Under the pieces are notes generated by a model that made no database searches, was not told the origin of the DNA, and saw only the letters and a list, made by a program, of their open reading frames with translations. The position numbers and the translations under genes were made by a program. Below are positions 1 through 64,000 of a stretch of 64,000 bases of DNA, one piece after another (position 1 is the stretch's first letter; every line of letters starts with the position of its first letter). The DNA is from [Lactobacillus] rogosae (GTDB lineage: Bacteria > Bacillota > Clostridia > Lachnospirales > Lachnospiraceae). The stretch lies in contig FONU01000003.1 in assembly GCA_900112995.1 (NCBI GenBank), positions 124,001-188,000 of the forward strand, read 5' to 3'.

Positions 1-1
1 G

Positions 2-40
2 AACAAGGGTATGAGGGATGATGACGTATTCTATATTTAA
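2..40 (+). CDS. 3' end of an unidentified upstream gene (partial)
   Basis: An open frame runs from the window edge to a TAA at 38-40 and would encode a short tail ending DDDVFYI. Nothing in twelve residues identifies the protein. Its position ahead of the sulfate-assimilation operon makes a transport gene for sulfate possible, but that is only a guess from context. It could also be non-coding. Confidence 0.3.
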   Translation, partial: NKGMRDDDVFYI

Positions 41-158
41 CCAGATTAAAGTTATGTTTCTGCCAGGTTAAATGCTTTGTGTGTATACGCACAGCTTCAG
101 ATTAGTATATATCTGATAAAGACCTGTGGACAAGTTTTACAATGAGAAAGGAAAGTTT

Positions 159-1880
159 ATGCAGATTAATGGTTTAAACAGATTAACAACAGATGTGCTT
201 ATTATAGGTGGTGGAACAGCAGGCTGTTATGCGGCACTTACAATAAGGGAAAAGTCAGATGCTTCAATTATAATTGCAGAAAAGGCGAATATAAAGAGAA
301 GCGGCTGTCTTGCGGCTGGTGTTAATGCGATAAATGCTTACATAGTTGAAGGCAGAAAGCCAGAGGATTATGTTGAATATGCAAAGAAAGATGCTGACGA
401 TATTGTGAGGGAAGATTTACTTCTTACAATGTCAGAAAGACTTAACGAAGTAACAGCCAAGATGGAAAAGCTTGGACTTGTAATTCTTAAAGATGAGAAT
501 GGCAGATATGTTGCAAGAGGCAACCGTAATATTAAGATTAACGGTGAGAATATTAAGCCAATACTTGCAGATGCAGTAAATAGTCTTGAAAATGTAATTG
601 TAATTAACAGACTTAATATAACTGATTACATAGTAAAGGATAATACAATTCTTGGTGCTGTTGGTTTTAATATTGATACTGGTGAAGCTTATGAGATAAG
701 AGCTAAGAAGGTATTATGTGCGACTGGTGGAGCGGCTGGATTGTACAAGCCTAACAATCCAGGATTTTCAAGACATAAAATGTGGTATCCTCCATTTAAT
801 ACAGGTGCTGGTTTTGCTATGGGTATTAATGCAGGTGCAGAGATGACAACGTTTGAAATGCGTTTTATAGCTTTAAGATGTAAAGATACAATAGCTCCTA
901 CAGGAACAATAGCACAGGGAGTTGGTGCAAAGCAGGTGAATTCTTTAGGTGAGGTATACGAGAACCGGTATGGACTTACAACTTCACAGAGAGTATACGG
1001 AACTGTAAGGGAGAACATTGAGGGCAGAGGTCCTTGTTACTTAAGAACAGAAGGAATAAGCAGTGAGCAGGATGAGTCATTAAAGAAAGCATACCTTAAT
1101 ATGGCACCAAGCCAGACACTTAAATGGATAGAGTCTGGAAAGAACCCAAGTGAGCAGAATGTTGAGATAGAAGGAACAGAGCCTTATATTGTAGGCGGAC
1201 ATACGGCGAGTGGTTACTGGGTTGATACTAATAGAAGGACAACAATCAATGGTCTTTATGCGGCAGGAGATGTTGCAGGAGGCTGTCCTCAGAAGTATGT
1301 GACAGGTGCTATGGCAGAAGGTGAAATTGCGGCAGAAGATATTGTTAAGGAATTGAATAGATCGGACATCACAGAGAATGCATTTTCACAGAGTACAGCT
1401 GATGAATATGCAGACAAGCTTACTGATGAAAGAATAAAAGAATATAACGAATATCTTAGGCGTGAGGATAAAGATACCATTTTCTCGACAGAAGAACTTG
1501 AGGAAGCTATGCAGAAGGTTATGGATACATATGCTGGTGGTATAGGAAGTCATTACCAGTTCAATGAAAAGCAGCTTAAGCTTGCCAAAGAAAAGATTGA
1601 ACAGATAGAAACTCTTTCAGAAAAAGCTAACGCTAAAGATTATCATGAGCTTATGTTTGTATATGAATTAAAGGAAAGACTTACAGTCTGTCAGGTGCTT
1701 ATAGAACATTTGAAAGCAAGAAAAGAAACAAGATGGCACAGCTTTGCGGAGAACCTTGATTACCCAGAGAAGTCAGATGAATGGCTTAAGTATGTTAATA
1801 CAAGAAAGGTAGACGGAAGGATAGAAGTGAAATATAGAAATCTTGTGGGAAGAGGTGAGACATATGAGCATAGTAATTAA
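159..1880 (+). CDS. aprA: adenylylsulfate reductase, alpha (flavoprotein) subunit
   Basis: This is a flavoprotein of the fumarate reductase/succinate dehydrogenase superfamily, about 573 residues. The N-terminus carries the FAD dinucleotide-binding motif IIGGGTAGCYAA, and a second FAD-contacting stretch (GLYAAGDVAGGCPQKY) lies near residue 370. The neighbours (a two-cluster ferredoxin, then cysD and cysN) identify it as the APS reductase alpha subunit, which reduces adenylylsulfate to sulfite and AMP in the cytoplasm. An in-frame GTG at 126 exists, but the ATG at 159 has the better ribosome site (AGAAAGGAA at 146-154) and begins the protein just before the Rossmann strand. The aprB start lies inside its last codons. 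The role is assimilatory by context, since no dissimilatory dsrAB or qmo genes are seen. A general succinate-dehydrogenase-like flavoprotein is the alternative. Confidence 0.88.
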   Translation: MQINGLNRLTTDVLIIGGGTAGCYAALTIREKSDASIIIAEKANIKRSGCLAAGVNAINAYIVEGRKPEDYVEYAKKDADDIVREDLLLTMSERLNEVTAKMEKLGLVILKDENGRYVARGNRNIKINGENIKPILADAVNSLENVIVINRLNITDYIVKDNTILGAVGFNIDTGEAYEIRAKKVLCATGGAAGLYKPNNPGFSRHKMWYPPFNTGAGFAMGINAGAEMTTFEMRFIALRCKDTIAPTGTIAQGVGAKQVNSLGEVYENRYGLTTSQRVYGTVRENIEGRGPCYLRTEGISSEQDESLKKAYLNMAPSQTLKWIESGKNPSEQNVEIEGTEPYIVGGHTASGYWVDTNRRTTINGLYAAGDVAGGCPQKYVTGAMAEGEIAAEDIVKELNRSDITENAFSQSTADEYADKLTDERIKEYNEYLRREDKDTIFSTEELEEAMQKVMDTYAGGIGSHYQFNEKQLKLAKEKIEQIETLSEKANAKDYHELMFVYELKERLTVCQVLIEHLKARKETRWHSFAENLDYPEKSDEWLKYVNTRKVDGRIEVKYRNLVGRGETYEHSN

Positions 1881-2178
1881 TAAGGAGAAATGTGCTGGCT
1901 GCGGACAATGCAGTATCGTCTGTCCGGGAAGTCTTATTAAGATGGGAGAAGATAAGAAAGCATATATGAAGTATCCTAAGGACTGCTGGGGATGTTCATC
2001 TTGTATCAAGGAATGTAAGTTTGAAGCTATCGCACTTTATCTTGGAGCAGATATGGGAGGTATGGGAAGTAAGATGAGCGTTATTTCCAAAGGCGACTTC
2101 CTTAACTGGAATATAGATAAGACAGACGGAAGCAGGGAAACGATAGTAATTAATAAGAAGGAATCTAATAAATACTAG
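1864..2178 (+). CDS. aprB: adenylylsulfate reductase, beta (ferredoxin) subunit
   Basis: A 104-residue ferredoxin with two 4Fe-4S motifs: CAGCGQC followed by CPG near the N-terminus, and CWGCSSC followed by KEC around residues 40-50. It passes electrons to the flavin of AprA. The frame is open from 1843, but the ATG at 1864 is preceded by AGAGGTGAG and starts directly before the first cluster. It overlaps the aprA stop by 17 bases, so the two are probably translationally coupled. The roughly 45-residue tail after the second cluster lacks cysteines and resembles the short tail of AprB proteins used to contact the alpha subunit. Confidence 0.88.
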
Positions 2179-2195
2179 AAAGGACGGATAAAAGA

Positions 2196-3095
2196 ATGGC
2201 AGAGTTATCACATCTTGATCAGCTTGAAGCTGAGGCAATATATATAATAAGAGAGGTGGCGGCTGAGTGTGAAAAGCCGGTTATGCTTTACTCAATAGGA
2301 AAGGATAGTTCAGTAATGCTTCATCTTGCAATGAAAGCATTCTATCCGGAGAAGCCACCATTTCCATTTCTTCATGTTAACACAACATGGAAGTTCAAGG
2401 AAATGATTAAGTTCAGAGATGAAACAGCTAAGAAGCTTGGCATTGAAATGTTAGAATATATCAATGAAGATGGTGTTAAGAAAGGAATTAATCCTTTTGA
2501 CTATGGTTCAGTGTATACAGATATTATGAAGACACAGGCATTAAAGCAGGCACTTAATAAATATGGTTTCACAGCAGCTTTTGGTGGTGGACGTAGAGAT
2601 GAAGAAAAGTCGAGAGCCAAAGAAAGAATATTCTCTTTCCGTAATGAAAACCACGCATGGGATCCTAAGAACCAGAGACCAGAAATGTGGAAGTTATACA
2701 ATTCACGTATTAACAAGGGTGAAAGCATAAGAGTATTCCCAATCTCTAACTGGACAGAGACTGATATATGGCAGTACATAAAGAGAGAAAATATAGATAT
2801 CGTACCTCTTTACTTTGCGGATAAAAGACCAGTTGTTGAAAGAGACGGAATGTTAATTATGGTTGATGATGATCGTTTCAAGTTAAGAGAAGGCGAAAAG
2901 ATTGAATACAAGAATGTAAGATTCAGAACACTTGGCTGCTACCCTCTTACTGGTGGTGTTGAGTCTAATGCAACAACACTTGATGAAATTATTGATGAAA
3001 CTCTTAGTGCAGTATCTTCTGAGAGAACAACAAGAGTAATTGATAATGAAGCAGCAGGTAGTATGGAAAGAAGAAAGAGAGAGGGGTATTTCTAA
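2196..3095 (+). CDS. cysD: sulfate adenylyltransferase subunit 2
   Basis: ATP sulfurylase small subunit, 299 residues, the usual family length. It joins sulfate to ATP to give adenylylsulfate and pyrophosphate together with the GTPase CysN. The PP-loop appears as [10 protein letters not shown] near residue 34, and the family stretches [15 protein letters not shown] and [15 protein letters not shown] are present. The start follows aprB by 17 bases with ribosome site AGAAAGGACGG. Its product is consumed by AprAB encoded just upstream. CysD also looks like PAPS reductase at fold level, but the [11 protein letters not shown] stretch is specific to CysD. Confidence 0.96.
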
Positions 3096-3096
3096 G

Positions 3097-4812
3097 ATGA
3101 TAGGATTATTAAAATTTATTACATGCGGAAGCGTGGATGATGGAAAGTCTACATTAATAGGACATATATTATATGATTCAAAGCTTTTATATGCCGATCA
3201 GGAAAAGGCTTTAGAGCTTGACAGTAAAGTAGGAAGCCGAGGTGGTGCTATTGATTACTCGCTTCTTCTTGACGGACTTATGGCAGAACGTGAACAGGGT
3301 ATCACAATCGATGTTGCTTACAGATATTTTACAACAGATAAGAGAAGCTTTATCGTAGCTGATACACCAGGTCACGAAGAATATACAAGAAATATGGCGG
3401 TTGGTGCTTCATTTGCTGACCTTGCAATAATTCTTATTGATGCTAAGCAGGGTGTTCTTGTGCAGACTAAAAGACACGCAAGAATATGTGCCCTTATGGG
3501 AATTAAATATTTCGTATTTGCAGTAAATAAGATGGATTTAGTTGGTTACTCAGAAGAAAGATTTAACGAGATAACTAAGCAGATTGATGAATTATCTAAA
3601 GAACTTGGACTTGCAAGTGTAAAGATTATCCCTGTATCAGCAACAGAGGGTGACAATATTACAGTTAAATCTGATAATACACCTTGGTATACAGGCGAAG
3701 CACTTCTTACTTACCTTGAAAATGTGGATGTAAGCGAAAAGAAGAAGGAAGAAGGTTTTTATATGCCTGTTCAGAGAGTATGCCGTCCAGACCATACTTT
3801 CAGAGGATTTCAGGGGCAGATTGAATCAGGTGTTGTATCAGTTGGAGATGATATAATCACACTTCCTAGTGGGGAGTCAGCTAAGGTTAAGAGTATTCTT
3901 ATTGGAGATAAGGACAGTCAGTCAGCACAGGAAGGACAGCCAGCTACAATCCAGCTTGACAAAGAAGTTGACGTATCAAGAGGTTGTGTACTTTCAAGCG
4001 GAACAACACTTCCAGTAAGCAAGTCACTTACAGCAACAATACTCTGGATGGACGATGCAGAACTTACAGTTGGTAAGGATTACATTGTTAAGATTGGCAC
4101 TAAGCAGGTTCTTGGTGTATTAAAGAACATTCAGTACAAGATAGACGTCAATACAGGAAATTTCCTTCCAGCTAATGGACTTAGCAAGAATGAGATAGCA
4201 GTGTGCGATATTGGACTTCAGGAAGCAGTTGTTATTGATGAATTTGCAAAACATAAGACGCTTGGCGAACTTATTCTTATAGATAGAATAAGCAATATGA
4301 CATCTGCCTGCGGTGTTGTCACAGATTCGAGTGCATATGATAACAAAGAAGTAAAATGTGCATTTGTAAATGGAAGCCTTAAAGGAAATGCAGATATATT
4401 TGAAGAATATTATTATAACCTTGAAAGTGCTACAGTTACAAAGGTAAGCCCATCAGGCAAGACATACAAGGTCGGAGATGTAATTAACGTAAGCGGTGAG
4501 ACATACAGCTATCCAGATAACTTTGATGTAATCGTTCTTCGTGATAAAGTAGCAGTTACAGTAAGAGATAAGAAGATAGAAGCAATCACAAAGCTAGAAG
4601 AATATACATACACAGGAACACCAGTAGTCAACAGCCGTGGCTTTGAAATCAGGCTCAATGGTGAGGATGACTACAACAACCTTATAAATGACTTAAATGC
4701 CATCGAAACGGCTAACAAACCACTCAATGATGAATTCTTCAACAAGTGGACAAAATTCGATACTTACAGAAAAATCATCTTCAAGGATGAAGTATGGGAA
4801 TATGTAATATAA
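3097..4812 (+). CDS. cysN: sulfate adenylyltransferase subunit 1 (GTPase), with long C-terminal extension
   Basis: The GTPase subunit of ATP sulfurylase, 571 residues. Translation-factor GTPase motifs are clear: GSVDDGKST near residue 11, the switch region REQGITIDVAYRYF, DTPGHE, and NKMD. The conserved CysN core ends near residue 410 after LGELILIDRISN. About 160 further residues follow, longer than the classical protein of about 475 residues. They contain no P-loop, so this is not the CysN-CysC fusion with APS kinase. The ATG at 3097 comes one base after the cysD stop and is preceded by GAGAGAGGGG; an upstream in-frame ATG at 3040 lies inside cysD. The structured element at 4817 starts five bases after the stop. 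Confidence 0.93.
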   Translation: MIGLLKFITCGSVDDGKSTLIGHILYDSKLLYADQEKALELDSKVGSRGGAIDYSLLLDGLMAEREQGITIDVAYRYFTTDKRSFIVADTPGHEEYTRNMAVGASFADLAIILIDAKQGVLVQTKRHARICALMGIKYFVFAVNKMDLVGYSEERFNEITKQIDELSKELGLASVKIIPVSATEGDNITVKSDNTPWYTGEALLTYLENVDVSEKKKEEGFYMPVQRVCRPDHTFRGFQGQIESGVVSVGDDIITLPSGESAKVKSILIGDKDSQSAQEGQPATIQLDKEVDVSRGCVLSSGTTLPVSKSLTATILWMDDAELTVGKDYIVKIGTKQVLGVLKNIQYKIDVNTGNFLPANGLSKNEIAVCDIGLQEAVVIDEFAKHKTLGELILIDRISNMTSACGVVTDSSAYDNKEVKCAFVNGSLKGNADIFEEYYYNLESATVTKVSPSGKTYKVGDVINVSGETYSYPDNFDVIVLRDKVAVTVRDKKIEAITKLEEYTYTGTPVVNSRGFEIRLNGEDDYNNLINDLNAIETANKPLNDEFFNKWTKFDTYRKIIFKDEVWEYVI

Positions 4813-4816
4813 TGAG

Positions 4817-4936
4817 CCGTGCCTGACTTAACAGCAAAGTGATGCTTGTGCTTGCACAAAGCAGCACTTTGAAGCTAAGTCAGATAGGGCGAAGCCCGAC
4901 AGTTCCAGAAGCCAGAGGCTTCTGGAACTTGCACGG
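4817..4936 (+). ncRNA. structured 120-nt element, copy 1 (four helices, unknown class)
   Basis: Closing helix CCGTGC 4817-4822 / GCACGG 4931-4936. Inside: a long hairpin (CTGACTTA 4823-4830 / TAAGTCAG 4876-4883, then CAAAGTG / CACTTTG) capped by TGTGCTTGCACAAAGC at 4847-4862; a small hairpin GGGC-GAA-GCCC at 4887-4897; and a 12-bp hairpin GTTCCAGAAGCC 4902-4913 / 4917-4928. Copy 2 at 27751-27870 has the same length, layout, loops and junctions, but different, compensated stem sequences. No known RNA class was recognised. Strand is assigned from the GAA/GAAA loop and from the direction of cysN. A mobile palindromic DNA element is the main alternative. Confidence 0.7.
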
Positions 4937-4968
4937 TGTAAGCATCTTCTCCCACCCACCAGCCTATG

Positions 4969-5003
4969 AACAGTGCGTTAGCACGCCTTCATGGGCACAA
5001 ATA
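4969..5003. other. hairpin downstream of the structured element
   Basis: CCTATGAA pairs with TTCATGGG through one wobble, and an inner GTGC-GTTA-GCAC pairs inside it. No T-run follows, so it is not a standard terminator. It may extend the structured region that begins at 4817. Confidence 0.4.
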
Positions 5004-5127
5004 TTAAATACAAACATATATACTAACAATATCCTCTCGTCCAGAGAGAAAAAACTACCATATATGCCCCGGTAAGTCATTATCAGACTATCATTGCAAT
5101 TATTACAATATTCTCCACCCCACATTA

Positions 5128-5156
5128 TTGCGAACCAACCTAAGATTATGTATAAT
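5128..5156 (+). promoter_or_regulatory. putative promoter of the agr regulator gene
   Basis: TTGCGA at 5128-5133 and TATAAT at 5151-5156 are separated by 17 bases, a sigma-A type layout, 84 bases before the regulator start at 5241. No operator was recognised nearby. Confidence 0.45.
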
Positions 5157-5240
5157 ATTATCTATTATGATATGCATGCAGAAAGTAATTTTGCTACTCA
5201 CATCATTATATTATTAATGTACGAAAGCAGGCGGATAATT

Positions 5241-5963
5241 ATGGAGTTTGTTATATGTGATGATGATAGATTGTACGCATCCCAGTTTATTGAACAGCTT
5301 AAAGTGTTGGAAAGCCAATACGATGAGCTGTTCAATTGCGTTTATTATGACCATTATGAGAACTTTATGGAGAGCCTTAGAAATAAGGAATGTGATAAAG
5401 CCGATATATATTTTTTAGACATAGAATTTGGCGAAGTGTATGGTATGGACGTGGCAAAGATTATAACAAGAATGAACAGGAATGCCGGTATTGTGTACAT
5501 TACGAATTATGAAGAATATGCAATCAAGGCATTTGTGTGCAGACCATTAGGATTTATAAGAAAAAAGCACGATGCAGAGGATATAAAAGTTACAATGGAT
5601 AAGATAATATCATATATGAATGATAAAAATGTGTTGTATACCTTTAAGAATAACAGGAATACGCTTGTGTTAAATCTTTCGACAGTATTATACATAGAAA
5701 TGTCCAATCATGATATGAACATATATATGACAGATGACTGCCGGGTTGTAAGGGATAAGATTTCAAGAGTAGAGAAGGAATTGGCGGCTAAAGGCTTCGT
5801 TAAGATTAACAGGTCAAGTCTTGTTAATATGGAGCATATTGTAAATATTAAAGATGATGTGGTAATAATTGATAATGGTACAAAGCTGTATATAACTGGC
5901 AATAAGCAGGAAATGATTATACGTGACTGGCAGGCGTATATTATGGGATATAGTGAGCAGTAA
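5241..5963 (+). CDS. agrA: AgrA-type response regulator with LytTR DNA-binding domain
   Basis: A 240-residue response regulator. The N-terminal receiver domain (about 1-125) has the acidic cluster CDDDR and the phospho-acceptor in YFLDIEF near residue 55. The C-terminal half (about 135-235) is a LytTR domain: KNNRNTLVLNLSTVLYIEMSNHDMNIYM, then the recognition region FVKINRSSLVNMEHI. It should be activated by the kinase at 6084 and drive the agr promoter; a matching pair of direct repeats lies at 7407-7437. The frame is open from 5094, but MEFVICDDD at 5241 is the natural domain start, with a modest AGGCGG site. Other AgrA/BlpR-type regulators look alike; the agrC-agrD-agrB neighbours settle the call. 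Confidence 0.88.
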   Translation: MEFVICDDDRLYASQFIEQLKVLESQYDELFNCVYYDHYENFMESLRNKECDKADIYFLDIEFGEVYGMDVAKIITRMNRNAGIVYITNYEEYAIKAFVCRPLGFIRKKHDAEDIKVTMDKIISYMNDKNVLYTFKNNRNTLVLNLSTVLYIEMSNHDMNIYMTDDCRVVRDKISRVEKELAAKGFVKINRSSLVNMEHIVNIKDDVVIIDNGTKLYITGNKQEMIIRDWQAYIMGYSEQ

Positions 5964-6083
5964 GAGTAAGTGATAGAAAAAGCTGAAAGAATATGCAGAT
6001 ATATTAAGCGTTACAGGTACATACAGTTTAGCGAATGCTGGATAGAATATACATAGTAAATGATAAAAAAGATTGGAGAAAAT

Positions 6084-7406
6084 ATGGATAAAGTTTCGTT
6101 TATAGTTGAAACACTTGCAAATATTAATCAGAGCATTTTGCTTATATATTTTTTATGCGGTACATTGAACGTTAATAAAAAGATTAATTCCAAGATTGCA
6201 GTAATATCAGGTGTTTCGATAATATTTGCATATCTGGAAATCCAGTATATGGTTGTTCCGTTTGAGGGACTTGGTGTTGGCATATTGTGGGCAATGCTTG
6301 TTATATATGCGTGCCTTTTTATGGATGGCAATATATTTCAGAAAATGTATGCTTCAATGTTTATTATAGCAACGATAATATTTGTTACGGTACTTTTGGG
6401 CAGTATAATGGGAGCATTGTATAATGTGCATTTTATAGAATTCACAGGAACAGCTTCTATGGAAAAGTGCCTGCTGGTTATTCTTATACAGATAACAATA
6501 TGGATTGTTGCGGTAATACTTGTAAGAATATTAAGAAGATACAGCTATGGAGTGAATATTAAGGACACGGTAATAATTATGGCGGCTATGATAATGTCAG
6601 TTATTATCACCAATGAAGTGCAGATGATGTCAACAGACAGTTATGCTGAGAAAATGATAGTGCGCTCAATTATAATAATGATATGTGTAACAATAATGTT
6701 TATCCTGTGTGTGGCATTGTATGAGATTATACAACGCAGTACATACGCTCTTATGGAGCAGACAATAATGGAACAGGCATATAAAAGCAGATTAGAAAAT
6801 GTCGAGGATATAGAAACGAATGTCGAGCGTATATCAAGAATAAAACACGAACTTAATAAGACACTGATTGCTGCTAATCTTATGCTTAAGGATGGACGTA
6901 CTGAGGAGGCAAGAGAATTCTTAAGCCAGTTTGATGGAGATCTGGATAAAATAATTGTTGAGAAAATGTATACTAATAATATAATTATCAACGAGTTCCT
7001 TACAAAGAAATCTAAAGATTGCAGACAGAAAAACATAGATTTTGTGGCTGTTGTCAACGGAGAGTTAAAGCTCATTAAAAATGTAGATATATTCTGTGTG
7101 CTTTCTAATCTGCTTGATAATGCAATTGAGGCTCAGACATTTGTTGATAATAAGAGAGTTGAGGTATTTATAGATGAGAATGAGGATGTATGTTCCTTAA
7201 AAATATATAACAGCATATCAGATGATATGGTAAAAGCCTTCAAAGAAGATACTTTATTTAATACACACAAAAAGGATAAATTAATGCATGGATATGGTCT
7301 TAAAAATGTAAATGATGTTGTAAAGAAATATAATGGCAGAATTAATTATTCAATAATAGGTACTTGTGTTCTTTGCTGTAGTGTAATTCTTTACAGGGAA
7401 AAATAA
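6084..7406 (+). CDS. agrC: AgrC-type sensor histidine kinase
   Basis: About 440 residues. The first half is a run of six or so membrane segments, as in AgrC receptors, and the second half is a GHKL kinase core: dimerisation helix with RIKHELNKTL near residue 254, N-box NLLDNAIEA near 342, and G-box MHGYGLKNV near 403. It should sense the cyclic peptide made from agrD and phosphorylate the regulator at 5241. The frame opens at 6060, but the ATG at 6084 has the ribosome site TTGGAGA at the right distance. A 120-base gap separates it from agrA with no visible terminator, so they may be co-transcribed. Confidence 0.88.
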   Translation: MDKVSFIVETLANINQSILLIYFLCGTLNVNKKINSKIAVISGVSIIFAYLEIQYMVVPFEGLGVGILWAMLVIYACLFMDGNIFQKMYASMFIIATIIFVTVLLGSIMGALYNVHFIEFTGTASMEKCLLVILIQITIWIVAVILVRILRRYSYGVNIKDTVIIMAAMIMSVIITNEVQMMSTDSYAEKMIVRSIIIMICVTIMFILCVALYEIIQRSTYALMEQTIMEQAYKSRLENVEDIETNVERISRIKHELNKTLIAANLMLKDGRTEEAREFLSQFDGDLDKIIVEKMYTNNIIINEFLTKKSKDCRQKNIDFVAVVNGELKLIKNVDIFCVLSNLLDNAIEAQTFVDNKRVEVFIDENEDVCSLKIYNSISDDMVKAFKEDTLFNTHKKDKLMHGYGLKNVNDVVKKYNGRINYSIIGTCVLCCSVILYREK

Positions 7407-7437
7407 ATTCACGACATATAAGATATAATTCACGACA
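7407..7437 (+). promoter_or_regulatory. LytTR-type direct repeat operator upstream of agrD
   Basis: The 10-mer ATTCACGACA occurs at 7407-7416 and again at 7428-7437, exactly 21 bases apart. LytTR regulators such as AgrA bind pairs of 9-bp direct repeats with this spacing, just upstream of the promoter they activate. The pair begins directly after the agrC stop and ends seven bases before a -35-like box. Confidence 0.75.
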
Positions 7438-7443
7438 CGCTTA

Positions 7444-7471
7444 TTGAAATGATGGAAATAAATGTTAATAT
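7444..7471 (+). promoter_or_regulatory. promoter of agrD-agrB
   Basis: TTGAAA at 7444-7449 and TAATAT at 7466-7471 with a 16-base spacer. The direct repeats at 7407-7437 lie immediately upstream, as expected for a promoter activated by a LytTR regulator. Confidence 0.6.
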
Positions 7472-7472
7472 T

Positions 7473-7535
7473 AAATCAGCTTTTGTGCTAACTCGAATAA
7501 GGGATGAGAGTTGAGGATAGAATGAGAGCTGATTT
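7473..7535 (+). other. hairpin in the agrD mRNA leader
   Basis: AAATCAGCT at 7473-7481 pairs with AGCTGATTT at 7527-7535, with AACTC 7490-7494 / GAGTT 7508-7512 inside. GCTGAT at 7528-7533 could instead pair with the following ATCAGC at 7536-7541, giving two exclusive folds. No T-run follows, so it is a leader structure rather than a terminator. Confidence 0.45.
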
Positions 7536-7598
7536 ATCAGCATCAGATATATTAATACTTGTAACGTCAGACGTCAGGTAGGAAAGGAGTTGGAAGAT

Positions 7599-7742
7599 AT
7601 GAAGAAGAGCAATGTATTATTAAATTGTGTTGCTAAGGCGGCACAGCATTCTGCTAAGAAGGCTGTAAACAGTGCTTCAATATGGAGCTGCTATCAGCCA
7701 AAAGAACCACAGACAGCAGCTAAGTTAAAGAAGAACAGATAA
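7599..7742 (+). CDS. agrD: AgrD-type autoinducing peptide precursor
   Basis: A 47-residue precursor with a near-perfect ribosome site (GGAAAGGAG at 7581-7589). It starts MKKSNVLL, has an amphipathic, alanine/lysine-rich leader, a core SIWSCYQPKEP near residues 28-38, and a basic tail ending KLKKNR. The QPKEP segment matches the conserved acidic/proline recognition region that follows the signal in AgrD proteins. The only core cysteine is at residue 31, directly before the tyrosine that precedes QPKEP, whereas typical AgrD has it four residues further upstream; residue 10 is also cysteine but lies in the leader. The mature ring is therefore uncertain. Its place between the kinase and AgrB is decisive for the family. 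Confidence 0.87.
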   Translation: MKKSNVLLNCVAKAAQHSAKKAVNSASIWSCYQPKEPQTAAKLKKNR

Positions 7743-7779
7743 TACCAATGTATTACTGAGAGGTAAGGGGATAGGGATA

Positions 7780-8385
7780 ATGCTAGGAAGAATAGCAGAT
7801 AGTATTGCAGTTCTTTTTTTGAAGAAGAACATAATTAATGAAGATGAGCTCCCTGTATACCAATATGGTATGCAGGTGCTTATCTGCAATATAGCAGGAA
7901 TGTTGACAGTCCTTATTGTTGGCATATTAATATCAAGACTGGTTGAAAGCATAATATTTATTACAATCTATGCTACATTAAGAATATATACAGGAGGGTA
8001 TCATGCAAGAACTCCATTAGTATGTAATATAGTATTTCTTGGGACATATTTAGTTACAGTTATGCTTGAAGCTTTAAAAGTCAATAATTCGGTTGTATGG
8101 ATAATGTATTTATTATCCTGCCTTATAATATTAAGATTTTCACCAATAGAGAATGTTAATAAAGAATTAGATGAGAAAGACAAAGAAATATATCGTAATA
8201 AAAGTTTGATAATTAGTACATTATTATTGATGATATTATTAGCGGGTGACATTACAGACAGATATAGTAATGGTGCAGTTAATAATATTATGATGAATAT
8301 GTATAGTGATATAAGCCTTTATATGAAGCTTGTTATAATAAGCATAGCAGTGCTTATGTTATATGCACTTTTTAAAGATAAATAG
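7780..8385 (+). CDS. agrB: AgrB-type peptide-processing membrane protease
   Basis: A 201-residue membrane protein with about five hydrophobic segments. The catalytic histidine and cysteine of AgrB appear in TGGYHARTPLVCN near residues 71-83, with the usual seven-residue spacing. It removes the C-terminal part of AgrD and closes the macrocycle at the membrane. The ATG at 7780 is preceded by GAGAGGTAAGGGG and lies 37 bases after agrD. The length is close to that of S. aureus AgrB. A terminator follows at 8411, so agrD-agrB is a compact unit. Confidence 0.92.
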   Translation: MLGRIADSIAVLFLKKNIINEDELPVYQYGMQVLICNIAGMLTVLIVGILISRLVESIIFITIYATLRIYTGGYHARTPLVCNIVFLGTYLVTVMLEALKVNNSVVWIMYLLSCLIILRFSPIENVNKELDEKDKEIYRNKSLIISTLLLMILLAGDITDRYSNGAVNNIMMNMYSDISLYMKLVIISIAVLMLYALFKDK

Positions 8386-8410
8386 TTAATATAATAATAT
8401 CTATTATAAT

Positions 8411-8456
8411 TCCCATAGGTTATATGCTTAAAAGAGTACAAACCTATGGGATTTTT
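8411..8456 (+). terminator. Rho-independent terminator after agrB
   Basis: Perfect 11-bp stem TCCCATAGGTT 8411-8421 / AACCTATGGGA 8441-8451, followed by TTTTT. Confidence 0.85.
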
Positions 8457-8458
8457 GC

Positions 8459-8659
8459 GTGTATAATAGATATGTGAAATTTAAGCAGAAAAGTAGTATA
8501 ATGACATTTATGATGGAAATTTCAACAGGCAACTTCCATTTAGAATTTGGTATTGGTACGATACTTGCAATCATTAGTGTTGATAGGGTTATTGCTTTGT
8601 TTAATAATTTGTTTATGGAGAAGATGAACAAAGCAGTATTTGATTATTTCAAACAATAA
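8459..8659 (+). CDS. doubtful small open frame (66 codons)
   Basis: An open frame of 66 codons with one hydrophobic stretch (FGIGTILAIISVDRVIALF). No ribosome site precedes the first ATG, and the start sits on TATAAT-like sequence just past the agr terminator. An internal ATG near 8501 also lacks a good site. Without a homologue it may well be chance. If it is not coding, the 8457-8716 gap holds only AT-rich sequence and a likely promoter for 8717. Confidence 0.22.
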   Translation: MYNRYVKFKQKSSIMTFMMEISTGNFHLEFGIGTILAIISVDRVIALFNNLFMEKMNKAVFDYFKQ

Positions 8660-8716
8660 TATAAAATAAGGGTCATAATATTATGTATCTGTATTACAAT
8701 TGGGAATGGAGTTATA

Positions 8717-9739
8717 ATGAGAAAAAAGATAGTTGTGTCAGCAATAACAATCTTGGCTATATTAAATTCATTAGTTATAGTATTAATAAAATGTAATGAG
8801 CCACAGAATTCGCCTGTGATACCACAGATTATACTTGTGTATGCGGAAAATCAGGTTGAAGATTATCCTACTACAAAAGGTGCTTACGAATTTGCACGTC
8901 TTGTAAGTGAGAAGACTAATGGAAGAATTAAGATAGTTGTTAAATGTAATGGTGAACTGGGTGATGAAAAGTCGATTATCGAACAGCTTAAATTCGGTGG
9001 AATAGATTTTTCAAGAGTTTCTATATCTTCAATATCTGATGATATTCCAGAATTAAAAGTTATCCAGATGCCGTTTTTATATTCAGATGCACAGGAGATG
9101 TGGGATGTATTAAATGGCGATGATGGAAAGCAGTTTATAGATGCAGTTGGGAAAAGCAATCTTGGGGTAAGGACTTTATCCTGGTATGATGCAGGTGCAA
9201 GAAGCTTTTATTCGGTTAAACCTGTTACGACAATACAAGATTTGTATGGTTTAAATTTAAGAGTACAGGAGTCAGAGCTTATGTCTGAAACGGTAGAATT
9301 ACTTGGAGCCAATCCTGTGAAGATGATATATTCAGAAGTCTATAAGGGGCTTAAGACAAGAAAAATAGACGGAGCAGAAAATAGTCTTGTATCATATATA
9401 TATTCAAAGCACTATGAACAGGCGAAATACTGCATACTTGATGAGCATACAAGAATTCCAGAAGTACAGCTTGTATCAGAGTATACATGGAATAAATTAA
9501 CAGAAGAAGACAGGGCAGTAATATCGGAATGTGCCAAAGAGTCAGCCATATATGAAAGGTATATATGGAAGGACACAGAAGAAGAGGCTGTAAGGACAAT
9601 TGAAGATAAAGATATAACAGTAATTGAAGTCAGTGAGGAAGAAAGACGAGACTTAAGAGAAAAGTTACAGCCAATATATGACAGATATTGTTTAGATTAT
9701 ATGGATATAATTGAGAAAATTGAAAAAAATCAGGAGTAA
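8717..9739 (+). CDS. TRAP-type (DctP family) solute-binding protein, probable sensor partner
   Basis: A 340-residue DctP-family binding protein. After an N-terminal hydrophobic segment (about 5-25) come typical features: TKGAYEFARLVSEKTNGRIKI, MPFLYSDAQEMWDVL, the conserved arginine segment GLNLRVQESELM, and KTRKIDGAENSLVSY. The cysteine at residue 26 is not in a normal lipobox, so it may be held by an uncleaved membrane segment. It stands two bases before a histidine kinase, not a permease, and a second DctP with its own permeases lies at 12547. This suggests it detects the substrate for the kinase. Ribosome site GGAATGGAG. Direct transport use with DctQM downstream is the alternative. Confidence 0.85.
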   Translation: MRKKIVVSAITILAILNSLVIVLIKCNEPQNSPVIPQIILVYAENQVEDYPTTKGAYEFARLVSEKTNGRIKIVVKCNGELGDEKSIIEQLKFGGIDFSRVSISSISDDIPELKVIQMPFLYSDAQEMWDVLNGDDGKQFIDAVGKSNLGVRTLSWYDAGARSFYSVKPVTTIQDLYGLNLRVQESELMSETVELLGANPVKMIYSEVYKGLKTRKIDGAENSLVSYIYSKHYEQAKYCILDEHTRIPEVQLVSEYTWNKLTEEDRAVISECAKESAIYERYIWKDTEEEAVRTIEDKDITVIEVSEEERRDLREKLQPIYDRYCLDYMDIIEKIEKNQE

Positions 9740-9741
9740 AT

Positions 9742-11220
9742 ATGTCTTTAAAAAGAAAAATCCAGTATGTATACACGATAAGCAGTGCAGTTGTTGCATT
9801 TGCACTTGTGCTTGGAATATTACTTTCCATAAAAGGAATGAGTATGCTGACAGATACATTGGACAATAATGATAAAGCTTTAAAATTATATAAGGCTGTA
9901 ACTAAGGAACGTAATGCTTTAAAATTATATTTTGAAGATGAGCAGGCAGAATTACCGGAACAGATTGATGAAGTAAGAAATAATACTAAAGATATTCTTG
10001 GACAGATTCCAGCTGACTATAGTTATATGAATGAGGAACAATATATTATTATCCAGTCAATACATAATATATACGATAGTTATGACAATATATATAATAG
10101 TATTGTTAATTCCAATCTAAATGACAAAGATTATAGAAGTGCGATAGACAACTGTTATAAGGTCCAGAATTATCTGGAAGATTATGCCAAAAGGTATGAA
10201 AGCATAACAGTATCTTTAGGAAATGAGCAGTATAACAGCCAGAAAAAGCTATTTTATATAATACCAGTTATATGTATTATTATTGCATTTGTAGTAATAA
10301 TATTATCTATATGGATAAGGCTTTTTATGAATAGAAGCATTGTAAAACCGATATTAAAGCTTTCAGATGAGGCAAGAAGAATAAGTGTGAATGACTATTC
10401 CGGCGATGATATAATAATAGAAGGTGATGATGAAATTTCGCTTCTTATTAAAGAATTTACGCAGATGAAACATTCAACAAAGAATTATATTGTTACGCTT
10501 AAGGAAAAGCATAAGGTTGAACAACAGCTTGAGCATATGCGGTTTGAAATGCTTAAGAATCAGATTAACCCACATTTTCTTTTTAATACATTAAATCTTA
10601 TTGCAGGGACAGCAGAGATTGAAGATGCCGTAACGACAGAGAAGATGATAAACACATTAAGCCGTCTTTTCAGATATAATCTTAAAACGCAGACTTCCAT
10701 AATGCCATTGGAACAGGAAGTAAAGATAATGGACGATTATATGTATTTACAGCAGATGAGATTTGGACAGCGCATAAAGTATATGTGTGATGTTGATAAC
10801 AGCAGTCTTGATGAGCTTGTGCCAGCATTTGTGTTACAGCCGCTTATTGAAAATGCAATTATACACGGATTATCATCTTTATCAGAAGGTGGTATTATAT
10901 ATGTAAGAGGTTTTAAGAAAGATGATAAAATGTGGTTATCAATTGCAGATACAGGTGTTGGAATTGAAAAAGATAAACTCGACAGCATAAGAAAATATCT
11001 TGATAATATATTTGCACTGCCTGATACTGAAACAGCTGCATCTTCTGAGAATGATAGTAATTATGCTGACAGTGAAATAAATAGAAAAACTGTAGGAGTT
11101 GGCATTGGAAATATTGCATACAGAGTAAAAGGTATGTACAATAACAGTGGTATGAAGATTTATAGCAGAAAAAATCACGGAACGGTTATACAGATATATT
11201 TTGGCAATAATAGTAAATAA
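9742..11220 (+). CDS. sensor histidine kinase (YesM/LytS-type, HAMP)
   Basis: A 492-residue membrane kinase. Membrane segments lie near residues 13-33 and 171-191 and flank an extracytoplasmic helical sensor region. A HAMP-like linker follows (about 195-245), then the His_kinase domain with QINPHFLFNTLNLIAG (histidine near 278) and the ATPase N-box PLIENAIIHGL. The start is two bases after the binding-protein stop, with CAGGAG upstream. It should pair with the AraC-type regulator at 11243. The order binding protein, kinase, regulator and then a TRAP transporter suggests it controls uptake of the TRAP substrate. Confidence 0.92.
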   Translation: MSLKRKIQYVYTISSAVVAFALVLGILLSIKGMSMLTDTLDNNDKALKLYKAVTKERNALKLYFEDEQAELPEQIDEVRNNTKDILGQIPADYSYMNEEQYIIIQSIHNIYDSYDNIYNSIVNSNLNDKDYRSAIDNCYKVQNYLEDYAKRYESITVSLGNEQYNSQKKLFYIIPVICIIIAFVVIILSIWIRLFMNRSIVKPILKLSDEARRISVNDYSGDDIIIEGDDEISLLIKEFTQMKHSTKNYIVTLKEKHKVEQQLEHMRFEMLKNQINPHFLFNTLNLIAGTAEIEDAVTTEKMINTLSRLFRYNLKTQTSIMPLEQEVKIMDDYMYLQQMRFGQRIKYMCDVDNSSLDELVPAFVLQPLIENAIIHGLSSLSEGGIIYVRGFKKDDKMWLSIADTGVGIEKDKLDSIRKYLDNIFALPDTETAASSENDSNYADSEINRKTVGVGIGNIAYRVKGMYNNSGMKIYSRKNHGTVIQIYFGNNSK

Positions 11221-11242
11221 TGTTGGTGCAGGTGAAAGACTT

Positions 11243-12103
11243 ATGTACAGAGTATTATTAGTTGATGATGAGCAGATTGAGCGTATGGCACTGGCTAAGA
11301 AAATAGACAGGTATTACGGAGATAAAGTGAATATATATCAGGCTGTGAATGGAAGAGAAGCGGTTGCTATGTGCAGTGAGCAGAAGAATGATATTATTAT
11401 TATGGACATATCTATGCCTGAAATGAATGGCGTAATGGCAGCTAAATATATAAGACAGATGGATGATAAATGTTCAATTGTATTTTTAAGTGCGTATGAT
11501 GACTTTGAATATGCAAGAAATGCAATTAAAGTAAAGGCTTTAGATTATCTGTTAAAGCCTTGTGATATTAATGATCTGCTGGCAGTTATGGATATGGCAA
11601 TACAAAAGCTTGATAAAGAAAATGCTGTTAAGGAAAATACTGCTACAGATGGTAAAGGCAATATTTTTAAAGAAAATGCACGGTCTGGGAAAGAGAATGT
11701 TAAAGATACAGACATATATGCAGACAATAATAATATCAGAGATAACAGACACAAAAGAATGATAGATAATTTAAGAAATTCTGATGAGCAGACAACAGTT
11801 AAATACTTAAAGGAATATGTAGAAAATAATTATATATATGATATAACAATGCAGGAAGCCGCAGAAGAGATGGGATATTCTGATGCGTATTTCAGCAAGC
11901 TGTTTAAACAATATTTCAATCAGAATTTTACAGCATATCTTACAGAATATAGAATAAAGAAAGCAAAGGAACTGCTGGGTAATACCAATAACAGCATTAA
12001 GGATATAAGCAGAATGGTAGGGTATACTGACTCTAATTATTTTGCCAAAATATTCAAACGTATAGTTGGTGAAATTCCTTCAAAATACCGGGAGAATTTA
12101 TAA
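11243..12103 (+). CDS. response regulator with AraC-type DNA-binding domain (YesN-type)
   Basis: A 286-residue regulator. The receiver domain (1-120) has VDDEQIER, the phospho-acceptor in IIIMDISMPEMNG near residue 54, and the lysine of LLKPCD. The C-terminal 100 residues form two AraC helix-turn-helices (TMQEAAEEMGYSDAYFSKLF and SIKDISRMVGYTDSNYFAKIF). The linker (about 125-170) is rich in Lys, Asn and Asp. An open frame starts at 11201 inside the kinase, but MYRVLLVDDE at 11243 is the domain start and is preceded by AGGTGA. It most likely activates the TRAP genes at 12547. Confidence 0.92.
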   Translation: MYRVLLVDDEQIERMALAKKIDRYYGDKVNIYQAVNGREAVAMCSEQKNDIIIMDISMPEMNGVMAAKYIRQMDDKCSIVFLSAYDDFEYARNAIKVKALDYLLKPCDINDLLAVMDMAIQKLDKENAVKENTATDGKGNIFKENARSGKENVKDTDIYADNNNIRDNRHKRMIDNLRNSDEQTTVKYLKEYVENNYIYDITMQEAAEEMGYSDAYFSKLFKQYFNQNFTAYLTEYRIKKAKELLGNTNNSIKDISRMVGYTDSNYFAKIFKRIVGEIPSKYRENL

Positions 12104-12194
12104 CATTAAGTATAAAATAGTTTTATGATTTTTAAAAATATATACTATATATAGAAGAAAATGTTAATTTATTATAAATTATAAATAAAAATAG

Positions 12195-12248
12195 CGGCTT
12201 CTGCCGGATATCATTACATTAATATGATATCTGACAGAAGCCGTTTTT
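12195..12248 (+). terminator. Rho-independent terminator after the two-component genes
   Basis: CGGCTTCTG 12195-12203 pairs with CAGAAGCCG 12235-12243, with an inner GATATCAT/ATGATATC helix, followed by TTTTT. It separates the sensor genes from the TRAP transporter. Confidence 0.85.
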
Positions 12249-12546
12249 ATTTTGCTGCTTATATAGTAAAGTTGCACAATGTAATTATGTATAAACTGTG
12301 AAATATATCATATTATAACAAAAAAGTCTTCTTCTATGACAAACATTTACTGTATAAAAAGGAGGATATTACTTTTATTATATAGATAAAGAATGATGAC
12401 AGGGAATTATCTGAACTGCAAATCAAAGGAATAATAAAGGGATAATTCGTGTGCATCAGTTATGGGCAAATGCCAGTTAACTCTGATAAATAGGGAGGCA
12501 ATTAAATAATTAAGTTTAAAAAGTTGAAAACAAAAGGAGGAAACAG
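12249..12546 (+). other. leader region of the TRAP transporter operon
   Basis: About 300 bases without a gene. An AGGAGG at 12361-12366 has no usable start codon after it. No certain promoter or riboswitch was recognised. The regulator at 11243 would be expected to bind here. The dctP ribosome site AAAGGAGGAAACAG closes the region. Confidence 0.4.
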
Positions 12547-13575
12547 ATGATTAAAAAAGTAATTAAACGCTGTACTATACTTATGTTATGTATAGTTATG
12601 ACGGCAGGATTATTAGGCTGCAATCTGTCAGTAAATAACGGAAAACGTATAGTAAGAATAGCGATAGCACAGTCAGAAACACATCCAGAATATCTTGGAC
12701 TTGTAGCTTTCAAGGAATATGTTGAGGAAAGACTTGGTGATAAATACGAAGTACAGATATTCCCAAATGAATTATTAGGTTCAATACAGAAAACAATAGA
12801 GCTTACACAGACAGGAGCTATTGATTTCGCAGTTGCAGGTACAGCTAATCTTGAAACATTTGCAGATGTATATGAAGTGTTCAGTATGCCATATCTTTTT
12901 GATTCGATTGAAAGCTATAAGGCGGTAATGCAGGATACAGATTATATGGAAAATATATATGAATCAACAGATTCTTCTGGTTTCAGGGTTCTTACATGGT
13001 ATAATGCCGGAACAAGAAATTTCTATGGCAAGAAAGCAATAAATACACCGGCAGACCTTTCTGGAATGAAGATAAGAGTACAGCAGAGTCCTGCAAGTGT
13101 AGCGATGATGCAGGCATTCGGAGCAGCTGCCTCTCCTATGAGTTTTGGTGAAGTATATACAGCTATCCAGCAGGGTGTAATAGATGGTGCTGAGAATAAT
13201 GAGCTTGCATTAACTAACAATAAGCACGGTGAAGTTGCCAAGTATTACACTTACAATATGCACCAGATTATACCAGATATGCTTGTTGGTAATCTTAAGT
13301 TTATTCAGGGGCTTGATGAAGAAGAATTACAGGTGTTTAAGGAAGCTGCTTTAAAGTCTACGGAGGTTGAACTTGTAGAGTGGGACAAGTGTGTTGAGGA
13401 AGCTAAGAATATTGCCCAGAATGAAATGGGAGTTGAGTTTATATATCCAGATATCACACCTTTTAAAGAAAAGGTTAAAAATATGCAGCAGGATATGATT
13501 AAGAAAAATCCTTCAATAGTTGATATATATAATCATATTCAGGAAGTAAATAAAAGAGTAGGGGAGGAAAAGTAA
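12547..13575 (+). CDS. dctP: TRAP transporter solute-binding lipoprotein (DctP family)
   Basis: A 342-residue extracytoplasmic binding protein. It has a lipoprotein signal ending LLGC (Cys25), then the DctP fold with ETHPEYLGLVAFKEYVEERL, MPYLFDSIESY, NAGTRNFYGKKA, the conserved arginine in GMKIRVQQSP, and QQGVIDGAENNELAL. It delivers an organic acid to the DctQM membrane pair. The substrate cannot be read with certainty; the DGAENN segment fits organic or sugar acids, and a uronate would suit a gut pectin degrader, but that is inference. Strong ribosome site AAAGGAGG. Its stop shares one base with the dctQ start (TAATG). Confidence 0.93.
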   Translation: MIKKVIKRCTILMLCIVMTAGLLGCNLSVNNGKRIVRIAIAQSETHPEYLGLVAFKEYVEERLGDKYEVQIFPNELLGSIQKTIELTQTGAIDFAVAGTANLETFADVYEVFSMPYLFDSIESYKAVMQDTDYMENIYESTDSSGFRVLTWYNAGTRNFYGKKAINTPADLSGMKIRVQQSPASVAMMQAFGAAASPMSFGEVYTAIQQGVIDGAENNELALTNNKHGEVAKYYTYNMHQIIPDMLVGNLKFIQGLDEEELQVFKEAALKSTEVELVEWDKCVEEAKNIAQNEMGVEFIYPDITPFKEKVKNMQQDMIKKNPSIVDIYNHIQEVNKRVGEEK

Positions 13576-14060
13576 TGGCTATATTAGATAATATAAGAAA
13601 TGTTATGAATAAAGTAATAAGAATTGTATGTATATTACTTTTTGCATTTATGGTTATTATTGGAACTTACCAGATACTTGTAAGATACATTTTCAATAGT
13701 CCAAGTACAGTTTCAGAAGAGCTTCTGACATATTCATTTACATGGATGTCCTTGTTTGCAGCTGCCTATGTGTTTGGTAAAAGAGAGCATATGAGAATGG
13801 GATTTCTTGCAGATAAGTTAAACAAAAAGAAGTTAACAATACTTAATGCTATAATTGAAATTATAATAATAGCATTTGCACTTATAGTAATGGTTTATGG
13901 TGGCATATCTATTACAAGCCTTTCAATGACACAAAAAACTGCATCGCTTGGAATTCCAATGGGATATGTATATATCGTTATTCCAATAACGGGAGTGGTT
14001 ATTGCAGTATATGGAGTATTGAATGTTATATGTCTTATAAGGAAAGGAGAAGAAGCATGA
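13575..14060 (+). CDS. dctQ: TRAP transporter small membrane subunit (DctQ)
   Basis: A 161-residue protein with four hydrophobic helices, the normal DctQ size. The DctQ-type stretch YIFNSPSTVSEELLTYSFTW lies between helices 1 and 2, and KREHMRMGFLADKL follows. It forms the membrane complex with DctM and uses an ion gradient. It starts on the last base of dctP and its stop overlaps the dctM start by four bases (ATGA), so the three genes form one tightly coupled operon. Confidence 0.92.
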   Translation: MAILDNIRNVMNKVIRIVCILLFAFMVIIGTYQILVRYIFNSPSTVSEELLTYSFTWMSLFAAAYVFGKREHMRMGFLADKLNKKKLTILNAIIEIIIIAFALIVMVYGGISITSLSMTQKTASLGIPMGYVYIVIPITGVVIAVYGVLNVICLIRKGEEA

Positions 14061-15367
14061 GCATAGCATGGTTATCAGGTCTTATTATATTGGTTATTCT
14101 TATTATAATGCTAATAGCAGGAGCACCAATTGCGATTTCTCTTGCAGTTTCATCAATATGTGCAATCCTTCCGGTATTGTCAACAGAACCAGCACTTGTA
14201 ACGGGTGCACAAAGAATATTTTCAGGAATATCAGTATTTAATCTGATTGCTATTCCATTTTTTATTCTTGCTGGTAACATAATGAATAAAGGTGGAATTG
14301 CCATAAAACTTATTAATTTTGCAAAGATATTTACAGGAAGAATACCTGGTTCTCTTGCACATACAAATGTTGTAGCTAATATGCTTTTTGGTGCAATATC
14401 AGGTTCAGGTACAGCGGCAGCTTCAGCTATGGGGGCTATTATAGGACCAGTTGAGGAGGAAGAAGGATATGATAAAAACTTTTCTGCAGCTGTTAATATA
14501 GCAACAGCACCCACTGGTCTGCTTATACCACCTAGTAATGTAATGATTACGTTTGCAATGGTGAGTGGTGGAACTTCAATAGCCGCATTATTTATGGCAG
14601 GTTATATCCCTGGAATTCTTTGGGGACTTGCGTGTATGGTAGTAATCTACATATATGCAAAGAAAAGAGGATATACTAGCAGCAAACGTTATTTAATCAA
14701 GGAAAAGACTAAGATAATACTTGAAGCATTACCTTGCCTTCTTATGATTATTATCGTTATCGGTGGTATTATTGGTGGCATATTTACAGCAACAGAGGGT
14801 GCAATCGTTGCGGTTGTATATAGTCTTATACTTTCGCTTGTATTTTATAAGTCTATTAAAGTAAATGAACTTCCAAAGCTTCTTATGGACAGTGCTGAAA
14901 TGACAGGAATAATTATTTTCCTTATCGGTGTATCAAGTATAATGTCGTGGGTAATGGCATTTACAGGAATTCCAGCAGCTATATCAGGAGTAATGCTTAG
15001 TATCAGCAGCAACAAGTATGTTATTCTTCTTATAATAAATGTTATTCTTCTGATTGTCGGAACATTTATGGATATGACACCAGCCTGCCTTATATTTACA
15101 CCTATATTTCTTCCAATATGTCAGGCAGTTGGTATGAATACAATTCATTTCGGTATTATGATGATATTTAACTTATGTATCGGAACAATCACACCTCCGG
15201 TGGGAACAACCCTTTTCGTAGGTGTTAAGGTAGGTAAGACAAAGATAGAAGATGTTATAAAGCCTTTACTTTATTATTTCGCAGCAATATTTATTGTACT
15301 TTTACTTGTAACTTATATACCGGCTATTTCGTTATGGCTTCCGGGATTATTAGGATATGTAAAGTAG
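14057..15367 (+). CDS. dctM: TRAP transporter large membrane subunit (DctM)
   Basis: A 436-residue membrane protein with about twelve hydrophobic helices, the length expected for DctM. Family stretches include the NIMNKGGIA segment, GAISGSGTAAASAMGAI, IPPSNVMI, and NLCIGTITPPVGTTLF near the end. It is the main translocation subunit. An in-frame ATG at 14030 lies in dctQ; the ATG at 14057 has the good site AAAGGAGAAG. A terminator follows at 15421. Confidence 0.95.
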   Translation: MSIAWLSGLIILVILIIMLIAGAPIAISLAVSSICAILPVLSTEPALVTGAQRIFSGISVFNLIAIPFFILAGNIMNKGGIAIKLINFAKIFTGRIPGSLAHTNVVANMLFGAISGSGTAAASAMGAIIGPVEEEEGYDKNFSAAVNIATAPTGLLIPPSNVMITFAMVSGGTSIAALFMAGYIPGILWGLACMVVIYIYAKKRGYTSSKRYLIKEKTKIILEALPCLLMIIIVIGGIIGGIFTATEGAIVAVVYSLILSLVFYKSIKVNELPKLLMDSAEMTGIIIFLIGVSSIMSWVMAFTGIPAAISGVMLSISSNKYVILLIINVILLIVGTFMDMTPACLIFTPIFLPICQAVGMNTIHFGIMMIFNLCIGTITPPVGTTLFVGVKVGKTKIEDVIKPLLYYFAAIFIVLLLVTYIPAISLWLPGLLGYVK

Positions 15368-15420
15368 AAGATTGTTATATAAAATGGTACTTGAAAAATA
15401 GTAAAGAAGTTATGTAAAAT

Positions 15421-15467
15421 ATATCAGTCCACAGAGGAAATGTAATCTGTGGGCTGGTATATTTTTT
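15421..15467 (+). terminator. Rho-independent terminator after dctM
   Basis: TATCAGTCCACAGA pairs with TCTGTGGGCTGGTA with G-T wobbles, followed by an ATTTTTT run. It closes the dctPQM operon. The rest of the gap to 15683 is AT-rich with nothing recognised. Confidence 0.8.
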
Positions 15468-15682
15468 ATTTGTAATTAGATATTTTATATAAAGAAATGA
15501 TTATGTATTGAAGTAATATTATAACTTGCAGTCGCAAATTGGTATATATTATGTATATTAGGTGCTTTAGAATAATGTATTGTGGTAATGTTGAGTTGTA
15601 TTATATAATAATATATTTATAAAGAAGTGCAGGATTATAAGAAGTATATTTGAAATGTAGAAGAATGTAGTGGTGGAGAAAA

Positions 15683-16771
15683 ATGGGTAATAAAGAGAAT
15701 AGTAATATAGACGATAATATAAATAACAACTTAAATGATATTAAAAATAATAATACCAATAGCAGTACAAATAATAACATAAATTATATTAGTAGTAACA
15801 GGAAAGCTTACTTTCACCTTCCCGGTCTGTTTGAATTCTATGAGTTTTATAAAGTATTCCTGTCATTGTTTTATGAGCACAGGGAGTATTTTTATGACTG
15901 GTGTGATATAGGTTCTATATATGGTGCACCAGCGGATTGCATATGGGGCGGCGGGCGTGCCGGCTTTGGAGACGGTGAGGCAGAAAAAGTATTTTCACTT
16001 ATGGCACAATATGGAATATCGGCAAGACTTACATTCAGCAATTCGCTTATCAGGAAGGAACATCTGGCAGATGTGAAATGTAATAAGTTGTGTGAATTAT
16101 TAAAGGCGGCTTCGAAATTGCATAGTGATTATAAGGTTACATCTGAATATGCGTCTAAAGATTATTCTATAGATAATTCGATAAGAGATACTGCATTTAA
16201 AAATGGAATTATAGTTCACTCAGATATTCTGCTTGACTATATAAAAAATAAATATCCAGAGTTTTGTTTCGTTTCATCTACAACCAAGGTACTAACAGAT
16301 TATAATGATTTGCTGAACGAGGTAAACAGAGATGATTTTAGTTATGTTGTGCCAGATTTCAGGTTGAATAAATGCTTTGATAAGCTGGGGACGATGACAC
16401 AGGAACAGAAAGATAAGATTGAATTTTTATGTAACGAGTGCTGCTGGATTGGCTGTTATGACCGTAAAGCCTGTTATGAGACTGTAAGCCGTATGAATCT
16501 TGGCGAAAATTGTAACGGGCATATATGTGTGTCGCCTGAGGCAGGCGAGGGATATAGATTTTCCAAGGCAATGCACAACCCGGCATTTATAAGTGTAGAT
16601 GATATCAGGAATATATATATGCCTATGGGATTTACTAATTTTAAAATAGAGGGCAGAAGCCTTGGAAGTGCACTGGTGCTGGAATTTCTTCTTTATTATA
16701 TGACTAAGCCGGAATACCAGATAAATGTAAGGGAAGAGATATATCTTGATAATATGCTTGATATATTTTAA
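15683..16771 (+). CDS. hypothetical protein with Asn-rich N-terminus and cysteine cluster
   Basis: A 362-residue protein I cannot name. The first 40 residues are mostly Asn, Asp and Ile and look disordered. The rest looks like a soluble enzyme domain: GSIYGAPADCIWGGGRAGFG near 77-96, VVPDFRLNK near 223, a cysteine cluster CNECCWIGCYDRKAC near 252-266, and a C-terminal segment GFTNFKIEGRSLGSALVLEF. The cysteine cluster plus FKIEGR faintly recalls the U32 peptidase family, whose members bind Fe-S clusters, but the match is weak. Ribosome site GTGGAGAA at a good distance. It stands alone between terminators and an HD protein. Confidence 0.8.
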   Translation: MGNKENSNIDDNINNNLNDIKNNNTNSSTNNNINYISSNRKAYFHLPGLFEFYEFYKVFLSLFYEHREYFYDWCDIGSIYGAPADCIWGGGRAGFGDGEAEKVFSLMAQYGISARLTFSNSLIRKEHLADVKCNKLCELLKAASKLHSDYKVTSEYASKDYSIDNSIRDTAFKNGIIVHSDILLDYIKNKYPEFCFVSSTTKVLTDYNDLLNEVNRDDFSYVVPDFRLNKCFDKLGTMTQEQKDKIEFLCNECCWIGCYDRKACYETVSRMNLGENCNGHICVSPEAGEGYRFSKAMHNPAFISVDDIRNIYMPMGFTNFKIEGRSLGSALVLEFLLYYMTKPEYQINVREEIYLDNMLDIF

Positions 16772-16872
16772 TACGAATATTGCGAGTATAATTTTAATAA
16801 TATTTAGGATATTAAAAATATTGAAAATAAATAATAATATACAATATTTATCAAAAAAAGGAGAATAATACT

Positions 16873-17406
16873 ATGAAAAACTCAGCTGTTCAAAGTGCTG
16901 TTACACAGAATATTAATATGTTAAATAAGTTACATATGGCTATGATTGAATTATATAAGGGGGATTCCAGGAGAATACAGCATTTCTGTAAAGTTCACAG
17001 TTATGCCAGGTTGATTGCCCAGATGGAAAATGTAGATTACAAGACTTTGTTTATTATTGAAACAGCGGCACTGACACACGACATAGGGATTCATACATGT
17101 GAAGAAAAATATGGAGAGTGTGGCGGCAGATTGCAGGAAAAGGAAGGACCTGCACTTGCTAAAGAGCTTCTTGAAAGACTTGGATTTGAAACAGACATTT
17201 CAGAAAGAGTGCAGTATCTGATTGCACATCATCATACATATAGTAATATTGACGGGATTGATTACCAGATACTTGTTGAGGCTGATTTTCTTGTAAATAT
17301 GTATGAAGATGGTGTGTCAAAAGATGCAGTGTTAAAGGCTTACAATAATATTTTTAAGACAAAATATGGGAAATATATATGTAAGGATATGTTCTTAATT
17401 GATTGA
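16873..17406 (+). CDS. HD-domain phosphohydrolase
   Basis: A 177-residue protein with an HD metal-binding domain: HFCKVHSYARLIA near residue 37, the THDIG doublet near 74, IAHHHTY near 120, and VEADFLVNMYEDG near 140. Proteins of this size act on nucleotides or related phosphates, but the substrate cannot be read. The start has ribosome site AAAAAAGGAG. It is about 100 bases after the unknown gene at 15683 with no clear terminator between, so they may be co-transcribed. Confidence 0.85.
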   Translation: MKNSAVQSAVTQNINMLNKLHMAMIELYKGDSRRIQHFCKVHSYARLIAQMENVDYKTLFIIETAALTHDIGIHTCEEKYGECGGRLQEKEGPALAKELLERLGFETDISERVQYLIAHHHTYSNIDGIDYQILVEADFLVNMYEDGVSKDAVLKAYNNIFKTKYGKYICKDMFLID

Positions 17407-17580
17407 AAAAATGTTGATAAAAATATAAGTATGTAAGGTATATGATTATGAGAATCAACACATAATACATATGTATAAGAGATTGCAATGTAAATTAACA
17501 ATCCTAATTCATAGTGGTGGCAGAATTGATTTCTGATATGCACATCGCAAAATAACCAGATTAAGAAAAGAGGCATATGT

Positions 17581-18039
17581 ATGTTGTTGACTGAAAAAGA
17601 AATGTCGGTATTAAAGGATCTTCAGACACAGGAAAAGAATTGTATTGATAAGTACGAGAAGTATGCAGGACTTGCAAAGGACGATGAGTTAAAACAGCTT
17701 TTTGAAGAGCTTAAGAAAAAGGAGCAGGAACATTATAAGACGATAGGTCAGATTTTAAATGGTGAAGTGCCATCCTGCGATTGTAATGATACAGCAGGAA
17801 AGGACTATCAGCCAAAGGGCGGTTATTCAAAGAGTGAAGAGTCAGAGGATAAAAAGAATGACTGTTTTCTTGCAACAGACAGCATAGGAACAGAAAAGCT
17901 TGTATCAGGTGAATATAATTCCAATGTATTTGCGTGTACTTTAACATCTATAAGAAAAGTGCTTGCAGATATAGAGATAGAAGAACAAAATCACGCTGAA
18001 ATGCTTTATAAGTATAAAATGGCGAATGGTATGCAGTAG
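17581..18039 (+). CDS. CotF-like/ferritin-like protein
   Basis: A 152-residue protein of the ferritin-like/coat-F group. The first half is helical (LTEKEMSVLKDLQTQEKNCIDKYEKYAG, then KKKEQEHYKTIGQILNG), and after a charged, cysteine-containing spacer (about 60-95) a second helical half begins LATDSIGTEKLVSGEYNSNVFA and ends EIEEQNHAEMLYKYKM. Glutamate and histidine pairs in both halves fit a metal-binding helix bundle. Such proteins are common in spore formers and non-spore formers alike. Ribosome site AAAAGAGG; it ends at a terminator at 18107. Confidence 0.75.
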   Translation: MLLTEKEMSVLKDLQTQEKNCIDKYEKYAGLAKDDELKQLFEELKKKEQEHYKTIGQILNGEVPSCDCNDTAGKDYQPKGGYSKSEESEDKKNDCFLATDSIGTEKLVSGEYNSNVFACTLTSIRKVLADIEIEEQNHAEMLYKYKMANGMQ

Positions 18040-18106
18040 ATAGTTTGATAACTACATTAAAAACAAAGAAAATAAGTAAATACTCAGAAAAAAATAATCA
18101 AAATAT

Positions 18107-18148
18107 AAAACGCTATGTTATCATTGTGTGATTTCATAGCGTTTTATT
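18107..18148. terminator. bidirectional terminator between convergent genes
   Basis: AAAACGCTATG 18107-18117 pairs with CATAGCGTTTT 18135-18145. Runs of A before and T after let it serve both the plus gene at 17581 and the minus gene at 18160. Confidence 0.8.
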
Positions 18149-18159
18149 AAATACCACGG

Positions 18160-18285
18160 TTATTTAACGGCTGAATTATTTTTCTCGTCAGCTTCTTTAG
18201 TAGCCTGATGGTCTATTCGGCATCCGAATATAATACCGCCAACAATTAATAAAACAACAATTCCTACAGTTATATTTCCAACCAT
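18160..18285 (-). CDS. small single-span membrane protein (41 residues)
   Basis: On the minus strand an ATG at 18285 is preceded by AAAAGGAG and encodes 41 residues: one membrane segment (about 2-22, rich in Val, Ile and Gly) with a cysteine at its end (FGCRID), then a short charged tail with KEADEKN. The N-terminus resembles the small FeoB-associated membrane proteins, but the cysteine-rich tail of that group is missing. The good ribosome site and correct tail support it as a real gene. Confidence 0.62.
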   Translation of the reverse strand: MVGNITVGIVVLLIVGGIIFGCRIDHQATKEADEKNNSAVK

Positions 18286-18410
18286 ATAATACTCCTTTTC
18301 TGATTTAATTAAGTTAATATTTCAATTCGTTAAATTTAATGTTTAGCAAAATTATATTGTACTGTCAGCTAACTGTATATTTAGCTGACTGCACAGTTAG
18401 TCTGTTCAGA

Positions 18411-18554
18411 TTAGTCAAATAAAGAGATTTTATATTTAACTGCTCTGAATATTTTATAGATTATGGTTACTACAATGCCTAAAGTTATGCCTAAAGTAGA
18501 ACCAACAGCTATAAGACCGCCTATAGCTATGCCTATATATGTTAAAATGTTCAT
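18411..18554 (-). CDS. small single-span membrane protein (47 residues)
   Basis: On the minus strand the ATG at 18554 is preceded by ACGGAGATATT and encodes 47 residues: a long glycine-rich hydrophobic segment (IGIAIGGLIAVGSTLGITLGIVVTIIYKIF in pieces, about 5-37) and a basic tail (RAVKYKISLFD). The opposite-strand open frame at the same place is its shadow. The function is unknown. It lies 125 bases upstream of the similar small gene at 18160 and downstream of the one at 18680. Confidence 0.55.
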   Translation of the reverse strand: MNILTYIGIAIGGLIAVGSTLGITLGIVVTIIYKIFRAVKYKISLFD

Positions 18555-18679
18555 AATATCTCCGTTTCTTATAAAATGTATTAAATTGTTACAATATACA
18601 TCGAGGCTGGTTTATTACAAATATACACATTTTATACATAATTATTTATTGCATATTATATGAATTCATTTTGAGATAA

Positions 18680-19087
18680 TTATTTTGAACCATCCTTTTT
18701 ATGGATATAATCAACAATAATCGTTGAATAAGATGGATTGATATCCAAAGAATAATTAAATGAATATATATGATAGAAATTGTCAATATTAAAGTTATTA
18801 TGTAAAATAACAGCGGCAATTGAGCGTATTAATAGACGTGTTCCCATTCTTGGCAACACATTTTCTGAAGTAATAGCTGTCTGATTACCAAGCATCTCTG
18901 ATGTACATGGTCTGTAATCATTTATAGAAGATTTTGGCGTAGTAATAAGCTGGAAATCGTGGAAATCAGCTTCTGTTTCATACGATATCTCAGTGAGAGC
19001 AGTCTGCACATTGTAGAAACACAGTCCGCCAAAGAACATTGCTATTATAAATATGCAGCTTAATAAGCGTAAACATCGTTTCTTCAT
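18680..19087 (-). CDS. secreted or membrane-anchored hypothetical protein
   Basis: A 135-residue protein with an N-terminal hydrophobic segment (RLLSCIFIIAMFFGGLCF) after a basic start, so it is probably exported or anchored. The outer part has no motif I recognise; it includes LTEISYETEADFHDFQLITTPKSS in its first third and ends with YIHKKDGSK. Ribosome site AGAAAGGATT lies upstream of the ATG at 19087. It is the first of three minus-strand genes for small membrane-associated proteins and may head their transcription unit. Confidence 0.65.
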   Translation of the reverse strand: MKKRCLRLLSCIFIIAMFFGGLCFYNVQTALTEISYETEADFHDFQLITTPKSSINDYRPCTSEMLGNQTAITSENVLPRMGTRLLIRSIAAVILHNNFNIDNFYHIYSFNYSLDINPSYSTIIVDYIHKKDGSK

Positions 19088-19250
19088 AACAATACCGCCA
19101 ATCCTTTCTATAGTCTGTTAATATGAAGATAATAGCATATTAAGAAAATTTTGTTAATAGTCAATTAGCAGGATAATAGATTAATTGCTGTTAGTTTATA
19201 TCAAAAAATATGTCATACAATACGGTATATAAAATATAGTAAAAAAATGC

Positions 19251-19279
19251 TGGACAAATGGCATACAATAATGTAATAT
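19251..19279 (+). promoter_or_regulatory. probable promoter of tRNA-Leu
   Basis: TGGACA at 19251-19256 and TAATAT at 19274-19279 with a 17-base spacer, 32 bases before the tRNA. Confidence 0.5.
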
Positions 19280-19311
19280 TAATCAAGTCGGGTGACCGAT
19301 ATAACAAATAA

Positions 19312-19396
19312 GCAGTCGTGGCGGAATTGGCATACGCGCTAGACTAAGGATCTAGTCCATATTGCTTGGGTGCGGGTTCAAGTCCCGCCGACTGCA
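19312..19396 (+). tRNA. tRNA-Leu (anticodon AAG)
   Basis: An 85-nt class II tRNA. Acceptor stem GCAGTCG 19312-19318 / CGACTGC 19389-19395 with discriminator A. The anticodon stem CTAGA/TCTAG encloses the loop CTAAGGA, giving anticodon AAG for CUU. A long variable arm and the T-arm GCGGGTTCAAGTCCCGC are present. The CCA end is not encoded. Confidence 0.96.
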
Positions 19397-19405
19397 CTTG
19401 ATTAA

Positions 19406-19430
19406 GGAACTCAGCGAGAGTTCCTTTTTT
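19406..19430 (+). terminator. terminator of tRNA-Leu
   Basis: GGAACTC 19406-19412 pairs with GAGTTCC 19418-19424, followed by TTTTTT. Confidence 0.9.
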
Positions 19431-19842
19431 GTTGCATAATAGTATATGTTCCATATTGGATAAAGCTATGAATAAAACATTTAAAGTAGTATTCTTTTAG
19501 TATATTAATTATAAAAACACTTGCATATTATAAATTTATATGATATTCTTTATATAAAGTATACTTAATGAATTAATTCTATACACCAATACAATATATG
19601 TCCCAGTTAATCCCAATATTTAATAATAATAATCCCGAAATATTAATTATATAATAAATATTATAACAATGTGAAAATTGAGAAGAAACACCGTTATCCT
19701 AATAATATAAGAAATAACATAGTTATAATGTAAGAATAATAAAAAATAGCGTAACAGCCATAATTAATTACAGTAATGATATTTGCTGTTACAATAAATG
19801 TTTAACTATAGTTTAGTGAATGATGCGGAAAGGAAATAGAAT
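19431..19842 (+). other. AT-rich leader before the secreted repeat protein
   Basis: About 410 bases with no gene. The clearest feature is an inverted repeat GTAACAGC 19751-19758 / GCTGTTAC 19785-19792, which lacks a T-run and so is an operator or leader hairpin rather than a terminator. No definite promoter was picked. Confidence 0.4.
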
Positions 19843-21333
19843 TTGCAAAAAAGAACGAAAAGATATAATTATAGGATTTTTTTACTTAATACATATATGA
19901 ATAATAATAAATTACGTTTAATAATATTAAAATGTAAGCCGTTAAAGACTGCATTTATAAGAATTACAGCAATAATGCTGTTTATTATATGCGGCGTAAC
20001 AGAGTGTATGGCGGACGTTAATACATCAGCATTTTTACATAAAAAAGATGTTATTGATTTGAATAATAATAGTATTGAATTTACATACTGGGACGGCTGC
20101 GATCACAAGATTAAGACAAAGAATTATACAATATCATCAGACTGGCGCAATGCTATGCTTATATGGAGTGAGGATTTAACAGGGACAATAGGCACTAATA
20201 CGACAATATATGGACCATATACATGGCTTCCGGCGGGAGATTACAGAGTAAGCTTTAAGCTTACTGCATATGGGTGGAATACTTTGAAATATTGGGATAT
20301 AGGAGTTAATTTTGGACAGCAGAATACGGGATACCACAACAAGTATGACAGGTCAAATTGTCAGATTAATGCTGACACAACAGTGAGCGACATAGTGTGT
20401 GGAGGTAATGATACAGGAGGTAATTTAGATTATACTATTCATACTAATGGTGACAGTGCAGATTATGAGTTAAGGACATATTTTAACAGGGATGTTGATT
20501 TTGGGATTGGTGCACCTGAACACGAACTTGGTAAGATAGGACAATTTATAAGAGAGATTACGATATGTTCTCTGGATAGTAATACCATATATTATGATGC
20601 AGATGGTGGATTGCTTGATAAGGAGGAAGCAGGGACACTTACTGATACGAACTGGGGAGCTGACAGAGGAGATGTATCAATTCCGGCTAAGGAAGGATAT
20701 ATATTTGAGGGGTGGTATGGTTATAGTAAAGCATCTAATACAACTTCTAACAGGGACGAGCTTACATTTGATACAGACAGTGAATATGTTATGCTGTGGG
20801 ATAGCAAGGGCAAGGCTTGCAGTAATGTATTAAAAGAAGCCAGCTACAGTGATTATACGGTATATGCCAGGTGGAAGCCGAAGGATAAAGTTATAAAATA
20901 TATATCTAATACATCGTCAGTGGTAAGCAATATGCCACAGGATATTAATACGGTGTACGGTTCGGAGGTTTCATTATCGGGGCAGAGTCCGTCAAGAAAG
21001 CTGTTTAAGTTTGATGGGTGGAATACTGAGGCTGATGGGAGTGGTGATATGTATTATCCGCTGGAAGCTGTAACTGAACTTACAAAGCTTTCAGAGGACA
21101 CAGTTAATCTATATGCACAGTGGCAGCAGCAAAGATTTATGTATATTAAAGCTTCATCAACGACCTATTGTGATACTCTTATTAAGAGGACACCTGATGA
21201 TGAACTCTGGTATACAGGCATAGGCAGTAATACAATCCGCAGTCTGCCAGATAGTATGAATAGCTGGCAGGTGCAGAAATGGTACATTGATAAGAATGGC
21301 AGTATATATAAGGATAATTATATAAATGTATAA
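19843..21333 (+). CDS. secreted protein with Listeria-Bacteroides (InlB B-type) repeats
   Basis: A 496-residue protein starting at TTG 19843 with ribosome site AAAGGAAA. A long basic N-region is followed by a hydrophobic signal (ITAIMLFIICGVTECMA, about 41-58). The middle region (about 60-240) looks like a beta-sandwich. At least two B-type repeats follow: one around EGYIFEGWYGY to YTVYARW and one around SRKLFKFDGWNTEADGSG to VNLYAQW. The C-terminus has no LPxTG or anchor, so it is probably released or held by the repeats. It ends exactly next to the convergent ABC gene. The long N-region before the signal could mean that a later start is used. Confidence 0.8.
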   Translation: MQKRTKRYNYRIFLLNTYMNNNKLRLIILKCKPLKTAFIRITAIMLFIICGVTECMADVNTSAFLHKKDVIDLNNNSIEFTYWDGCDHKIKTKNYTISSDWRNAMLIWSEDLTGTIGTNTTIYGPYTWLPAGDYRVSFKLTAYGWNTLKYWDIGVNFGQQNTGYHNKYDRSNCQINADTTVSDIVCGGNDTGGNLDYTIHTNGDSADYELRTYFNRDVDFGIGAPEHELGKIGQFIREITICSLDSNTIYYDADGGLLDKEEAGTLTDTNWGADRGDVSIPAKEGYIFEGWYGYSKASNTTSNRDELTFDTDSEYVMLWDSKGKACSNVLKEASYSDYTVYARWKPKDKVIKYISNTSSVVSNMPQDINTVYGSEVSLSGQSPSRKLFKFDGWNTEADGSGDMYYPLEAVTELTKLSEDTVNLYAQWQQQRFMYIKASSTTYCDTLIKRTPDDELWYTGIGSNTIRSLPDSMNSWQVQKWYIDKNGSIYKDNYINV

Positions 21334-22092
21334 TTACATAAAAATATAATAGTCACCCTCATCATCAGAGAATTTTTTATAGGTTGTGTGGAATACATCT
21401 TCAATAATATGTGTTTTAAGGCAGTTGGCGGGTGTGTCACTTATTGCAATCTTACGGTCGTTCATTATAACAAGATTATCAGATATTCTTATTGCATCAG
21501 ATAAATCGTGTAGTACAAGAATGATTGTTTTGCCTGATTTTTTAAGTTTATTGACCATAGAGAAGAAAGTCCTCTTGCCCTCAAGGTCAAGATAAGTGAC
21601 AGGTTCGTCCATAATTATAATCCGGCTGTCCTGTGCGAGTATCATAGAGAAGAATACACGCTGCCTTATTCCGCCAGAAAGTGTGTCGGTATTATCTTCA
21701 GAATAAGGCATTACATTAGTGAATTCCATTGAATTATTGACTATTTCATTATCTTTATCTGTTTTACGTCTTGTAAAGCCAAGATAAGGAAATCTGCCGT
21801 GTTCTACTAATGTTCTTACAGGAAGTACAGGGATAACGGTTCTTATTTGCGGAAGAAATGCTATTCTTTTGGCTCTTTCTTTTAATGGCAGTGACAGGAT
21901 ATTTTCATTATCTACTGTAATAGTGCCTGCTGTAACTTTAGAACAGCCATTAAGGCACTGAAGAAGGGTTGTTTTGCCGCATCCATTAGGACCGATTATC
22001 GTTGTTATCTGTCCTTTTGGAAATGTTATATTAATATCATTTAATATATTGGTTCTGGATACGGCTACATTAACGTGTTCATATTTAAGCAT
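21334..22092 (-). CDS. ABC transporter ATPase, iron-siderophore/cobalamin type
   Basis: A 252-residue FecE/BtuD-type ATPase. Walker A is GPNGCGKTT near residue 34, the signature is LSGGIRQR, Walker B is IIIMDEPVTYLD, and the switch histidine is in LVLHDLSD. It powers the permease encoded directly upstream (8-base overlap at 22085-22092). Iron chelates, heme or cobalamin are the likely cargo class; the exact one cannot be read. No binding-protein gene is next to the pair. Confidence 0.92.
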   Translation of the reverse strand: MLKYEHVNVAVSRTNILNDINITFPKGQITTIIGPNGCGKTTLLQCLNGCSKVTAGTITVDNENILSLPLKERAKRIAFLPQIRTVIPVLPVRTLVEHGRFPYLGFTRRKTDKDNEIVNNSMEFTNVMPYSEDNTDTLSGGIRQRVFFSMILAQDSRIIIMDEPVTYLDLEGKRTFFSMVNKLKKSGKTIILVLHDLSDAIRISDNLVIMNDRKIAISDTPANCLKTHIIEDVFHTTYKKFSDDEGDYYIFM

Positions 22093-23113
22093 TTATTCGT
22101 CTGCCTCCTTTTTTCTTTAATAAAAGGTACATAAAGAATGGACCTCCGATAAAAGCCATAATTATTCCAGCAGGAAGTTCATATGGAGCAGCTATAAGAC
22201 GACCAATGATATCACATATAAGTACAAATGAAGCACCAAGCAAAGCACTTGTTGGCAGGAGGTATCTTGCATCACTTCCGAATAAAGTCCTGCATATATG
22301 AGGAACAATAAGACCTATGAAGCTTAATAGGCCAGCAAAGCTTACAACAAGACCTGCCATTATGCTTGATAATACAAGAAGAAAGAATCTTGTAAGTGGA
22401 ACATTCAATCCTAAAGAGCGGGCATAGTCATCACCTAATGAAAGTATATTAAGCGGCTTGGCCAGAATGAAGGATACAAGTACAGCAGCTATAATTCCAA
22501 TTGCTGGCAGTGCTATTTTGTTAAATGTAAGTCCGGATAAAGTACCCATAAGAAAAGAAGTGATATTAAGGGTTATATCTGTATTTATTAATTTGATAGT
22601 GTTAATACCTGCATTAAGAAAGGAAGATACAGTTATTCCAGCAAGTATAATGGTTGTTCGTGAGCTGTCAGCCATATATGCAAGTGCATATATGGCAAGT
22701 GTTGTTAAAAGTGCACCTACAAATGAAGCTATAGATGTGGCATATACTGAATGAGGGAATAACATCATAGCAAGCATTACAAAGAAGCCTGCACCGGAAT
22801 TGACACCTATTGTATTAGGACTTGCAAGTGCATTATTCATAACGCCCTGAAGGATAACACCAGCAACAGAAAGTCCCATACCGGCAATAATGGCACCAAG
22901 CATACGAGGAAGACGTATGTTCATTATTAATATGTAAGTCACAGAAGTCTTGTCGGGGGTAAAGAAGCATTTTAGTATATCTGCTGGATTGATATATACG
23001 CTTCCTAGCATAACGCTTAGAAAAGAAGCTGTTATTAAAAGTCCAAAGAGCAATATATATATGTATATATGTCTTGAACGGCTGTTTGATTTTGAGTTGG
23101 TTTTATTGGTCAT
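22085..23113 (-). CDS. FecCD-family ABC permease
   Basis: A roughly 342-residue permease with about ten membrane helices. Typical FecCD stretches include RLPRMLGAIIAGMGLSVAGV, the NNALASPNTIGVNSGAG segment, and the coupling region GLIVPHICRTLFGSDARYLLP. The open frame begins at 23158, but the ATG at 23113, with AAGGAAAA upstream, gives a normal basic N-terminus. It imports a metal chelate or corrinoid with the ATPase at 21334. It is divergent from metY at 23297 and shares its upstream region. Confidence 0.92.
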   Translation of the reverse strand: MTNKTNSKSNSRSRHIYIYILLFGLLITASFLSVMLGSVYINPADILKCFFTPDKTSVTYILIMNIRLPRMLGAIIAGMGLSVAGVILQGVMNNALASPNTIGVNSGAGFFVMLAMMLFPHSVYATSIASFVGALLTTLAIYALAYMADSSRTTIILAGITVSSFLNAGINTIKLINTDITLNITSFLMGTLSGLTFNKIALPAIGIIAAVLVSFILAKPLNILSLGDDYARSLGLNVPLTRFFLLVLSSIMAGLVVSFAGLLSFIGLIVPHICRTLFGSDARYLLPTSALLGASFVLICDIIGRLIAAPYELPAGIIMAFIGGPFFMYLLLKKKGGRRINA

Positions 23114-23171
23114 AGTTGTTATTTTCCTTATAATAAATATATGTGAATAGAGTATCATAAACCGCTAATTT

Positions 23172-23254
23172 ATTCAATTCATATTTACATACCGAATTTA
23201 TATGAAATAACTATTGACAAATATTAACATAAGGGTTAAAATTCAATTCATATT
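23172..23254. promoter_or_regulatory. 14-bp direct repeat around the metY promoter
   Basis: ATTCAATTCATATT occurs perfectly at 23172-23185 and 23241-23254, with an inverted ATATGAA at 23200-23206. One copy lies upstream and one just downstream of the metY promoter boxes, so this is a candidate operator for the divergent metY and fecCD genes. Confidence 0.5.
23214..23242 (+). promoter_or_regulatory. promoter of the sulfite-to-homocysteine gene cluster
   Basis: TTGACA at 23214-23219 and TAAAAT at 23237-23242 with a 17-base spacer, 54 bases ahead of the metY start. Confidence 0.65.
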
Positions 23255-23296
23255 AAACAAGTAGGTTTGTAGTTTATACGAAATGGAGATAATGAT

Positions 23297-24529
23297 ATGA
23301 GATTTAATACAGCTTTACTTCATGGCGATTTCAGAGGAGATAAGAATACTGGTGCGACACAGACACCTATATATCAGTCAAGTGCATTTGAGCATGCGAG
23401 TGCTGAGACACTCGAGAAGATATTTAATAATATGGCACCTGGATTTTCATACAGTAGAATTAGCAATCCAACAATAGAAGCATTTGAGAAAAGAATGACA
23501 GTTCTTGAGGGCGGTGTTGCGAGTGTTGCCTGTTCATCAGGTATGGCAGCAATAACGAATGCCTTTACTAATATATTACAAAGTGGTGACGAGATTGTAT
23601 GCAGTGCAAGCTTATATGGCGGAAGCATTGATTTATTCAGGGATTTAGAAAGCTTTGGAATTAAGACACATTATGTTAATAATAATGATGTGGAACAGTT
23701 CAGGGCAGCTACGAATGAGAATACTAGGCTTTATTTTGCAGAGACAATTGGTAACCCAAGACTTGATGTAACAGATATCAGATTAATAGCTGATGAAGCT
23801 CATAGGGCAGGCGTTCCATTTATCGTTGATAACACAGTTGCTACAGCATATCTTATTAAGCCAATAGAGTATGGTGCGGATATAGTTGTTAATTCAACAT
23901 CGAAGTATGTTAATGGCAATAGTAATTCAATCAGTGGTGTCATAACTGATTCTGGTAATTTTAAATGGGATATTATAAAATATCCTGGTATGAAAGATTT
24001 TAAGAAATATGGTCCATATGCGTATACAGCCAAGTTAAGAAATGGAATATATCGTAATACAGGGGCTTGCTTATCACCACAGAATGCATTTTATAACATT
24101 CTTGGAATGGAGACACTTGGAATAAGAATGGAACGTGTCTGTAGTAATGCAATGACATTAGCCAAGTATCTTAATGATAATTATGGTAATCTTAGTGTTA
24201 ATTATCCTGGACTTGAGAATAGCGAATTCTATAATATTGCTAAGAAAGAACTTAACAATGGGTTTGGTGGCATAATAACAATCCGTACAGGAAGCAAGGA
24301 GAAAGCATTTAAGTTTATTAATGCATTACAGATTCCTCTTAACGTATCTAATATAGGTGATACTAAGACATTGGTTATACATCCAAGCTCAACAATCAGT
24401 GCTCATAGTACAGAGGGAGAGAAGAAGATTGCTGGTGTATATGATGATCTGGTGAGAATAAGCGTAGGAATAGAAGATGTGCAGGACCTTATAGAAGATT
24501 TCACACAGGCGTTAAAAGCAGCTAATTAA
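23297..24529 (+). CDS. metY: O-acetylhomoserine sulfhydrylase family enzyme (copy 1)
   Basis: A 410-residue PLP enzyme of the Cys/Met metabolism family. It starts RFNTALLHGDFRGDKNTGATQTPIYQSSAFE and has SRISNPT, the substrate loop CSSGMAAI, AETIGNPRLDV, VDNTVATAYL, and the PLP lysine in STSKYVNG near residue 203. The usual form around the lysine is SATKxxGGH; here it is STSKYVNGNSNS, so the active-site loop differs from copy 2 at 44074. The family joins a sulfur donor to O-acetylhomoserine to form homocysteine. Its place at the head of the ThiS/E1/JAMM cluster suggests that it uses a protein thiocarboxylate, as MetY of Wolinella does. Ribosome site ATGGAGAT. Confidence 0.88.
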   Translation: MRFNTALLHGDFRGDKNTGATQTPIYQSSAFEHASAETLEKIFNNMAPGFSYSRISNPTIEAFEKRMTVLEGGVASVACSSGMAAITNAFTNILQSGDEIVCSASLYGGSIDLFRDLESFGIKTHYVNNNDVEQFRAATNENTRLYFAETIGNPRLDVTDIRLIADEAHRAGVPFIVDNTVATAYLIKPIEYGADIVVNSTSKYVNGNSNSISGVITDSGNFKWDIIKYPGMKDFKKYGPYAYTAKLRNGIYRNTGACLSPQNAFYNILGMETLGIRMERVCSNAMTLAKYLNDNYGNLSVNYPGLENSEFYNIAKKELNNGFGGIITIRTGSKEKAFKFINALQIPLNVSNIGDTKTLVIHPSSTISAHSTEGEKKIAGVYDDLVRISVGIEDVQDLIEDFTQALKAAN

Positions 24530-24573
24530 ATATCAAAAAACGACTAAGAAAAGAATAGAAATGAGGTAGAATT

Positions 24574-25440
24574 ATGGCTAAGATTGATTATGCAGCACTT
24601 AAAAAGGGCGGATTTATGAGACAGAAGCAGAAAGGATATTTTTCATTAAGAATACAGGTAGTTGGTGGTAATCTTACATCTGAGAATATCAGAGCTGTAG
24701 CTGACGTAGCTGATAAATATGGAAAAGGTTATGTACATATGACATCAAGACAGGGTGTTGAAATTCCATTTATTAATTTTGAAAATATTGAAGAAGTTAG
24801 AGCAGCTTTAGCAGATGGTGGTGTTAAGCCGGGTGTATGTGGACCAAGAGTTCGTACAGTTACTGCTTGTCAGGGTAATGAAGTCTGTCCAAGCGGCTGT
24901 ATTAATACATATGAACTTGCTAAGAAGCTTGATGAACATTACTTCGGAAGAGAACTTCCACATAAGTTCAAGTTTGGCGTAACAGGTTGTCAGAATAACT
25001 GTCTTAAGGCAGAGGAGAATGATATCGGTGTTAAAGGTGGTATGGACGTAACCTGGGTAGAAGATAAATGTATCAATTGTGGCGTGTGTGAGAAAGCTTG
25101 TAGAATGGGTGCTATAAGCTGTGCTAATAATACAGTTACTATTGATAGAACTAAGTGTAATAACTGTGGACGTTGTGTAAAGGCTTGTCCTACAGAAGCT
25201 TGGGAAGGCCAGAGTGGTTATATTGTATCATTTGGTGGATTATTTGGTAACCAGATATACAAAGGCGAACAGCTTCTTCCACTTATTAAAGATGAAGAGA
25301 CACTTTTCAGAGTAACAGATGCAGCAATCGGCTTCTTTGAAAAGAATGCTAACCCAGGAGAGAGATTCAGACTTACATTACAAAGAGTAGGTGAGGATGA
25401 ATTTAGAAAAGCTATTAAAGCTGCTTACGAGGGTAAATAA
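24574..25440 (+). CDS. siroheme Fe-S sulfite reductase with ferredoxin domain
   Basis: A 288-residue one-subunit reductase. The N-terminal half is the nitrite/sulfite reductase ferredoxin-like domain (YFSLRIQVVGG...GYVHMTSRQGVEIPF). The siroheme-4Fe-4S ligands are CQGNEVC and CQNNC, the C-x5-C and C-x3-C pair of the family, and two further 4Fe-4S motifs follow (CINCGVCEKAC and CNNCGRCVKAC, near residues 168-205). It reduces sulfite to sulfide for assimilation. It is much shorter than CysI and resembles the small archaeal and anaerobic sulfite reductases, including AsrC. Gene order between metY and the sulfur-carrier genes supports this over a nitrite reductase. Confidence 0.88.
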   Translation: MAKIDYAALKKGGFMRQKQKGYFSLRIQVVGGNLTSENIRAVADVADKYGKGYVHMTSRQGVEIPFINFENIEEVRAALADGGVKPGVCGPRVRTVTACQGNEVCPSGCINTYELAKKLDEHYFGRELPHKFKFGVTGCQNNCLKAEENDIGVKGGMDVTWVEDKCINCGVCEKACRMGAISCANNTVTIDRTKCNNCGRCVKACPTEAWEGQSGYIVSFGGLFGNQIYKGEQLLPLIKDEETLFRVTDAAIGFFEKNANPGERFRLTLQRVGEDEFRKAIKAAYEGK

Positions 25441-25530
25441 TAAAATTTATAGTCAAAAGATTATAAATTCGTATATGCTTACACGATAAGGCTTTTGAAC
25501 TTATACGGTTTAAGAAAAAGGAGGACTAAT

Positions 25531-25782
25531 ATGGAGATTGAAGGAATTAAGATTGACGATACAGTAGATATTACAGATAAGGTTTGCCCACTTACATTTG
25601 TAAAGGCAAAGGTTGCTATCGATGAATTAGATGATGGTGAAGTTATTGCAATCCGTATGAATGACGGAGAGCCGGTAGCTAATGTTCCAAGAAGTATTAA
25701 AGATGAGGGACATCAAATCCTTAAACTTGTTAATAATAATGATGAGACATATACACTCATTGTTAAAAAAGTTGAAGAATAA
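25531..25782 (+). CDS. TusA-family sulfur carrier protein
   Basis: An 83-residue TusA/SirA-fold protein. The active cysteine lies in VCPLTFVKAK near residue 20, and the C-terminal strand (DETYTLIVKKVEE) is typical. The family motif is CPxP, and here the second proline is threonine. Such proteins carry sulfur as a persulfide. In this cluster it could feed sulfide or persulfide between the sulfite reductase and the thiocarboxylate system. Very strong site AAAAAGGAGGA. The upstream in-frame ATG at 25495 lacks a site. Confidence 0.85.
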   Translation: MEIEGIKIDDTVDITDKVCPLTFVKAKVAIDELDDGEVIAIRMNDGEPVANVPRSIKDEGHQILKLVNNNDETYTLIVKKVEE

Positions 25783-25793
25783 GGAGAAGATTT

Positions 25794-26111
25794 ATGGCTG
25801 AGAGAATAAAGTTATCAGATTTTGAAGAGAAGGTATTAAATAGTTCAGTTCCGGTTCTTGTTGATTTTTATTCAGACAGTTGTGTTCCTTGCAAAAGGCT
25901 TGCACCAGTTGTTGGAACAGTGGAAGATGAGAGGGCAGGAAGCCTTTCGGTATACAAGGTTAATATTAACTTTGATGCAGATGCAGCTTCTGAATATGAA
26001 GTAACAGCAGCACCTACACTTGTTCTTTTTAAAGATGGAAAGGAAACTGCAAGACATACAGGCGTATTCAGAAAAGATGAACTTACAAGCTGGATAGATG
26101 CTAATATTTAA
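25794..26111 (+). CDS. trxA: thioredoxin with CVPC active site
   Basis: A 105-residue thioredoxin. The fold markers VLVDFYSDSCVPCKRLAPV and the cis-proline region TAAPTLVLFKDGK are present. The redox motif is CVPC rather than the usual CGPC, which may shift redox potential. The start is 11 bases after the TusA-like gene with AAGGAGAAG. The partner reductase is probably the thioredoxin reductase at 27983 in the same cluster. It may supply electrons for sulfur reduction. Confidence 0.9.
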   Translation: MAERIKLSDFEEKVLNSSVPVLVDFYSDSCVPCKRLAPVVGTVEDERAGSLSVYKVNINFDADAASEYEVTAAPTLVLFKDGKETARHTGVFRKDELTSWIDANI

Positions 26112-26162
26112 TTGATTTTAATAAAAAATAATTATGCCTAAGAGGCAGGAAAGAGGTTTAAT

Positions 26163-26372
26163 ATGCAGTTAACAGTATCAGGAGTAAAGAAAGAATATGA
26201 AGAGGGAATTACACTTCCAAAGCTTTTTGAAATTGAAAATGTTGAAACACCAGAATATGTTACAGTTTCAATCAACGAAGAATTCATTCCAGGAGACCAG
26301 AAAGAAACATACCAGTTAAAAGATGGTGATAATGTTGAATTCTTATACTTTATGGGTGGCGGACAGAGATAA
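26163..26372 (+). CDS. hcyS: ThiS/MoaD-type sulfur carrier with a C-terminal extension
   Basis: A 69-residue ubiquitin-fold carrier. Strand and loop pattern match ThiS (EGITLPKLFEIENVE, SINEEFIPGD, LKDGDNVEFLYFMGGG), but the protein ends GGGQR. Working ThiS and MoaD end in Gly-Gly, so two residues would have to be removed before activation. A JAMM peptidase at 27328 in the same cluster can do that. This matches HcyS/HcyD of Wolinella and QbsE/QbsD of Pseudomonas, where trimming exposes the carboxyl end for E1-type adenylation and sulfuration. Ribosome site AAAGAGG. It could instead serve thiamine or another route, but no thiamine genes are nearby. Confidence 0.85.
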   Translation: MQLTVSGVKKEYEEGITLPKLFEIENVETPEYVTVSINEEFIPGDQKETYQLKDGDNVEFLYFMGGGQR

Positions 26373-26437
26373 TTATAATAGTGTAATTAACTATAATGTC
26401 ACAAGATAGTATTAAAATATCAGATTCAAGTAAGAAT

Positions 26438-26472
26438 TACTTTAAAAGGAGTAAGATCTACTTTAAAAGGAG
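26438..26472 (+). repeat. duplicated Shine-Dalgarno segment
   Basis: TACTTTAAAAGGAG occurs at 26438-26451 and again at 26459-26472, 21 bases apart. The second copy is the ribosome site for the E1-like gene at 26479; the first has no start codon at the right distance. Confidence 0.7.
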
Positions 26473-26478
26473 GTATAT

Positions 26479-27285
26479 ATGGCTTTAACAGATGAGCAGA
26501 TAGAACGTTATTCACGTCATATCATTTTAAAAGAAGTTGGTGCTAAGGGACAGAAGAAGCTTCTTAATGCCAAAGTGCTTATAATAGGTGCAGGTGGACT
26601 TGGAGCACCAGCAGCTATGTATTTAGCAGCAGCAGGTGTTGGAACAATAGGAATTGCAGATGCGGATGAGGTAGATCTTAGTAATCTTCAGAGACAGATA
26701 ATACATCAGACAGCAGATGTAGGCAAAGCAAAGGTTCAGTCAGCTAAAGAGACAATTAATGCTATGAATCCAGATGTAACAGTTAACACATATAGAGAAT
26801 TCATTACAAGTGATAACATAATGGATATTATCAAGGACTATGATTTCGTAATCGATGGAACAGATAATTTCCCAGCTAAGTTCCTTATTAATGATGCCTG
26901 TGTAATGGCTAAGAAGCCATTCTCTCACGCAGGAATAATCAGATTTAAGGGTCAGCTTATGACTTATGTTCCGGGAGAAGGACCTTGCTACAGATGTGTA
27001 TTTAAAAATCCACCACCAAAGGATGCAGTACCTACATGCAAGCAGGCTGGTGTTATCGGAGCTATGGGTGGTGTTATCGGAAGCCTTCAGGCTATGGAAG
27101 CAATCAAGTATATACTTGGTGTAGGGGATTTACTTACAGGTCATCTCCTTACATATGATGCTATAACACAGGAATTCCATAAGATTAAGTTGCCATCTGA
27201 TACTGATGGCTGTGCTGTATGTGGAAAGCATCCAACTATCACAGAACTTATTGATTATGAGCAGGTAGTTTGTGAAGACCACTAA
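26479..27285 (+). CDS. hcyF: ThiF/MoeB/HesA-family E1-like adenylyltransferase
   Basis: A 268-residue activating enzyme. The nucleotide-binding motif IIGAGGLGAPAAMYLAAAG lies near residue 31, DEVDLSNLQRQIIH follows near 62, and the two zinc cysteine pairs are CYRC near 172 and CAVC near 247. It adenylates the glycine end of the carrier at 26163 so that sulfide can form a thiocarboxylate. It lacks a rhodanese domain, fitting use of sulfide directly. Strong site AAAAGGAGGT. MoeB or ThiF proper are alternatives, but the neighbours favour the homocysteine route. Confidence 0.88.
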   Translation: MALTDEQIERYSRHIILKEVGAKGQKKLLNAKVLIIGAGGLGAPAAMYLAAAGVGTIGIADADEVDLSNLQRQIIHQTADVGKAKVQSAKETINAMNPDVTVNTYREFITSDNIMDIIKDYDFVIDGTDNFPAKFLINDACVMAKKPFSHAGIIRFKGQLMTYVPGEGPCYRCVFKNPPPKDAVPTCKQAGVIGAMGGVIGSLQAMEAIKYILGVGDLLTGHLLTYDAITQEFHKIKLPSDTDGCAVCGKHPTITELIDYEQVVCEDH

Positions 27286-27327
27286 TAATTATATCCAATC
27301 ATAAGGACAATAAGGAGGCGTCACAAA

Positions 27328-27738
27328 GTGATTACATTTAATAAGAGTGATTTTGATACAATACTTGAATATGCTAAGAAGAATCTTCCAGAGGAGGCTT
27401 GTGGTCTTATTGGAGGAACAATAGAAAATGGAGATAAGCACATAAAAAAGATATATCTTCTTACTAATATTGACCATTCCAATGAGCATTTTTCAATGGA
27501 TCCTAAGGAACAGTTAGCGGCAGTTAAAGATATGAGAGCTAATGGTTTAGTTCCTCTTGGCAACTGGCATTCACATCCAGAGTCACCATCAAGACCATCT
27601 GATGAGGATAAGAGACTTGCATATGACAGCAAAGCAAGTTATATGATACTTTCACTTATGAATATAGATGAACCAGTGCTTAATTCATTCCATATTGAAG
27701 GCAATGTATCAAATAAAGAAGATCTGAGAATAATATGA
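27328..27738 (+). CDS. hcyD: JAMM (MPN+) metallopeptidase, carrier-processing type
   Basis: A 136-residue zinc isopeptidase of the Mec+/QbsD type. The JAMM residues are the glutamate in PEEACGLIGG near residue 20 and NWHSHPESPSRPSDED near residues 75-90 (H-x-H with the serine and aspartate at the expected spacing). It probably trims GGGQR on the carrier at 26163 and releases homocysteine from the carrier after MetY acts. Start is GTG at 27328 with the strong site TAAGGAGGCG. The second structured element begins 12 bases after its stop. Confidence 0.9.
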   Translation: MITFNKSDFDTILEYAKKNLPEEACGLIGGTIENGDKHIKKIYLLTNIDHSNEHFSMDPKEQLAAVKDMRANGLVPLGNWHSHPESPSRPSDEDKRLAYDSKASYMILSLMNIDEPVLNSFHIEGNVSNKEDLRII

Positions 27739-27750
27739 TAAAGCATTGAG

Positions 27751-27870
27751 CCGTGCCGTAATAAACTATTAACCATTGCTGTGCTTGCACAAAGCGATGG
27801 TTAATAGTTTATTACGATAGGGCGAAAGCCCGGCAGTTCCATAAAGCTTTGCTTTATGGAACGTGCACGG
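27751..27870 (+). ncRNA. structured 120-nt element, copy 2 (unknown class)
   Basis: Closing helix CCGTGC 27751-27756 / GCACGG 27865-27870. A perfect 20-bp stem, 27757-27776 with 27797-27816, is capped by TGTGCTTGCACAAAGC at 27780-27795. Then a hairpin GGGC-GAAA-GCCC at 27820-27831 with a GNRA loop, and a 12-bp hairpin 27836-27847 / 27851-27862. Total length is 120 nt, as in copy 1 at 4817. Loops and junctions are shared (TGAGCCGTGC, the 16-base loop, GATAGGGCGAA), whereas stem sequences differ but still pair. Confidence 0.72.
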
Positions 27871-27945
27871 CGAAAAAGGCGTTGTGCACGGCGAAAAGCC
27901 GGCGTGCATGGCGAAGAAGGCATTGTGCACGGCGAAGAAGCGAAT
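27863..27945 (+). repeat. 21-bp tandem repeat of the element's 3' end
   Basis: Four units beginning GTGCACGG (third GTGCATGG) start at 27863, 27884, 27904 and 27925. Each continues with GCGAA and a purine-rich stretch. The first unit contains the closing strand of the structured element, so its 3' end appears to have been copied three more times. Confidence 0.75.
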
Positions 27946-27982
27946 AAATAGTAGTTCAGTGCGATAGGAATGGAGATTTATT

Positions 27983-28894
27983 ATGAGTAATCTAACGGAT
28001 ATTTCAGATGTTATTATTATAGGAAGTGGTCCGGCAGGACTATCTGCTGCTATATATGTTGTCAGGGCTGGATTATCAGTTACTGTTATAGAGAAAGAAT
28101 TTATGGGAACAGGACAGATAGCTGACAGCAGTAAAGTAGACAATTATCTTGGTATTCCAGCAATAAGCGGTTATGACCTGGGCGAAAGTTTCAGGGAACA
28201 CGCACTTTCGCTTGGAGTAACAATAGAAGATAATAATGTTACTAGACTTACCCCTGTTGATGACATATGGGAATTAGAGTTATCAGACGGAAGCACTAGG
28301 AAAGCCCGATGCGTAATATATGCGGCTGGCTGTAGCCATAAAAAGTTACAGGCAGAGAATGAAGAACAGTATACAGGCAAAGGAATATCATATTGTGCCG
28401 TATGTGACGGAGCATTTTATAAGGATAAAGATGTCGCAGTAGTAGGTGGCGGTGACACAGCACTTTCTGATGCACTTTATCTTTCAGATATATGTGCCAA
28501 CGTATATATTATACACAGAAGGGAAGAATTCCGTGGAGCGGCTTCACTTCTTGCAAAGTTAAAGGAACGTACGAATGTGCACATATGCACTAACAGAACA
28601 GTAAAGAAAGTGGAAGGCAGTAATAATCTTGAGAGGATAATACTTGATAATGATACAGGCATTGACGTTAATGGATTATTTGTTGCCGTTGGAATGAGCC
28701 CACAGACAGAGCTTCTTAAGGGTATTGCAGAACTTGATAATTCAGGACATGTAATAGCAGGTGAAGATTGTGTTACATCAGCCAGAGGTTTATTCGTGGC
28801 AGGTGATGTCAGAACGAAAATATTAAGACAAGTAATAACAGCCGCAGCAGATGGTGCTATGGCAGCAACACAGGCAGTACAGTACCTTAGATAA
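27983..28894 (+). CDS. trxB: thioredoxin reductase (FAD/NAD(P)-dependent)
   Basis: A 303-residue thioredoxin-reductase-type flavoprotein. The N-terminal FAD motif is IGSGPAGLSAAIY, the redox pair is CAVC in ISYCAVCDGAFY near residue 138, the NAD(P) motif is VVGGGDTALSDALYL, and the C-terminal FAD segment is RGLFVAGDVRTKILRQV. It should reduce the CVPC thioredoxin at 25794. It is separated from the JAMM gene by the structured element and the 21-bp repeats, but it has its own ribosome site ATGGAGAT. Confidence 0.93.
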   Translation: MSNLTDISDVIIIGSGPAGLSAAIYVVRAGLSVTVIEKEFMGTGQIADSSKVDNYLGIPAISGYDLGESFREHALSLGVTIEDNNVTRLTPVDDIWELELSDGSTRKARCVIYAAGCSHKKLQAENEEQYTGKGISYCAVCDGAFYKDKDVAVVGGGDTALSDALYLSDICANVYIIHRREEFRGAASLLAKLKERTNVHICTNRTVKKVEGSNNLERIILDNDTGIDVNGLFVAVGMSPQTELLKGIAELDNSGHVIAGEDCVTSARGLFVAGDVRTKILRQVITAAADGAMAATQAVQYLR

Positions 28895-28912
28895 AAGGTA
28901 TGTACTGCCTGC
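28873..28912 (+). other. hairpin overlapping the trxB stop
   Basis: GGCAGTACAGTACCTT pairs with AAGGTATGTACTGCC across the stop codon at 28892-28894. There is no proper T-run, so termination here is only possible. Confidence 0.45.
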
Positions 28913-28943
28913 TGGCATTTATATATGTATAGCCTGGCTGTGT

Positions 28944-29107
28944 ATATTTATATAATATGTATTTATTGTATACTTATTATGTGTTTGCTATAAATATTAC
29001 TAAATATATTTAACACAATATACATTTATTATATATCTAATATATTGCTATAGATATTACTGCGTATATTTATACAATATGTATTTATTATATATATTTA
29101 TTGTATC
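28944..29107. repeat. imperfect tandem repeat, about 61 bp, AT-rich
   Basis: Related units start with ATATTTA at 28944, 29006 and 29066. Shared blocks include AATATGTATTTATT (second copy AATATACATTTATT) and TTGCTATAAATATTACT (second copy TTGCTATAGATATTACT); the third unit is cut short. It fills the gap between convergent trxB and the hydrolase gene. Confidence 0.65.
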
Positions 29108-29123
29108 TATTATATCTAGTTAT

Positions 29124-30032
29124 TTAGTGCGTTATAGCTTCATATATATAATCAAGAACCTTGATGTTATCTTTTTCGTGTAAAATATCGTGGCGCATAT
29201 TATTAAATATCACGATATCTTTTATATTAAATCCCTGTTTAGTCATTAAATTTACGGTAGTTTTAATATTTTTTCCATATTCACTTACAGCATCATCACT
29301 GCCGCTAAGAATATATACAGGTGCCAAGCTTGCTGTCTTAGCCTTTTTAGATACACAGTTAATCATTCCTGATAATAGTTCATACATAAGGCTTGCTGTA
29401 ATCTGTGCTGGAATATGAGGGTCGTTAAGATATTTATCACGTTCTTCTTCATTATAGAGAAGCCAGTCTGCACGCGATGTAGCATTTTTAATCTTATTAT
29501 TGTACATTCCAAATGCAATGAACTGTATAAGCGGACTGCAATTCTGTCCGTTAGCCTGCATACAGGCGTGGTCGATATAACTTCTTATTGCTTTGAGAAT
29601 AAAACGTGGCTGAGAACCAGTTCCGATAAGGAAACATCCGTCAATCTTAGTCCTTAAGTGAGGAGATAAAAGCATATCCCTTACGATGAATGAGCCCATA
29701 GAGAAACCAACAATATAATAAGGAAGTTTAGGGTAGCGTTTCTTCATTTCGGTGTAGCAGGTATGAACGTCTTTAACCACATATTCCCAGCTTCCTTTCT
29801 TGCCAAGATATGCTTTCCTGCTGCCATTCTGTAGTGAGTGGCCGTGTCCTATAATGTCAATACCGCATACAACGTATCCTTTGCTTGTAAAATACTGGGC
29901 AACTTTGTCATATCTTCCCATATATTCTGTTATTCCGTGTACAAGCTGTATTACGCCGATTGGTTTGCTTTCAGCTTTCCATACAGCTGCCTGTATAGTT
30001 GTCTTATTATCAGATGATTTAAAATTAAACAT
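29124..30032 (-). CDS. alpha/beta hydrolase, monoacylglycerol lipase/lysophospholipase type
   Basis: A roughly 302-residue alpha/beta hydrolase. The oxyanion segment VHGITEYMGRYD comes early, then IGHGHS, the nucleophile elbow VGFSMGSF, the acid in LSGSDDAVSEYG, and the base in NMRHDILHE. The set is complete and fits lipases that act on monoacylglycerols or lysophospholipids, probably in the cytoplasm since no signal is seen. The frame opens with TTG at 30044, but that codon overlaps the ribosome site TTGAGG, and ATG 30032 is the likely start. Confidence 0.88.
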   Translation of the reverse strand: MFNFKSSDNKTTIQAAVWKAESKPIGVIQLVHGITEYMGRYDKVAQYFTSKGYVVCGIDIIGHGHSLQNGSRKAYLGKKGSWEYVVKDVHTCYTEMKKRYPKLPYYIVGFSMGSFIVRDMLLSPHLRTKIDGCFLIGTGSQPRFILKAIRSYIDHACMQANGQNCSPLIQFIAFGMYNNKIKNATSRADWLLYNEEERDKYLNDPHIPAQITASLMYELLSGMINCVSKKAKTASLAPVYILSGSDDAVSEYGKNIKTTVNLMTKQGFNIKDIVIFNNMRHDILHEKDNIKVLDYIYEAITH

Positions 30033-30227
30033 ATATAACCTCAATTCTTAGCCAGTAGGCCTTTGGTACTAAAAAGCATTATACGACAAAATATTTAATA
30101 AAACTACATAAAAATTACTAATTAAAGCATATAATTATTTATTGAAAAAGAATTATAAATGTGTTATAGTCAGTATCCGTCTGAAGGGCTTGATTTGCTT
30201 AATAAAATAAAGAATATCGAGGTATAT

Positions 30228-31589
30228 ATGGGTAACGATAATACAAAAGCACTAAGCGGTATGGATATGACTACAGGTTCGATACCGGTTAAAATACTAA
30301 AGTTCAGTATTCCACTTATGCTGGCACAGATTTTGGAAGTTCTGTTTAATATGTCAGATGTGGCAGTTGTTGGTAAATTTTCAAGTTACGAGGCACTTGG
30401 AGCAGTTGGCTCTACATCATTGCTTGTAACATTATTTACAGGATTTCTTATAGGTATGGGCTGTGGTGTGAATGTAAGAGTTGCACAGCAGCTTGGTGCA
30501 GGTCAGAAAGAAAATGTACGAAAGACTATTCATACATCATTTCTTCTCTGTCTTATTGTAGGACTTACAGCGCTGGTTCTTTGTATATTGGGTGCTGAAT
30601 TCTTCCTGTCACTTATGAATACTAAGACAGAGCTTATAGATGGGGCGGTACTTTATTTTAGAATATACGCACTTGGTATGCCGGCGATGGCTATATATAA
30701 CTTTGGTAATGCGGTTATGAGTGCGAGCGGAGATACTAAGAAGCCTCTTATATATCTTACGTTTGCAGGCGTTGTGAATGTATGCCTTAACCTTATACTT
30801 GTTATAGGGATAGGTATGGCTGAGGATGGTGTCGCATTTGCTAGTATAACAGCCCAGTACATATCAGCAATATTTGTAGTGGTTAATCTGTTAAGAAGAA
30901 GTGACACAGACAGATGCCGGTTAAGAGTAAGAGAATTAAAGCTTTATCCAGGTGTGTCAAAGGTAATACTTATGCTTGGAATTCCAGCAGGTATCCAGAA
31001 TGCTATATTTGCTATGGCTAATCTATTTATCCAGACAGGTGTTAATTCATTCAGTGCGGTTATGGTGTCAGGAAATGCCGCCGCCGCTAATGCAGATATG
31101 CTTATATATAATGTTATGATGGCTTTTTATACTGCATGCTCAAGCTTTATGGGACAGAATATGGGAGCGTGTAACAAGAAACGAATGTTAAAAAGCTACC
31201 TTATAAGTATGGCTTATGCTTTTTTAGCGGCGGCGGTACTTGGAGGACTTCTTATAATATTTGGAAGACAGTTCCTGTCATTATTTACAAGTGAACCAGA
31301 AGTTATAGATGCAGGTATGCAGAGGATTATGATTATGGGCTTATCGTATGCTGTATCCTCATTTATGGATTGTACGATAGCGGCATCAAGAGGACTTGGC
31401 AAGACTATAGTTCCAACAATAGTGGTTATTATAGGTTCGTGTGTGTTCAGAGTAGCATGGGTGTATACAATATTTGCACATTTCCACACTATACCATCAT
31501 TGTTCCTGTTATATCCCTGCTCCTGGATAATTACAGCTGCCGCAGAGATAACCTATTTCGTGCATATATTTAAGAAAGTGACATTTTAA
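30228..31589 (+). CDS. MATE family multidrug efflux transporter
   Basis: A 453-residue membrane protein with twelve hydrophobic helices. MATE markers are visible: VKILKFSIPLMLAQILEVLFNMSDVAVVGKFSSYEALGAVG (in pieces at the N-terminus), LIGMGCGVNVRVAQQLGAGQ, and in the second half MGQNMGACNKKRM. It exports cationic drugs or metabolites by Na+ or H+ antiport. The frame is open from 30159, but ATG 30228 with GAGG upstream gives a normal MATE N-terminus. Confidence 0.92.
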   Translation: MGNDNTKALSGMDMTTGSIPVKILKFSIPLMLAQILEVLFNMSDVAVVGKFSSYEALGAVGSTSLLVTLFTGFLIGMGCGVNVRVAQQLGAGQKENVRKTIHTSFLLCLIVGLTALVLCILGAEFFLSLMNTKTELIDGAVLYFRIYALGMPAMAIYNFGNAVMSASGDTKKPLIYLTFAGVVNVCLNLILVIGIGMAEDGVAFASITAQYISAIFVVVNLLRRSDTDRCRLRVRELKLYPGVSKVILMLGIPAGIQNAIFAMANLFIQTGVNSFSAVMVSGNAAAANADMLIYNVMMAFYTACSSFMGQNMGACNKKRMLKSYLISMAYAFLAAAVLGGLLIIFGRQFLSLFTSEPEVIDAGMQRIMIMGLSYAVSSFMDCTIAASRGLGKTIVPTIVVIIGSCVFRVAWVYTIFAHFHTIPSLFLLYPCSWIITAAAEITYFVHIFKKVTF

Positions 31590-31630
31590 GGATAGTTACA
31601 TTATGATTGCCACATAATATGTGTTAATAA

Positions 31631-33808
31631 TATCTATATTCAGGTTCATCATCTGTAAGTTATAGCAATAACAATGCAGGACAGATTCGTTTCTTTGTTG
31701 CTGACAGCAAGGATTCGTTAATGGATACTGAAAAAGTAACTAACAAGTATGGCAGCTATACAGATTATGACTGCTATAATGTATTCAATGATGATGTAGT
31801 AAATGGTATTATTTCAAATAATAATGGTTATACATATTATAGCAGTGCATACTATGCAGGTGATAAGATTAGCTTATCAAAAGAAGCAGCAGAAAAGCTT
31901 ATATCAGCAAGACGTAGAATTTCTGTGACAGCTTTTGATAAAGCTAGTAAGATATCTGGAATGACTGTTGAATTCGATGGCTATTTCCTTAATAATGAAG
32001 CTGTTTCTGTAGATATACCTAAGATTACATTAAGTAAAGATGCAAGCACATTATCAACTACATTTGCAGGCGGAACACCTGAATATGTATATAAGGTAGG
32101 AACTATACCATCAATTAAGGGCGTAAGCTTTAGAAGCATATTTTACAATTCAGGTGATGGAAGATTTAACGTATATGCTGTAGATGATGGAAGCTGTATT
32201 CCAGTGGTACAGAGAACATACGGATATACAAGGAACTTTACAGAAAGTGATTCTAATAGTGAATACTTCACAATATCTTTAGATAATGATAACTTTATAA
32301 AGACTGCAACAGTATCAGGTGGAGATTATGATGGTACAGAATATTCATATATTGCTAATCCTGATGTTCAGACAATAAAGAATATCGTTAAATACAATGC
32401 TAAGAAAAATATATCATCATCAATTAATGTATGCACAGATAAGGTTACATTTGATGCTGAGACAATTAATATGATTAAGAATGCTGAGGATGCAGGCATA
32501 ACAGTTAACTTCTATGATTCTAACATCGGAAGAAGTGCAGGTTCAGCTACAACTTCAACATACAAGCTTGAAAATGTTGAAGCTAAGGATGTTACTATAG
32601 AAAGACCAGCAGTTGAAATTACATCAAACAATGCTGATTTTGAAAAGGTTATGGATCCAACATTAGCAGTAAGATATGTATCAGCAAGCAGTGCATTAGC
32701 AGATGGATTTACATATAGATTTACTGATCCAACTGTATTAAATGCTAAGTTTGATAATGAACAGACTTATGTAAAGCTTTCATTAGTAGATGGTAAATTA
32801 GTGAGAAGCGGATCTTTAGTTCCAAGCAGAACTATCGTTGTAGAAAAGAATACATATGCTTTAGTTCGCTCGGCAGATTACTCAACACCAGGTGATACAC
32901 CAAGTACACCTAGTGACACACCAAGTACACCTAGTGACACACCAAGCGAACCAGAACAGCCAAGTGAGCCAGAGCAGCCAAGCCAGCCAGAACATCCTGC
33001 TCAGCCAGAGCAGCCATCTGATAATGGCGATACAACAGGCAAGAATGTTGAAGCAGAAGTTATCTCTGCGGATAAGCTTACTAATGTAGAAAATGTAAAC
33101 AACGAACTTACAGAGCGTTTAACTAATTCATCTCTTTCAGAGGTAAGCATTGTAAGTGCCAAAGCAGCTCCTACACTCAGCTCTAATGTATTCTCTAAGA
33201 TGAAGGAAAACCAGAAAGACATTACAGTTGGTGTAACAGATGAGAATAACAGACTCCAGTATCAGTGGAAGTTCAACAGTGATACAATTACACAGCCAGA
33301 TATGGATATTGATTTAACAATTTCATTCGATACAGATAGAGAAAATGAGGTTAAGGAAATTACAGGACGTGATGATCTTATGTATCTTTCATTCAGTCAT
33401 CACGGAGCATTACCTGGACCAGCTACAATCAAGACATATGTTGGTAACAAATATAAGGATGGAGATATAGTATACCTCTACTACTTCAATGAAGAACAGA
33501 ACAGAGTTGAATCAGTAGGCGGTGTTAATAAGGGACTCGTTGTTAAGGACGGATATGTTGAGTATACAATTACCTACTGCTCATTATACTTCTTATCACA
33601 GGATACAGCAGAAATAATAAAGGCTGTTGACCCGGATACAGCAGATAATAATGGACAGGTAGCAGATGTGGCTGATACAGCAAAGGATTCAGCTGCAACA
33701 GGAGATACAACAAGAGTATTCTTATATGTTCTTGAAACATTAATGGCTGCAGTATTAGTTGCAGGACTTGTAGTTGCTGATGTGAAGAAGAACAGAATTA
33801 ACAGGTAA
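31631..33808 (+). pseudogene. surface protein gene lacking its signal-peptide region
   Basis: The annotatable reading begins at ATG 31721 (695 residues), but the frame is open and looks coding back to 31631, just after a TAA, encoding a stretch with SGSSSVSYSNNNAGQ. No signal peptide precedes it, although the rest is a cell-surface protein: beta-rich domains, a Pro-rich spacer of TPSDTPS and EPEQPS units (about residues 385-435), a domain with FDTDRENEVKEI, and a C-terminal TGDTTR-membrane-basic tail (LETLMAAVLVAGLVV, then KKNR). An AAGGA seven bases before 31721 could allow internal translation, giving a cytoplasmic product. A 5' deletion is the simplest explanation. A remote start or an error in the sequence is possible. 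Confidence 0.6.
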
Positions 33809-33821
33809 TTAAACAGCTATA

Positions 33822-33881
33822 ATATAAAACAGCCGGTATAATGATAGATTAAATAGCTATCATTAACCGGCTGTTTTATAT
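33822..33881. terminator. bidirectional terminator between convergent genes
   Basis: TATAAAACAGCCGGT pairs with ACCGGCTGTTTTATA (3' arm 33866-33880), with an inner ATGATAG/CTATCAT helix, giving A and T runs on either side. Confidence 0.85.
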
Positions 33882-33893
33882 TAGCATCATATA

Positions 33894-35057
33894 TTACTTA
33901 ATGGCTTCTGCCAGATTGTACATATTGGCAATATCTTCATCTTTCATAGTAGACTTGATAGTTACTGTATCGCCACATATAGTTATGTTCTTCATTCCCT
34001 CAAATGCTGTCTTCATACATTTGCCGGCAGTAGGTGCCCACGAGCCATTTTCGATGATTCCGACTTTACGGTTCTGATAAGCTTTGTGGGAAAGACGGTT
34101 AAGGAAGTCTTCCATAGGTGGGAATACACCACCATCATAAGATGCTGCAGCAACAATAAGCCTGCTGTATCTGAAAGCATCTTCAATAGCTTCTGCCATA
34201 TCATTTCTTGTAAGATCAATAAATGCAACTTTGGCAAATCCCTTTTCTTTAAGAATATCAACCATCTTTTCAGCGGCTGTCTTAGTATTGCCATGTATTG
34301 AAGCACATGCTACAAGTACGCCGTCATCTTCAGGTTCGTAACTGCTCCATGTAAGATATTTTCCAATGTAGAATTCAAGGTTCTCTTTAAGTACAGGACC
34401 ATGCAGAGGGCATATAGTCCTTATATCAAGTGCGGCGGCTTTCTTGAGTAAAGTCTGTACAGGTGCACCATATTTTCCTACTATATTAAAATAGTATCTT
34501 CTTGCTTCGCAAGTCCAGTCATCAGAAGCACTTAATGCACCAAATTTGCCGAAAGCATCAGCAGAGAAGAGTACTTTTTCAGTTGTTTCATATTCAAGCA
34601 TAACCTCTGGCCAGTGAACCATAGGAGCCATAATAAATTTCAGGTTGTGAGTTCCTAATGATAATTCCTGTCCCTCTGCAACTGTAATGCATTTGTCATC
34701 AAGATTATCTATAGCAAAGAACTGAGGAAGCATAGCTTTTGCTTTAGCACTAAGTACAAGCTTAGCATCTGGATATTTGTCTGAAAGTGCTTTGATATTA
34801 GCGGCATGGTCAGGCTCAAGGTGTGAGATTACAATGTAATCAACATTTCTTCCGGCAAGAACATTAGAAAGGTTATTAAACCATTCCTCTGACTTTCTTG
34901 CATCTATTGTATCCATAACGGCTACCTTTTCATCAAGAATTACATATGAATTATAGGAAATGCCGTTAGGAATGATATATTGGCTTTCAAATAAATCCAA
35001 AGTAGTATCATCAGCTCCTATATATTTAATTGACTCAGAAATTGTAACATTACTCAT
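33894..35057 (-). CDS. fprA: flavodiiron protein (A-type flavoprotein, FprA)
   Basis: A 387-residue flavodiiron protein. The metallo-beta-lactamase-like domain has the diiron ligands HLEPDHAANI near residue 80 and CPLHGPVLK near 215. The C-terminal flavodoxin domain begins VLVACASIHGNTKTAAEKM near 250 and ends with the FMN-contact region GIIENGSWAPTAGKCM. It reduces oxygen or nitric oxide and protects anaerobes. Strong ribosome site AAGGAGGA upstream of 35057. No rubredoxin gene is adjacent. Confidence 0.94.
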   Translation of the reverse strand: MSNVTISESIKYIGADDTTLDLFESQYIIPNGISYNSYVILDEKVAVMDTIDARKSEEWFNNLSNVLAGRNVDYIVISHLEPDHAANIKALSDKYPDAKLVLSAKAKAMLPQFFAIDNLDDKCITVAEGQELSLGTHNLKFIMAPMVHWPEVMLEYETTEKVLFSADAFGKFGALSASDDWTCEARRYYFNIVGKYGAPVQTLLKKAAALDIRTICPLHGPVLKENLEFYIGKYLTWSSYEPEDDGVLVACASIHGNTKTAAEKMVDILKEKGFAKVAFIDLTRNDMAEAIEDAFRYSRLIVAAASYDGGVFPPMEDFLNRLSHKAYQNRKVGIIENGSWAPTAGKCMKTAFEGMKNITICGDTVTIKSTMKDEDIANMYNLAEAIK

Positions 35058-35100
35058 AATTAAATCCTCCTTATTAATGTTTAGTAATACTTGTTAGTTG

Positions 35101-35976
35101 TTAATTATTTAATCTATTATTTAGTGTATTAATTAATTCATCTTCTGTATTAATATTTTCATCAGCAAGATTAATACAGGCTGTTGAAATCTCAAAAGGT
35201 ATCTTATTACTTTTGAATAGAATATGTTCTGGAATGGCTGCGGCTATAAGATTATTAATTCTATTTTCAAAATCTGTGTACTTAAGATTAGTGTCTAATA
35301 TAAAGAATAAATCTTTGTCGTAGCGAACAAGCATCAATTCGCCATCAGATATATCTTTAAAAGTATGTGTAATTAAATTGTACAGACAGCATACAATTCC
35401 ATTAGAAGCGATATCACCATATTCGGCTATTGTGTCAGCAAGATTGGTAATCTTTACAAATGCTGCATTAGACTGGTGGTTATTCTCTGCCTTATATAAT
35501 TCATAAGGAAGATGTTCTGAAAGATAAGAACGGTTGTAAGCACCAGTTTCCTCGTCAAGCAGAAGGCTCCTGTTGGCATTTTGTATCAGAGATATTAAAG
35601 CGTTGTTAGTATTGTCGGTTTCAAGCTGTCGGTAAGTGTATGAGAAATGCTGGACGGTTTCAAGAACAAGCAGGGAGTTATTGACTCTTAATGGCCGCGA
35701 AGTGACATGGTATACAGTATCATCGCTTACATCAAGTTTGGATTGTATATTACCGGTAAGAAGTGTTCTTGCAGAAGTGCAGTTAATACATTGAAATATA
35801 CATTTCCAAGAGTCATAACAGGAAATCGGTGTATCAGATGGTGTAAGACAAGTATCATTAATATCAATAATCTCACATTTGAATGGATTGACAAGTCGCA
35901 CTACATCATATAGTGGTGATAGCAGCTCCATTTCTTTCTTTAATTCTTCAAAAGTATATTCAACAATTTCGCTCAT
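35101..35976 (-). CDS. degenerate GGDEF-like regulatory protein
   Basis: A 291-residue cytoplasmic protein. The N-terminal part (about 1-115) looks like a PAS-type domain with a cysteine group (CYDSWKCIFQCINC near residues 53-67). Around residue 140 LLLDEETGAYNRSYLSEHLPYELY matches the start of GGDEF domains (D-x-TG-x-x-NR). Where the active GGDEF signature should be, the sequence reads RYDKDLFFIL, so cyclic-di-GMP synthesis is unlikely and it may bind a nucleotide or a partner instead. Ribosome site GAGG at 35985. It may be co-transcribed with fprA, 43 bases away. Confidence 0.72.
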   Translation of the reverse strand: MSEIVEYTFEELKKEMELLSPLYDVVRLVNPFKCEIIDINDTCLTPSDTPISCYDSWKCIFQCINCTSARTLLTGNIQSKLDVSDDTVYHVTSRPLRVNNSLLVLETVQHFSYTYRQLETDNTNNALISLIQNANRSLLLDEETGAYNRSYLSEHLPYELYKAENNHQSNAAFVKITNLADTIAEYGDIASNGIVCCLYNLITHTFKDISDGELMLVRYDKDLFFILDTNLKYTDFENRINNLIAAAIPEHILFKSNKIPFEISTACINLADENINTEDELINTLNNRLNN

Positions 35977-36316
35977 ACTTAAACCTCGTTTCCTATGTTA
36001 AAGTACATAAAGTAATATATATCATGGTGTGTTATATATATTATTCTGCATAACTTTATCTATGATATAGTGATATGAACAATGTTTTATATAGTTATAT
36101 TCATATAATATGGCTGTACATATATAATTATAATAATTGATATGTGATGCAGCAATATAATAATATAACTCCATATGTATAATTGTGTTAATATATCCGT
36201 ATTCATACATAACATAGATTGTATAAATTCTAACACATTTAATTAAACTTGCCAATTGAAAATTTGCATAAATAATAGATGATTAAACAAATTATTCGGC
36301 TTTATAGATACATTTA
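35977..36316. other. AT-rich intergenic region between divergent genes
   Basis: About 340 bases with no gene or RNA that I can support. It holds the upstream regions of the minus gene ending at 35976 and the plus gene at 36375. Confidence 0.5.
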
Positions 36317-36345
36317 TTGACATTTAATTATCAAAAATGTACTAT
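36317..36345 (+). promoter_or_regulatory. promoter of the GGDEF-EAL gene
   Basis: TTGACA 36317-36322 and TACTAT 36340-36345 with a 17-base spacer, 29 bases before the start codon. Confidence 0.6.
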
Positions 36346-36374
36346 CAATATAATAAGCGAAAGGACGTGGGTAT

Positions 36375-38051
36375 ATGATTGATAATGTGTTGCAGATATC
36401 AAGAGAACAGATAGAAAAAGCAATTGCGATATTAAATCCGTGTATGAATGATTATATTTATGTGTATGATTTGATAGATGATTATTATGTGATTTCGGAA
36501 CATGCTGTGGAAAGGTTTATTCTTCCAGAAGACAAATTCTACGATGCAGCGGCAAAGCATAAAGAGTTCGTATATGAAGATGATTACGAAATGCTTAGTA
36601 AGGAACTTCAGGATATAAAGGATGGCAAGAAAGTATTTCATAATATGAAATACCGCTGGTTAGATAAGAACCACAATCCAATATGGATTAATTGCAGGGG
36701 AAGCGTGCTGTTTAAAGATGGAAGACCACATTATCTTATGGGCTGTATTAATGAGATTGGTGTTAAGCCTGAGGCAGATAACGTCAGTGGTCTGTTAGGG
36801 GATGTGGGACTTGCTGATTATATCAGGGAAGCATATGCGGCTTTAACACCTAAAGGTTTTATAATAAGGATAGGAATAGATAATTTCAGTGCCATTAATA
36901 CCAATTATGGTATGGCTTACGGAGACTACATATTAAAGAAGACGGCAGATTGCATAGCAAATACACTTAATTCTAATCAGAAACTTTTTAAGCTTGTATC
37001 AGATGAGTTTATGATTGTTGATTTTAGCGGCAGCAATATAACAGAAGCAATTAAAATCTATATGAATTGTAAAAAGAATGTCAATAAATTTATAGAGGAC
37101 AATAATTACAAAATAATGTATACATTATCTGCGGGAGTTATTGATGCATCACACATAAAAGATGAGGACGATTCATATATAAAATTATCTGAATTCGCCT
37201 TAAAGCAGGCGAAGGACAGTGGAAAGAATACATATTATATATATAGGAATGAAGATTTTGAGCATTACAATAGAAGAAGGGTTATTAATACAGCACTTCA
37301 TAATGCCGTAGATGATGATTTTGCAGGTTTTGAAGTATATTACCAGCCTATAGTTGATACAAAGACTTACAGGCTTATAGGTGCAGAAGCACTTATGAGA
37401 TTTTTCATGCCTGACCCAGATGGTGGAAGCCCACAATTTATATCACCGGTTGAGTTCATTCCGCTGTTAGAAGAAAGCGGACTTATTATACCGGTAGGCA
37501 AATGGATATTAGAACAGTCAGCCAGACAATGTGCTATATGGACAAAGCAGATAGAAAGTTTCCGTATAAATGTCAATGTATCGTATATTCAGGTCATTAA
37601 AAGTGATGTGTTCACAGATATTATGGCAGCTATCAATGACAACGGAATAAAGCCATATAATATAGGAATAGAGCTTACAGAGAGTGGTTATTTAGACTCC
37701 AATCCACATTTTAATGAATTGTGGTCAAAGCTTAAGGATAATGGTGTTGTGGTTGTTCTTGATGACTTTGGTACAGGATATTCTAATCTGCACTGCCTTA
37801 GTGATTTAAAGCCGGATTACATTAAGATTGACCGTTCATTTACAGTAAAAGCTCTTAAGAACCATTATGATTATGAATTGCTTACATATATAATTCAGAT
37901 GACACACAGTCTGTCGCTTTCATTATGTATAGAAGGTGTAGAGACACCGGAGGAGCTTGATGAGTTAAGAAGAATAAATCCCGACTATATACAGGGATAT
38001 TTATTTGGAAAGCCTTATCCGGCAAATGAATTCGATGAAAGATTTATGTAG
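36375..38051 (+). CDS. PAS-GGDEF-EAL protein, probable cyclic-di-GMP phosphodiesterase
   Basis: A 558-residue three-domain protein. A PAS-type domain (about 20-130) has YRWLDKNHNPIWINCRGSVLF. The GGDEF domain (about 145-290) has the signature changed to VSDEF, so synthase activity is doubtful. The EAL domain (about 300-555) is intact: YYQPIVDTKTYRLIGAEALMRF, NVNVSYIQ, ELTESGY, LDDFGTGYSNLHCL, IKIDRSF, and QGYLFGKP. It probably breaks down cyclic-di-GMP with the GGDEF domain as a regulatory site. Ribosome site AAAGGACG. No membrane segment, so it is cytoplasmic. It fits with the chemotaxis and flagellin genes in the window. Confidence 0.9.
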   Translation: MIDNVLQISREQIEKAIAILNPCMNDYIYVYDLIDDYYVISEHAVERFILPEDKFYDAAAKHKEFVYEDDYEMLSKELQDIKDGKKVFHNMKYRWLDKNHNPIWINCRGSVLFKDGRPHYLMGCINEIGVKPEADNVSGLLGDVGLADYIREAYAALTPKGFIIRIGIDNFSAINTNYGMAYGDYILKKTADCIANTLNSNQKLFKLVSDEFMIVDFSGSNITEAIKIYMNCKKNVNKFIEDNNYKIMYTLSAGVIDASHIKDEDDSYIKLSEFALKQAKDSGKNTYYIYRNEDFEHYNRRRVINTALHNAVDDDFAGFEVYYQPIVDTKTYRLIGAEALMRFFMPDPDGGSPQFISPVEFIPLLEESGLIIPVGKWILEQSARQCAIWTKQIESFRINVNVSYIQVIKSDVFTDIMAAINDNGIKPYNIGIELTESGYLDSNPHFNELWSKLKDNGVVVVLDDFGTGYSNLHCLSDLKPDYIKIDRSFTVKALKNHYDYELLTYIIQMTHSLSLSLCIEGVETPEELDELRRINPDYIQGYLFGKPYPANEFDERFM

Positions 38052-38217
38052 TGTATCACGGGTCTTAATGAGATGTGAATATTTATGCAACGTAAAGAAA
38101 ATGGTTGATTTTAGAGGTTGATATAGTGCATTTTGTCAAAAATCAGTGTATAATATCTAAAATATAGTGATACAGGGTTAGGAGAGGCTCTGCATTAGAA
38201 AAGGAGGCACTAATATA

Positions 38218-39498
38218 ATGAAAGATAATAATTTTATAAAAAAGCTTATACTTGCGGCAGCAGCTTTTATAGCACAAATATTAATCGTTATGATTATAAT
38301 ATTTATATTGCTTAATAAGAATATTATTAATGTATTGACTGCTTTTGTATTAATTACAGTTGTATTTGCGATATTTGTTGTGTTAATTCTTAATATTTTA
38401 AGAAGCATAGTTGTTCTATTAAGGGGAGCAATAGCAGGTACTGCATCAAGTGATGATAAGACTGCTGAAAAGATTAAGAAGGTTTCAGCAAGAAATGATG
38501 AAGTTGGAGAAATCGTCCGCAATGTAACAGTTGCATTTGAGGGTATTACAGGAACAGTTGCTGCAATAAGAAATGCTACAGTTGAACTTGAACAGGTTTC
38601 AGAAGAATTTGTTGCAATGTTTGATACAATGCACACAGTTGCCGACAGCACCAATGCAGCGGTAACAACAATTACAGATAATACTACAGTACAGGCTGAT
38701 AAGGTAGCCGATATTAAGGTAAAGACTGACTCAATAAGCAAGGCTGTTGATAATATACAGACTAATATTGAAGGGCTTAAGGAAAGCATAGATACACTTA
38801 ATGAGTGTAACAACAGAGCTGCTGATATTATGAAAGAGCTTATTACAATAAGTGAAGAAAGCGGACACGCTATGGACGAGGTAAGTAATGAAACAGAGCG
38901 TACTAATGCCTCAGCCCAGGAGATTAGAAAGGTAACTGAGATTATTGCCGGTATATCTAACCAGACTAACCTTCTGGCTCTTAACGCAAGTATTGAGGCG
39001 GCAAGAGCAGGTGAGAATGGCAAGGGCTTCGCAGTTGTAGCAGAGCAGATAAGAGAGCTTGCAGATCAGTCAAGAGAGTCTACAGAGCATATTAACCAGA
39101 TTGTCAATGGACTTATTGAGAATTCTAATATCAGTGTGGAAACAGCTAAGAAGGTATCGGAAGCATTTGAAAAGCAGGATGCCAAGATTAAAGATACAGA
39201 AGCTATATTTGCAACTCTTAATTCAGAGATTAACAGAGTTGGAAGTGCTGTAAGCGGCATAGCGGCAGAAGCCTCTGACTTAGAGCAGCATAAGAACACA
39301 ATAGCTTATGGTGTTGATAATCTTGCACAGTTTGCAGAAGAAAATGCAAGCAGTGGACAGATTACCAAGGAGAATATGAATAATCTTGAGCAGGTTATGG
39401 AACAGTGTAAAGGTTCTACAGATAAGATTGCTAATGTATCCGCAGAGCTTGTTACACAGATAAAGAAATTCAGCGGTAACGGGTTAAAGAAGAGATAA
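38218..39498 (+). CDS. methyl-accepting chemotaxis protein
   Basis: A 426-residue chemoreceptor. Two adjacent hydrophobic segments near residues 10-30 and 37-60 have only a few residues between them, so there is no large outer sensor domain. A HAMP-like linker follows, then a coiled-coil signalling domain with the hairpin tip [43 protein letters not shown]. It sends signals through CheA/CheW, which are not in this window. Input may be membrane state or a partner protein. Ribosome site AAAAGGAGG. Confidence 0.93.
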
Positions 39499-39533
39499 TA
39501 TAATTAATATTATTTGATGAATAGGTTAAATAT

Positions 39534-39565
39534 GCAGGTGAAATATGTTTTCGCCTGCGTATTCA
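39534..39565 (+). terminator. possible terminator after the chemoreceptor gene
   Basis: GCAGGTGAAA 39534-39543 pairs with TTTCGCCTGC 39549-39558 with one wobble. The T-run is weak (GTATTCATTT). Confidence 0.5.
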
Positions 39566-39680
39566 TTTGTATGGTTGACATATTGTACGAAAAATGGTAA
39601 AACATACAATAATGATATGAATTTTAAAATGCCTTATTTTGTCGTTAAGGTACAAAGGTTAGTAAAGGAGATATTAGAAT

Positions 39681-40130
39681 ATGCAGTATTCAGATAAAGT
39701 TATAGAGCATTTCAGCAATCCTCATAATGTAGGTGAGATAGAGAATGCAAGTGGTGTCGGTACAGTTGGTAACGCTAAGTGCGGAGATATTATGAGAATA
39801 TATCTTGATATAGATGAGGATACTAAGATAATCAAGGATTGCAAGTTCAAGACATTTGGCTGTGGTGCAGCTATTGCAACAAGCAGTATGGCTACAGATA
39901 TGGTTATTGGCAAGACAATATACGAAGCTATGGAAGTAACTAACAAGGCAGTTATGGAAGCACTTGATGGACTTCCACCAGTAAAGGTACACTGTTCGCT
40001 TCTTGCTGAGGAATCAATCCACGCAGCTCTCTGGGATTATTGCAAGAAGCATAATGTTGATATTCCTGGTCTTAAAGAGCCTAAGAAAGATGTTCACGAT
40101 GGCGAGGAAGAAATAGAGGATGAAGAATAA
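39681..40130 (+). CDS. nifU: NifU/IscU-type Fe-S cluster scaffold protein
   Basis: A 149-residue scaffold. The N-terminus YSDKVIEHFSNPHNVGE is diagnostic. The three cluster cysteines are in NAKCGD, FGCGAA and VHCSLLAEE. It receives sulfur from a cysteine desulfurase and passes on Fe-S clusters, which the sulfite reductase, AprB and FprA-type enzymes here need. The C-terminal 20 residues are very acidic (DGEEEIEDEE). No cysteine desulfurase gene is adjacent. Its end overlaps the next gene by 11 bases. Ribosome site AAAGGAGAT. Confidence 0.92.
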   Translation: MQYSDKVIEHFSNPHNVGEIENASGVGTVGNAKCGDIMRIYLDIDEDTKIIKDCKFKTFGCGAAIATSSMATDMVIGKTIYEAMEVTNKAVMEALDGLPPVKVHCSLLAEESIHAALWDYCKKHNVDIPGLKEPKKDVHDGEEEIEDEE

Positions 40131-40689
40131 TATTATCAATGGATATGATAATTTACAGCACAATCTTATTGATTTAATCAGGGAAGAAGAAGCTAAGCTT
40201 GGTTACAGAAAAGAGAATATAAGATTATATTATCCTTTAAGCTCATTATGTCATATGTTTGGGTGCGATGTTAGGGATACAAGCTATAGTGATATGGTAA
40301 AGCTTCTTGAAGGCGATGATGAGGATTTCAGGCAATATACTGATATTCTTGGCGGTGTCACATTCAGTAATAAAAAAGACAGGTTCTGCTTTGAGATTAA
40401 TGAAAATGGAGTGGAATATATTCACAATAATACTGACGAGAATGAGTTTATAAGAAAGCTTGTTGAACTTATTAGAAGCCATAGTACATCTATGAAAGAT
40501 ATAATTGAATTTTTTAATGACAGTTATGATGGAGTTATTATTGAGTATATCAAAGATGGTGAGTTTGATGTTCTTATAAAGTTTGCAGATAAAGCTGATG
40601 ACAGATATTATTACTGCTTTAAAGATGAAGGATGTCATATTATATATCATAGATTTCTTCCAGAAGATTACGAAGATTTACAGTTATAA
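40120..40689 (+). CDS. DUF3877-like hypothetical protein
   Basis: A 189-residue soluble protein starting KNNIINGYDNLQHNLIDLIREEEAKLGYRKENIRLYYPLSSLCHMF (first 45 residues, paraphrased by pieces). The pattern LIREEEAKLGYRKE followed by LYYPLSSL resembles the DUF3877 family of Clostridia, from memory and unverified. No catalytic motif is visible. The ATG overlaps nifU by 11 bases, so the two are co-translated and a link to cluster assembly is possible but unproven. A terminator follows at 40735. Confidence 0.75.
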   Translation: MKNNIINGYDNLQHNLIDLIREEEAKLGYRKENIRLYYPLSSLCHMFGCDVRDTSYSDMVKLLEGDDEDFRQYTDILGGVTFSNKKDRFCFEINENGVEYIHNNTDENEFIRKLVELIRSHSTSMKDIIEFFNDSYDGVIIEYIKDGEFDVLIKFADKADDRYYYCFKDEGCHIIYHRFLPEDYEDLQL

Positions 40690-40734
40690 TTAACTATCAA
40701 TATAATAATTCAGAATTATGAGAAATATCAGAAG

Positions 40735-40774
40735 CCTGACAGGATTACATTGGATAATCTTGTCAGGTTTTTTT
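40735..40774 (+). terminator. Rho-independent terminator after the nifU operon
   Basis: CCTGACA 40735-40741 pairs with TGTCAGG 40761-40767, with an inner GGATTA/TAATCT helix, followed by TTTTTTT. Confidence 0.92.
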
Positions 40775-40815
40775 GTAGATAAATTTGGAGTAAAATAGCT
40801 GATTGAGAAAAATTA

Positions 40816-40855
40816 AACAATAACTTATTGAGAAAATTGTAACAATAACTTATTG
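40816..40855 (+). repeat. 15-bp direct repeat upstream of the metal operon
   Basis: AACAATAACTTATTG occurs at 40816-40830 and 40841-40855, 25 bases apart, just upstream of the metal-operon promoter. The purpose is unknown; it could bind a second regulator. Confidence 0.6.
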
Positions 40856-40873
40856 GAAAATAAGTAAAAGCTA

Positions 40874-40902
40874 TTGACAAACAATTAAACATTTGTTTAA
40901 AT
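40874..40902 (+). promoter_or_regulatory. promoter with ArsR/SmtB-type operator
   Basis: TTGACA 40874-40879 and TTAAAT 40897-40902 with a 17-base spacer. Inside the spacer the perfect palindrome TTAAACA-TT-TGTTTAA spans 40885-40900. ArsR/SmtB repressors typically bind such inverted repeats over the promoter. The repressor is encoded at 43236 in the same operon. Confidence 0.75.
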
Positions 40903-41018
40903 GTTTATATGAAGTAAAGCATAATATATAAGTGCTTCACATAATATTAAATTTATAAGCAAAGCGGGCTGGATAACAGGTCTGCAGTGTCGGTTAAGAC
41001 ACAGAAAGGTGGTTTGTT

Positions 41019-41237
41019 ATGAAGAAAACATATGGTATTGAGGTTGATTGTGCTAACTGTGCATTAAAGATGGAAGATGCAGCTAAGAAGACAGCAGGTG
41101 TTAAAGATGCAACAGTTTCTTTTATGACACAGAAGATGAAGGTTGAATTCGATGAGGGAGCAGATGTGGCTTCTGTAATGCAGGACGTATTAAAGAACTG
41201 TAAGAAGGTTGAATCTGATTGCGAGATATTTCTTTAA
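41019..41237 (+). CDS. heavy-metal-associated (HMA) domain protein
   Basis: A 72-residue single-domain metal carrier. The motif is DCANCALKMEDAAKK, with the CxxC as CANC near residues 11-14, plus the usual strand with VKDATVSFMTQKMKVEF. It probably hands metal to the P-type ATPase at 41292, which lacks its own N-terminal HMA domain. The aspartate before CANC and the acidic last residues (ESDCEIFL) fit zinc or cadmium better than copper. Ribosome site AAAGGTGG. Confidence 0.88.
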   Translation: MKKTYGIEVDCANCALKMEDAAKKTAGVKDATVSFMTQKMKVEFDEGADVASVMQDVLKNCKKVESDCEIFL

Positions 41238-41291
41238 TTAATAATTAGTTAATGTTAATTAGGAGAATGCTTCGCAGGAATGGAGGATAAT

Positions 41292-43184
41292 ATGACTAAG
41301 AAGCAGAAAAAAGTATTAATAAGAATTATTATATCAGCCGTTCTTTTAGTAGCATTTAAGCTTATATGCTATCTTGCTCCGGTTAATAAATATGTGGAAC
41401 TGGTGCTTTTCCTTATTCCATATCTTGTAATAGGATATGACATTTTAAAGAAGGCTGTTCACGGAATATTCCATGGTGAAGTATTTGATGAGAATTTTCT
41501 TATGGCAATAGCTACTGTCGGTGCAATAGCACTTGGTGAATATGTAGAAGGTGCAGCAGTTATGCTTTTCTACCAGATAGGTGAGCTTTTTCAGAGTTAC
41601 GCTGTCGGCAAGAGCAGAAAGAATATCACAGCGCTTATGGATATAAGGCCTGACTATGCAAATATCGAGCAGGAAGGTGGGTTAGAACAGGTTGATCCGG
41701 ATGATGTGGAAATCGGGACAATAATAGTAGTAAAACCTGGTGAGAAAATCCCAATCGATGGCATTGTTGTAAGTGGTGAATCTACACTTAACACAAGTGC
41801 ACTTACAGGTGAGAGCCTTCCAAGAAGTGTAAAGGTCAAAGATGAGGTGATAAGCGGCTGTGTCAATCTGACAGGCCTTTTAAAGATAGAGACAACTAAA
41901 GAATTTGGCGAGTCTACAGTATCTAAGATATTGGATCTTGTTGAGAATTCAAGTATGAAAAAATCCCGTTCAGAGAATTTTATCACAAGATTTTCAAAGG
42001 TGTATACACCAGCGGTATGTATAGGAGCTTTGGTGCTTGCGGTTATTCCACCAGTAGTAAGTCTTATTATGGGCAATCCTGCTGAATGGTCAAAATGGCT
42101 TATAAGAGCTCTTACAACACTTGTTATAAGTTGCCCTTGTGCCCTTGTAATATCTATTCCTCTCAGCTTCTTTGGTGGAATAGGCGGAGCTTCTTCTAGA
42201 GGTATCCTTATCAAAGGTTCTAACTATCTTGAGAATTTATCTAAAGCCAAATATGTTGTATGCGATAAGACAGGAACACTTACTAAAGGTGTATTTGAAG
42301 TTACAGATGTTATAACTGCCAATGGATTTACTAAGGAAGATATTATTAAATCGGCAGCATATGCAGAAAGCTATTCAAGTCACCCAATCAGTAAGAGTAT
42401 ACGTGATGCTTATGGTATGGAAGTTGAAACCGGACAGGTTACAGATATAGAGGAGATAAGCGGACACGGCGTAAAAGCTGATATAGGCGGTAAAAAAGTA
42501 TTAGCTGGTAACTTAAAGCTTATGAATAAGTACAACATTGACAGCAGTGCCGGGAAAGATAGCATAGAAAATGCTCTTGGCACACTTGTATATGTAGCTA
42601 TCGGTGGCATATATGCTGGTTGTATTGTAATATCAGATGTTATCAAGCCTACATCACAACAGGCGATTGCAGCACTTAAGAAAGCGGGCGTTAAAAAGGT
42701 TATTATGCTTACAGGCGATGCTAAGAAAGTTGCAGAACAGGTTGCAGGAAAGCTTGGTGTTGATGAAGTTAAGAGTGAGCTTTTGCCGGCAGATAAAGTT
42801 ATTGAGGTTGAGAAGCTTCTTAACAGCAAGGGTAAAGATGAAATGCTTGCGTTTGTCGGTGATGGAATTAATGATGCACCAGTACTTTCAAGAGCAGATA
42901 TTGGTATAGCAATGGGTGCACTTGGTTCAGATGCGGCAATTGAGGCGGCTGATATTGTTCTTATGGATGACGACCCTGCAAAGATTGCTACAGCAATGAA
43001 TATTTCGAGAAAGACATTAAGAATAGTTCACCAGAATATAGTATTTGCACTTGCAATAAAGATAGCCTGCCTTGCACTTGGAGCAGCAGGTGTTGCTAAT
43101 ATGTGGATGGCTATATTTGCAGATGTAGGTGTTATGGTGCTTGCAGTTCTTAATGCAACAAGATGTCTTTCATATAAAGATTAG
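41292..43184 (+). CDS. heavy-metal P1B-type ATPase (Zn/Cd/Pb class)
   Basis: A 630-residue metal-exporting ATPase. Landmarks: actuator loop TGESLPR, the membrane metal site SCPCALV near residue 281, phosphorylation site DKTGTLTKG near 325, the HP motif SSHPISKS, nucleotide-binding GHGVKADIGGKKVLAGN, and hinge GDGINDAP. The set and the CPC site place it with zinc/cadmium/lead exporters (ZntA/CadA). There is no N-terminal metal-binding domain; the small HMA protein at 41019 may stand in. The frame opens at 41280, but that ATG is part of the ribosome site GGAGG, and ATG 41292 is the likely start. Confidence 0.94.
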   Translation: MTKKQKKVLIRIIISAVLLVAFKLICYLAPVNKYVELVLFLIPYLVIGYDILKKAVHGIFHGEVFDENFLMAIATVGAIALGEYVEGAAVMLFYQIGELFQSYAVGKSRKNITALMDIRPDYANIEQEGGLEQVDPDDVEIGTIIVVKPGEKIPIDGIVVSGESTLNTSALTGESLPRSVKVKDEVISGCVNLTGLLKIETTKEFGESTVSKILDLVENSSMKKSRSENFITRFSKVYTPAVCIGALVLAVIPPVVSLIMGNPAEWSKWLIRALTTLVISCPCALVISIPLSFFGGIGGASSRGILIKGSNYLENLSKAKYVVCDKTGTLTKGVFEVTDVITANGFTKEDIIKSAAYAESYSSHPISKSIRDAYGMEVETGQVTDIEEISGHGVKADIGGKKVLAGNLKLMNKYNIDSSAGKDSIENALGTLVYVAIGGIYAGCIVISDVIKPTSQQAIAALKKAGVKKVIMLTGDAKKVAEQVAGKLGVDEVKSELLPADKVIEVEKLLNSKGKDEMLAFVGDGINDAPVLSRADIGIAMGALGSDAAIEAADIVLMDDDPAKIATAMNISRKTLRIVHQNIVFALAIKIACLALGAAGVANMWMAIFADVGVMVLAVLNATRCLSYKD

Positions 43185-43235
43185 CCTGCGAATAAGACAG
43201 ACAGATTACAGTATGCAGATTAGGAGGAATGGGAA

Positions 43236-43598
43236 ATGTCAGAAGTAAATCTTCCACACGACCACGGACAGAATATTGAAAAAGTTCTTGAAAGAATGCC
43301 AGACACAGATGAATGTGTAGTAGTGGCAGAAGTATTCAAGCAGATAAGTGATGGAAGCAGAATCAGGATATTATGGCTTTTATGTCATTGCGAGGAATGT
43401 GTAAGTAATATCGCGGCAGCTATGAATATGAGTGACCCTGCGGTTTCACATCATCTTAAGCTGTTGAAAAAGAGCGGGCTTATAACAAGCAGAAGAGAAG
43501 GTAAAGAGATATATTATAAACTTGCGGATAGTGAGACGGCACAGCTGCTTCATCATATAATAGAGGAGATGTTCAGGATTACTTGTCCGTTGAATTAA
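43236..43598 (+). CDS. ArsR/SmtB-family metal-responsive repressor
   Basis: A 120-residue winged-helix repressor. The DNA-binding part is CVSNIAAAMNMSDPAVSHHLKLLKKSGLITSRREGKEIYY. The metal sites seen in the family appear as CHCEECV in the alpha-3 region and D-x7-HH-x2-EE in the last helix (DSETAQLLHHIIEE); a histidine-rich N-terminus (LPHDHGQN) is also present. It should release the operator at 40885 when Zn, Cd or Pb binds. It is the last gene of the efflux operon. Ribosome site TAGGAGG. Confidence 0.93.
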   Translation: MSEVNLPHDHGQNIEKVLERMPDTDECVVVAEVFKQISDGSRIRILWLLCHCEECVSNIAAAMNMSDPAVSHHLKLLKKSGLITSRREGKEIYYKLADSETAQLLHHIIEEMFRITCPLN

Positions 43599-43821
43599 TA
43601 ATCTTCAATGGCTCTGCCAGGAGGTGTGTGGCGGACGGATGTTGTGAAGGCTGTTTATTGCCGCTGGGCACGTTCGCACTGCTTGCAGCCGTAGCGGACA
43701 CGTAAGCGGCTAAAGGACAGCCGCTAAGTGCCGACGGCTGCAAAAGCACCCAGCTTGTAATATAACACGCCTGCACAACTGGGGTGCGACAGACGGCGGG
43801 ATGCGATCGGGAGATTATTAA
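43595..43821 (+). ncRNA. GC-rich structured region, possible non-coding RNA
   Basis: A GC-rich island in AT-rich DNA that folds into nested helices: outer TTAATAATCT 43595-43604 / AGATTATTAA 43812-43821; AGGTGTGT 43622-43629 / ACACGCCT 43765-43772; GCTGGG 43663-43668 / CCCAGC 43749-43754; GCAGCCGT 43685-43692 / ACGGCTGC 43734-43741; and AGCGGCT 43705-43711 / AGCCGCT 43719-43725. The outer helix covers the stop codon of the repressor gene. No known class was recognised, and it shares no clear motif with the 120-nt elements. Confidence 0.5.
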
Positions 43822-43878
43822 TTTAACGAGGGGGCGGTGTTTGGCTGGAGTAGTGTAATGAGAGATGGTTGTAATAAT

Positions 43879-43908
43879 TAGCGGTGGCTTTTTGGCTGCC
43901 GCTTTTTT
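43879..43908 (+). terminator. terminator downstream of the GC-rich structured region
   Basis: A 9-bp stem AGCGGTGGC / GCTGCCGCT with G-T wobbles and a TTTTTG loop, followed by TTTTTT. It would end transcripts of the metal operon and the structured region. Confidence 0.75.
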
Positions 43909-43973
43909 GTGTGTTGGGTTATAGGTAAAAACTATAATAGGTTATATTTATTAGGAATAATATCTACTATTGA

Positions 43974-44002
43974 CTTGGTAGGTTAATGGCTGTAATATAA
44001 TG
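43974..44002 (+). promoter_or_regulatory. promoter of metY copy 2
   Basis: TTGACT and TAATAT with a 17-base spacer lie within 43974-44002. An ATATGAATT motif, the complement of part of the metY copy 1 repeat, follows at 44022-44030. Confidence 0.55.
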
Positions 44003-44073
44003 ACAACGATAACAAACACATATATGAATTATATGCTAAGACTTATTAGACAATAGATATGGAGGATATTATT

Positions 44074-45387
44074 ATGGCAAAGAAACATTACGAAGACAGA
44101 AATCTTAAGTTTGAAACATTACAGTTACATGTAGGACAGGAACAGCCTGATCCAGTTACAGATGCAAGAGCAGTTCCAATCTACCTTACATCATCATATG
44201 TATTCCATAACAGCCAGCACGCTGCTGACAGATTCGGTCTTAAAGATGCAGGTAACATTTACGGACGTCTTACTAACCCAACAGAAGATGTATTTGAAAA
44301 GAGAATTGCAGCACTTGAAGGTGGTGTAGCAGCACTTGCAGTTGGTTCAGGAGCAGCAGCACTTGCATATGCTTTCCAGGCACTTGCACACGCAGGTGAC
44401 CATATCGTAGCAGCTAAGAATATTTATGGTGGTACATACAACCTTTTAGCACATACATTTCCAGATTACGGAATTGAAGCTACATTCGTAGATCCATTTG
44501 ATTATGATGCTATCGAAGCAGCTATCAGACCTAACACAAAGGCAGTACAGATTGAAACACTTGGCAATCCTAACTCAGAAGTAGTAGATATTGAAAGAAT
44601 AGCTAAGATTGCACACGCACACAACATTCCGCTTGTAGTTGATAATACATTTGCAACACCTTATCTTGTAAGACCTATCGAATATGGTGCTGATATTGTA
44701 GTTCATTCAGCAACTAAGTTCATCGGTGGACATGGTACAACACTTGGTGGTGTAATTATAGACAGTGGTAAGTTTGACTGGGTTTCAGCAGCAGATAAGT
44801 TCCCTTGGTTAGTTGAACCAAATGTATCATATCACGGCGTAAGCTTTGCAAAGGATACAGCTCCAGCAGCATTTGTTACATACATCAGAGCTATCCTTCT
44901 TCGTGATACAGGTGCTACAATTTCACCTATACATTCATTCATTTTCCTTCAGGGACTTGAAACATTATCACTTCGTGTAGAAAGACACGTTGAGAATGCA
45001 TTAAAGGTAGTTCAGTACTTAAAGAATCAGCCATTAGTAGAAAAGGTTAACCATCCATCTATCTCAACTAATGCTGAGCAGCAGGAACTTTACAAGAAGT
45101 ACTTCCCTAACGGTGGTGGTTCTATCTTCACATTTGAAATCAAGGGTGGAGCAGCAGAAGCACAGAAGTTCATCGATAACCTTGAGTTATTCTCACTTCT
45201 TGCAAATGTAGCTGATGTTAAGTCACTTGCTATACATCCAGCAAGCACAACTCATTCAGAGTGCAACGAAGCAGAACTTCTCGACCAGGGAATTAAGCCT
45301 AACACAATCAGGCTTTCAATCGGTACAGAGAATATTGATGATATTATCGAAGACCTTGATGAGGCATTTAAGGCTATTCAGGAATAA
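44074..45387 (+). CDS. metY: O-acetylhomoserine sulfhydrylase (copy 2)
   Basis: A 437-residue PLP enzyme, the normal MetY length. It begins KKHYEDRNLKFETLQLHVGQEQPDPVTDARAVPIYLTSSYVF (in pieces) and has YGRLTNPTEDVFEKRIAALEGG, VVDNTFATPYLVRPIEYGAD, and the PLP lysine in SATKFIGGHGTTLGG near residue 215. It makes homocysteine from O-acetylhomoserine and sulfide. The frame starts at ATG 44059, but that ATG carries the ribosome site GGAGG; ATG 44074 is the real start. It has its own promoter and stands apart from the carrier cluster, so it is probably the free-sulfide enzyme. Confidence 0.94.
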   Translation: MAKKHYEDRNLKFETLQLHVGQEQPDPVTDARAVPIYLTSSYVFHNSQHAADRFGLKDAGNIYGRLTNPTEDVFEKRIAALEGGVAALAVGSGAAALAYAFQALAHAGDHIVAAKNIYGGTYNLLAHTFPDYGIEATFVDPFDYDAIEAAIRPNTKAVQIETLGNPNSEVVDIERIAKIAHAHNIPLVVDNTFATPYLVRPIEYGADIVVHSATKFIGGHGTTLGGVIIDSGKFDWVSAADKFPWLVEPNVSYHGVSFAKDTAPAAFVTYIRAILLRDTGATISPIHSFIFLQGLETLSLRVERHVENALKVVQYLKNQPLVEKVNHPSISTNAEQQELYKKYFPNGGGSIFTFEIKGGAAEAQKFIDNLELFSLLANVADVKSLAIHPASTTHSECNEAELLDQGIKPNTIRLSIGTENIDDIIEDLDEAFKAIQE

Positions 45388-45428
45388 TAATTAATAATAA
45401 AATCTTCTGATTAGATAAGTAGAATAGG

Positions 45429-45490
45429 ACACGGGTATTATGCTGTAGTTCAATCTCAGGATTGGATATGGCGGATATCCGTGTTTTGTT
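45429..45490 (+). terminator. terminator after metY copy 2
   Basis: ACACGGGTAT 45429-45438 pairs with ATATCCGTGT 45475-45484 with one wobble, followed by TTTTGTT. Confidence 0.6.
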
Positions 45491-45593
45491 GTGTAAGGTT
45501 GGAAAGTTGTTAGAAAAGTGTTGAAACTTGTATCATATAGTGCTACAGTTTATATAAGAAATTTTTTAAAAGACACGAAAGGGGTTTTTAACA

Positions 45594-46058
45594 ATGATTT
45601 ATGCATCACTTAATGCCAAGAAAGGCAATTATCAGTATCCAGCAGCTATTGCTACAGCTTTAGAGTTTCTTGCTAAGCCAGAAACAGCAGAGCTTCCAGT
45701 GGGAAGATATGAGCTTGACGGAGATAATATTTTTGTACTTATTCAGGACCAGACAACAGCTCCAGTAGAGAATAAGAGAGCAGAAAGCCATAGAAATTAT
45801 ATCGATATCCAGTATCTTTTCACAGGAAAGGAAGTACAGGGCTATGCACCACTTCTTCCAGGTGTTACAGGTGAAGAACCAGCAGGCAAGGATAATATTT
45901 TCTATGATACTGTAGAGAATGAGCAGTTCATAACATTACATCCGGGTGAATTCACAGTATTCTTTACTAATGATATTCATCGTCCTAACTGCACAATGGA
46001 TGAACCAGTTAACATTCATAAGGCAGTTGTTAAGATTAAAGAAAGCCTCATTAAGTAA
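45594..46058 (+). CDS. YhcH/YjgK/YiaL family protein
   Basis: A 154-residue single-domain beta-sandwich protein of the YhcH/YjgK/YiaL (DUF386) family. Markers include ENKRAESHRNYIDIQYLFTGKE with the glutamate and histidine of the metal site, the DNIFYDTVE segment, LHPGEFTVFFTNDIHRPNC with further histidines, and IHKAVVKI. Relatives act in sialic acid or other sugar catabolism, but no such genes are next to it. Ribosome site AAAGGGG; it stands alone between two terminators. Confidence 0.9.
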   Translation: MIYASLNAKKGNYQYPAAIATALEFLAKPETAELPVGRYELDGDNIFVLIQDQTTAPVENKRAESHRNYIDIQYLFTGKEVQGYAPLLPGVTGEEPAGKDNIFYDTVENEQFITLHPGEFTVFFTNDIHRPNCTMDEPVNIHKAVVKIKESLIK

Positions 46059-46092
46059 TTGACAGATTATATACAGAATATATAGCTTTTTA

Positions 46093-46132
46093 TATGAGTA
46101 TTGTGACCTTTTGGTTGCAGTACTCATTTTTT
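46093..46132 (+). terminator. terminator after the YhcH-type gene
   Basis: TGAGTA 46095-46100 pairs with TACTCA 46121-46126, with an inner TGACC/GGTTG helix, followed by TTTTTT. Confidence 0.85.
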
Positions 46133-46225
46133 GTACTTTTCTTAATAAATAATTGAAATTTTATTAAGAATGAATTAGAATATATTAAAATTAGAATAGT
46201 GATAATATAGTAAGGAGAGATATGT

Positions 46226-47527
46226 ATGTTTAGTCAGTTATTTGGAAAATATCTTGTGGACAATAAAGTTATTACTAAGGAACAGTTGGATGAAGTTATT
46301 AGCAAGATGGAAAATGTAAGGGCAAAGCTTGGCTTTATTGCTGTATCAGAAGGTATTCTTACTAAGGAAAAGGCTGAGGAGATTAATATTCTCCAGACAC
46401 AAAAGGATGCTAAGTTCGGTGATATAGCGGTTGAAGAAGGCTATATAACTAAGGAACAGCTAGAGGATATGCTTAATAAGCAGGGAAGCACTTATATCAA
46501 ATTTATGCAGGTGCTTGAAGAGGTAAGTGGCCTTTCACAGAACGATATTGAAACACACATTGAAGAATTCAGAAAGAGCATTGGTTTTGCACCTGAAGAA
46601 CTTGAGGCTTTAAAGAATGATGATATTGATAAGATTGTGCCTATGTTTGCATATGCTTCAAAGCCATATATAACAGATATTGCGGCACTTGCATTAAGAA
46701 ATATTACAAGATTTGTTACAAGCAATTATTATATTGGAAAGATTGAGCATGTAAATAATTTTGAATATAGGGCATTTGCTGGACAGAGATGTGAAGGTGA
46801 TGTTAATTCAGTGATAGGTTTTGCTGTAAAGAATGCCCCACAGGCATTTATTGATATTGCAAAAGGATATTCTAAGTCAGATGATTTCCAATTCGGACTT
46901 GAAAGCTACGATGCAGTAGGTGAATTCATTAATTGTATAGATGGACTTTTCTCATCAGCATTATCTAATGAGAATATTGATATCGAAATTCTTCCTCAGT
47001 TCGCATATGAGAATCAGATTGCCAAGGGTAATGCTTATGTTCTTCCTATATATATCAATGGCTGTGAAGTATCATTATATATTGCTGTAGATAGTGATGT
47101 TACTATAGGGCAGATGCCGGTAACAAGAAAGCTTGCTGTTAAGGCAGGTTCGGTAGATGAGGGTGATAAGCACACAGTTCTTATCGTAGATGATTCAGGT
47201 ATGTCAAGAATGATGTTAAGAAATATTCTTGAAGATGCTGGATATTGTATAGTTGCAGAAGCCTCTGATGGTCTTGAAGGTGAGCTTGCTTATAAGCAGT
47301 ATGCTCCGGATGTTGTTACGCTTGATATTACAATGCCTAATATGGATGGTATAGAGTGCCTTGAGAAGATTATGGACTATGATCCGGATGCTAATGTTAT
47401 TATGATAACAGCCGCAGGACAGCAGAATAAGGTTATTAAGGCACTTAAAGAAGGTGCTAAGAAGTTCATTACTAAGCCTTATAATGTTGAAGATGTATTA
47501 AAGAACATTGGAGATATGGTTGAATAA
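46226..47527 (+). CDS. CheX-like/CheY fusion with N-terminal MshEN-like repeats
   Basis: A 433-residue chemotaxis-type protein. The N-terminus (about 1-85) has two copies of a pattern like LVDNKVITKEQLDEVI and VEEGYITKEQLEDML, resembling the MshEN/GspE N-terminal repeats known to bind cyclic-di-GMP. The middle part (about 150-305) looks like the CheC/CheX phosphatase fold. The C-terminal receiver domain (about 315-432) has IVDDSGMSRMML, the acceptor in VVTLDITMPNMDG, MITAAGQ, and FITKPYN. A terminal CheY fused to its own likely phosphatase suggests a self-limited signal. Ribosome site AAGGAGAG. Confidence 0.8.
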   Translation: MFSQLFGKYLVDNKVITKEQLDEVISKMENVRAKLGFIAVSEGILTKEKAEEINILQTQKDAKFGDIAVEEGYITKEQLEDMLNKQGSTYIKFMQVLEEVSGLSQNDIETHIEEFRKSIGFAPEELEALKNDDIDKIVPMFAYASKPYITDIAALALRNITRFVTSNYYIGKIEHVNNFEYRAFAGQRCEGDVNSVIGFAVKNAPQAFIDIAKGYSKSDDFQFGLESYDAVGEFINCIDGLFSSALSNENIDIEILPQFAYENQIAKGNAYVLPIYINGCEVSLYIAVDSDVTIGQMPVTRKLAVKAGSVDEGDKHTVLIVDDSGMSRMMLRNILEDAGYCIVAEASDGLEGELAYKQYAPDVVTLDITMPNMDGIECLEKIMDYDPDANVIMITAAGQQNKVIKALKEGAKKFITKPYNVEDVLKNIGDMVE

Positions 47528-47573
47528 TATTAAACTTTCTATTAAAGTCTGTTAAATAATTATAAAAATAGAC

Positions 47574-47603
47574 TGGTCAAAGTTAATAAATGTATGTTAT
47601 AAT
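47574..47603 (+). promoter_or_regulatory. promoter of the purine permease gene
   Basis: TGGTCA 47574-47579 and TATAAT 47598-47603 with an 18-base spacer. No purine riboswitch motif was found in the 55-base leader. Confidence 0.5.
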
Positions 47604-47658
47604 CGAGTGTAAACGCTATATAAGCATACGTAATAATTTAAGAAACGGAGACTTAATA

Positions 47659-49056
47659 ATGGAAAAGTTTTTTAAGGTAAAAGAACACGGCTCAACAGTA
47701 AGGGTTGAAGTTCTTGCCGGTATCACAACGTTTATGGCAATGTCGTATATCCTTATGGTTAATGCAGGTATGTTTTCTGCACTTCCAGAAGTATCCTACA
47801 ATGCTATATACATTGCTACAGCTCTTTCAGCAGTTGTTGGAACATTTGCAATGGCATTTCTTGCTAACCTTCCGCTAGGTCTGGCATCAGGTATGGGACT
47901 TAATGCTTTTTTCGTGTATACAGCCTGCTTTAATTTTGGGTTAAGCTATGCTAACGCACTTGTATTAGTTCTTTTAGATGGTATTGTATTTATTATTCTT
48001 ACAATAACAGGAATAAGAGCAAAGCTTTTTGCTGCTATACCTGACGCAGTAAGAATGGCTATACCAGCTGGTATCGGTCTTTTTATTGCATTTCTTGGTT
48101 TACAGAATGCAGGACTTATTGTTAATGATGAGTCAACACTTGTAAATCTTGCTTCATTTAATGTACTTAATGGTAATGCAAGCTGGGCAACAATTATGCC
48201 AAAGATTGTAACTATAGCTGCTCTTGTTATAATAGCAGTTCTTACAGTAAGAAAGATTAAAGGTTCAGTACTCTGGGGTATTCTTGGTGGAACGGTTATT
48301 TACTATGTATTAGGATTTACTATACCAGGCTTTTATGATGGATTTTTTGAGGGAATGACTCTTAATCCATTTGCTGCATTTGGTGATTGGGCTTCAATGT
48401 CATTTGGCAAGGTATTTACACAGGGATTTGATTTCTCACATTATCTTGCTAATCATACAACAGCAGACCTTGTACTTATAATTGCTACAACAGCTCTTGC
48501 TTTCTGTATGGTAGATATGTTTGATACTCTTGGAACACTTTATGGTGCATGCTCAAGAGGTGATATGCTTGATGAGAATGGACAGGTTCCTAATTTTGAG
48601 AAGGCTATGTTATCAGATGCCCTTGCAACTTGTGTAGGTGCTGTATGTGGTACATCTACAGTTACAACATTCGTTGAGTCATCATCAGGTGTTGCAGAAG
48701 GTGGAAGGACAGGTTTATCATCATTCACAACAGGATGTTTGTTCTTTGTGGCAATGTTCTTAAGCCCTATAGCAGCATTAATTCCAGGTAGTGCTACAGC
48801 AGCAGCTCTTATATACGTTGGTGTACTTATGATGGGTGGTGTAGCTAAGATTGACTGGAATGATATATCAGTTGCAGTTCCAGCATTCCTTACAATTGCA
48901 TTTATGTCATTTGCATATAATATAAGTTATGGTATTGCATTTGGTCTTATATCATATATTCTTATAAAAGTATTTTCTGGCAAGTCTAAGGAAGTTAAAG
49001 CATTTACATGGGTAATAGCTATATTATTTACCCTAATGTTCTTCCTTACACATTAA
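47659..49056 (+). CDS. purine permease, AzgA/PbuG-type (NCS2)
   Basis: A 465-residue membrane protein with about twelve helices or more. AzgA-type markers: EVLAGITTFMAMSYILMVNAGM at the start, GLASGMGLNAFFVY, MVDMFDTLGTLYGACSR near residue 285, and ATCVGAVCGTSTVTTFVESSSGVAEGGRTGLSS. It imports adenine, guanine or hypoxanthine by proton symport. The frame opens at 47590; ATG 47659 with ACGGAGAC upstream gives the normal start. Confidence 0.93.
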   Translation: MEKFFKVKEHGSTVRVEVLAGITTFMAMSYILMVNAGMFSALPEVSYNAIYIATALSAVVGTFAMAFLANLPLGLASGMGLNAFFVYTACFNFGLSYANALVLVLLDGIVFIILTITGIRAKLFAAIPDAVRMAIPAGIGLFIAFLGLQNAGLIVNDESTLVNLASFNVLNGNASWATIMPKIVTIAALVIIAVLTVRKIKGSVLWGILGGTVIYYVLGFTIPGFYDGFFEGMTLNPFAAFGDWASMSFGKVFTQGFDFSHYLANHTTADLVLIIATTALAFCMVDMFDTLGTLYGACSRGDMLDENGQVPNFEKAMLSDALATCVGAVCGTSTVTTFVESSSGVAEGGRTGLSSFTTGCLFFVAMFLSPIAALIPGSATAAALIYVGVLMMGGVAKIDWNDISVAVPAFLTIAFMSFAYNISYGIAFGLISYILIKVFSGKSKEVKAFTWVIAILFTLMFFLTH

Positions 49057-49095
49057 TCAGATGTAGAATATAAAAAATATATTAATATATGCCAG

Positions 49096-49134
49096 ATTGG
49101 TGTCGGTTATTCACTTAAAGTGTGACCGGCACCA
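49096..49134 (+). other. strong hairpin after the purine permease gene
   Basis: ATTGGTGTCGG pairs with CCGGCACCAAT, with an inner CACTT/AGTGTG helix. No T-run follows, so it may be an mRNA end-stabiliser or an operator instead of an intrinsic terminator. Confidence 0.5.
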
Positions 49135-49314
49135 ATGTAGCAATATGGGATTTACTAATTAACAATATTATATATGAATAAGATGTGATTTTAATTGAAA
49201 TATATTAATAACAGAAGTATCGGTTGATTAATTAAGGTTTAATTGAAATGGTATTTATAAGGAATACCGATTGATTAAGAATTGAAAAGAACGTAGAGAG
49301 GAATAGAGAGTTGT

Positions 49315-51147
49315 ATGGAAAAGCTTAAAACCTATTTAGAAGCACATAAGTTAATAACGGACGGAGCATTTGGTACATATTACTCAAGAGTTTATGATAC
49401 TAATGAACTGCCAGAGTCTGTTAATATTACTATGGGCAGACGTGTCACAGATATTCACAAAGAATATATTAATGCAGGGGCAAAGCTTATAAGAACCAAT
49501 ACATTTGCGGCTAATACTGTTAATCTTGAATGCAATTTTGATGAGGTTAAAGCTAATATAAAAGCAGCTGTTGCCAATGCAAGACAGGCAGTTAAGGAAT
49601 GTGGCAGGGAAGTATATATTGCCGCAGATATAGGTCCTATACCTAATGATAATCTTTTTGACAAGCAGACAGTAGTAGATGAATATGTAGATATTGCGAA
49701 GGTATTTCTTGAAGAAGGAATTAATGTATTCGTGTTCGAGACATTTGCAGATTTATCTAATATATCTGATGCCATAGATTATATAGGAAGTGCTGCGACT
49801 GGTGGAATTAATATAGCAGATAGTGTTTTGACAGACAGACCATTTGTTATAACACAGTTTGCAATCAACCAGTTTGGATATAGTAATTGTGGACTTAGTT
49901 CGTCTAAGCTAGTTAAGCTTGCAGATGATAATCCGTATATCGATGCTCTAGGATTTAACTGCGGAATTGGACCGGGACATATGGAACAGTTCATATTAAA
50001 GGAACGCCGTCATACTGACAAGTATTTAAGTGCACTTCCTAATGCAGGTTATCCTCAGGCAGTCAGCGGACGTATGATATTCTCTGACAAGAATATGGAT
50101 TATTATTCTGATAAAATGTGTGAATTGTTAAATGCAGGTGCTGATATAATCGGCGGCTGCTGTGGAACAACACCTGACTATATTGACAGAATAGCTTCCA
50201 AAGCAGATTTTACACAGAACAGACAGGGTGAAGGCTGTGATTGGGAGACTGATAATTCAGTACAGGCAGTAAACACAGCATTTTATCACAATAAGGAGGG
50301 GAAGAAGCTTATCGCAGTTGAGCTTGCACCTCCATTTGACAGTAATGCTGATAAGCTCTTAGATGCGGCACATTATCTTAAAAGCAAGGGTGTAGATGTA
50401 TTGACATTTCCTGACTCACCATCAGGAAGAACAAGAGCAGACTCTATTCTTATGGCAGAAAAAGTGTCAAGGCAGACGGGAATGTGTGTTATGCCACATC
50501 TTTGCTGTAGGGATAAAAATGCCATCGCAATCAGGTCACAGATATTAGGTGCTGATATTAATGGCATTAATAATTTTCTTGTCATTACAGGTGATCCAAT
50601 ACCTTCGGTAATGAGAAGCAGTGTTAAGAGCGTATTTAACTTTGACTCTGTAGGCTTTATGAATATATTAGATGATATGAATTCAGAACAGTTTGCAGAC
50701 CAGCCTGTTACATATGGCGGAGCTATTAATCAGGGCAGAAAAAGACTGGATATAGAGATTGGACGAGTAAAGAAGAAAATGGAAGCAGGAGCTACATTTT
50801 TTATGACACAGCCAGCATTCTGTGATGAGGATATAGAAAGAATTGCCACAATAAAAAAAGAAACAGGTGCAAGAATTCTATGTGGAATAATGCCGTTAGT
50901 GAGCTTTAAGAATGCTTCATTTATGAAGAATGAGATGACAGGCATTAATGTAACTGATGAGGTTCTGTTAAGATACAGACCGGATATGACTAAAGAAGAA
51001 GGAGAACAGGCAGGAATTGATTTGGCTGTTGAAATTATTAATAAATCCATCGATATAGTTGACGGATATTACTTCTCTTTCCCATTTATAAGAGTACATA
51101 TGCTTGATAAAATAATTAAACAGTCAGAACTATATGTTAATAACTAG
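49315..51147 (+). CDS. bifunctional homocysteine S-methyltransferase/methylenetetrahydrofolate reductase
   Basis: A 610-residue two-domain enzyme like B. subtilis YitJ. The N-terminal half (about 1-295) is the zinc-dependent homocysteine methyltransferase, with DGAFGTYY, ALGFNCGIG, and the cysteine pair GGCCGTTPDYI near residue 280. The C-terminal half (about 325-600) is methylenetetrahydrofolate reductase, with AVELAPPF, CRDKNAIAIRSQILGADINGINNFLVITGDP, FFMTQPAF and GIMPL. It should join methyl supply and transfer in the last step of methionine synthesis. A cobalamin domain is absent. Ribosome site GAGAGGAATAGAGAG. Confidence 0.92.
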   Translation: MEKLKTYLEAHKLITDGAFGTYYSRVYDTNELPESVNITMGRRVTDIHKEYINAGAKLIRTNTFAANTVNLECNFDEVKANIKAAVANARQAVKECGREVYIAADIGPIPNDNLFDKQTVVDEYVDIAKVFLEEGINVFVFETFADLSNISDAIDYIGSAATGGINIADSVLTDRPFVITQFAINQFGYSNCGLSSSKLVKLADDNPYIDALGFNCGIGPGHMEQFILKERRHTDKYLSALPNAGYPQAVSGRMIFSDKNMDYYSDKMCELLNAGADIIGGCCGTTPDYIDRIASKADFTQNRQGEGCDWETDNSVQAVNTAFYHNKEGKKLIAVELAPPFDSNADKLLDAAHYLKSKGVDVLTFPDSPSGRTRADSILMAEKVSRQTGMCVMPHLCCRDKNAIAIRSQILGADINGINNFLVITGDPIPSVMRSSVKSVFNFDSVGFMNILDDMNSEQFADQPVTYGGAINQGRKRLDIEIGRVKKKMEAGATFFMTQPAFCDEDIERIATIKKETGARILCGIMPLVSFKNASFMKNEMTGINVTDEVLLRYRPDMTKEEGEQAGIDLAVEIINKSIDIVDGYYFSFPFIRVHMLDKIIKQSELYVNN

Positions 51148-51176
51148 ATACATAAGACATATGGAGGTGGGGAATT

Positions 51177-51344
51177 ATGAATGAGGCACAAGTTAAACAT
51201 TTTATAGTTATGGAAAGACAAAAAGGTACAACAATAGAAGAATTAATATTCATTCTTCACGATAATGGTGTGCCAGAATATGAGATATCTAATTATCTTG
51301 AAATTTCAATTAAATATGTTGAGGAAATCTTAAGTGATTATTAA
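51177..51344 (+). CDS. small hypothetical protein, possibly helix-turn-helix
   Basis: A 55-residue protein starting at ATG 51177 with the strong site GGAGGTGGGG, 29 bases after the methyltransferase stop. It is helical; GVPEYEISNYLEISIKYVEEI in the second half has the rhythm of a helix-turn-helix. It may be co-transcribed with the methyltransferase gene. Function unknown. Confidence 0.7.
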   Translation: MNEAQVKHFIVMERQKGTTIEELIFILHDNGVPEYEISNYLEISIKYVEEILSDY

Positions 51345-51425
51345 TAAATGAAGCGGTATTAATGGTTGCAAATAAGGCATTTTGGGGATATAATCTATTA
51401 AAAGCACAGTTAATGGAGGAGTCTT

Positions 51426-51836
51426 ATGGAAGTATATGAGATGCCTATTACGGTTGAAGAGTCAAGGAATTATCACAAGCTGTTATATCAGTTAAAAGCA
51501 CTTAATCTTGTTGAATGGATTAAGACTTACATATTTACGGTTATATTTAATATGATATTTGCATTTGTTATATTTACATTTTCAACAAATTTAGCATTAT
51601 ATATCTGGAATAATGTACCAATGGGTATTAAGCTTCTGTTATTTGTTGTTGTATTCTTTCTTGTAGCATTGCAGAGATCTAAGAATATGCAGTTAAAAGC
51701 TATGTTACAGAAGTATTTTATTAATAATATTCCTCAGGAATTCTTATCAGGTGGAATACAGTTAAAGAAGATTAAAGTATCAAAGAATTCTTTAAAGGTG
51801 TATTATAGAAGATTTCACACACAGGATTTCCAATGA
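51426..51836 (+). CDS. hypothetical membrane protein
   Basis: A 136-residue protein with two hydrophobic segments (TYIFTVIFNMIFAFVIF near 38-54 and GIKLLLFVVVFFLVAL near 69-84) and a basic C-terminal soluble part (about 90-136) with KKIKVSKNSLKVYYRRF. No family was recognised. Ribosome site ATGGAGGAG. It may be in the same unit as the small gene upstream; a weak terminator follows. Confidence 0.78.
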   Translation: MEVYEMPITVEESRNYHKLLYQLKALNLVEWIKTYIFTVIFNMIFAFVIFTFSTNLALYIWNNVPMGIKLLLFVVVFFLVALQRSKNMQLKAMLQKYFINNIPQEFLSGGIQLKKIKVSKNSLKVYYRRFHTQDFQ

Positions 51837-51850
51837 TATTTCAGAATTGT

Positions 51851-51883
51851 AAAAGCTCCTTTTTGAATAAGAAAGGGGCTTTT
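51851..51883 (+). terminator. weak terminator before the ABC-F gene
   Basis: AAAAGCTCCTTTTT pairs with AGAAAGGGGCTTTT, with a short T-run at the end of the stem. Confidence 0.5.
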
Positions 51884-51909
51884 AATATGCACAAGAATGG
51901 AGATAATAT

Positions 51910-53463
51910 ATGAGTTTATTAAATGTTGAACATCTTACACACGGATTTGGTGACAGAGCGATATTTGATGATGTATCGTTTAGATTATTAAAGGGTGAAC
52001 ATATCGGACTTGTTGGAGCTAATGGTGAGGGAAAGTCCACATTTATGAATATAATTACAGGAAAGCTTATGCCTGATGAGGGCAGGATTGAATGGGCTAA
52101 GAATATTAAGGTGGGATATCTTGACCAGCATTCTGTACTTGAAAAAGGAATGACTATAGGTTCTGTAATGCGGCAGGCATTTGATGATTTATTTGTTATG
52201 GAAGAACGAATGAATGAAATCTGTGACAAGATGATGGATGCAGATGACGAGCAGATGACTGAATATATGGAAGAATTAGGTACAATTCAGGATATGCTTA
52301 CTAATCACGATTTCTATATGATAGATGCTAAGGTTGAAGAAGTTGCAAGGGCATTGGGGCTTTTGGAGCTGGGACTTGATAAAGATGTAACAGATCTTAG
52401 TGGTGGACAGAGAACTAAGGTTTTATTAGGAAAGCTGCTTCTTGAAAAGCCTGATATTCTGCTTCTGGATGAGCCTACTAACTATCTTGACAAGGAGCAT
52501 ATTGACTGGCTTAAAAGATACCTTTTAGATTATGAGAACGCGTTTATATTAATATCACACGATATTCCATTTCTTAACAGCGTTATTAATATAATATACC
52601 ATATGGATAATCAGCAGCTTAACAGATATGTTGGTGATTATTATAAGTTCCAGGAAGTGTATGAGATGAAGCAGGCACAGATGAAAGCAGCCTACGACAA
52701 ACAGCAGAAAGAGATTGCTGATTTGAAGGATTTTGTTGCAAGAAATAAGGCCAGGGTTGCAACAAGAAATATGGCTATGTCAAGACAGAAAAAGCTTGAT
52801 AATATGGAGATGATTGAGTTAGCCAAGGATAAACCAAAGCCAGAATTCAATTTTAAAGTTGCTAGAACTTCCGGCAAATATGTATTTACAACTAAAGATC
52901 TTGTAATCGGATATGATGAGCCTTTATCAAAGCCTCTTAATTTCGAGATGGAAAGAGGTAAGAAAATAGTACTTACAGGTGCTAACGGAATTGGTAAATC
53001 TACATTGTTAAAGAGCCTTTTAGGTTTAATTAAGCCTTTATCAGGTGAGGCAGTAATGGGTGATTATCTTGAGATAGGATATTTTGAACAGGAGATGCCA
53101 CCTGATATTAACACAACCTGTCTTGAAGAGATATGGCAGGAATTTCCTGGTTTTACACAGTATGAGGTAAGGTCAGCATTAGCCAAATGCGGACTTACAA
53201 CTAAGCATATTGAAAGCAAGGTAAGAGTGTTAAGTGGTGGTGAACAGGCAAAGGTAAGATTATGCAAGCTTGTAAATAGGGAGTCTAATATTCTTGTGTT
53301 AGATGAGCCTACTAACCACTTAGATGTAGATGCCAAGGAAGAACTAAAAAGAGCACTTATAGAATACAAAGGAAGTATACTTATGGTATGCCACGAGCCA
53401 GAGTTCTATGACGGACTTGCAACAGACGTGTGGGATTGCAGTGAGTGGACGACAAGACTTTAA
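51910..53463 (+). CDS. ABC-F family ATPase
   Basis: A 517-residue protein with two ABC domains and no membrane segment. Domain 1 has Walker A GANGEGKST, signature LSGGQRTK and Walker B ILLLDEPTNYLD. Domain 2 has GANGIGKST, LSGGEQAK and ILVLDEPTNHLD. The charged linker between them (about 245-300) is the ribosome-interacting region of ABC-F proteins. It acts in translation or, less likely here, antibiotic resistance. The start follows AATGGAGA. Confidence 0.93.
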   Translation: MSLLNVEHLTHGFGDRAIFDDVSFRLLKGEHIGLVGANGEGKSTFMNIITGKLMPDEGRIEWAKNIKVGYLDQHSVLEKGMTIGSVMRQAFDDLFVMEERMNEICDKMMDADDEQMTEYMEELGTIQDMLTNHDFYMIDAKVEEVARALGLLELGLDKDVTDLSGGQRTKVLLGKLLLEKPDILLLDEPTNYLDKEHIDWLKRYLLDYENAFILISHDIPFLNSVINIIYHMDNQQLNRYVGDYYKFQEVYEMKQAQMKAAYDKQQKEIADLKDFVARNKARVATRNMAMSRQKKLDNMEMIELAKDKPKPEFNFKVARTSGKYVFTTKDLVIGYDEPLSKPLNFEMERGKKIVLTGANGIGKSTLLKSLLGLIKPLSGEAVMGDYLEIGYFEQEMPPDINTTCLEEIWQEFPGFTQYEVRSALAKCGLTTKHIESKVRVLSGGEQAKVRLCKLVNRESNILVLDEPTNHLDVDAKEELKRALIEYKGSILMVCHEPEFYDGLATDVWDCSEWTTRL

Positions 53464-53487
53464 GTATAAGGAAATGAGGTGTGGACC

Positions 53488-54276
53488 GTGAAGATAGGTA
53501 TATTTGATTCAGGAATTGGCGGCTTATCACTGCTTCATCAGGCAATGATAACATTGCCTGAAGTTGATTATGTATTTTATGCAGATGTTGATAATGTGCC
53601 ATATGGAGAAAAGACTACAGAACAGATAAGAGAGTATGTAGACAGGGCAGTTGATTTTCTTGTATCAAAGGGCTGTAAGGCAATAGTGTTAGCGTGCAAC
53701 ACAGCTACTAGTGCAGCCATTACATTTTTAAGAAATAAATACCAGATTCCAATAATCGGCATTGAACCTGCAGTTAAGCCAGCCTGTGCACATAACAGGG
53801 GTAAGAGGATAATGGTTGTTGCAACTCCGGTTACGGCTAAGGGAGTGAAACTTAAAAATCTTATTATGAAGTATGATATAGACTCAAAGGTAGATGTTAT
53901 TGCACTTCCTAAGCTAGTAAGATTTGCACAGCAGGATGAATTTAATTCAGCAGAGGTTATGAATTATCTTAACAATCAGTTTGCAGGACATAACTTTAAT
54001 GATTATTCAGAACTTGTGCTTGGCTGTACACATTTTAATTATTTCAAAGATTCATTTGCGAAGCTGTTTCCGGATGATATTGAGATAATAGATGGTAATA
54101 TCGGAGTATCTAATTACTTAAAAAATATACTTATAAAGAATGGTGTTCTTGATAATAATAATGATAAACTGTGTGGAACGGTGGAATACTATTATTCTGG
54201 AAGAGCAGTTGACGATAAGGAACTGGAACATATTAAAATGCTGCACCGCAGACTTGAGGTTATGCGTAAGATTTAA
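53488..54276 (+). CDS. murI: glutamate racemase
   Basis: A 262-residue racemase making D-glutamate for peptidoglycan. The N-terminus KIGIFDSGIGGLSLL is diagnostic, and the two catalytic cysteines are in LACNTATSA near residue 70 and LGCTHF near 181. Two GTG starts are possible, 53479 and 53488; the second has the better-placed AGGTG site. It follows the ABC-F gene closely. Confidence 0.93.
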   Translation: MKIGIFDSGIGGLSLLHQAMITLPEVDYVFYADVDNVPYGEKTTEQIREYVDRAVDFLVSKGCKAIVLACNTATSAAITFLRNKYQIPIIGIEPAVKPACAHNRGKRIMVVATPVTAKGVKLKNLIMKYDIDSKVDVIALPKLVRFAQQDEFNSAEVMNYLNNQFAGHNFNDYSELVLGCTHFNYFKDSFAKLFPDDIEIIDGNIGVSNYLKNILIKNGVLDNNNDKLCGTVEYYYSGRAVDDKELEHIKMLHRRLEVMRKI

Positions 54277-54292
54277 TTGTGGGGAATGATTA

Positions 54293-55819
54293 ATGCAGAA
54301 TAACCATATGTATATAGCAATAGATCTAAAGACATTTTATGCATCTGTGGAGTGTGTCGAAAGAAATTTAGACCCACTTGATACCAATCTTGTAGTTGCT
54401 GATCCCCAAAGAACCGAAAAGACGATATGCCTTGCCGTGTCACCATCATTAAAGGCTTTCGGAATATCAGGGAGGGCAAGGCTTTTTGAGGTTGTACAGA
54501 AGGTCAAGGAGGTCAATGCACTAAGAAAGAGCAGGTTAAGAAACAGGCAGTTTACAGGAAGCTCATATAGTTCAGAAGAACTGAAGAATAATGAGTCTTA
54601 CGAGCTTTCTTATATAATTGCACCTCCAAGAATGTCTTTATATATGAAATATAGTACACAGATATATAACATTTACCTTAAATATGTTGCACCTGAGGAT
54701 ATTCATATATATTCGGTTGATGAAGTATTTATTGATGTCGGGGCATATCTTAATACCTATAAGATGACACCGCACCAGCTGGCTATGACTATGATTAAAG
54801 ATGTGCTTGAGTCGACAGGAATTACAGCAACGGCAGGCATAGGAACGAATCTATATCTATGTAAGATTGCTATGGATATAGTTGCCAAGCATATTCCAGC
54901 AGATAAAGATGGTGTGAGAATAGCTGAGTTAGACGAACGAAGCTATAGGGAAAAGTTATGGGGACATAAGCCTATTACAGATTTCTGGAGAGTGGGTACG
55001 GGATATGCTTCCAGACTAAAAGAGTATGGTATGTATACAATGGGCGATGTTGCGAGATGTTCGCTTGGCGGTGAGCAGGATTTCTATAATGAGGAACTGC
55101 TATATAAGCTGTTTGGGGTAAATGCAGAGCTCCTTATTGACCACGCATGGGGTTATGAGCCGTGTACAATAGCTGACATTAAGCAGTATAAGCCGGAAAG
55201 CAACAGCATATCATCGGGACAGGTACTTCACTGTGCATATGATTATGAAAAGACAAGACTAGTTGTATGTGAGATGGTAGATCTGCTTATGCTTGACCTT
55301 ATAGATAAAGGACTTGTGACAGACCAGCTTGTGCTTACAGTTGGATATGATATAGATAATATATCTACAGGAAGAAGCACGGGTGAGTATAAAGGTGAGG
55401 TTGTAAAAGACAGATACGGCAGAAAGATACCAAAGCACGCTCACGGAACGGCTAATCTTTCTCGTTATACGGCTTCGGTTTCACTTGCTACGCAGGCAGT
55501 TACCAAGCTGTATGATGATATAGTAGATAAAAGGCTTTTATCAAGACGAATTAATATAACGGCTAATCATGTCATAACAGAAAAAGAAGCAGTTAATAAG
55601 AATTCTTCTTATCATCAGATGGATTTATTCACAGATTTTATTAATAAAGATGATAATGAGGAAGAAAGTGCTAAGCTTGAAAAAGAGAAGAAAGTCTTAA
55701 AGACTATGGTTGATATTAAGAAAAAATATGGTAAAAATGCAATTGTCAGAGGAATGAATCTTAAAGAAGGTGCGACAGCTATGGACAGAAACAGGCAGAT
55801 TGGCGGTCATCACGAATAA
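54293..55819 (+). CDS. Y-family DNA polymerase (UmuC/DinB type)
   Basis: A 508-residue translesion polymerase. The acidic residues are in YIAIDLKTFYASVECV near the start and YSVDEVFIDVGAY near residue 140. The little-finger domain region lies around 260-390. QMDLFTDF near residue 443 matches the beta-clamp binding motif. The C-terminal 60 residues are charged and extend beyond most DinB proteins. UmuC-type is favoured over DinB by length and by the YolD-like gene directly downstream. Ribosome site GTGGGGAA. Confidence 0.9.
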   Translation: MQNNHMYIAIDLKTFYASVECVERNLDPLDTNLVVADPQRTEKTICLAVSPSLKAFGISGRARLFEVVQKVKEVNALRKSRLRNRQFTGSSYSSEELKNNESYELSYIIAPPRMSLYMKYSTQIYNIYLKYVAPEDIHIYSVDEVFIDVGAYLNTYKMTPHQLAMTMIKDVLESTGITATAGIGTNLYLCKIAMDIVAKHIPADKDGVRIAELDERSYREKLWGHKPITDFWRVGTGYASRLKEYGMYTMGDVARCSLGGEQDFYNEELLYKLFGVNAELLIDHAWGYEPCTIADIKQYKPESNSISSGQVLHCAYDYEKTRLVVCEMVDLLMLDLIDKGLVTDQLVLTVGYDIDNISTGRSTGEYKGEVVKDRYGRKIPKHAHGTANLSRYTASVSLATQAVTKLYDDIVDKRLLSRRINITANHVITEKEAVNKNSSYHQMDLFTDFINKDDNEEESAKLEKEKKVLKTMVDIKKKYGKNAIVRGMNLKEGATAMDRNRQIGGHHE

Positions 55820-55847
55820 AGCTGATAATTGGGAGATGAGAAATATT

Positions 55848-56267
55848 GTGAATGGATATGAAGATATAATTAATAAATCCCGCCCTGTAAATAACAGGCA
55901 TAAAAGAATGTCTAATTATGAGCGTGCTGCTCAGTTTTCTCCATTTGCTGCACTTACCGGACTTGTAGCAGCTATATCAGAAACAGCAAGGCTTACAGAT
56001 GAGAAAATAGAACAGGACGAGGAACAACTTAATATTCTTAATAATAAATTCGCCATATTACGAGCAAATATAGCCAGCCAGCCGGTTGTAACCATAACTT
56101 ATTTTGTTAAAGATTTAAGAAAAGATGGCGGAGAATATGTTACAATAAGCGGCGTAATTAAAAAGATTGATGATTATCAGAAAATTATAGTTATGCAGGA
56201 TAACATAATTATTAGTATTGATGATATCGCAGACATAAAATCAGATATATTTAACAGAATTATATAG
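55848..56267 (+). CDS. YolD-like protein
   Basis: A 139-residue protein if the GTG at 55848 is used. The segment RMSNYERAAQFSPFAALTGLVAAISETARLTDEKIEQDEEQ matches YolD-like proteins that accompany Y-family polymerases in Firmicutes (cited in pieces: RAAQFSPFAALTG is the core). The rest forms a small beta-sheet. The frame is open from 55770, overlapping the polymerase end; the GTG has GGGAGATGAG upstream. An ATG at 55836 is the alternative but would sit on top of that site. Confidence 0.75.
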   Translation: MNGYEDIINKSRPVNNRHKRMSNYERAAQFSPFAALTGLVAAISETARLTDEKIEQDEEQLNILNNKFAILRANIASQPVVTITYFVKDLRKDGGEYVTISGVIKKIDDYQKIIVMQDNIIISIDDIADIKSDIFNRII

Positions 56268-56289
56268 AATATACTTTGAGGTAAAGATA

Positions 56290-57477
56290 ATGAAACAGAG
56301 AGTACCATTTTATTATAACGAATTTGGATGTATAACAAGCAAATGTAAGGATAACTGCTGTATAGGCGGCTGGGAGATAGACATAGATGATGAAACCTAT
56401 GAGCGTTATAATAATATGACAGGTGAGCTTAAAAGCAGGATTCTTGACAGCATAACACAGAATGAAGATGAGGAGTATTGCTTCAAATTATGTGACGGCA
56501 AATGTCCTATGCTTGATGATAATGGCTTATGTGAAATACATAAAAATCTTGGAGAAGATTATCTTGGTGTTGTATGTAAGCAGTTTCCAAGATATTCGGA
56601 ATATTATGGTACAATAAAGGAATCAGGAATTGGTCTTGCCTGTGAAGAAGCAGCAAGGATTATATTGTCTGAAAATCGTCCTTTTAGTATGGAAACTGCT
56701 GCCTGTGATGAAGAATATGAACCGAGTTCAGAATATGACAGTTCATTTGCATTGCAGATATTCGCGGCAAGAGAGGCTGTATTTAAGATATTAGCCAAGG
56801 AAAGCCTGTCAATACACGAAAAGCTGATTGTCATACTTGATATGGGAAGTAAAATCCAGCAGTGTATTAACACTGATGAGTATGATAATATTAAATCTGT
56901 TGTTAATGATTACCTCAAAGAAGGAATTGCCCATACTTTAGATGAAACAAGAAATCTAAGCGATAGCGGACAATTTGAGGATATATCATTACAACAGGGT
57001 ATAAGACAGATTTTGTATCCTTATGAAGAAATGGAAGTGCTTAATCCTGAGTGGGAGGTCATACTTAAGGATATTATTGACAGCCTTTTTGAGCAGATGA
57101 GTGATGAAGAATACAATATACTCAATGAGGAATTTGGAACTTATATGGTTTCAAGGGCATATGAATATAGACAGCTTTTGGAGTATTTGGTGTTCAGATA
57201 TTTTGCAAAGTCAATATATGATTATGATTTCCTTGGCAAATGCCAGATGTTAGTAACTAATTTTTTTGTTATAAGACAGATGGATATTATAAGGTGGTTG
57301 GATAACCACAGAGAGTATTCTTTCAAGGATAGAATGGATGTAGTGCACATTTTTTCAAGACAGGTTGAATATTCAGAAGATAATATAGAGAACCTTTATG
57401 AAGACTTTATTTTTGATGATATTTTCAAAACTGACAGTTTAATTGCTATTTTATGGATTGACAGCGAAAACATATAG
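56290..57477 (+). CDS. fliB: flagellin lysine-N-methylase
   Basis: A 395-residue FliB-type enzyme. The cysteine-rich N-terminal block is complete: FGCITSKCKDNCCIGGWEIDID, then CDGKCPMLDDNGLCEIHKNLGEDYLGVVCKQFPR in pieces, probably holding an Fe-S cluster. It methylates lysines on flagellin. It implies that the organism has flagella, as do the chemotaxis genes in this window. The C-terminal half is helical. No flagellin gene is adjacent. The site GAGGTAAAG precedes the start. Confidence 0.88.
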   Translation: MKQRVPFYYNEFGCITSKCKDNCCIGGWEIDIDDETYERYNNMTGELKSRILDSITQNEDEEYCFKLCDGKCPMLDDNGLCEIHKNLGEDYLGVVCKQFPRYSEYYGTIKESGIGLACEEAARIILSENRPFSMETAACDEEYEPSSEYDSSFALQIFAAREAVFKILAKESLSIHEKLIVILDMGSKIQQCINTDEYDNIKSVVNDYLKEGIAHTLDETRNLSDSGQFEDISLQQGIRQILYPYEEMEVLNPEWEVILKDIIDSLFEQMSDEEYNILNEEFGTYMVSRAYEYRQLLEYLVFRYFAKSIYDYDFLGKCQMLVTNFFVIRQMDIIRWLDNHREYSFKDRMDVVHIFSRQVEYSEDNIENLYEDFIFDDIFKTDSLIAILWIDSENI

Positions 57478-57520
57478 GACTAATATGTAAATAGATTTTT
57501 GAAAGGTTAGGGTTTTGGCG

Positions 57521-58528
57521 ATGATTAAAGAAGCAATAGCTCAGTTAGTTAAAAGAGAAGATCTCACATCAGAAGTTATGGAACAGGTTATGGAAGAGAT
57601 AATGACAGGAGAGGCTACAGATGCACAGAAAGCTTCATTCCTTACAGCATTATCAATGAAAGGTGAGACAATTGACGAGATTACATCAGCAGCTAAGGTA
57701 TTACGTTCACACTGCGAGCGTTTCCTTAATGATATGGATGTGCTTGAGATCGTAGGAACAGGTGGAGATGGTTCTAATACTATCAATATATCTACACTCT
57801 CATCAGTTGTTGTATCTGCCGCAGGAATACCTGTTGCAAAGCATGGTAACAGAGCTGCTTCAAGTAAGTGTGGAACAGCCGATTGTCTTGAAGCACTTGG
57901 TGTAAAGATTGATTGTGCTCCAGCAAGAAGTGCCCAGATATTAAAAGATATTAATCTTTGTTTCTTATTTGCACAGAAGTATCACCCAGCAATGAGATTT
58001 GTTGGTGCTGTAAGAAAAGAGATGGGTATAAGAACATTATTTAATGTACTTGGACCATTAGCTAATCCAGCAGGTGCTACTATGCAGTTATTCGGTGTAT
58101 ATAGCGAAGAACTTGTTGAACCACTTGCACATGTATTAAGAAATCTTGGTGTTAAGAGAGCTATGGTTGTATATGGCAGAGATTCTATGGACGAGATTTC
58201 TCTTAGTGCAGAGACTAAGGTATGTGAATTCAAGAACGATGAATTCAAGTCATATGTTATTAAGCCAGAAGATTTAGGACTTACAAGATGCAATAAGGAA
58301 GATCTTGTTGGTGGAACACCACAGGAGAATGCAGCTATCGTTAATGATATATTAGGTGGTGCTAAAGGACCTAAGACAGATGTTGTATTACTTAACGCTG
58401 GTGCAGCTATATATCTTGCTTCAGACGGAATTACATTAAAGGATGGTATTGAGAAGGCAAGAGAGATTATTGTGTCAGGCAAGGCTAAGAAACAGCTCAA
58501 GGAGTTCATTGAAGAAACTAACAAATAA
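57521..58528 (+). CDS. trpD: anthranilate phosphoribosyltransferase
   Basis: A 335-residue enzyme of tryptophan synthesis, joining anthranilate and PRPP. Markers are [17 protein letters not shown] near residue 80, [51 protein letters not shown], and the DSMDEISL segment. It stands alone without other trp genes in view; a terminator follows. The ATG at 57521 is favoured over TTG 57515 because AGGTTAGGG lies at a better distance. Confidence 0.93.
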
Positions 58529-58550
58529 TATTAAGTATTAATAAACAGAC

Positions 58551-58592
58551 AGCCTCTTAAAGGATTGAAAATATCTTTTAAGAGGCTTTTTT
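58551..58592 (+). terminator. Rho-independent terminator after trpD
   Basis: AGCCTCTTAAA pairs with TTTAAGAGGCT, followed by TTTTTT. Confidence 0.93.
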
Positions 58593-58769
58593 AGTGATAA
58601 TCAAGGCTGGCATAATATATAATTAGAAAAATGGGTTACAAAATATAGAAAATATAGTAAAATAATATAAAATAAAACCTGCAATATTCGGATAACAAAC
58701 AGGGGCAGAATATATAAGCTGGTATATTTATTAAGGTATGTTAAATACAGGAAAAAGATTGGAGAATAA

Positions 58770-60305
58770 ATGTATAATATATTAATTGTTGATGATGAGA
58801 GAATAGAGCGTAATGGAATAATAATGCTGTTAAAAAGGCTTTCAATTAATGCGGGCATAGTTGAGGCTGCTAATGGAAAGGAAGCATATGAATATTTATG
58901 CAGTGATGAAGCAGAGCATATTGATATTCTTCTCACAGATGTGAAGATGCCATTTATGGACGGAATAACACTTATTAAAAAGCTCAATGAAGATAATATA
59001 AAACTTAAAACAATAATATTTTCTGGATATAATGAATTTGAATATGCCAAGCTTGCGGTAAAGCTGGGAGTTAAAGATTACATTTTAAAGCCTGTTGACC
59101 CTGTGGAGTTTGAGAACACAATTAAGAAAGTGTGTGCAGAGCTTGATGAGGAACGTATTCATACAAGTAATTATAATAAACAGGCGGATTTTGTTAAGCA
59201 GTTCTATCTGTATTCGCTTCTTAATAAGGCTGATACCAAGGGAATATTAGAAAGCGATGATTTTCTTAGAAGCTATAACAGGCTTATTCTTATAGAATTC
59301 AATACCGATTTCTTTGGTAAATATGATGGTGGAGATGCCAATATATTAACCCTTGCGGATTGTATGGGAGATATTGAATATCAGTATCTTAATCTTAATA
59401 CACAGCAGTCAGTTATACTTATTAAAGATGAAGCTAAGGCGTTAAGTATGGATTTATTAAAGAATATGCTTGAAAAGCTGCATAATTATATATTCGGTAA
59501 GACGGGACAGTTTATGTATGCAGCTGTGTCTGATATTATAGATGATTATCACAGGATATCTGATATGATGGACGAATTAGAAAACCTTATGAGCAATAAG
59601 TTCTACCAGACAAATAACTATATATTTACCAACGATATAAGTGATAAAATGCCTGTTTTCGTACAGATAGATGATGATGTTCTTATGAAGCAGATGAAGC
59701 AGGACATTAAGATGAAAGATGTAACATTTTTAAGAATACATTTTGATGCTTTATGCAAGAAATACAGAAGCCAGTCGAATTTTTCACATATATATATTAA
59801 GTTCGTATTCTCTAACCTGCTTAAAGATTTCTATGATGCACTTCCAGGGACCAATGAAGATGAATTTGCATCACAGATTGATAAGTTGTATACATCAGAA
59901 GATTTTAACTGCATAATGGATATTGTTAATCATAATATTGATATATTAGAGAAGAGTTTTATCAGTAATCCATTGACAATGCACAGAGAGATTGAAACGG
60001 TTAAGGAGTATATACATAATCATTATAGTGAGGAGTTAGGTGCACAGCAGTTAGCGGATATGGTATATCTTGCACCAAGTTATCTAAGTTCGCTTTTTAA
60101 GAAAGAGACAGGGCAGAACTTGAGCAAATATATAAAACAGTACAGAATGGAAAAGGCTAAGGAGTTGCTCACGGACACTAATATGAAGATTGTTAATATA
60201 AGTGAGAAGACAGGTTATCCGAATGTGTCATATTTCTGCCAGAGTTTCAGGGAATATTTCGGTGTAAGCCCTCAGAAGTTCAGGGATAAAGGTGAAGTGT
60301 TATGA
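58770..60305 (+). CDS. response regulator with AraC-type DNA-binding domain (YesN)
   Basis: A 511-residue regulator. Receiver domain (about 1-120): VDDERIERNGI, acceptor in ILLTDVKMPFMDG near residue 57, and LKPVDP. A middle region (about 130-390) has no clear motif, as is usual in YesN. The C-terminal AraC domain has GAQQLADMVYLAPSYLSSLFKKETGQN and KIVNISEKTGYPNVSYFCQSFREYFG (in pieces). Its stop overlaps the kinase start by four bases. It likely controls the sugar ABC genes at 62397. Ribosome site TTGGAGAA. Confidence 0.93.
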   Translation: MYNILIVDDERIERNGIIMLLKRLSINAGIVEAANGKEAYEYLCSDEAEHIDILLTDVKMPFMDGITLIKKLNEDNIKLKTIIFSGYNEFEYAKLAVKLGVKDYILKPVDPVEFENTIKKVCAELDEERIHTSNYNKQADFVKQFYLYSLLNKADTKGILESDDFLRSYNRLILIEFNTDFFGKYDGGDANILTLADCMGDIEYQYLNLNTQQSVILIKDEAKALSMDLLKNMLEKLHNYIFGKTGQFMYAAVSDIIDDYHRISDMMDELENLMSNKFYQTNNYIFTNDISDKMPVFVQIDDDVLMKQMKQDIKMKDVTFLRIHFDALCKKYRSQSNFSHIYIKFVFSNLLKDFYDALPGTNEDEFASQIDKLYTSEDFNCIMDIVNHNIDILEKSFISNPLTMHREIETVKEYIHNHYSEELGAQQLADMVYLAPSYLSSLFKKETGQNLSKYIKQYRMEKAKELLTDTNMKIVNISEKTGYPNVSYFCQSFREYFGVSPQKFRDKGEVL

Positions 60306-62041
60306 GTGAACCATTAAAATTAAAGCAATGGGTGAATAATATAAAGCTTCAGAATAAGCTTGTTATAATATATGTCGTCACAGGTCTTCTGCCACTTATA
60401 ATACTTTTTGTATTTGCGTATGGACAGATGCGCTCAATACTTATGGACAGGGATGTCCGTTCAATGGAAAGTGCATTAAGGCAGTCGGTTACAACAGTGG
60501 ACGGACAGATAGAGGTATATGATAATCTGTCCAATTACATAACATTTAATGAAACTGTATCAGGAATACTTTCCTACAATTACAGCAACAAATATGAAAT
60601 GTACAGCCAGATTGTTACGACATTTGACCCGCTTGTATCTTCATTGAAATATTTTCACAATGATATTAACAAGGTGACGATATACATTAATAACGGAATA
60701 AAGCACGACACTACACTTGCACCATTATCAGAGATTGAGAATGAAGCATTTTATAATTCAGCAGTTAATTCGACTAATATTAACTGGTATGTCGATAAAG
60801 ATAAGAAAGAGCTTATATCAGCAAGGAAGATGTCTACGCTTGCCACTGCCGGCATTACTGGAATTATGTATATTAATGTAGATTATGACAGTATAATGGA
60901 TATTTATGCAAAAGGACTTATAGATAACAGTGGCATTATAGTAACTGATGGCAATGGTAGTATTATAAGCAAAAAAGCAGCATTTTTGGATAATGCCGAT
61001 AAATATATCCTTTCAGACAGCCGGTTTACTGAGTTTATAGAAAAAGCGGATTTTTCAGAAAATGTATGCAGTAATATAGCAGGTTATGTGCTTATTAAGC
61101 AGAACTCAGACGTTACAGGCTGGACAAGCTATGTGTATGCACCAAAGTCGCTTATGTTAAAATCAACTAATTCCATTATTACAATGATTGTGCTTGCATT
61201 AGTTGTTGCGTGTATTGGAATGGCTGCGGCTACAATATTTACATCTGATTTCATAACTAAGAGGATATATAAATTAAGAACAAGTATGGAAAAGGTTGAG
61301 AATGGAGATTTTGATGTTGTTATAAGGTCATCAGATAAGGATGAAATCGGTGCATTGATACACGGCTTTAATAGTATGACGGGTACGATTAATAATCTTA
61401 TCAATGAGGTGTATGAGGGGAAATTAAGCCAGAAAGAGTCGGAGATGAGAGCATTAAGGGCACAGATTAACCCACATTTCCTCTATAATTCATTATCGCT
61501 TATAAACTGGAAGGCGATTGAGTACGGACAGGATGATATAAGCGGTATAACACTTGCCCTTTCTAACTATTACAGGACTTCACTTAATAAGGGTAAGAAT
61601 ACGCTGACTGTAAAGCAGGAATTAAGTAATATGGAGTCATATCTTAACATACAGCAGATAATGCACGATAATTCATTTGATGTTGTTATGGATATTGATG
61701 AAAATGTGCTTGAATATGAATCACTTAATCTTATATTACAGCCTCTTGTTGAAAATGCTATTGAGCATGGAATAGACCTTTTGACTGACAGAAGAGGAGT
61801 TATCACTGTTGCAGCAAAGCTTCATAACGGACTTATTCATATTGAGGTTAAGGATAATGGCATTGGTATGCCAAAAGAAACGGCTCATACATTCTTAACA
61901 AGTGAGTCTGGCGGATATGGAGCAAGAAATGTCAATGACCGTATAAGGCTGTTTTACGGTGAGCAGTATAATCTTAAAGTAAGCAGTGATGAGAATGGAA
62001 CGGTTATAACAATAGAGTTCCCGGCAAGAAAGCCAGTCTGA
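60302..62041 (+). CDS. sensor histidine kinase (YesM)
   Basis: A 579-residue membrane kinase. Membrane segments lie near 20-40 and 290-312 and flank an outer sensor domain. HAMP follows (about 312-365), then QINPHFLYNSLSLINWKAI with the histidine near 391, and the ATPase motifs PLVENAIEHGID and GGYGARNVNDRI. It starts on the last bases of the regulator gene (ATGA overlap). It probably senses a sugar and signals to the YesN protein. Confidence 0.94.
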   Translation: MSEPLKLKQWVNNIKLQNKLVIIYVVTGLLPLIILFVFAYGQMRSILMDRDVRSMESALRQSVTTVDGQIEVYDNLSNYITFNETVSGILSYNYSNKYEMYSQIVTTFDPLVSSLKYFHNDINKVTIYINNGIKHDTTLAPLSEIENEAFYNSAVNSTNINWYVDKDKKELISARKMSTLATAGITGIMYINVDYDSIMDIYAKGLIDNSGIIVTDGNGSIISKKAAFLDNADKYILSDSRFTEFIEKADFSENVCSNIAGYVLIKQNSDVTGWTSYVYAPKSLMLKSTNSIITMIVLALVVACIGMAAATIFTSDFITKRIYKLRTSMEKVENGDFDVVIRSSDKDEIGALIHGFNSMTGTINNLINEVYEGKLSQKESEMRALRAQINPHFLYNSLSLINWKAIEYGQDDISGITLALSNYYRTSLNKGKNTLTVKQELSNMESYLNIQQIMHDNSFDVVMDIDENVLEYESLNLILQPLVENAIEHGIDLLTDRRGVITVAAKLHNGLIHIEVKDNGIGMPKETAHTFLTSESGGYGARNVNDRIRLFYGEQYNLKVSSDENGTVITIEFPARKPV

Positions 62042-62133
62042 TATGCTGTATAGCTGATAAACTAAACATAATAATATACTAATTTAATTAACGGATATAC
62101 TTAATGAAAAAGTATGATAAATAGTATGAGTAT

Positions 62134-62175
62134 AAAAAAGAAATGTTGTCATTATTTGATAACATTTCTTTTTTG
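62134..62175 (+). terminator. Rho-independent terminator after the YesN/YesM genes
   Basis: AAGAAATGTT pairs with AACATTTCTT, with extra inner pairs, followed by TTTTTT. Confidence 0.85.
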
Positions 62176-62288
62176 TTTATTTTTTATGTAAAAATTCCAA
62201 TATGTTTCTAAAATTTCTTATATTTAATTTCTCATAAAATAAACATATAATTAAACTATCAAAAGAACTTGTAAATAAATTACAAAAA

Positions 62289-62361
62289 GATATGTACCGA
62301 ATTAATTATATATAATATGTATTCCGGGTAATGGGTATTATATAAATAGATGGTACATATC
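62289..62361. promoter_or_regulatory. 10-bp inverted repeat upstream of the sugar ABC genes
   Basis: GATATGTACC 62289-62298 and GGTACATATC 62352-62361 form a perfect inverted repeat with a 53-base gap that contains a TATAAT-like box. It is a candidate regulator site for the ABC operon. Confidence 0.5.
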
Positions 62362-62396
62362 AGCGGTTAAACGCATTAAGAAATGGAGGTATGTTT

Positions 62397-63668
62397 ATGA
62401 GGTTTAAAAGATTAGCGGCTGCTGTTATGGCGGCAACAATGTGTGGCTCATTGCTTGTGGGCTGTGGAGGAAACGATAACAAATCAGCGGATAATAATGA
62501 GAATATCACAGCCACTATTAAGGTATGGGGCCCGGCAGAGGATCAGGCAGAAGAAAATGGCAAATGGCTTCAGACAATGTGCGAGCAGTTCAATTCAGAA
62601 CATCCTGAATGGAATCTGACTTTTGAATACGGAGTATGTTCTGAGACAGATGCAGGTAAGACAGTTACACAGGATCCTGCGAATTCAGGCGATGTATATT
62701 TCTTCGCTAATGATCAGTTGCAGACACTTATTGATGCAAATGCTATAGCAAAGCTTGGTGGTGAAACAGCAGATTATGTTAAGAGTACTAATTCAAGTGC
62801 AATAGTTGATTCAGTATCAGTTGATGGCAGTGTATATGGTGTTCCATTTACTACTAATACATGGTTTATGTTCTATGATAAGAGCAAATTCTCAGAAAGC
62901 GATATAAAGAGTCTTGATACAATGCTTTCAAAGAACAAGGTAGCATTTAATATAACAGAAGGCTGGTATATGTCATCATTCTATCTTGCTAATGGCTGTA
63001 CATATTTCGGAAAAGACGGCAAGGATAATTCAGCAGGCGTAGATATTAAGGGTGATAAAGGAACACAAGCAACCAAGGCTTTAGTTGCACTTGTTAATAA
63101 TCCTAACTTTGTCAATGATTTACAGGGTGTAGGTATTGCTGGTTTAAGAGATGGAAGCGTTGGTGCTTACTTCTCAGGTTTATGGGATTATAAGAGTGTT
63201 AAGGAAATATTAGGAGATAACTTTGGTGCAGTATCATTACCAACTGTTAAGATTAACGGAACAGATAAGCAGCTTAAAGCATTTGCAGGTTCAAAGGCTA
63301 TAGCAGTTAACCCTAATTGCAAGTATCAGCAGGTAGCAGTTGCACTTGCTAAATATCTTGGAGGCAAGGATGCACAGGCTAAGCATTATGAGTTAAGAAA
63401 TGTTATTCCTTGTAATACAGAGTTACTTGCAACAGATGTAATTAAGAAAGATGCTCTTGTATCAGCACAGAATGATACATTTAATAAGACATCTGTAATT
63501 CAGCCTACAGTTACAGGTATGAATGATTACTGGACACCAGCTCAGAATTTTGCTAAAGCAATTGTTAACGGTGAGGTTACTGCTGATAATGCAGAAGCCA
63601 AGACATTAGATTTCTATAATCAGATTAATACATCACATCATATAATGGTCAGGAGGTGTGGTCAATGA
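62397..63668 (+). CDS. sugar ABC transporter solute-binding lipoprotein
   Basis: A 423-residue MalE-type binding protein (extracellular family 1). The lipoprotein signal ends LLVGC with Cys23. The mature part has KVWGPAEDQ, EGWYMSSFYLANGCTYFG, VGAYFSGLWDY, and SKAIAVNPNCKYQQVAVALAKYLG. Malto-oligosaccharide-type cargo is plausible but not certain. ATG 62391 sits on the ribosome site GGAGGT; ATG 62397 is at proper distance. The last residues (HHIMVRRCGQ) read through the next gene's ribosome site and the stop overlaps its start, an unusual tail. Confidence 0.9.
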   Translation: MRFKRLAAAVMAATMCGSLLVGCGGNDNKSADNNENITATIKVWGPAEDQAEENGKWLQTMCEQFNSEHPEWNLTFEYGVCSETDAGKTVTQDPANSGDVYFFANDQLQTLIDANAIAKLGGETADYVKSTNSSAIVDSVSVDGSVYGVPFTTNTWFMFYDKSKFSESDIKSLDTMLSKNKVAFNITEGWYMSSFYLANGCTYFGKDGKDNSAGVDIKGDKGTQATKALVALVNNPNFVNDLQGVGIAGLRDGSVGAYFSGLWDYKSVKEILGDNFGAVSLPTVKINGTDKQLKAFAGSKAIAVNPNCKYQQVAVALAKYLGGKDAQAKHYELRNVIPCNTELLATDVIKKDALVSAQNDTFNKTSVIQPTVTGMNDYWTPAQNFAKAIVNGEVTADNAEAKTLDFYNQINTSHHIMVRRCGQ

Positions 63669-64000
63669 AAGACATTACATTTCGTAATTCTATGAAATAT
63701 GGCGATTTGACGACAAAACTCAGTTTATTAATACTCGGACTTGGTAATTTCAGGGGCAGACAGATAATAAAAGGAATATTATATATAGCTTTAGAGGCAG
63801 CATTTATAATATTTATGATAATAAAAGGAATCAGCTGTCTTGCAGGACTTCCTGGTCTTGGCAGCAGGGAACAGGAAGAGATATGGAATGAAAAGCTTGG
63901 AATATATGAGTATGTACAGGGTGATAATTCGCTGCTTATTCTGCTTTATGGAATAACTGTAATATTTATTATATGTGCCTATATTATTCTTGCAGTTAGT
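63665..64000 (+). CDS. sugar ABC transporter permease (MalF-type), partial at window end
   Basis: The first 112 codons of a permease, cut off by the window edge. It starts at ATG 63665 with the site CAGGAGGTG and overlaps the binding-protein stop by four bases (ATGA). A short cytoplasmic N-terminus with LGNFRGRQIIKG precedes a membrane segment near residues 38-55, and a second begins near 94. This layout fits MalF-type subunits that partner a binding protein of this kind. The catalytic EAA loop is outside the window. Confidence 0.82.
   Translation, partial: MKDITFRNSMKYGDLTTKLSLLILGLGNFRGRQIIKGILYIALEAAFIIFMIIKGISCLAGLPGLGSREQEEIWNEKLGIYEYVQGDNSLLILLYGITVIFIICAYIILAVS

Follow-up and report, generated by a model that had tools for sequence, protein, structure and literature searches.

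The two 120-nt segments at positions 4817-4936 and 27751-27870 of the window (the whole 64,000-nt stretch of DNA analysed here) represent a structured-RNA repeat of gut bacteria that is dispersed and was originally mobile. It measures ~120-150 nt, has four helices around a junction and is widespread in Lachnospiraceae; its fold is preserved although nearly every base of the stems has been exchanged. The repeat is a short sibling of Clostridiales-1 (Rfam RF01699, itself of unknown function) and not a member of that family. Most likely it resembles REP and ERIC in that it would modulate the RNAs that carry it.

A previous sequence-only reading of the window had reported both segments, and its coordinates, 120-nt lengths and common segments were all confirmed when the sequence was re-read: both copies share TGAGCCGTGC, TGTGCTTGCACAAAGC, GATAGGGCGAA and the closing CCGTGC/GCACGG. 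They also share a common plan, namely a closing stem (P1), a long hairpin with a CUUG loop (P2), a short hairpin of the form GGGCG(A)AAGCCC (P3) and a last hairpin (P4). The parts are located as follows, all on the + strand:

4817-4936, +, element copy 1 (match to covariance model R2 at 4799-4938, 105.3 bits)
4816-4822, +, copy 1, P1 closing stem, 5′ strand, pairing with 4931-4937 (fold, pair counts)
4823-4883, +, copy 1, P2 long hairpin, apical loop 4851-4854 within the conserved GTGCTTGCAC (fold)
4884-4897, +, copy 1, conserved ATA linker and P3 hairpin GGGCGAAGCCC (fold; P3 invariant in the seven copies of this genome)
4901-4929, +, copy 1, P4 hairpin (fold, pair counts)
4931-4937, +, copy 1, P1 closing stem, 3′ strand (fold)
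27751-27870, +, element copy 2, also locus L001 (R2 match at 27733-27872, 135.3 bits)
27750-27756, +, copy 2, P1, 5′ strand, pairing with 27865-27871 (fold)
27757-27816, +, copy 2, P2 long hairpin (fold)
27817-27831, +, copy 2, conserved ATA linker and P3 hairpin (fold)
27836-27862, +, copy 2, P4 hairpin (fold)
27865-27871, +, copy 2, P1, 3′ strand (fold)
27865-27940, +, behind copy 2, 3′-end units (GTGCACGGCGAAAAAGGCGTT-like) repeated in tandem, short and degenerate (by eye)

Copy 1 folds at -67.6 kcal/mol against a mean of -38.2 for dinucleotide shuffles (z -8.4) and copy 2 at -73.7 against -32.7 (z -11.3), and none of the 200 shuffles of either copy folds as well. It is the whole element that is improbable and not any single motif: TGTGCTTGCACAAAGC at up to 3 mismatches has two matches, a number reached by 15 of 100 shuffles, and GATAGGGCGAA at 2 mismatches has nine where 10.5 are expected, so that neither is rare alone.

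The stems of the long and the last hairpin had been described as different in sequence yet paired in both copies, and this holds across the seven full copies of the genome, in which 94.9% of 336 pair cells are standard. Covariation is overwhelming in these seven copies as well as in a larger alignment of 88 copies (A7, 87 of them from named records). More specifically, 28 of 48 pairs in the seven copies have changed on both sides (shuffled mean 13.9, matched by 0 of 500 shuffles), including 19 of 26 pairs in P2 and 9 of 11 in P4, and sliding the alignment by 1-3 columns leaves 35-45% paired. The A7 figures are favoured by an alignment that had been fitted to the structure: 89.4% of its cells are paired, 41 of 48 pairs have changed on both sides, both-sided cells number 1177 against 339 after shuffling, and the covariation score is 0.606 against 0.143 for shuffles and 0.03-0.07 for slides. 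Among non-Watson-Crick cells of P2, G.U outnumbers A.C by 82 to 21 in alignment A6 and by 69 to 29 in A7 (77 non-redundant rows each); P4 behaves alike (19 to 2 and 16 to 3), and P1 has 29 to 11 in A6 with no excess in A7 (10 to 9). This excess argues for selection acting on the folded + strand, a mutational strand bias also being possible. The proposal that structure is under selection is thus backed by the covariation, by the G.U over A.C excess on the + strand and by rewritten, paired stems at orthologous places (see below).

Two covariance models were used for the searches. R1 was built from the seven copies of the genome itself after a pattern search, and R2 from 88 matches, of which 87 lie on 78 named loci and one in genome G006, with no copy from the genome under study. 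In the window, R2 finds the two copies only, even at E ≤ 10 (135 and 105 bits). In the complete genome, R1 gives seven full copies (127-157 bits) and, at E ≤ 0.1, 13 matches, those beyond the seven being weak, antisense, partial or of RF01699 type. At E ≤ 0.001, 29 of 61 genomes are positive, this one counted, with a maximum of 24 matches per genome, and the positives include 2 of the 24 genomes outside its family; copies in relatives are many, and they pair, so that the outcome which the sequence-only reading had named as its refutation did not occur. The exact pattern occurs in at least 117 stretches of named genomes, and 78 of the 117 named loci (L170-L286) were scanned with R1, L175, L203 and L250-L286 being left out. 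Hosts among the matches listed are mostly labelled as Lachnospiraceae or as its genera (Hespellia, Lacrimispora, Hungatella, Roseburia, Enterocloster and Konateibacter, which we take to belong to this family), and two listed hosts (L257, L278) are metagenome-assembled genomes labelled Muribaculaceae and Bacteroidales. A search for plasmid carriage of one copy of the genome (L004) gave no match, and the two phage-type matches, both UNVERIFIED faecal scaffolds without annotation, were left out of the analysis. No description of the family was seen in the titles and abstract openings of the papers listed for Clostridiales-1 and for small bacterial repeats.

The sequence-only reading did not recognise the class, a point that has to be revised in part, since among Rfam families RF01699 matches each copy best (33.2 bits for copy 1 and 43.8 for copy 2), though below threshold. 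Neither window copy reaches the curated gathering score of 48 bits, models of unrelated microRNA hairpins score up to 23.3 and 31.3 bits when the same copies are searched, and a scan of the window for known Rfam families gave none at threshold on either element. (The sole at-threshold Rfam match in the window is a tRNA gene at 19312-19396.) Model positions 1-166 of RF01699 are nevertheless aligned in both copies, a full-length match, and the architecture agrees: a closing stem, a CUUG-capped long hairpin with a GUGCUUGCAC-type cap and a bulge on its 3′ side, and two further hairpins. The differences are in size, ~166 nt for Clostridiales-1 against ~120 nt here, and in the second hairpin, here reduced to GGGCGAAAGCCC. 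In the reciprocal direction, R2 matches the four canonical RF01699 copies of the same genome (L008-L011) over P2 only, at 14-25 bits, and one of three other strong RF01699 loci (L288) in full length at 20.9 bits. Intermediates exist, since at least six places match both R1 (E ≤ 1e-3) and RF01699 above its cut-off (G000:C8, G002:C1:2019419, G017:C118, G019:C23, G023:C49 and G023:C7), the RF01699 score being 83.7 bits at G002:C1:2019419 and 81.1 bits at G019:C23. The scores below the cut-off and the restriction of R2 to P2 in canonical copies, taken together with these double matches, are the reason for speaking of a sibling and not of a member. RF01699 itself is found in 25 of 61 genomes at E ≤ 1e-6, in many copies per genome and in the same host group.

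Weak RF01699 scores depend on search filters: in a multi-locus Rfam search three copies of the genome match at 32.6-42.7 bits, below threshold, while L001 (copy 2) and L002 are not among the matches listed for it, yet copy 2 scores 43.8 bits when searched alone. In the parts of Weinberg et al. 2010 available here (PMC2864571), Clostridiales-1 is found only as a table entry, which gives it as ‘probably RNA’ and ‘probably not’ cis-regulatory, from Clostridiales/human gut. This orphan motif of 2010 now looks like one branch of a larger family that has position rules, promoters and recent mobility. Some observations on Clostridiales-1 itself were made in passing. The four strong copies L008-L011 (143-152 bits) are, at least in some cases, bounded by ATGAT/ATCAT-like inverted ends as in MITEs (by eye), and a weak Clostridiales-1-like fragment (L018, G000:C5:17133-17221, 23.9 bits) lies between two reading frames, which we presume to be cas1 and cas2. 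In the element studied here, GAGCCGU has what we take to be a resemblance to domain V of group II introns.

The position of the element relative to genes was examined in 183 copies, obtained from A6 (107 rows) and A7 (88 rows), 195 rows in all, from which 6 rows below 101 nt, 1 in antisense and 5 duplicate rows had been removed. An upstream reading frame was called for 166 of them (117 co-oriented and 49 divergent), and the element starts within 25 nt of the end of that frame in 57 of the 117 co-oriented cases against 4 of the 49 divergent ones, the reading-frame calls behind these counts being crude. Downstream, the frame is co-oriented in 117 of 150 cases, 55 of those within 120 nt, and a convergent frame ends within 25 nt of the element in 2 of 33. 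Promoter and stop classes were assigned to 147 anchored copies, 33 of the 183 being unanchorable and 3 lacking upstream sequence. An exact TATAAT lies upstream of 47 of the 147, against 18 of 987 background windows; it is placed 19 or 21 nt from the anchor in 41 of the 47, and a -35 box with at most 2 mismatches accompanies it in 22 of the 47, where 5.2 are expected. The promoter class holds 63 copies and the stop class 54 (13 in both), 15 copies lie behind a T-run and 30 belong to none of these. The terminator finder applied around the elements detected a terminator in no more than 24 of 475 control genes, which voids its result there. The element has a fixed polarity at transcript boundaries: it directly follows the stop codon of a co-oriented gene, or it stands 19-21 nt downstream of a -10 box accompanied by a -35 box.

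Both window copies are of the stop class, with no promoter in register. Copy 1 starts 4 nt behind the stop of a CysN gene (NCBIfam TIGR02034, above cut-off), which adjoins a gene with a PAPS-reductase domain, and copy 2 starts 12 nt behind the stop of a Prok-JAB gene, which adjoins a ThiF gene. Of the earlier claim that both follow a sulfur gene within a dozen bases, the position behind the stop codon stands, while the tie to sulfur genes does not extend to the family. A sulfur-gene regulon was rejected because the named neighbours of other copies are unrelated housekeeping genes: copies follow groEL, ychF, a TrpB-like gene, an RNase P RNA gene (at 14 nt, L077:1507-2019) and, in a single case, a tRNA (L170).

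Several lines of evidence indicate that the family is, or was, mobile, and it has recently amplified in some genomes. Single-linkage clustering at ≥85% identity unites 13 of the 15 copies of G014 (median identity 0.93) and 6 of the 21 of G021. Several copies make up the 5′ portion of longer repeats that seem to be noncoding; the longest alignments of these measure 1133 nt (G014) and 807 nt (G021). Copy 2 is absent from the corresponding intergenic site in G018, the nearest relative identified for that place (adjacent gene 88% identical), a site too diverged to define the ends of the element, and 21 loci around related cysN, thiF and JAB genes in other genomes of the genus gave no R2 match at E ≤ 1. 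The sister species G006 and G020 share five sites (flanks judged by eye, and measured for two), and at three others (two in L103, one at L112) the element is internally deleted or disrupted in one species, so that some copies are dispensable. Neither a clean empty site nor a target duplication was found at the G006/G020 sites or the G018 site; insertion is therefore shown only indirectly, the compared sites presenting absence in G018 or internal deletion or disruption. P1 (7 bp) is the sole terminal inverted repeat seen in either window copy. The repeats of up to ~1.1 kb that have the element as their 5′ part occur at L086, L089, L090, L092 and L094 in G014 and at L069 and L077 in G021; an Rfam search of L086, L069, L077, L089, L092 and L094 gave at threshold only the RNase P RNA that neighbours the element in L077.

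Partial tandem copies are one-sided: 26 of 89 rows have one downstream, whereas only 1 of 93 has one upstream, and this is nearly full length (locus L038 is part of L118 and was counted twice, and L036 likewise duplicates part of L103). All but one of the 26 downstream copies lack at least the first 27 nt, and 20 stop no more than 5 nt short of the 3′ end. The tandem units behind copy 2 resemble these partial duplications, and the family test did not flag copy 2. At L099:1284-1538, the P2 loop of the partial tandem copy is inverted (ATGCTTGCAT) relative to that of its full copy (ATGCAAGCAT), possibly a trace of hairpin-templated copying.

The sequence-only reading had offered a regulatory or processing RNA and a mobile element as alternatives; both are alive and may both hold. 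For a dispersed, originally mobile RNA repeat that would act in cis as an untranslated module altering the processing or stability of its carrier RNA, we put the probability at roughly one half. The principal rival is a selfish, non-autonomous mobile element, the folded + strand of which (as single-stranded DNA or RNA) would serve its own movement, for example as substrate of a Y1 (HUH) transposase, with stop-adjacent sites merely harmless ones. Near-identical copies at separate places in G014 and G021 speak for it, as does decay by deletion, and the consulted part of PMC3049150 regards the BOX, RUP and SPRITE repeats as parasites. Y1_Tnp is present in 18 of 37 genomes, among them all seven copy-rich ones, that is in 7 of 7 genomes of the genus with at least 6 R1 matches, compared with 6 of the 15 that have fewer (a hand-calculated p of ~0.01, uncorrected for relatedness or for testing two families). 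The link to copy number is a weak correlation only. Several Y1 matches are fragmentary or contain stops (G000, G014, G017), G015 (99% complete, 3 R1 matches) has no Y1, and the 17 of 43 listed Y1 regions that were examined hold an R1 match only in G006, a weak one of 31.4 bits. A selfish repeat tolerated outside genes would predict much of the same pattern, which counts against the functional reading, as do the 30 of 147 copies without promoter, stop or T-run, the missing G.U excess of P1 in A7 and the decay of copies by deletion between sister species; harmless insertion, however, leaves the one-sided polarity and the -35 boxes unexplained, and a purely selfish nature is held to be unlikely.

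A SINE-like mode of movement, in which the element has its own promoter and its transcript is copied from the 3′ end, would account for the 26 downstream against 1 upstream partial copies and for the 5′ truncation of 25 of the 26. The same shape arises, however, from tandem duplication starting within the element, and the downstream piece in G021 (L076) is a 5′ part. RVT_1 is found in 11 of 37 genomes, including G021 (one match), and is not found at E ≤ 1e-5 in the other six of the seven copy-rich genomes of the genus, some of them incomplete: G000 (99.99% complete), G006 (100%), G014, G017, G018 and G020. Mobility by reverse transcriptase was set aside for this reason and appears highly improbable. 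A cis-regulatory leader of the downstream gene, of the riboswitch or attenuator type, would fit the co-oriented downstream frames (117 of 150, 55 within 120 nt) and the RNA start predicted from the TATAAT distances, which in the promoter class falls a few nucleotides ahead of P1. Against it stand the 54 of 147 copies that adjoin a stop codon, the freedom of P2 to vary in sequence and the neighbouring genes, of no consistent kind among the few named, so that such a leader is improbable.

Orthologous sites bear on how the stems come to differ. Among 22 groEL loci scanned with R1 (of 30; the gene end was automatically readable in 18 of the 22), the element lies directly behind groEL in G006, G020 and G021, and the P2 sequence of G006 and G020 is unrelated to that of G021. 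In G005 a different long hairpin follows groEL, and most of the other 14 readable groEL ends have some stable hairpin, several with a T-run (by eye). Where the element follows a TrpB-like gene (NCBIfam NF009057) in three named genomes, the upstream sequence is 82-87% identical, the element 88-94% and the downstream sequence 50-76%. At the ychF site of G006 and G020, the flanks are 95.4-95.5% identical and P2 carries 7 both-sided changes, 6 of them packed into 8 bp, a total of 12 substitutions for which a Poisson model at 4.6% gives 3e-11 (the block was picked after seeing it). P2 is identical in three of the other four G006/G020 pairs and differs in the remaining one by a single both-sided and a single one-sided change. 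In nine P2 comparisons of equal length, of which the three TrpB-like ones are not independent (L214/L246 was dropped for unequal length), there are 23 both-sided changes, 22 of them standard in both copies, against 7 one-sided ones.

Perfect arms and both-sided changes about three times as frequent as one-sided ones, once in a block, suggest that hairpin-templated correction of the DNA would contribute to perfect re-pairing. In a further rival reading, the compensation would be mutational and not selected, template switching re-perfecting long palindromes with no need for an RNA function; the 23 to 7 ratio, the 6-pair ychF change inside 8 bp and the identity of P2 in three of five G006/G020 pairs all favour this. 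The excess of G.U over A.C (82 to 21) suggests that selection is also at work, and palindrome repair alone would not be expected to conserve the loop, the linker, P3 and P1, which renders a purely mutational origin very improbable. A more speculative possibility, rather improbable as well, is a mobile RNA of which only the shape is kept: helices would be overwritten in blocks, both arms together and from a template, such that sister species would have different perfect stems at the same place. If true, the stems could be selected to diversify, for example because this would keep copies from recombining or would let RNase III release double-stranded RNA specific to each copy. In any case, one gene end with differing stems provides a natural series for asking how RNA helices change without broken intermediates.

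The reading of the element as a cis-acting RNA module is judged the most likely because of its position and the precedent of ERIC. The element would be transcribed together with neighbouring genes and would act in cis on the processing or stability of the RNA that carries it, as ERIC, REP and NEMIS do. Recognition would rest on the CUUG-capped tip of the long hairpin, on the AUA-P3 hairpin and on P1, whereas P2 and P4 would be spacers in which pairing alone matters. In the part of PMC2229807 available here, ERIC is co-transcribed with its neighbours and makes upstream mRNA less stable in an orientation-dependent manner, and ERIC/IRU, NEMIS/Correia and RUP resemble the present element in size (~100-200 bp) and in transcripts that form long stem-loops. 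Compared with what is given there, the present element differs in its hypervariable stems with compensation, in P1 as its sole terminal inverted repeat, in its hosts and in that no target duplication was found for it. The BOX element of Streptococcus pneumoniae is likewise interspersed, structured and expressed (PMC3049150, in the part available here). The likeness to it is one of description, and the part repeated in the present element is mostly its 3′ portion. In BOX repeats, internal modules are repeated in tandem. REP/BIME sequences with RAYT are short palindromic units behind genes, for which a Y1-type transposase is suspected, and the element differs from them in that it does not flank the Y1 genes looked at, one weak case excepted. 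Since there are cultured bacteria among the carriers (Hungatella hathewayi DSM 13479, Lacrimispora celerecrescens 152B and Hespellia stercorisuis DSM 15480), an effect on mRNA is directly testable.

A separate repeat of ~115 bp (TATAATGTGCAC...GTGCACATTATA, followed by hairpins and the end GGTATAATGT) was encountered at L103:7454-7570 in G006 and at L338:2997-3150 in G020. Its place is within TATAAT promoters, where it seems to duplicate TGGTATAATGT. In G020, the promoter of one copy of the element is split by this repeat, which is present at other places too.
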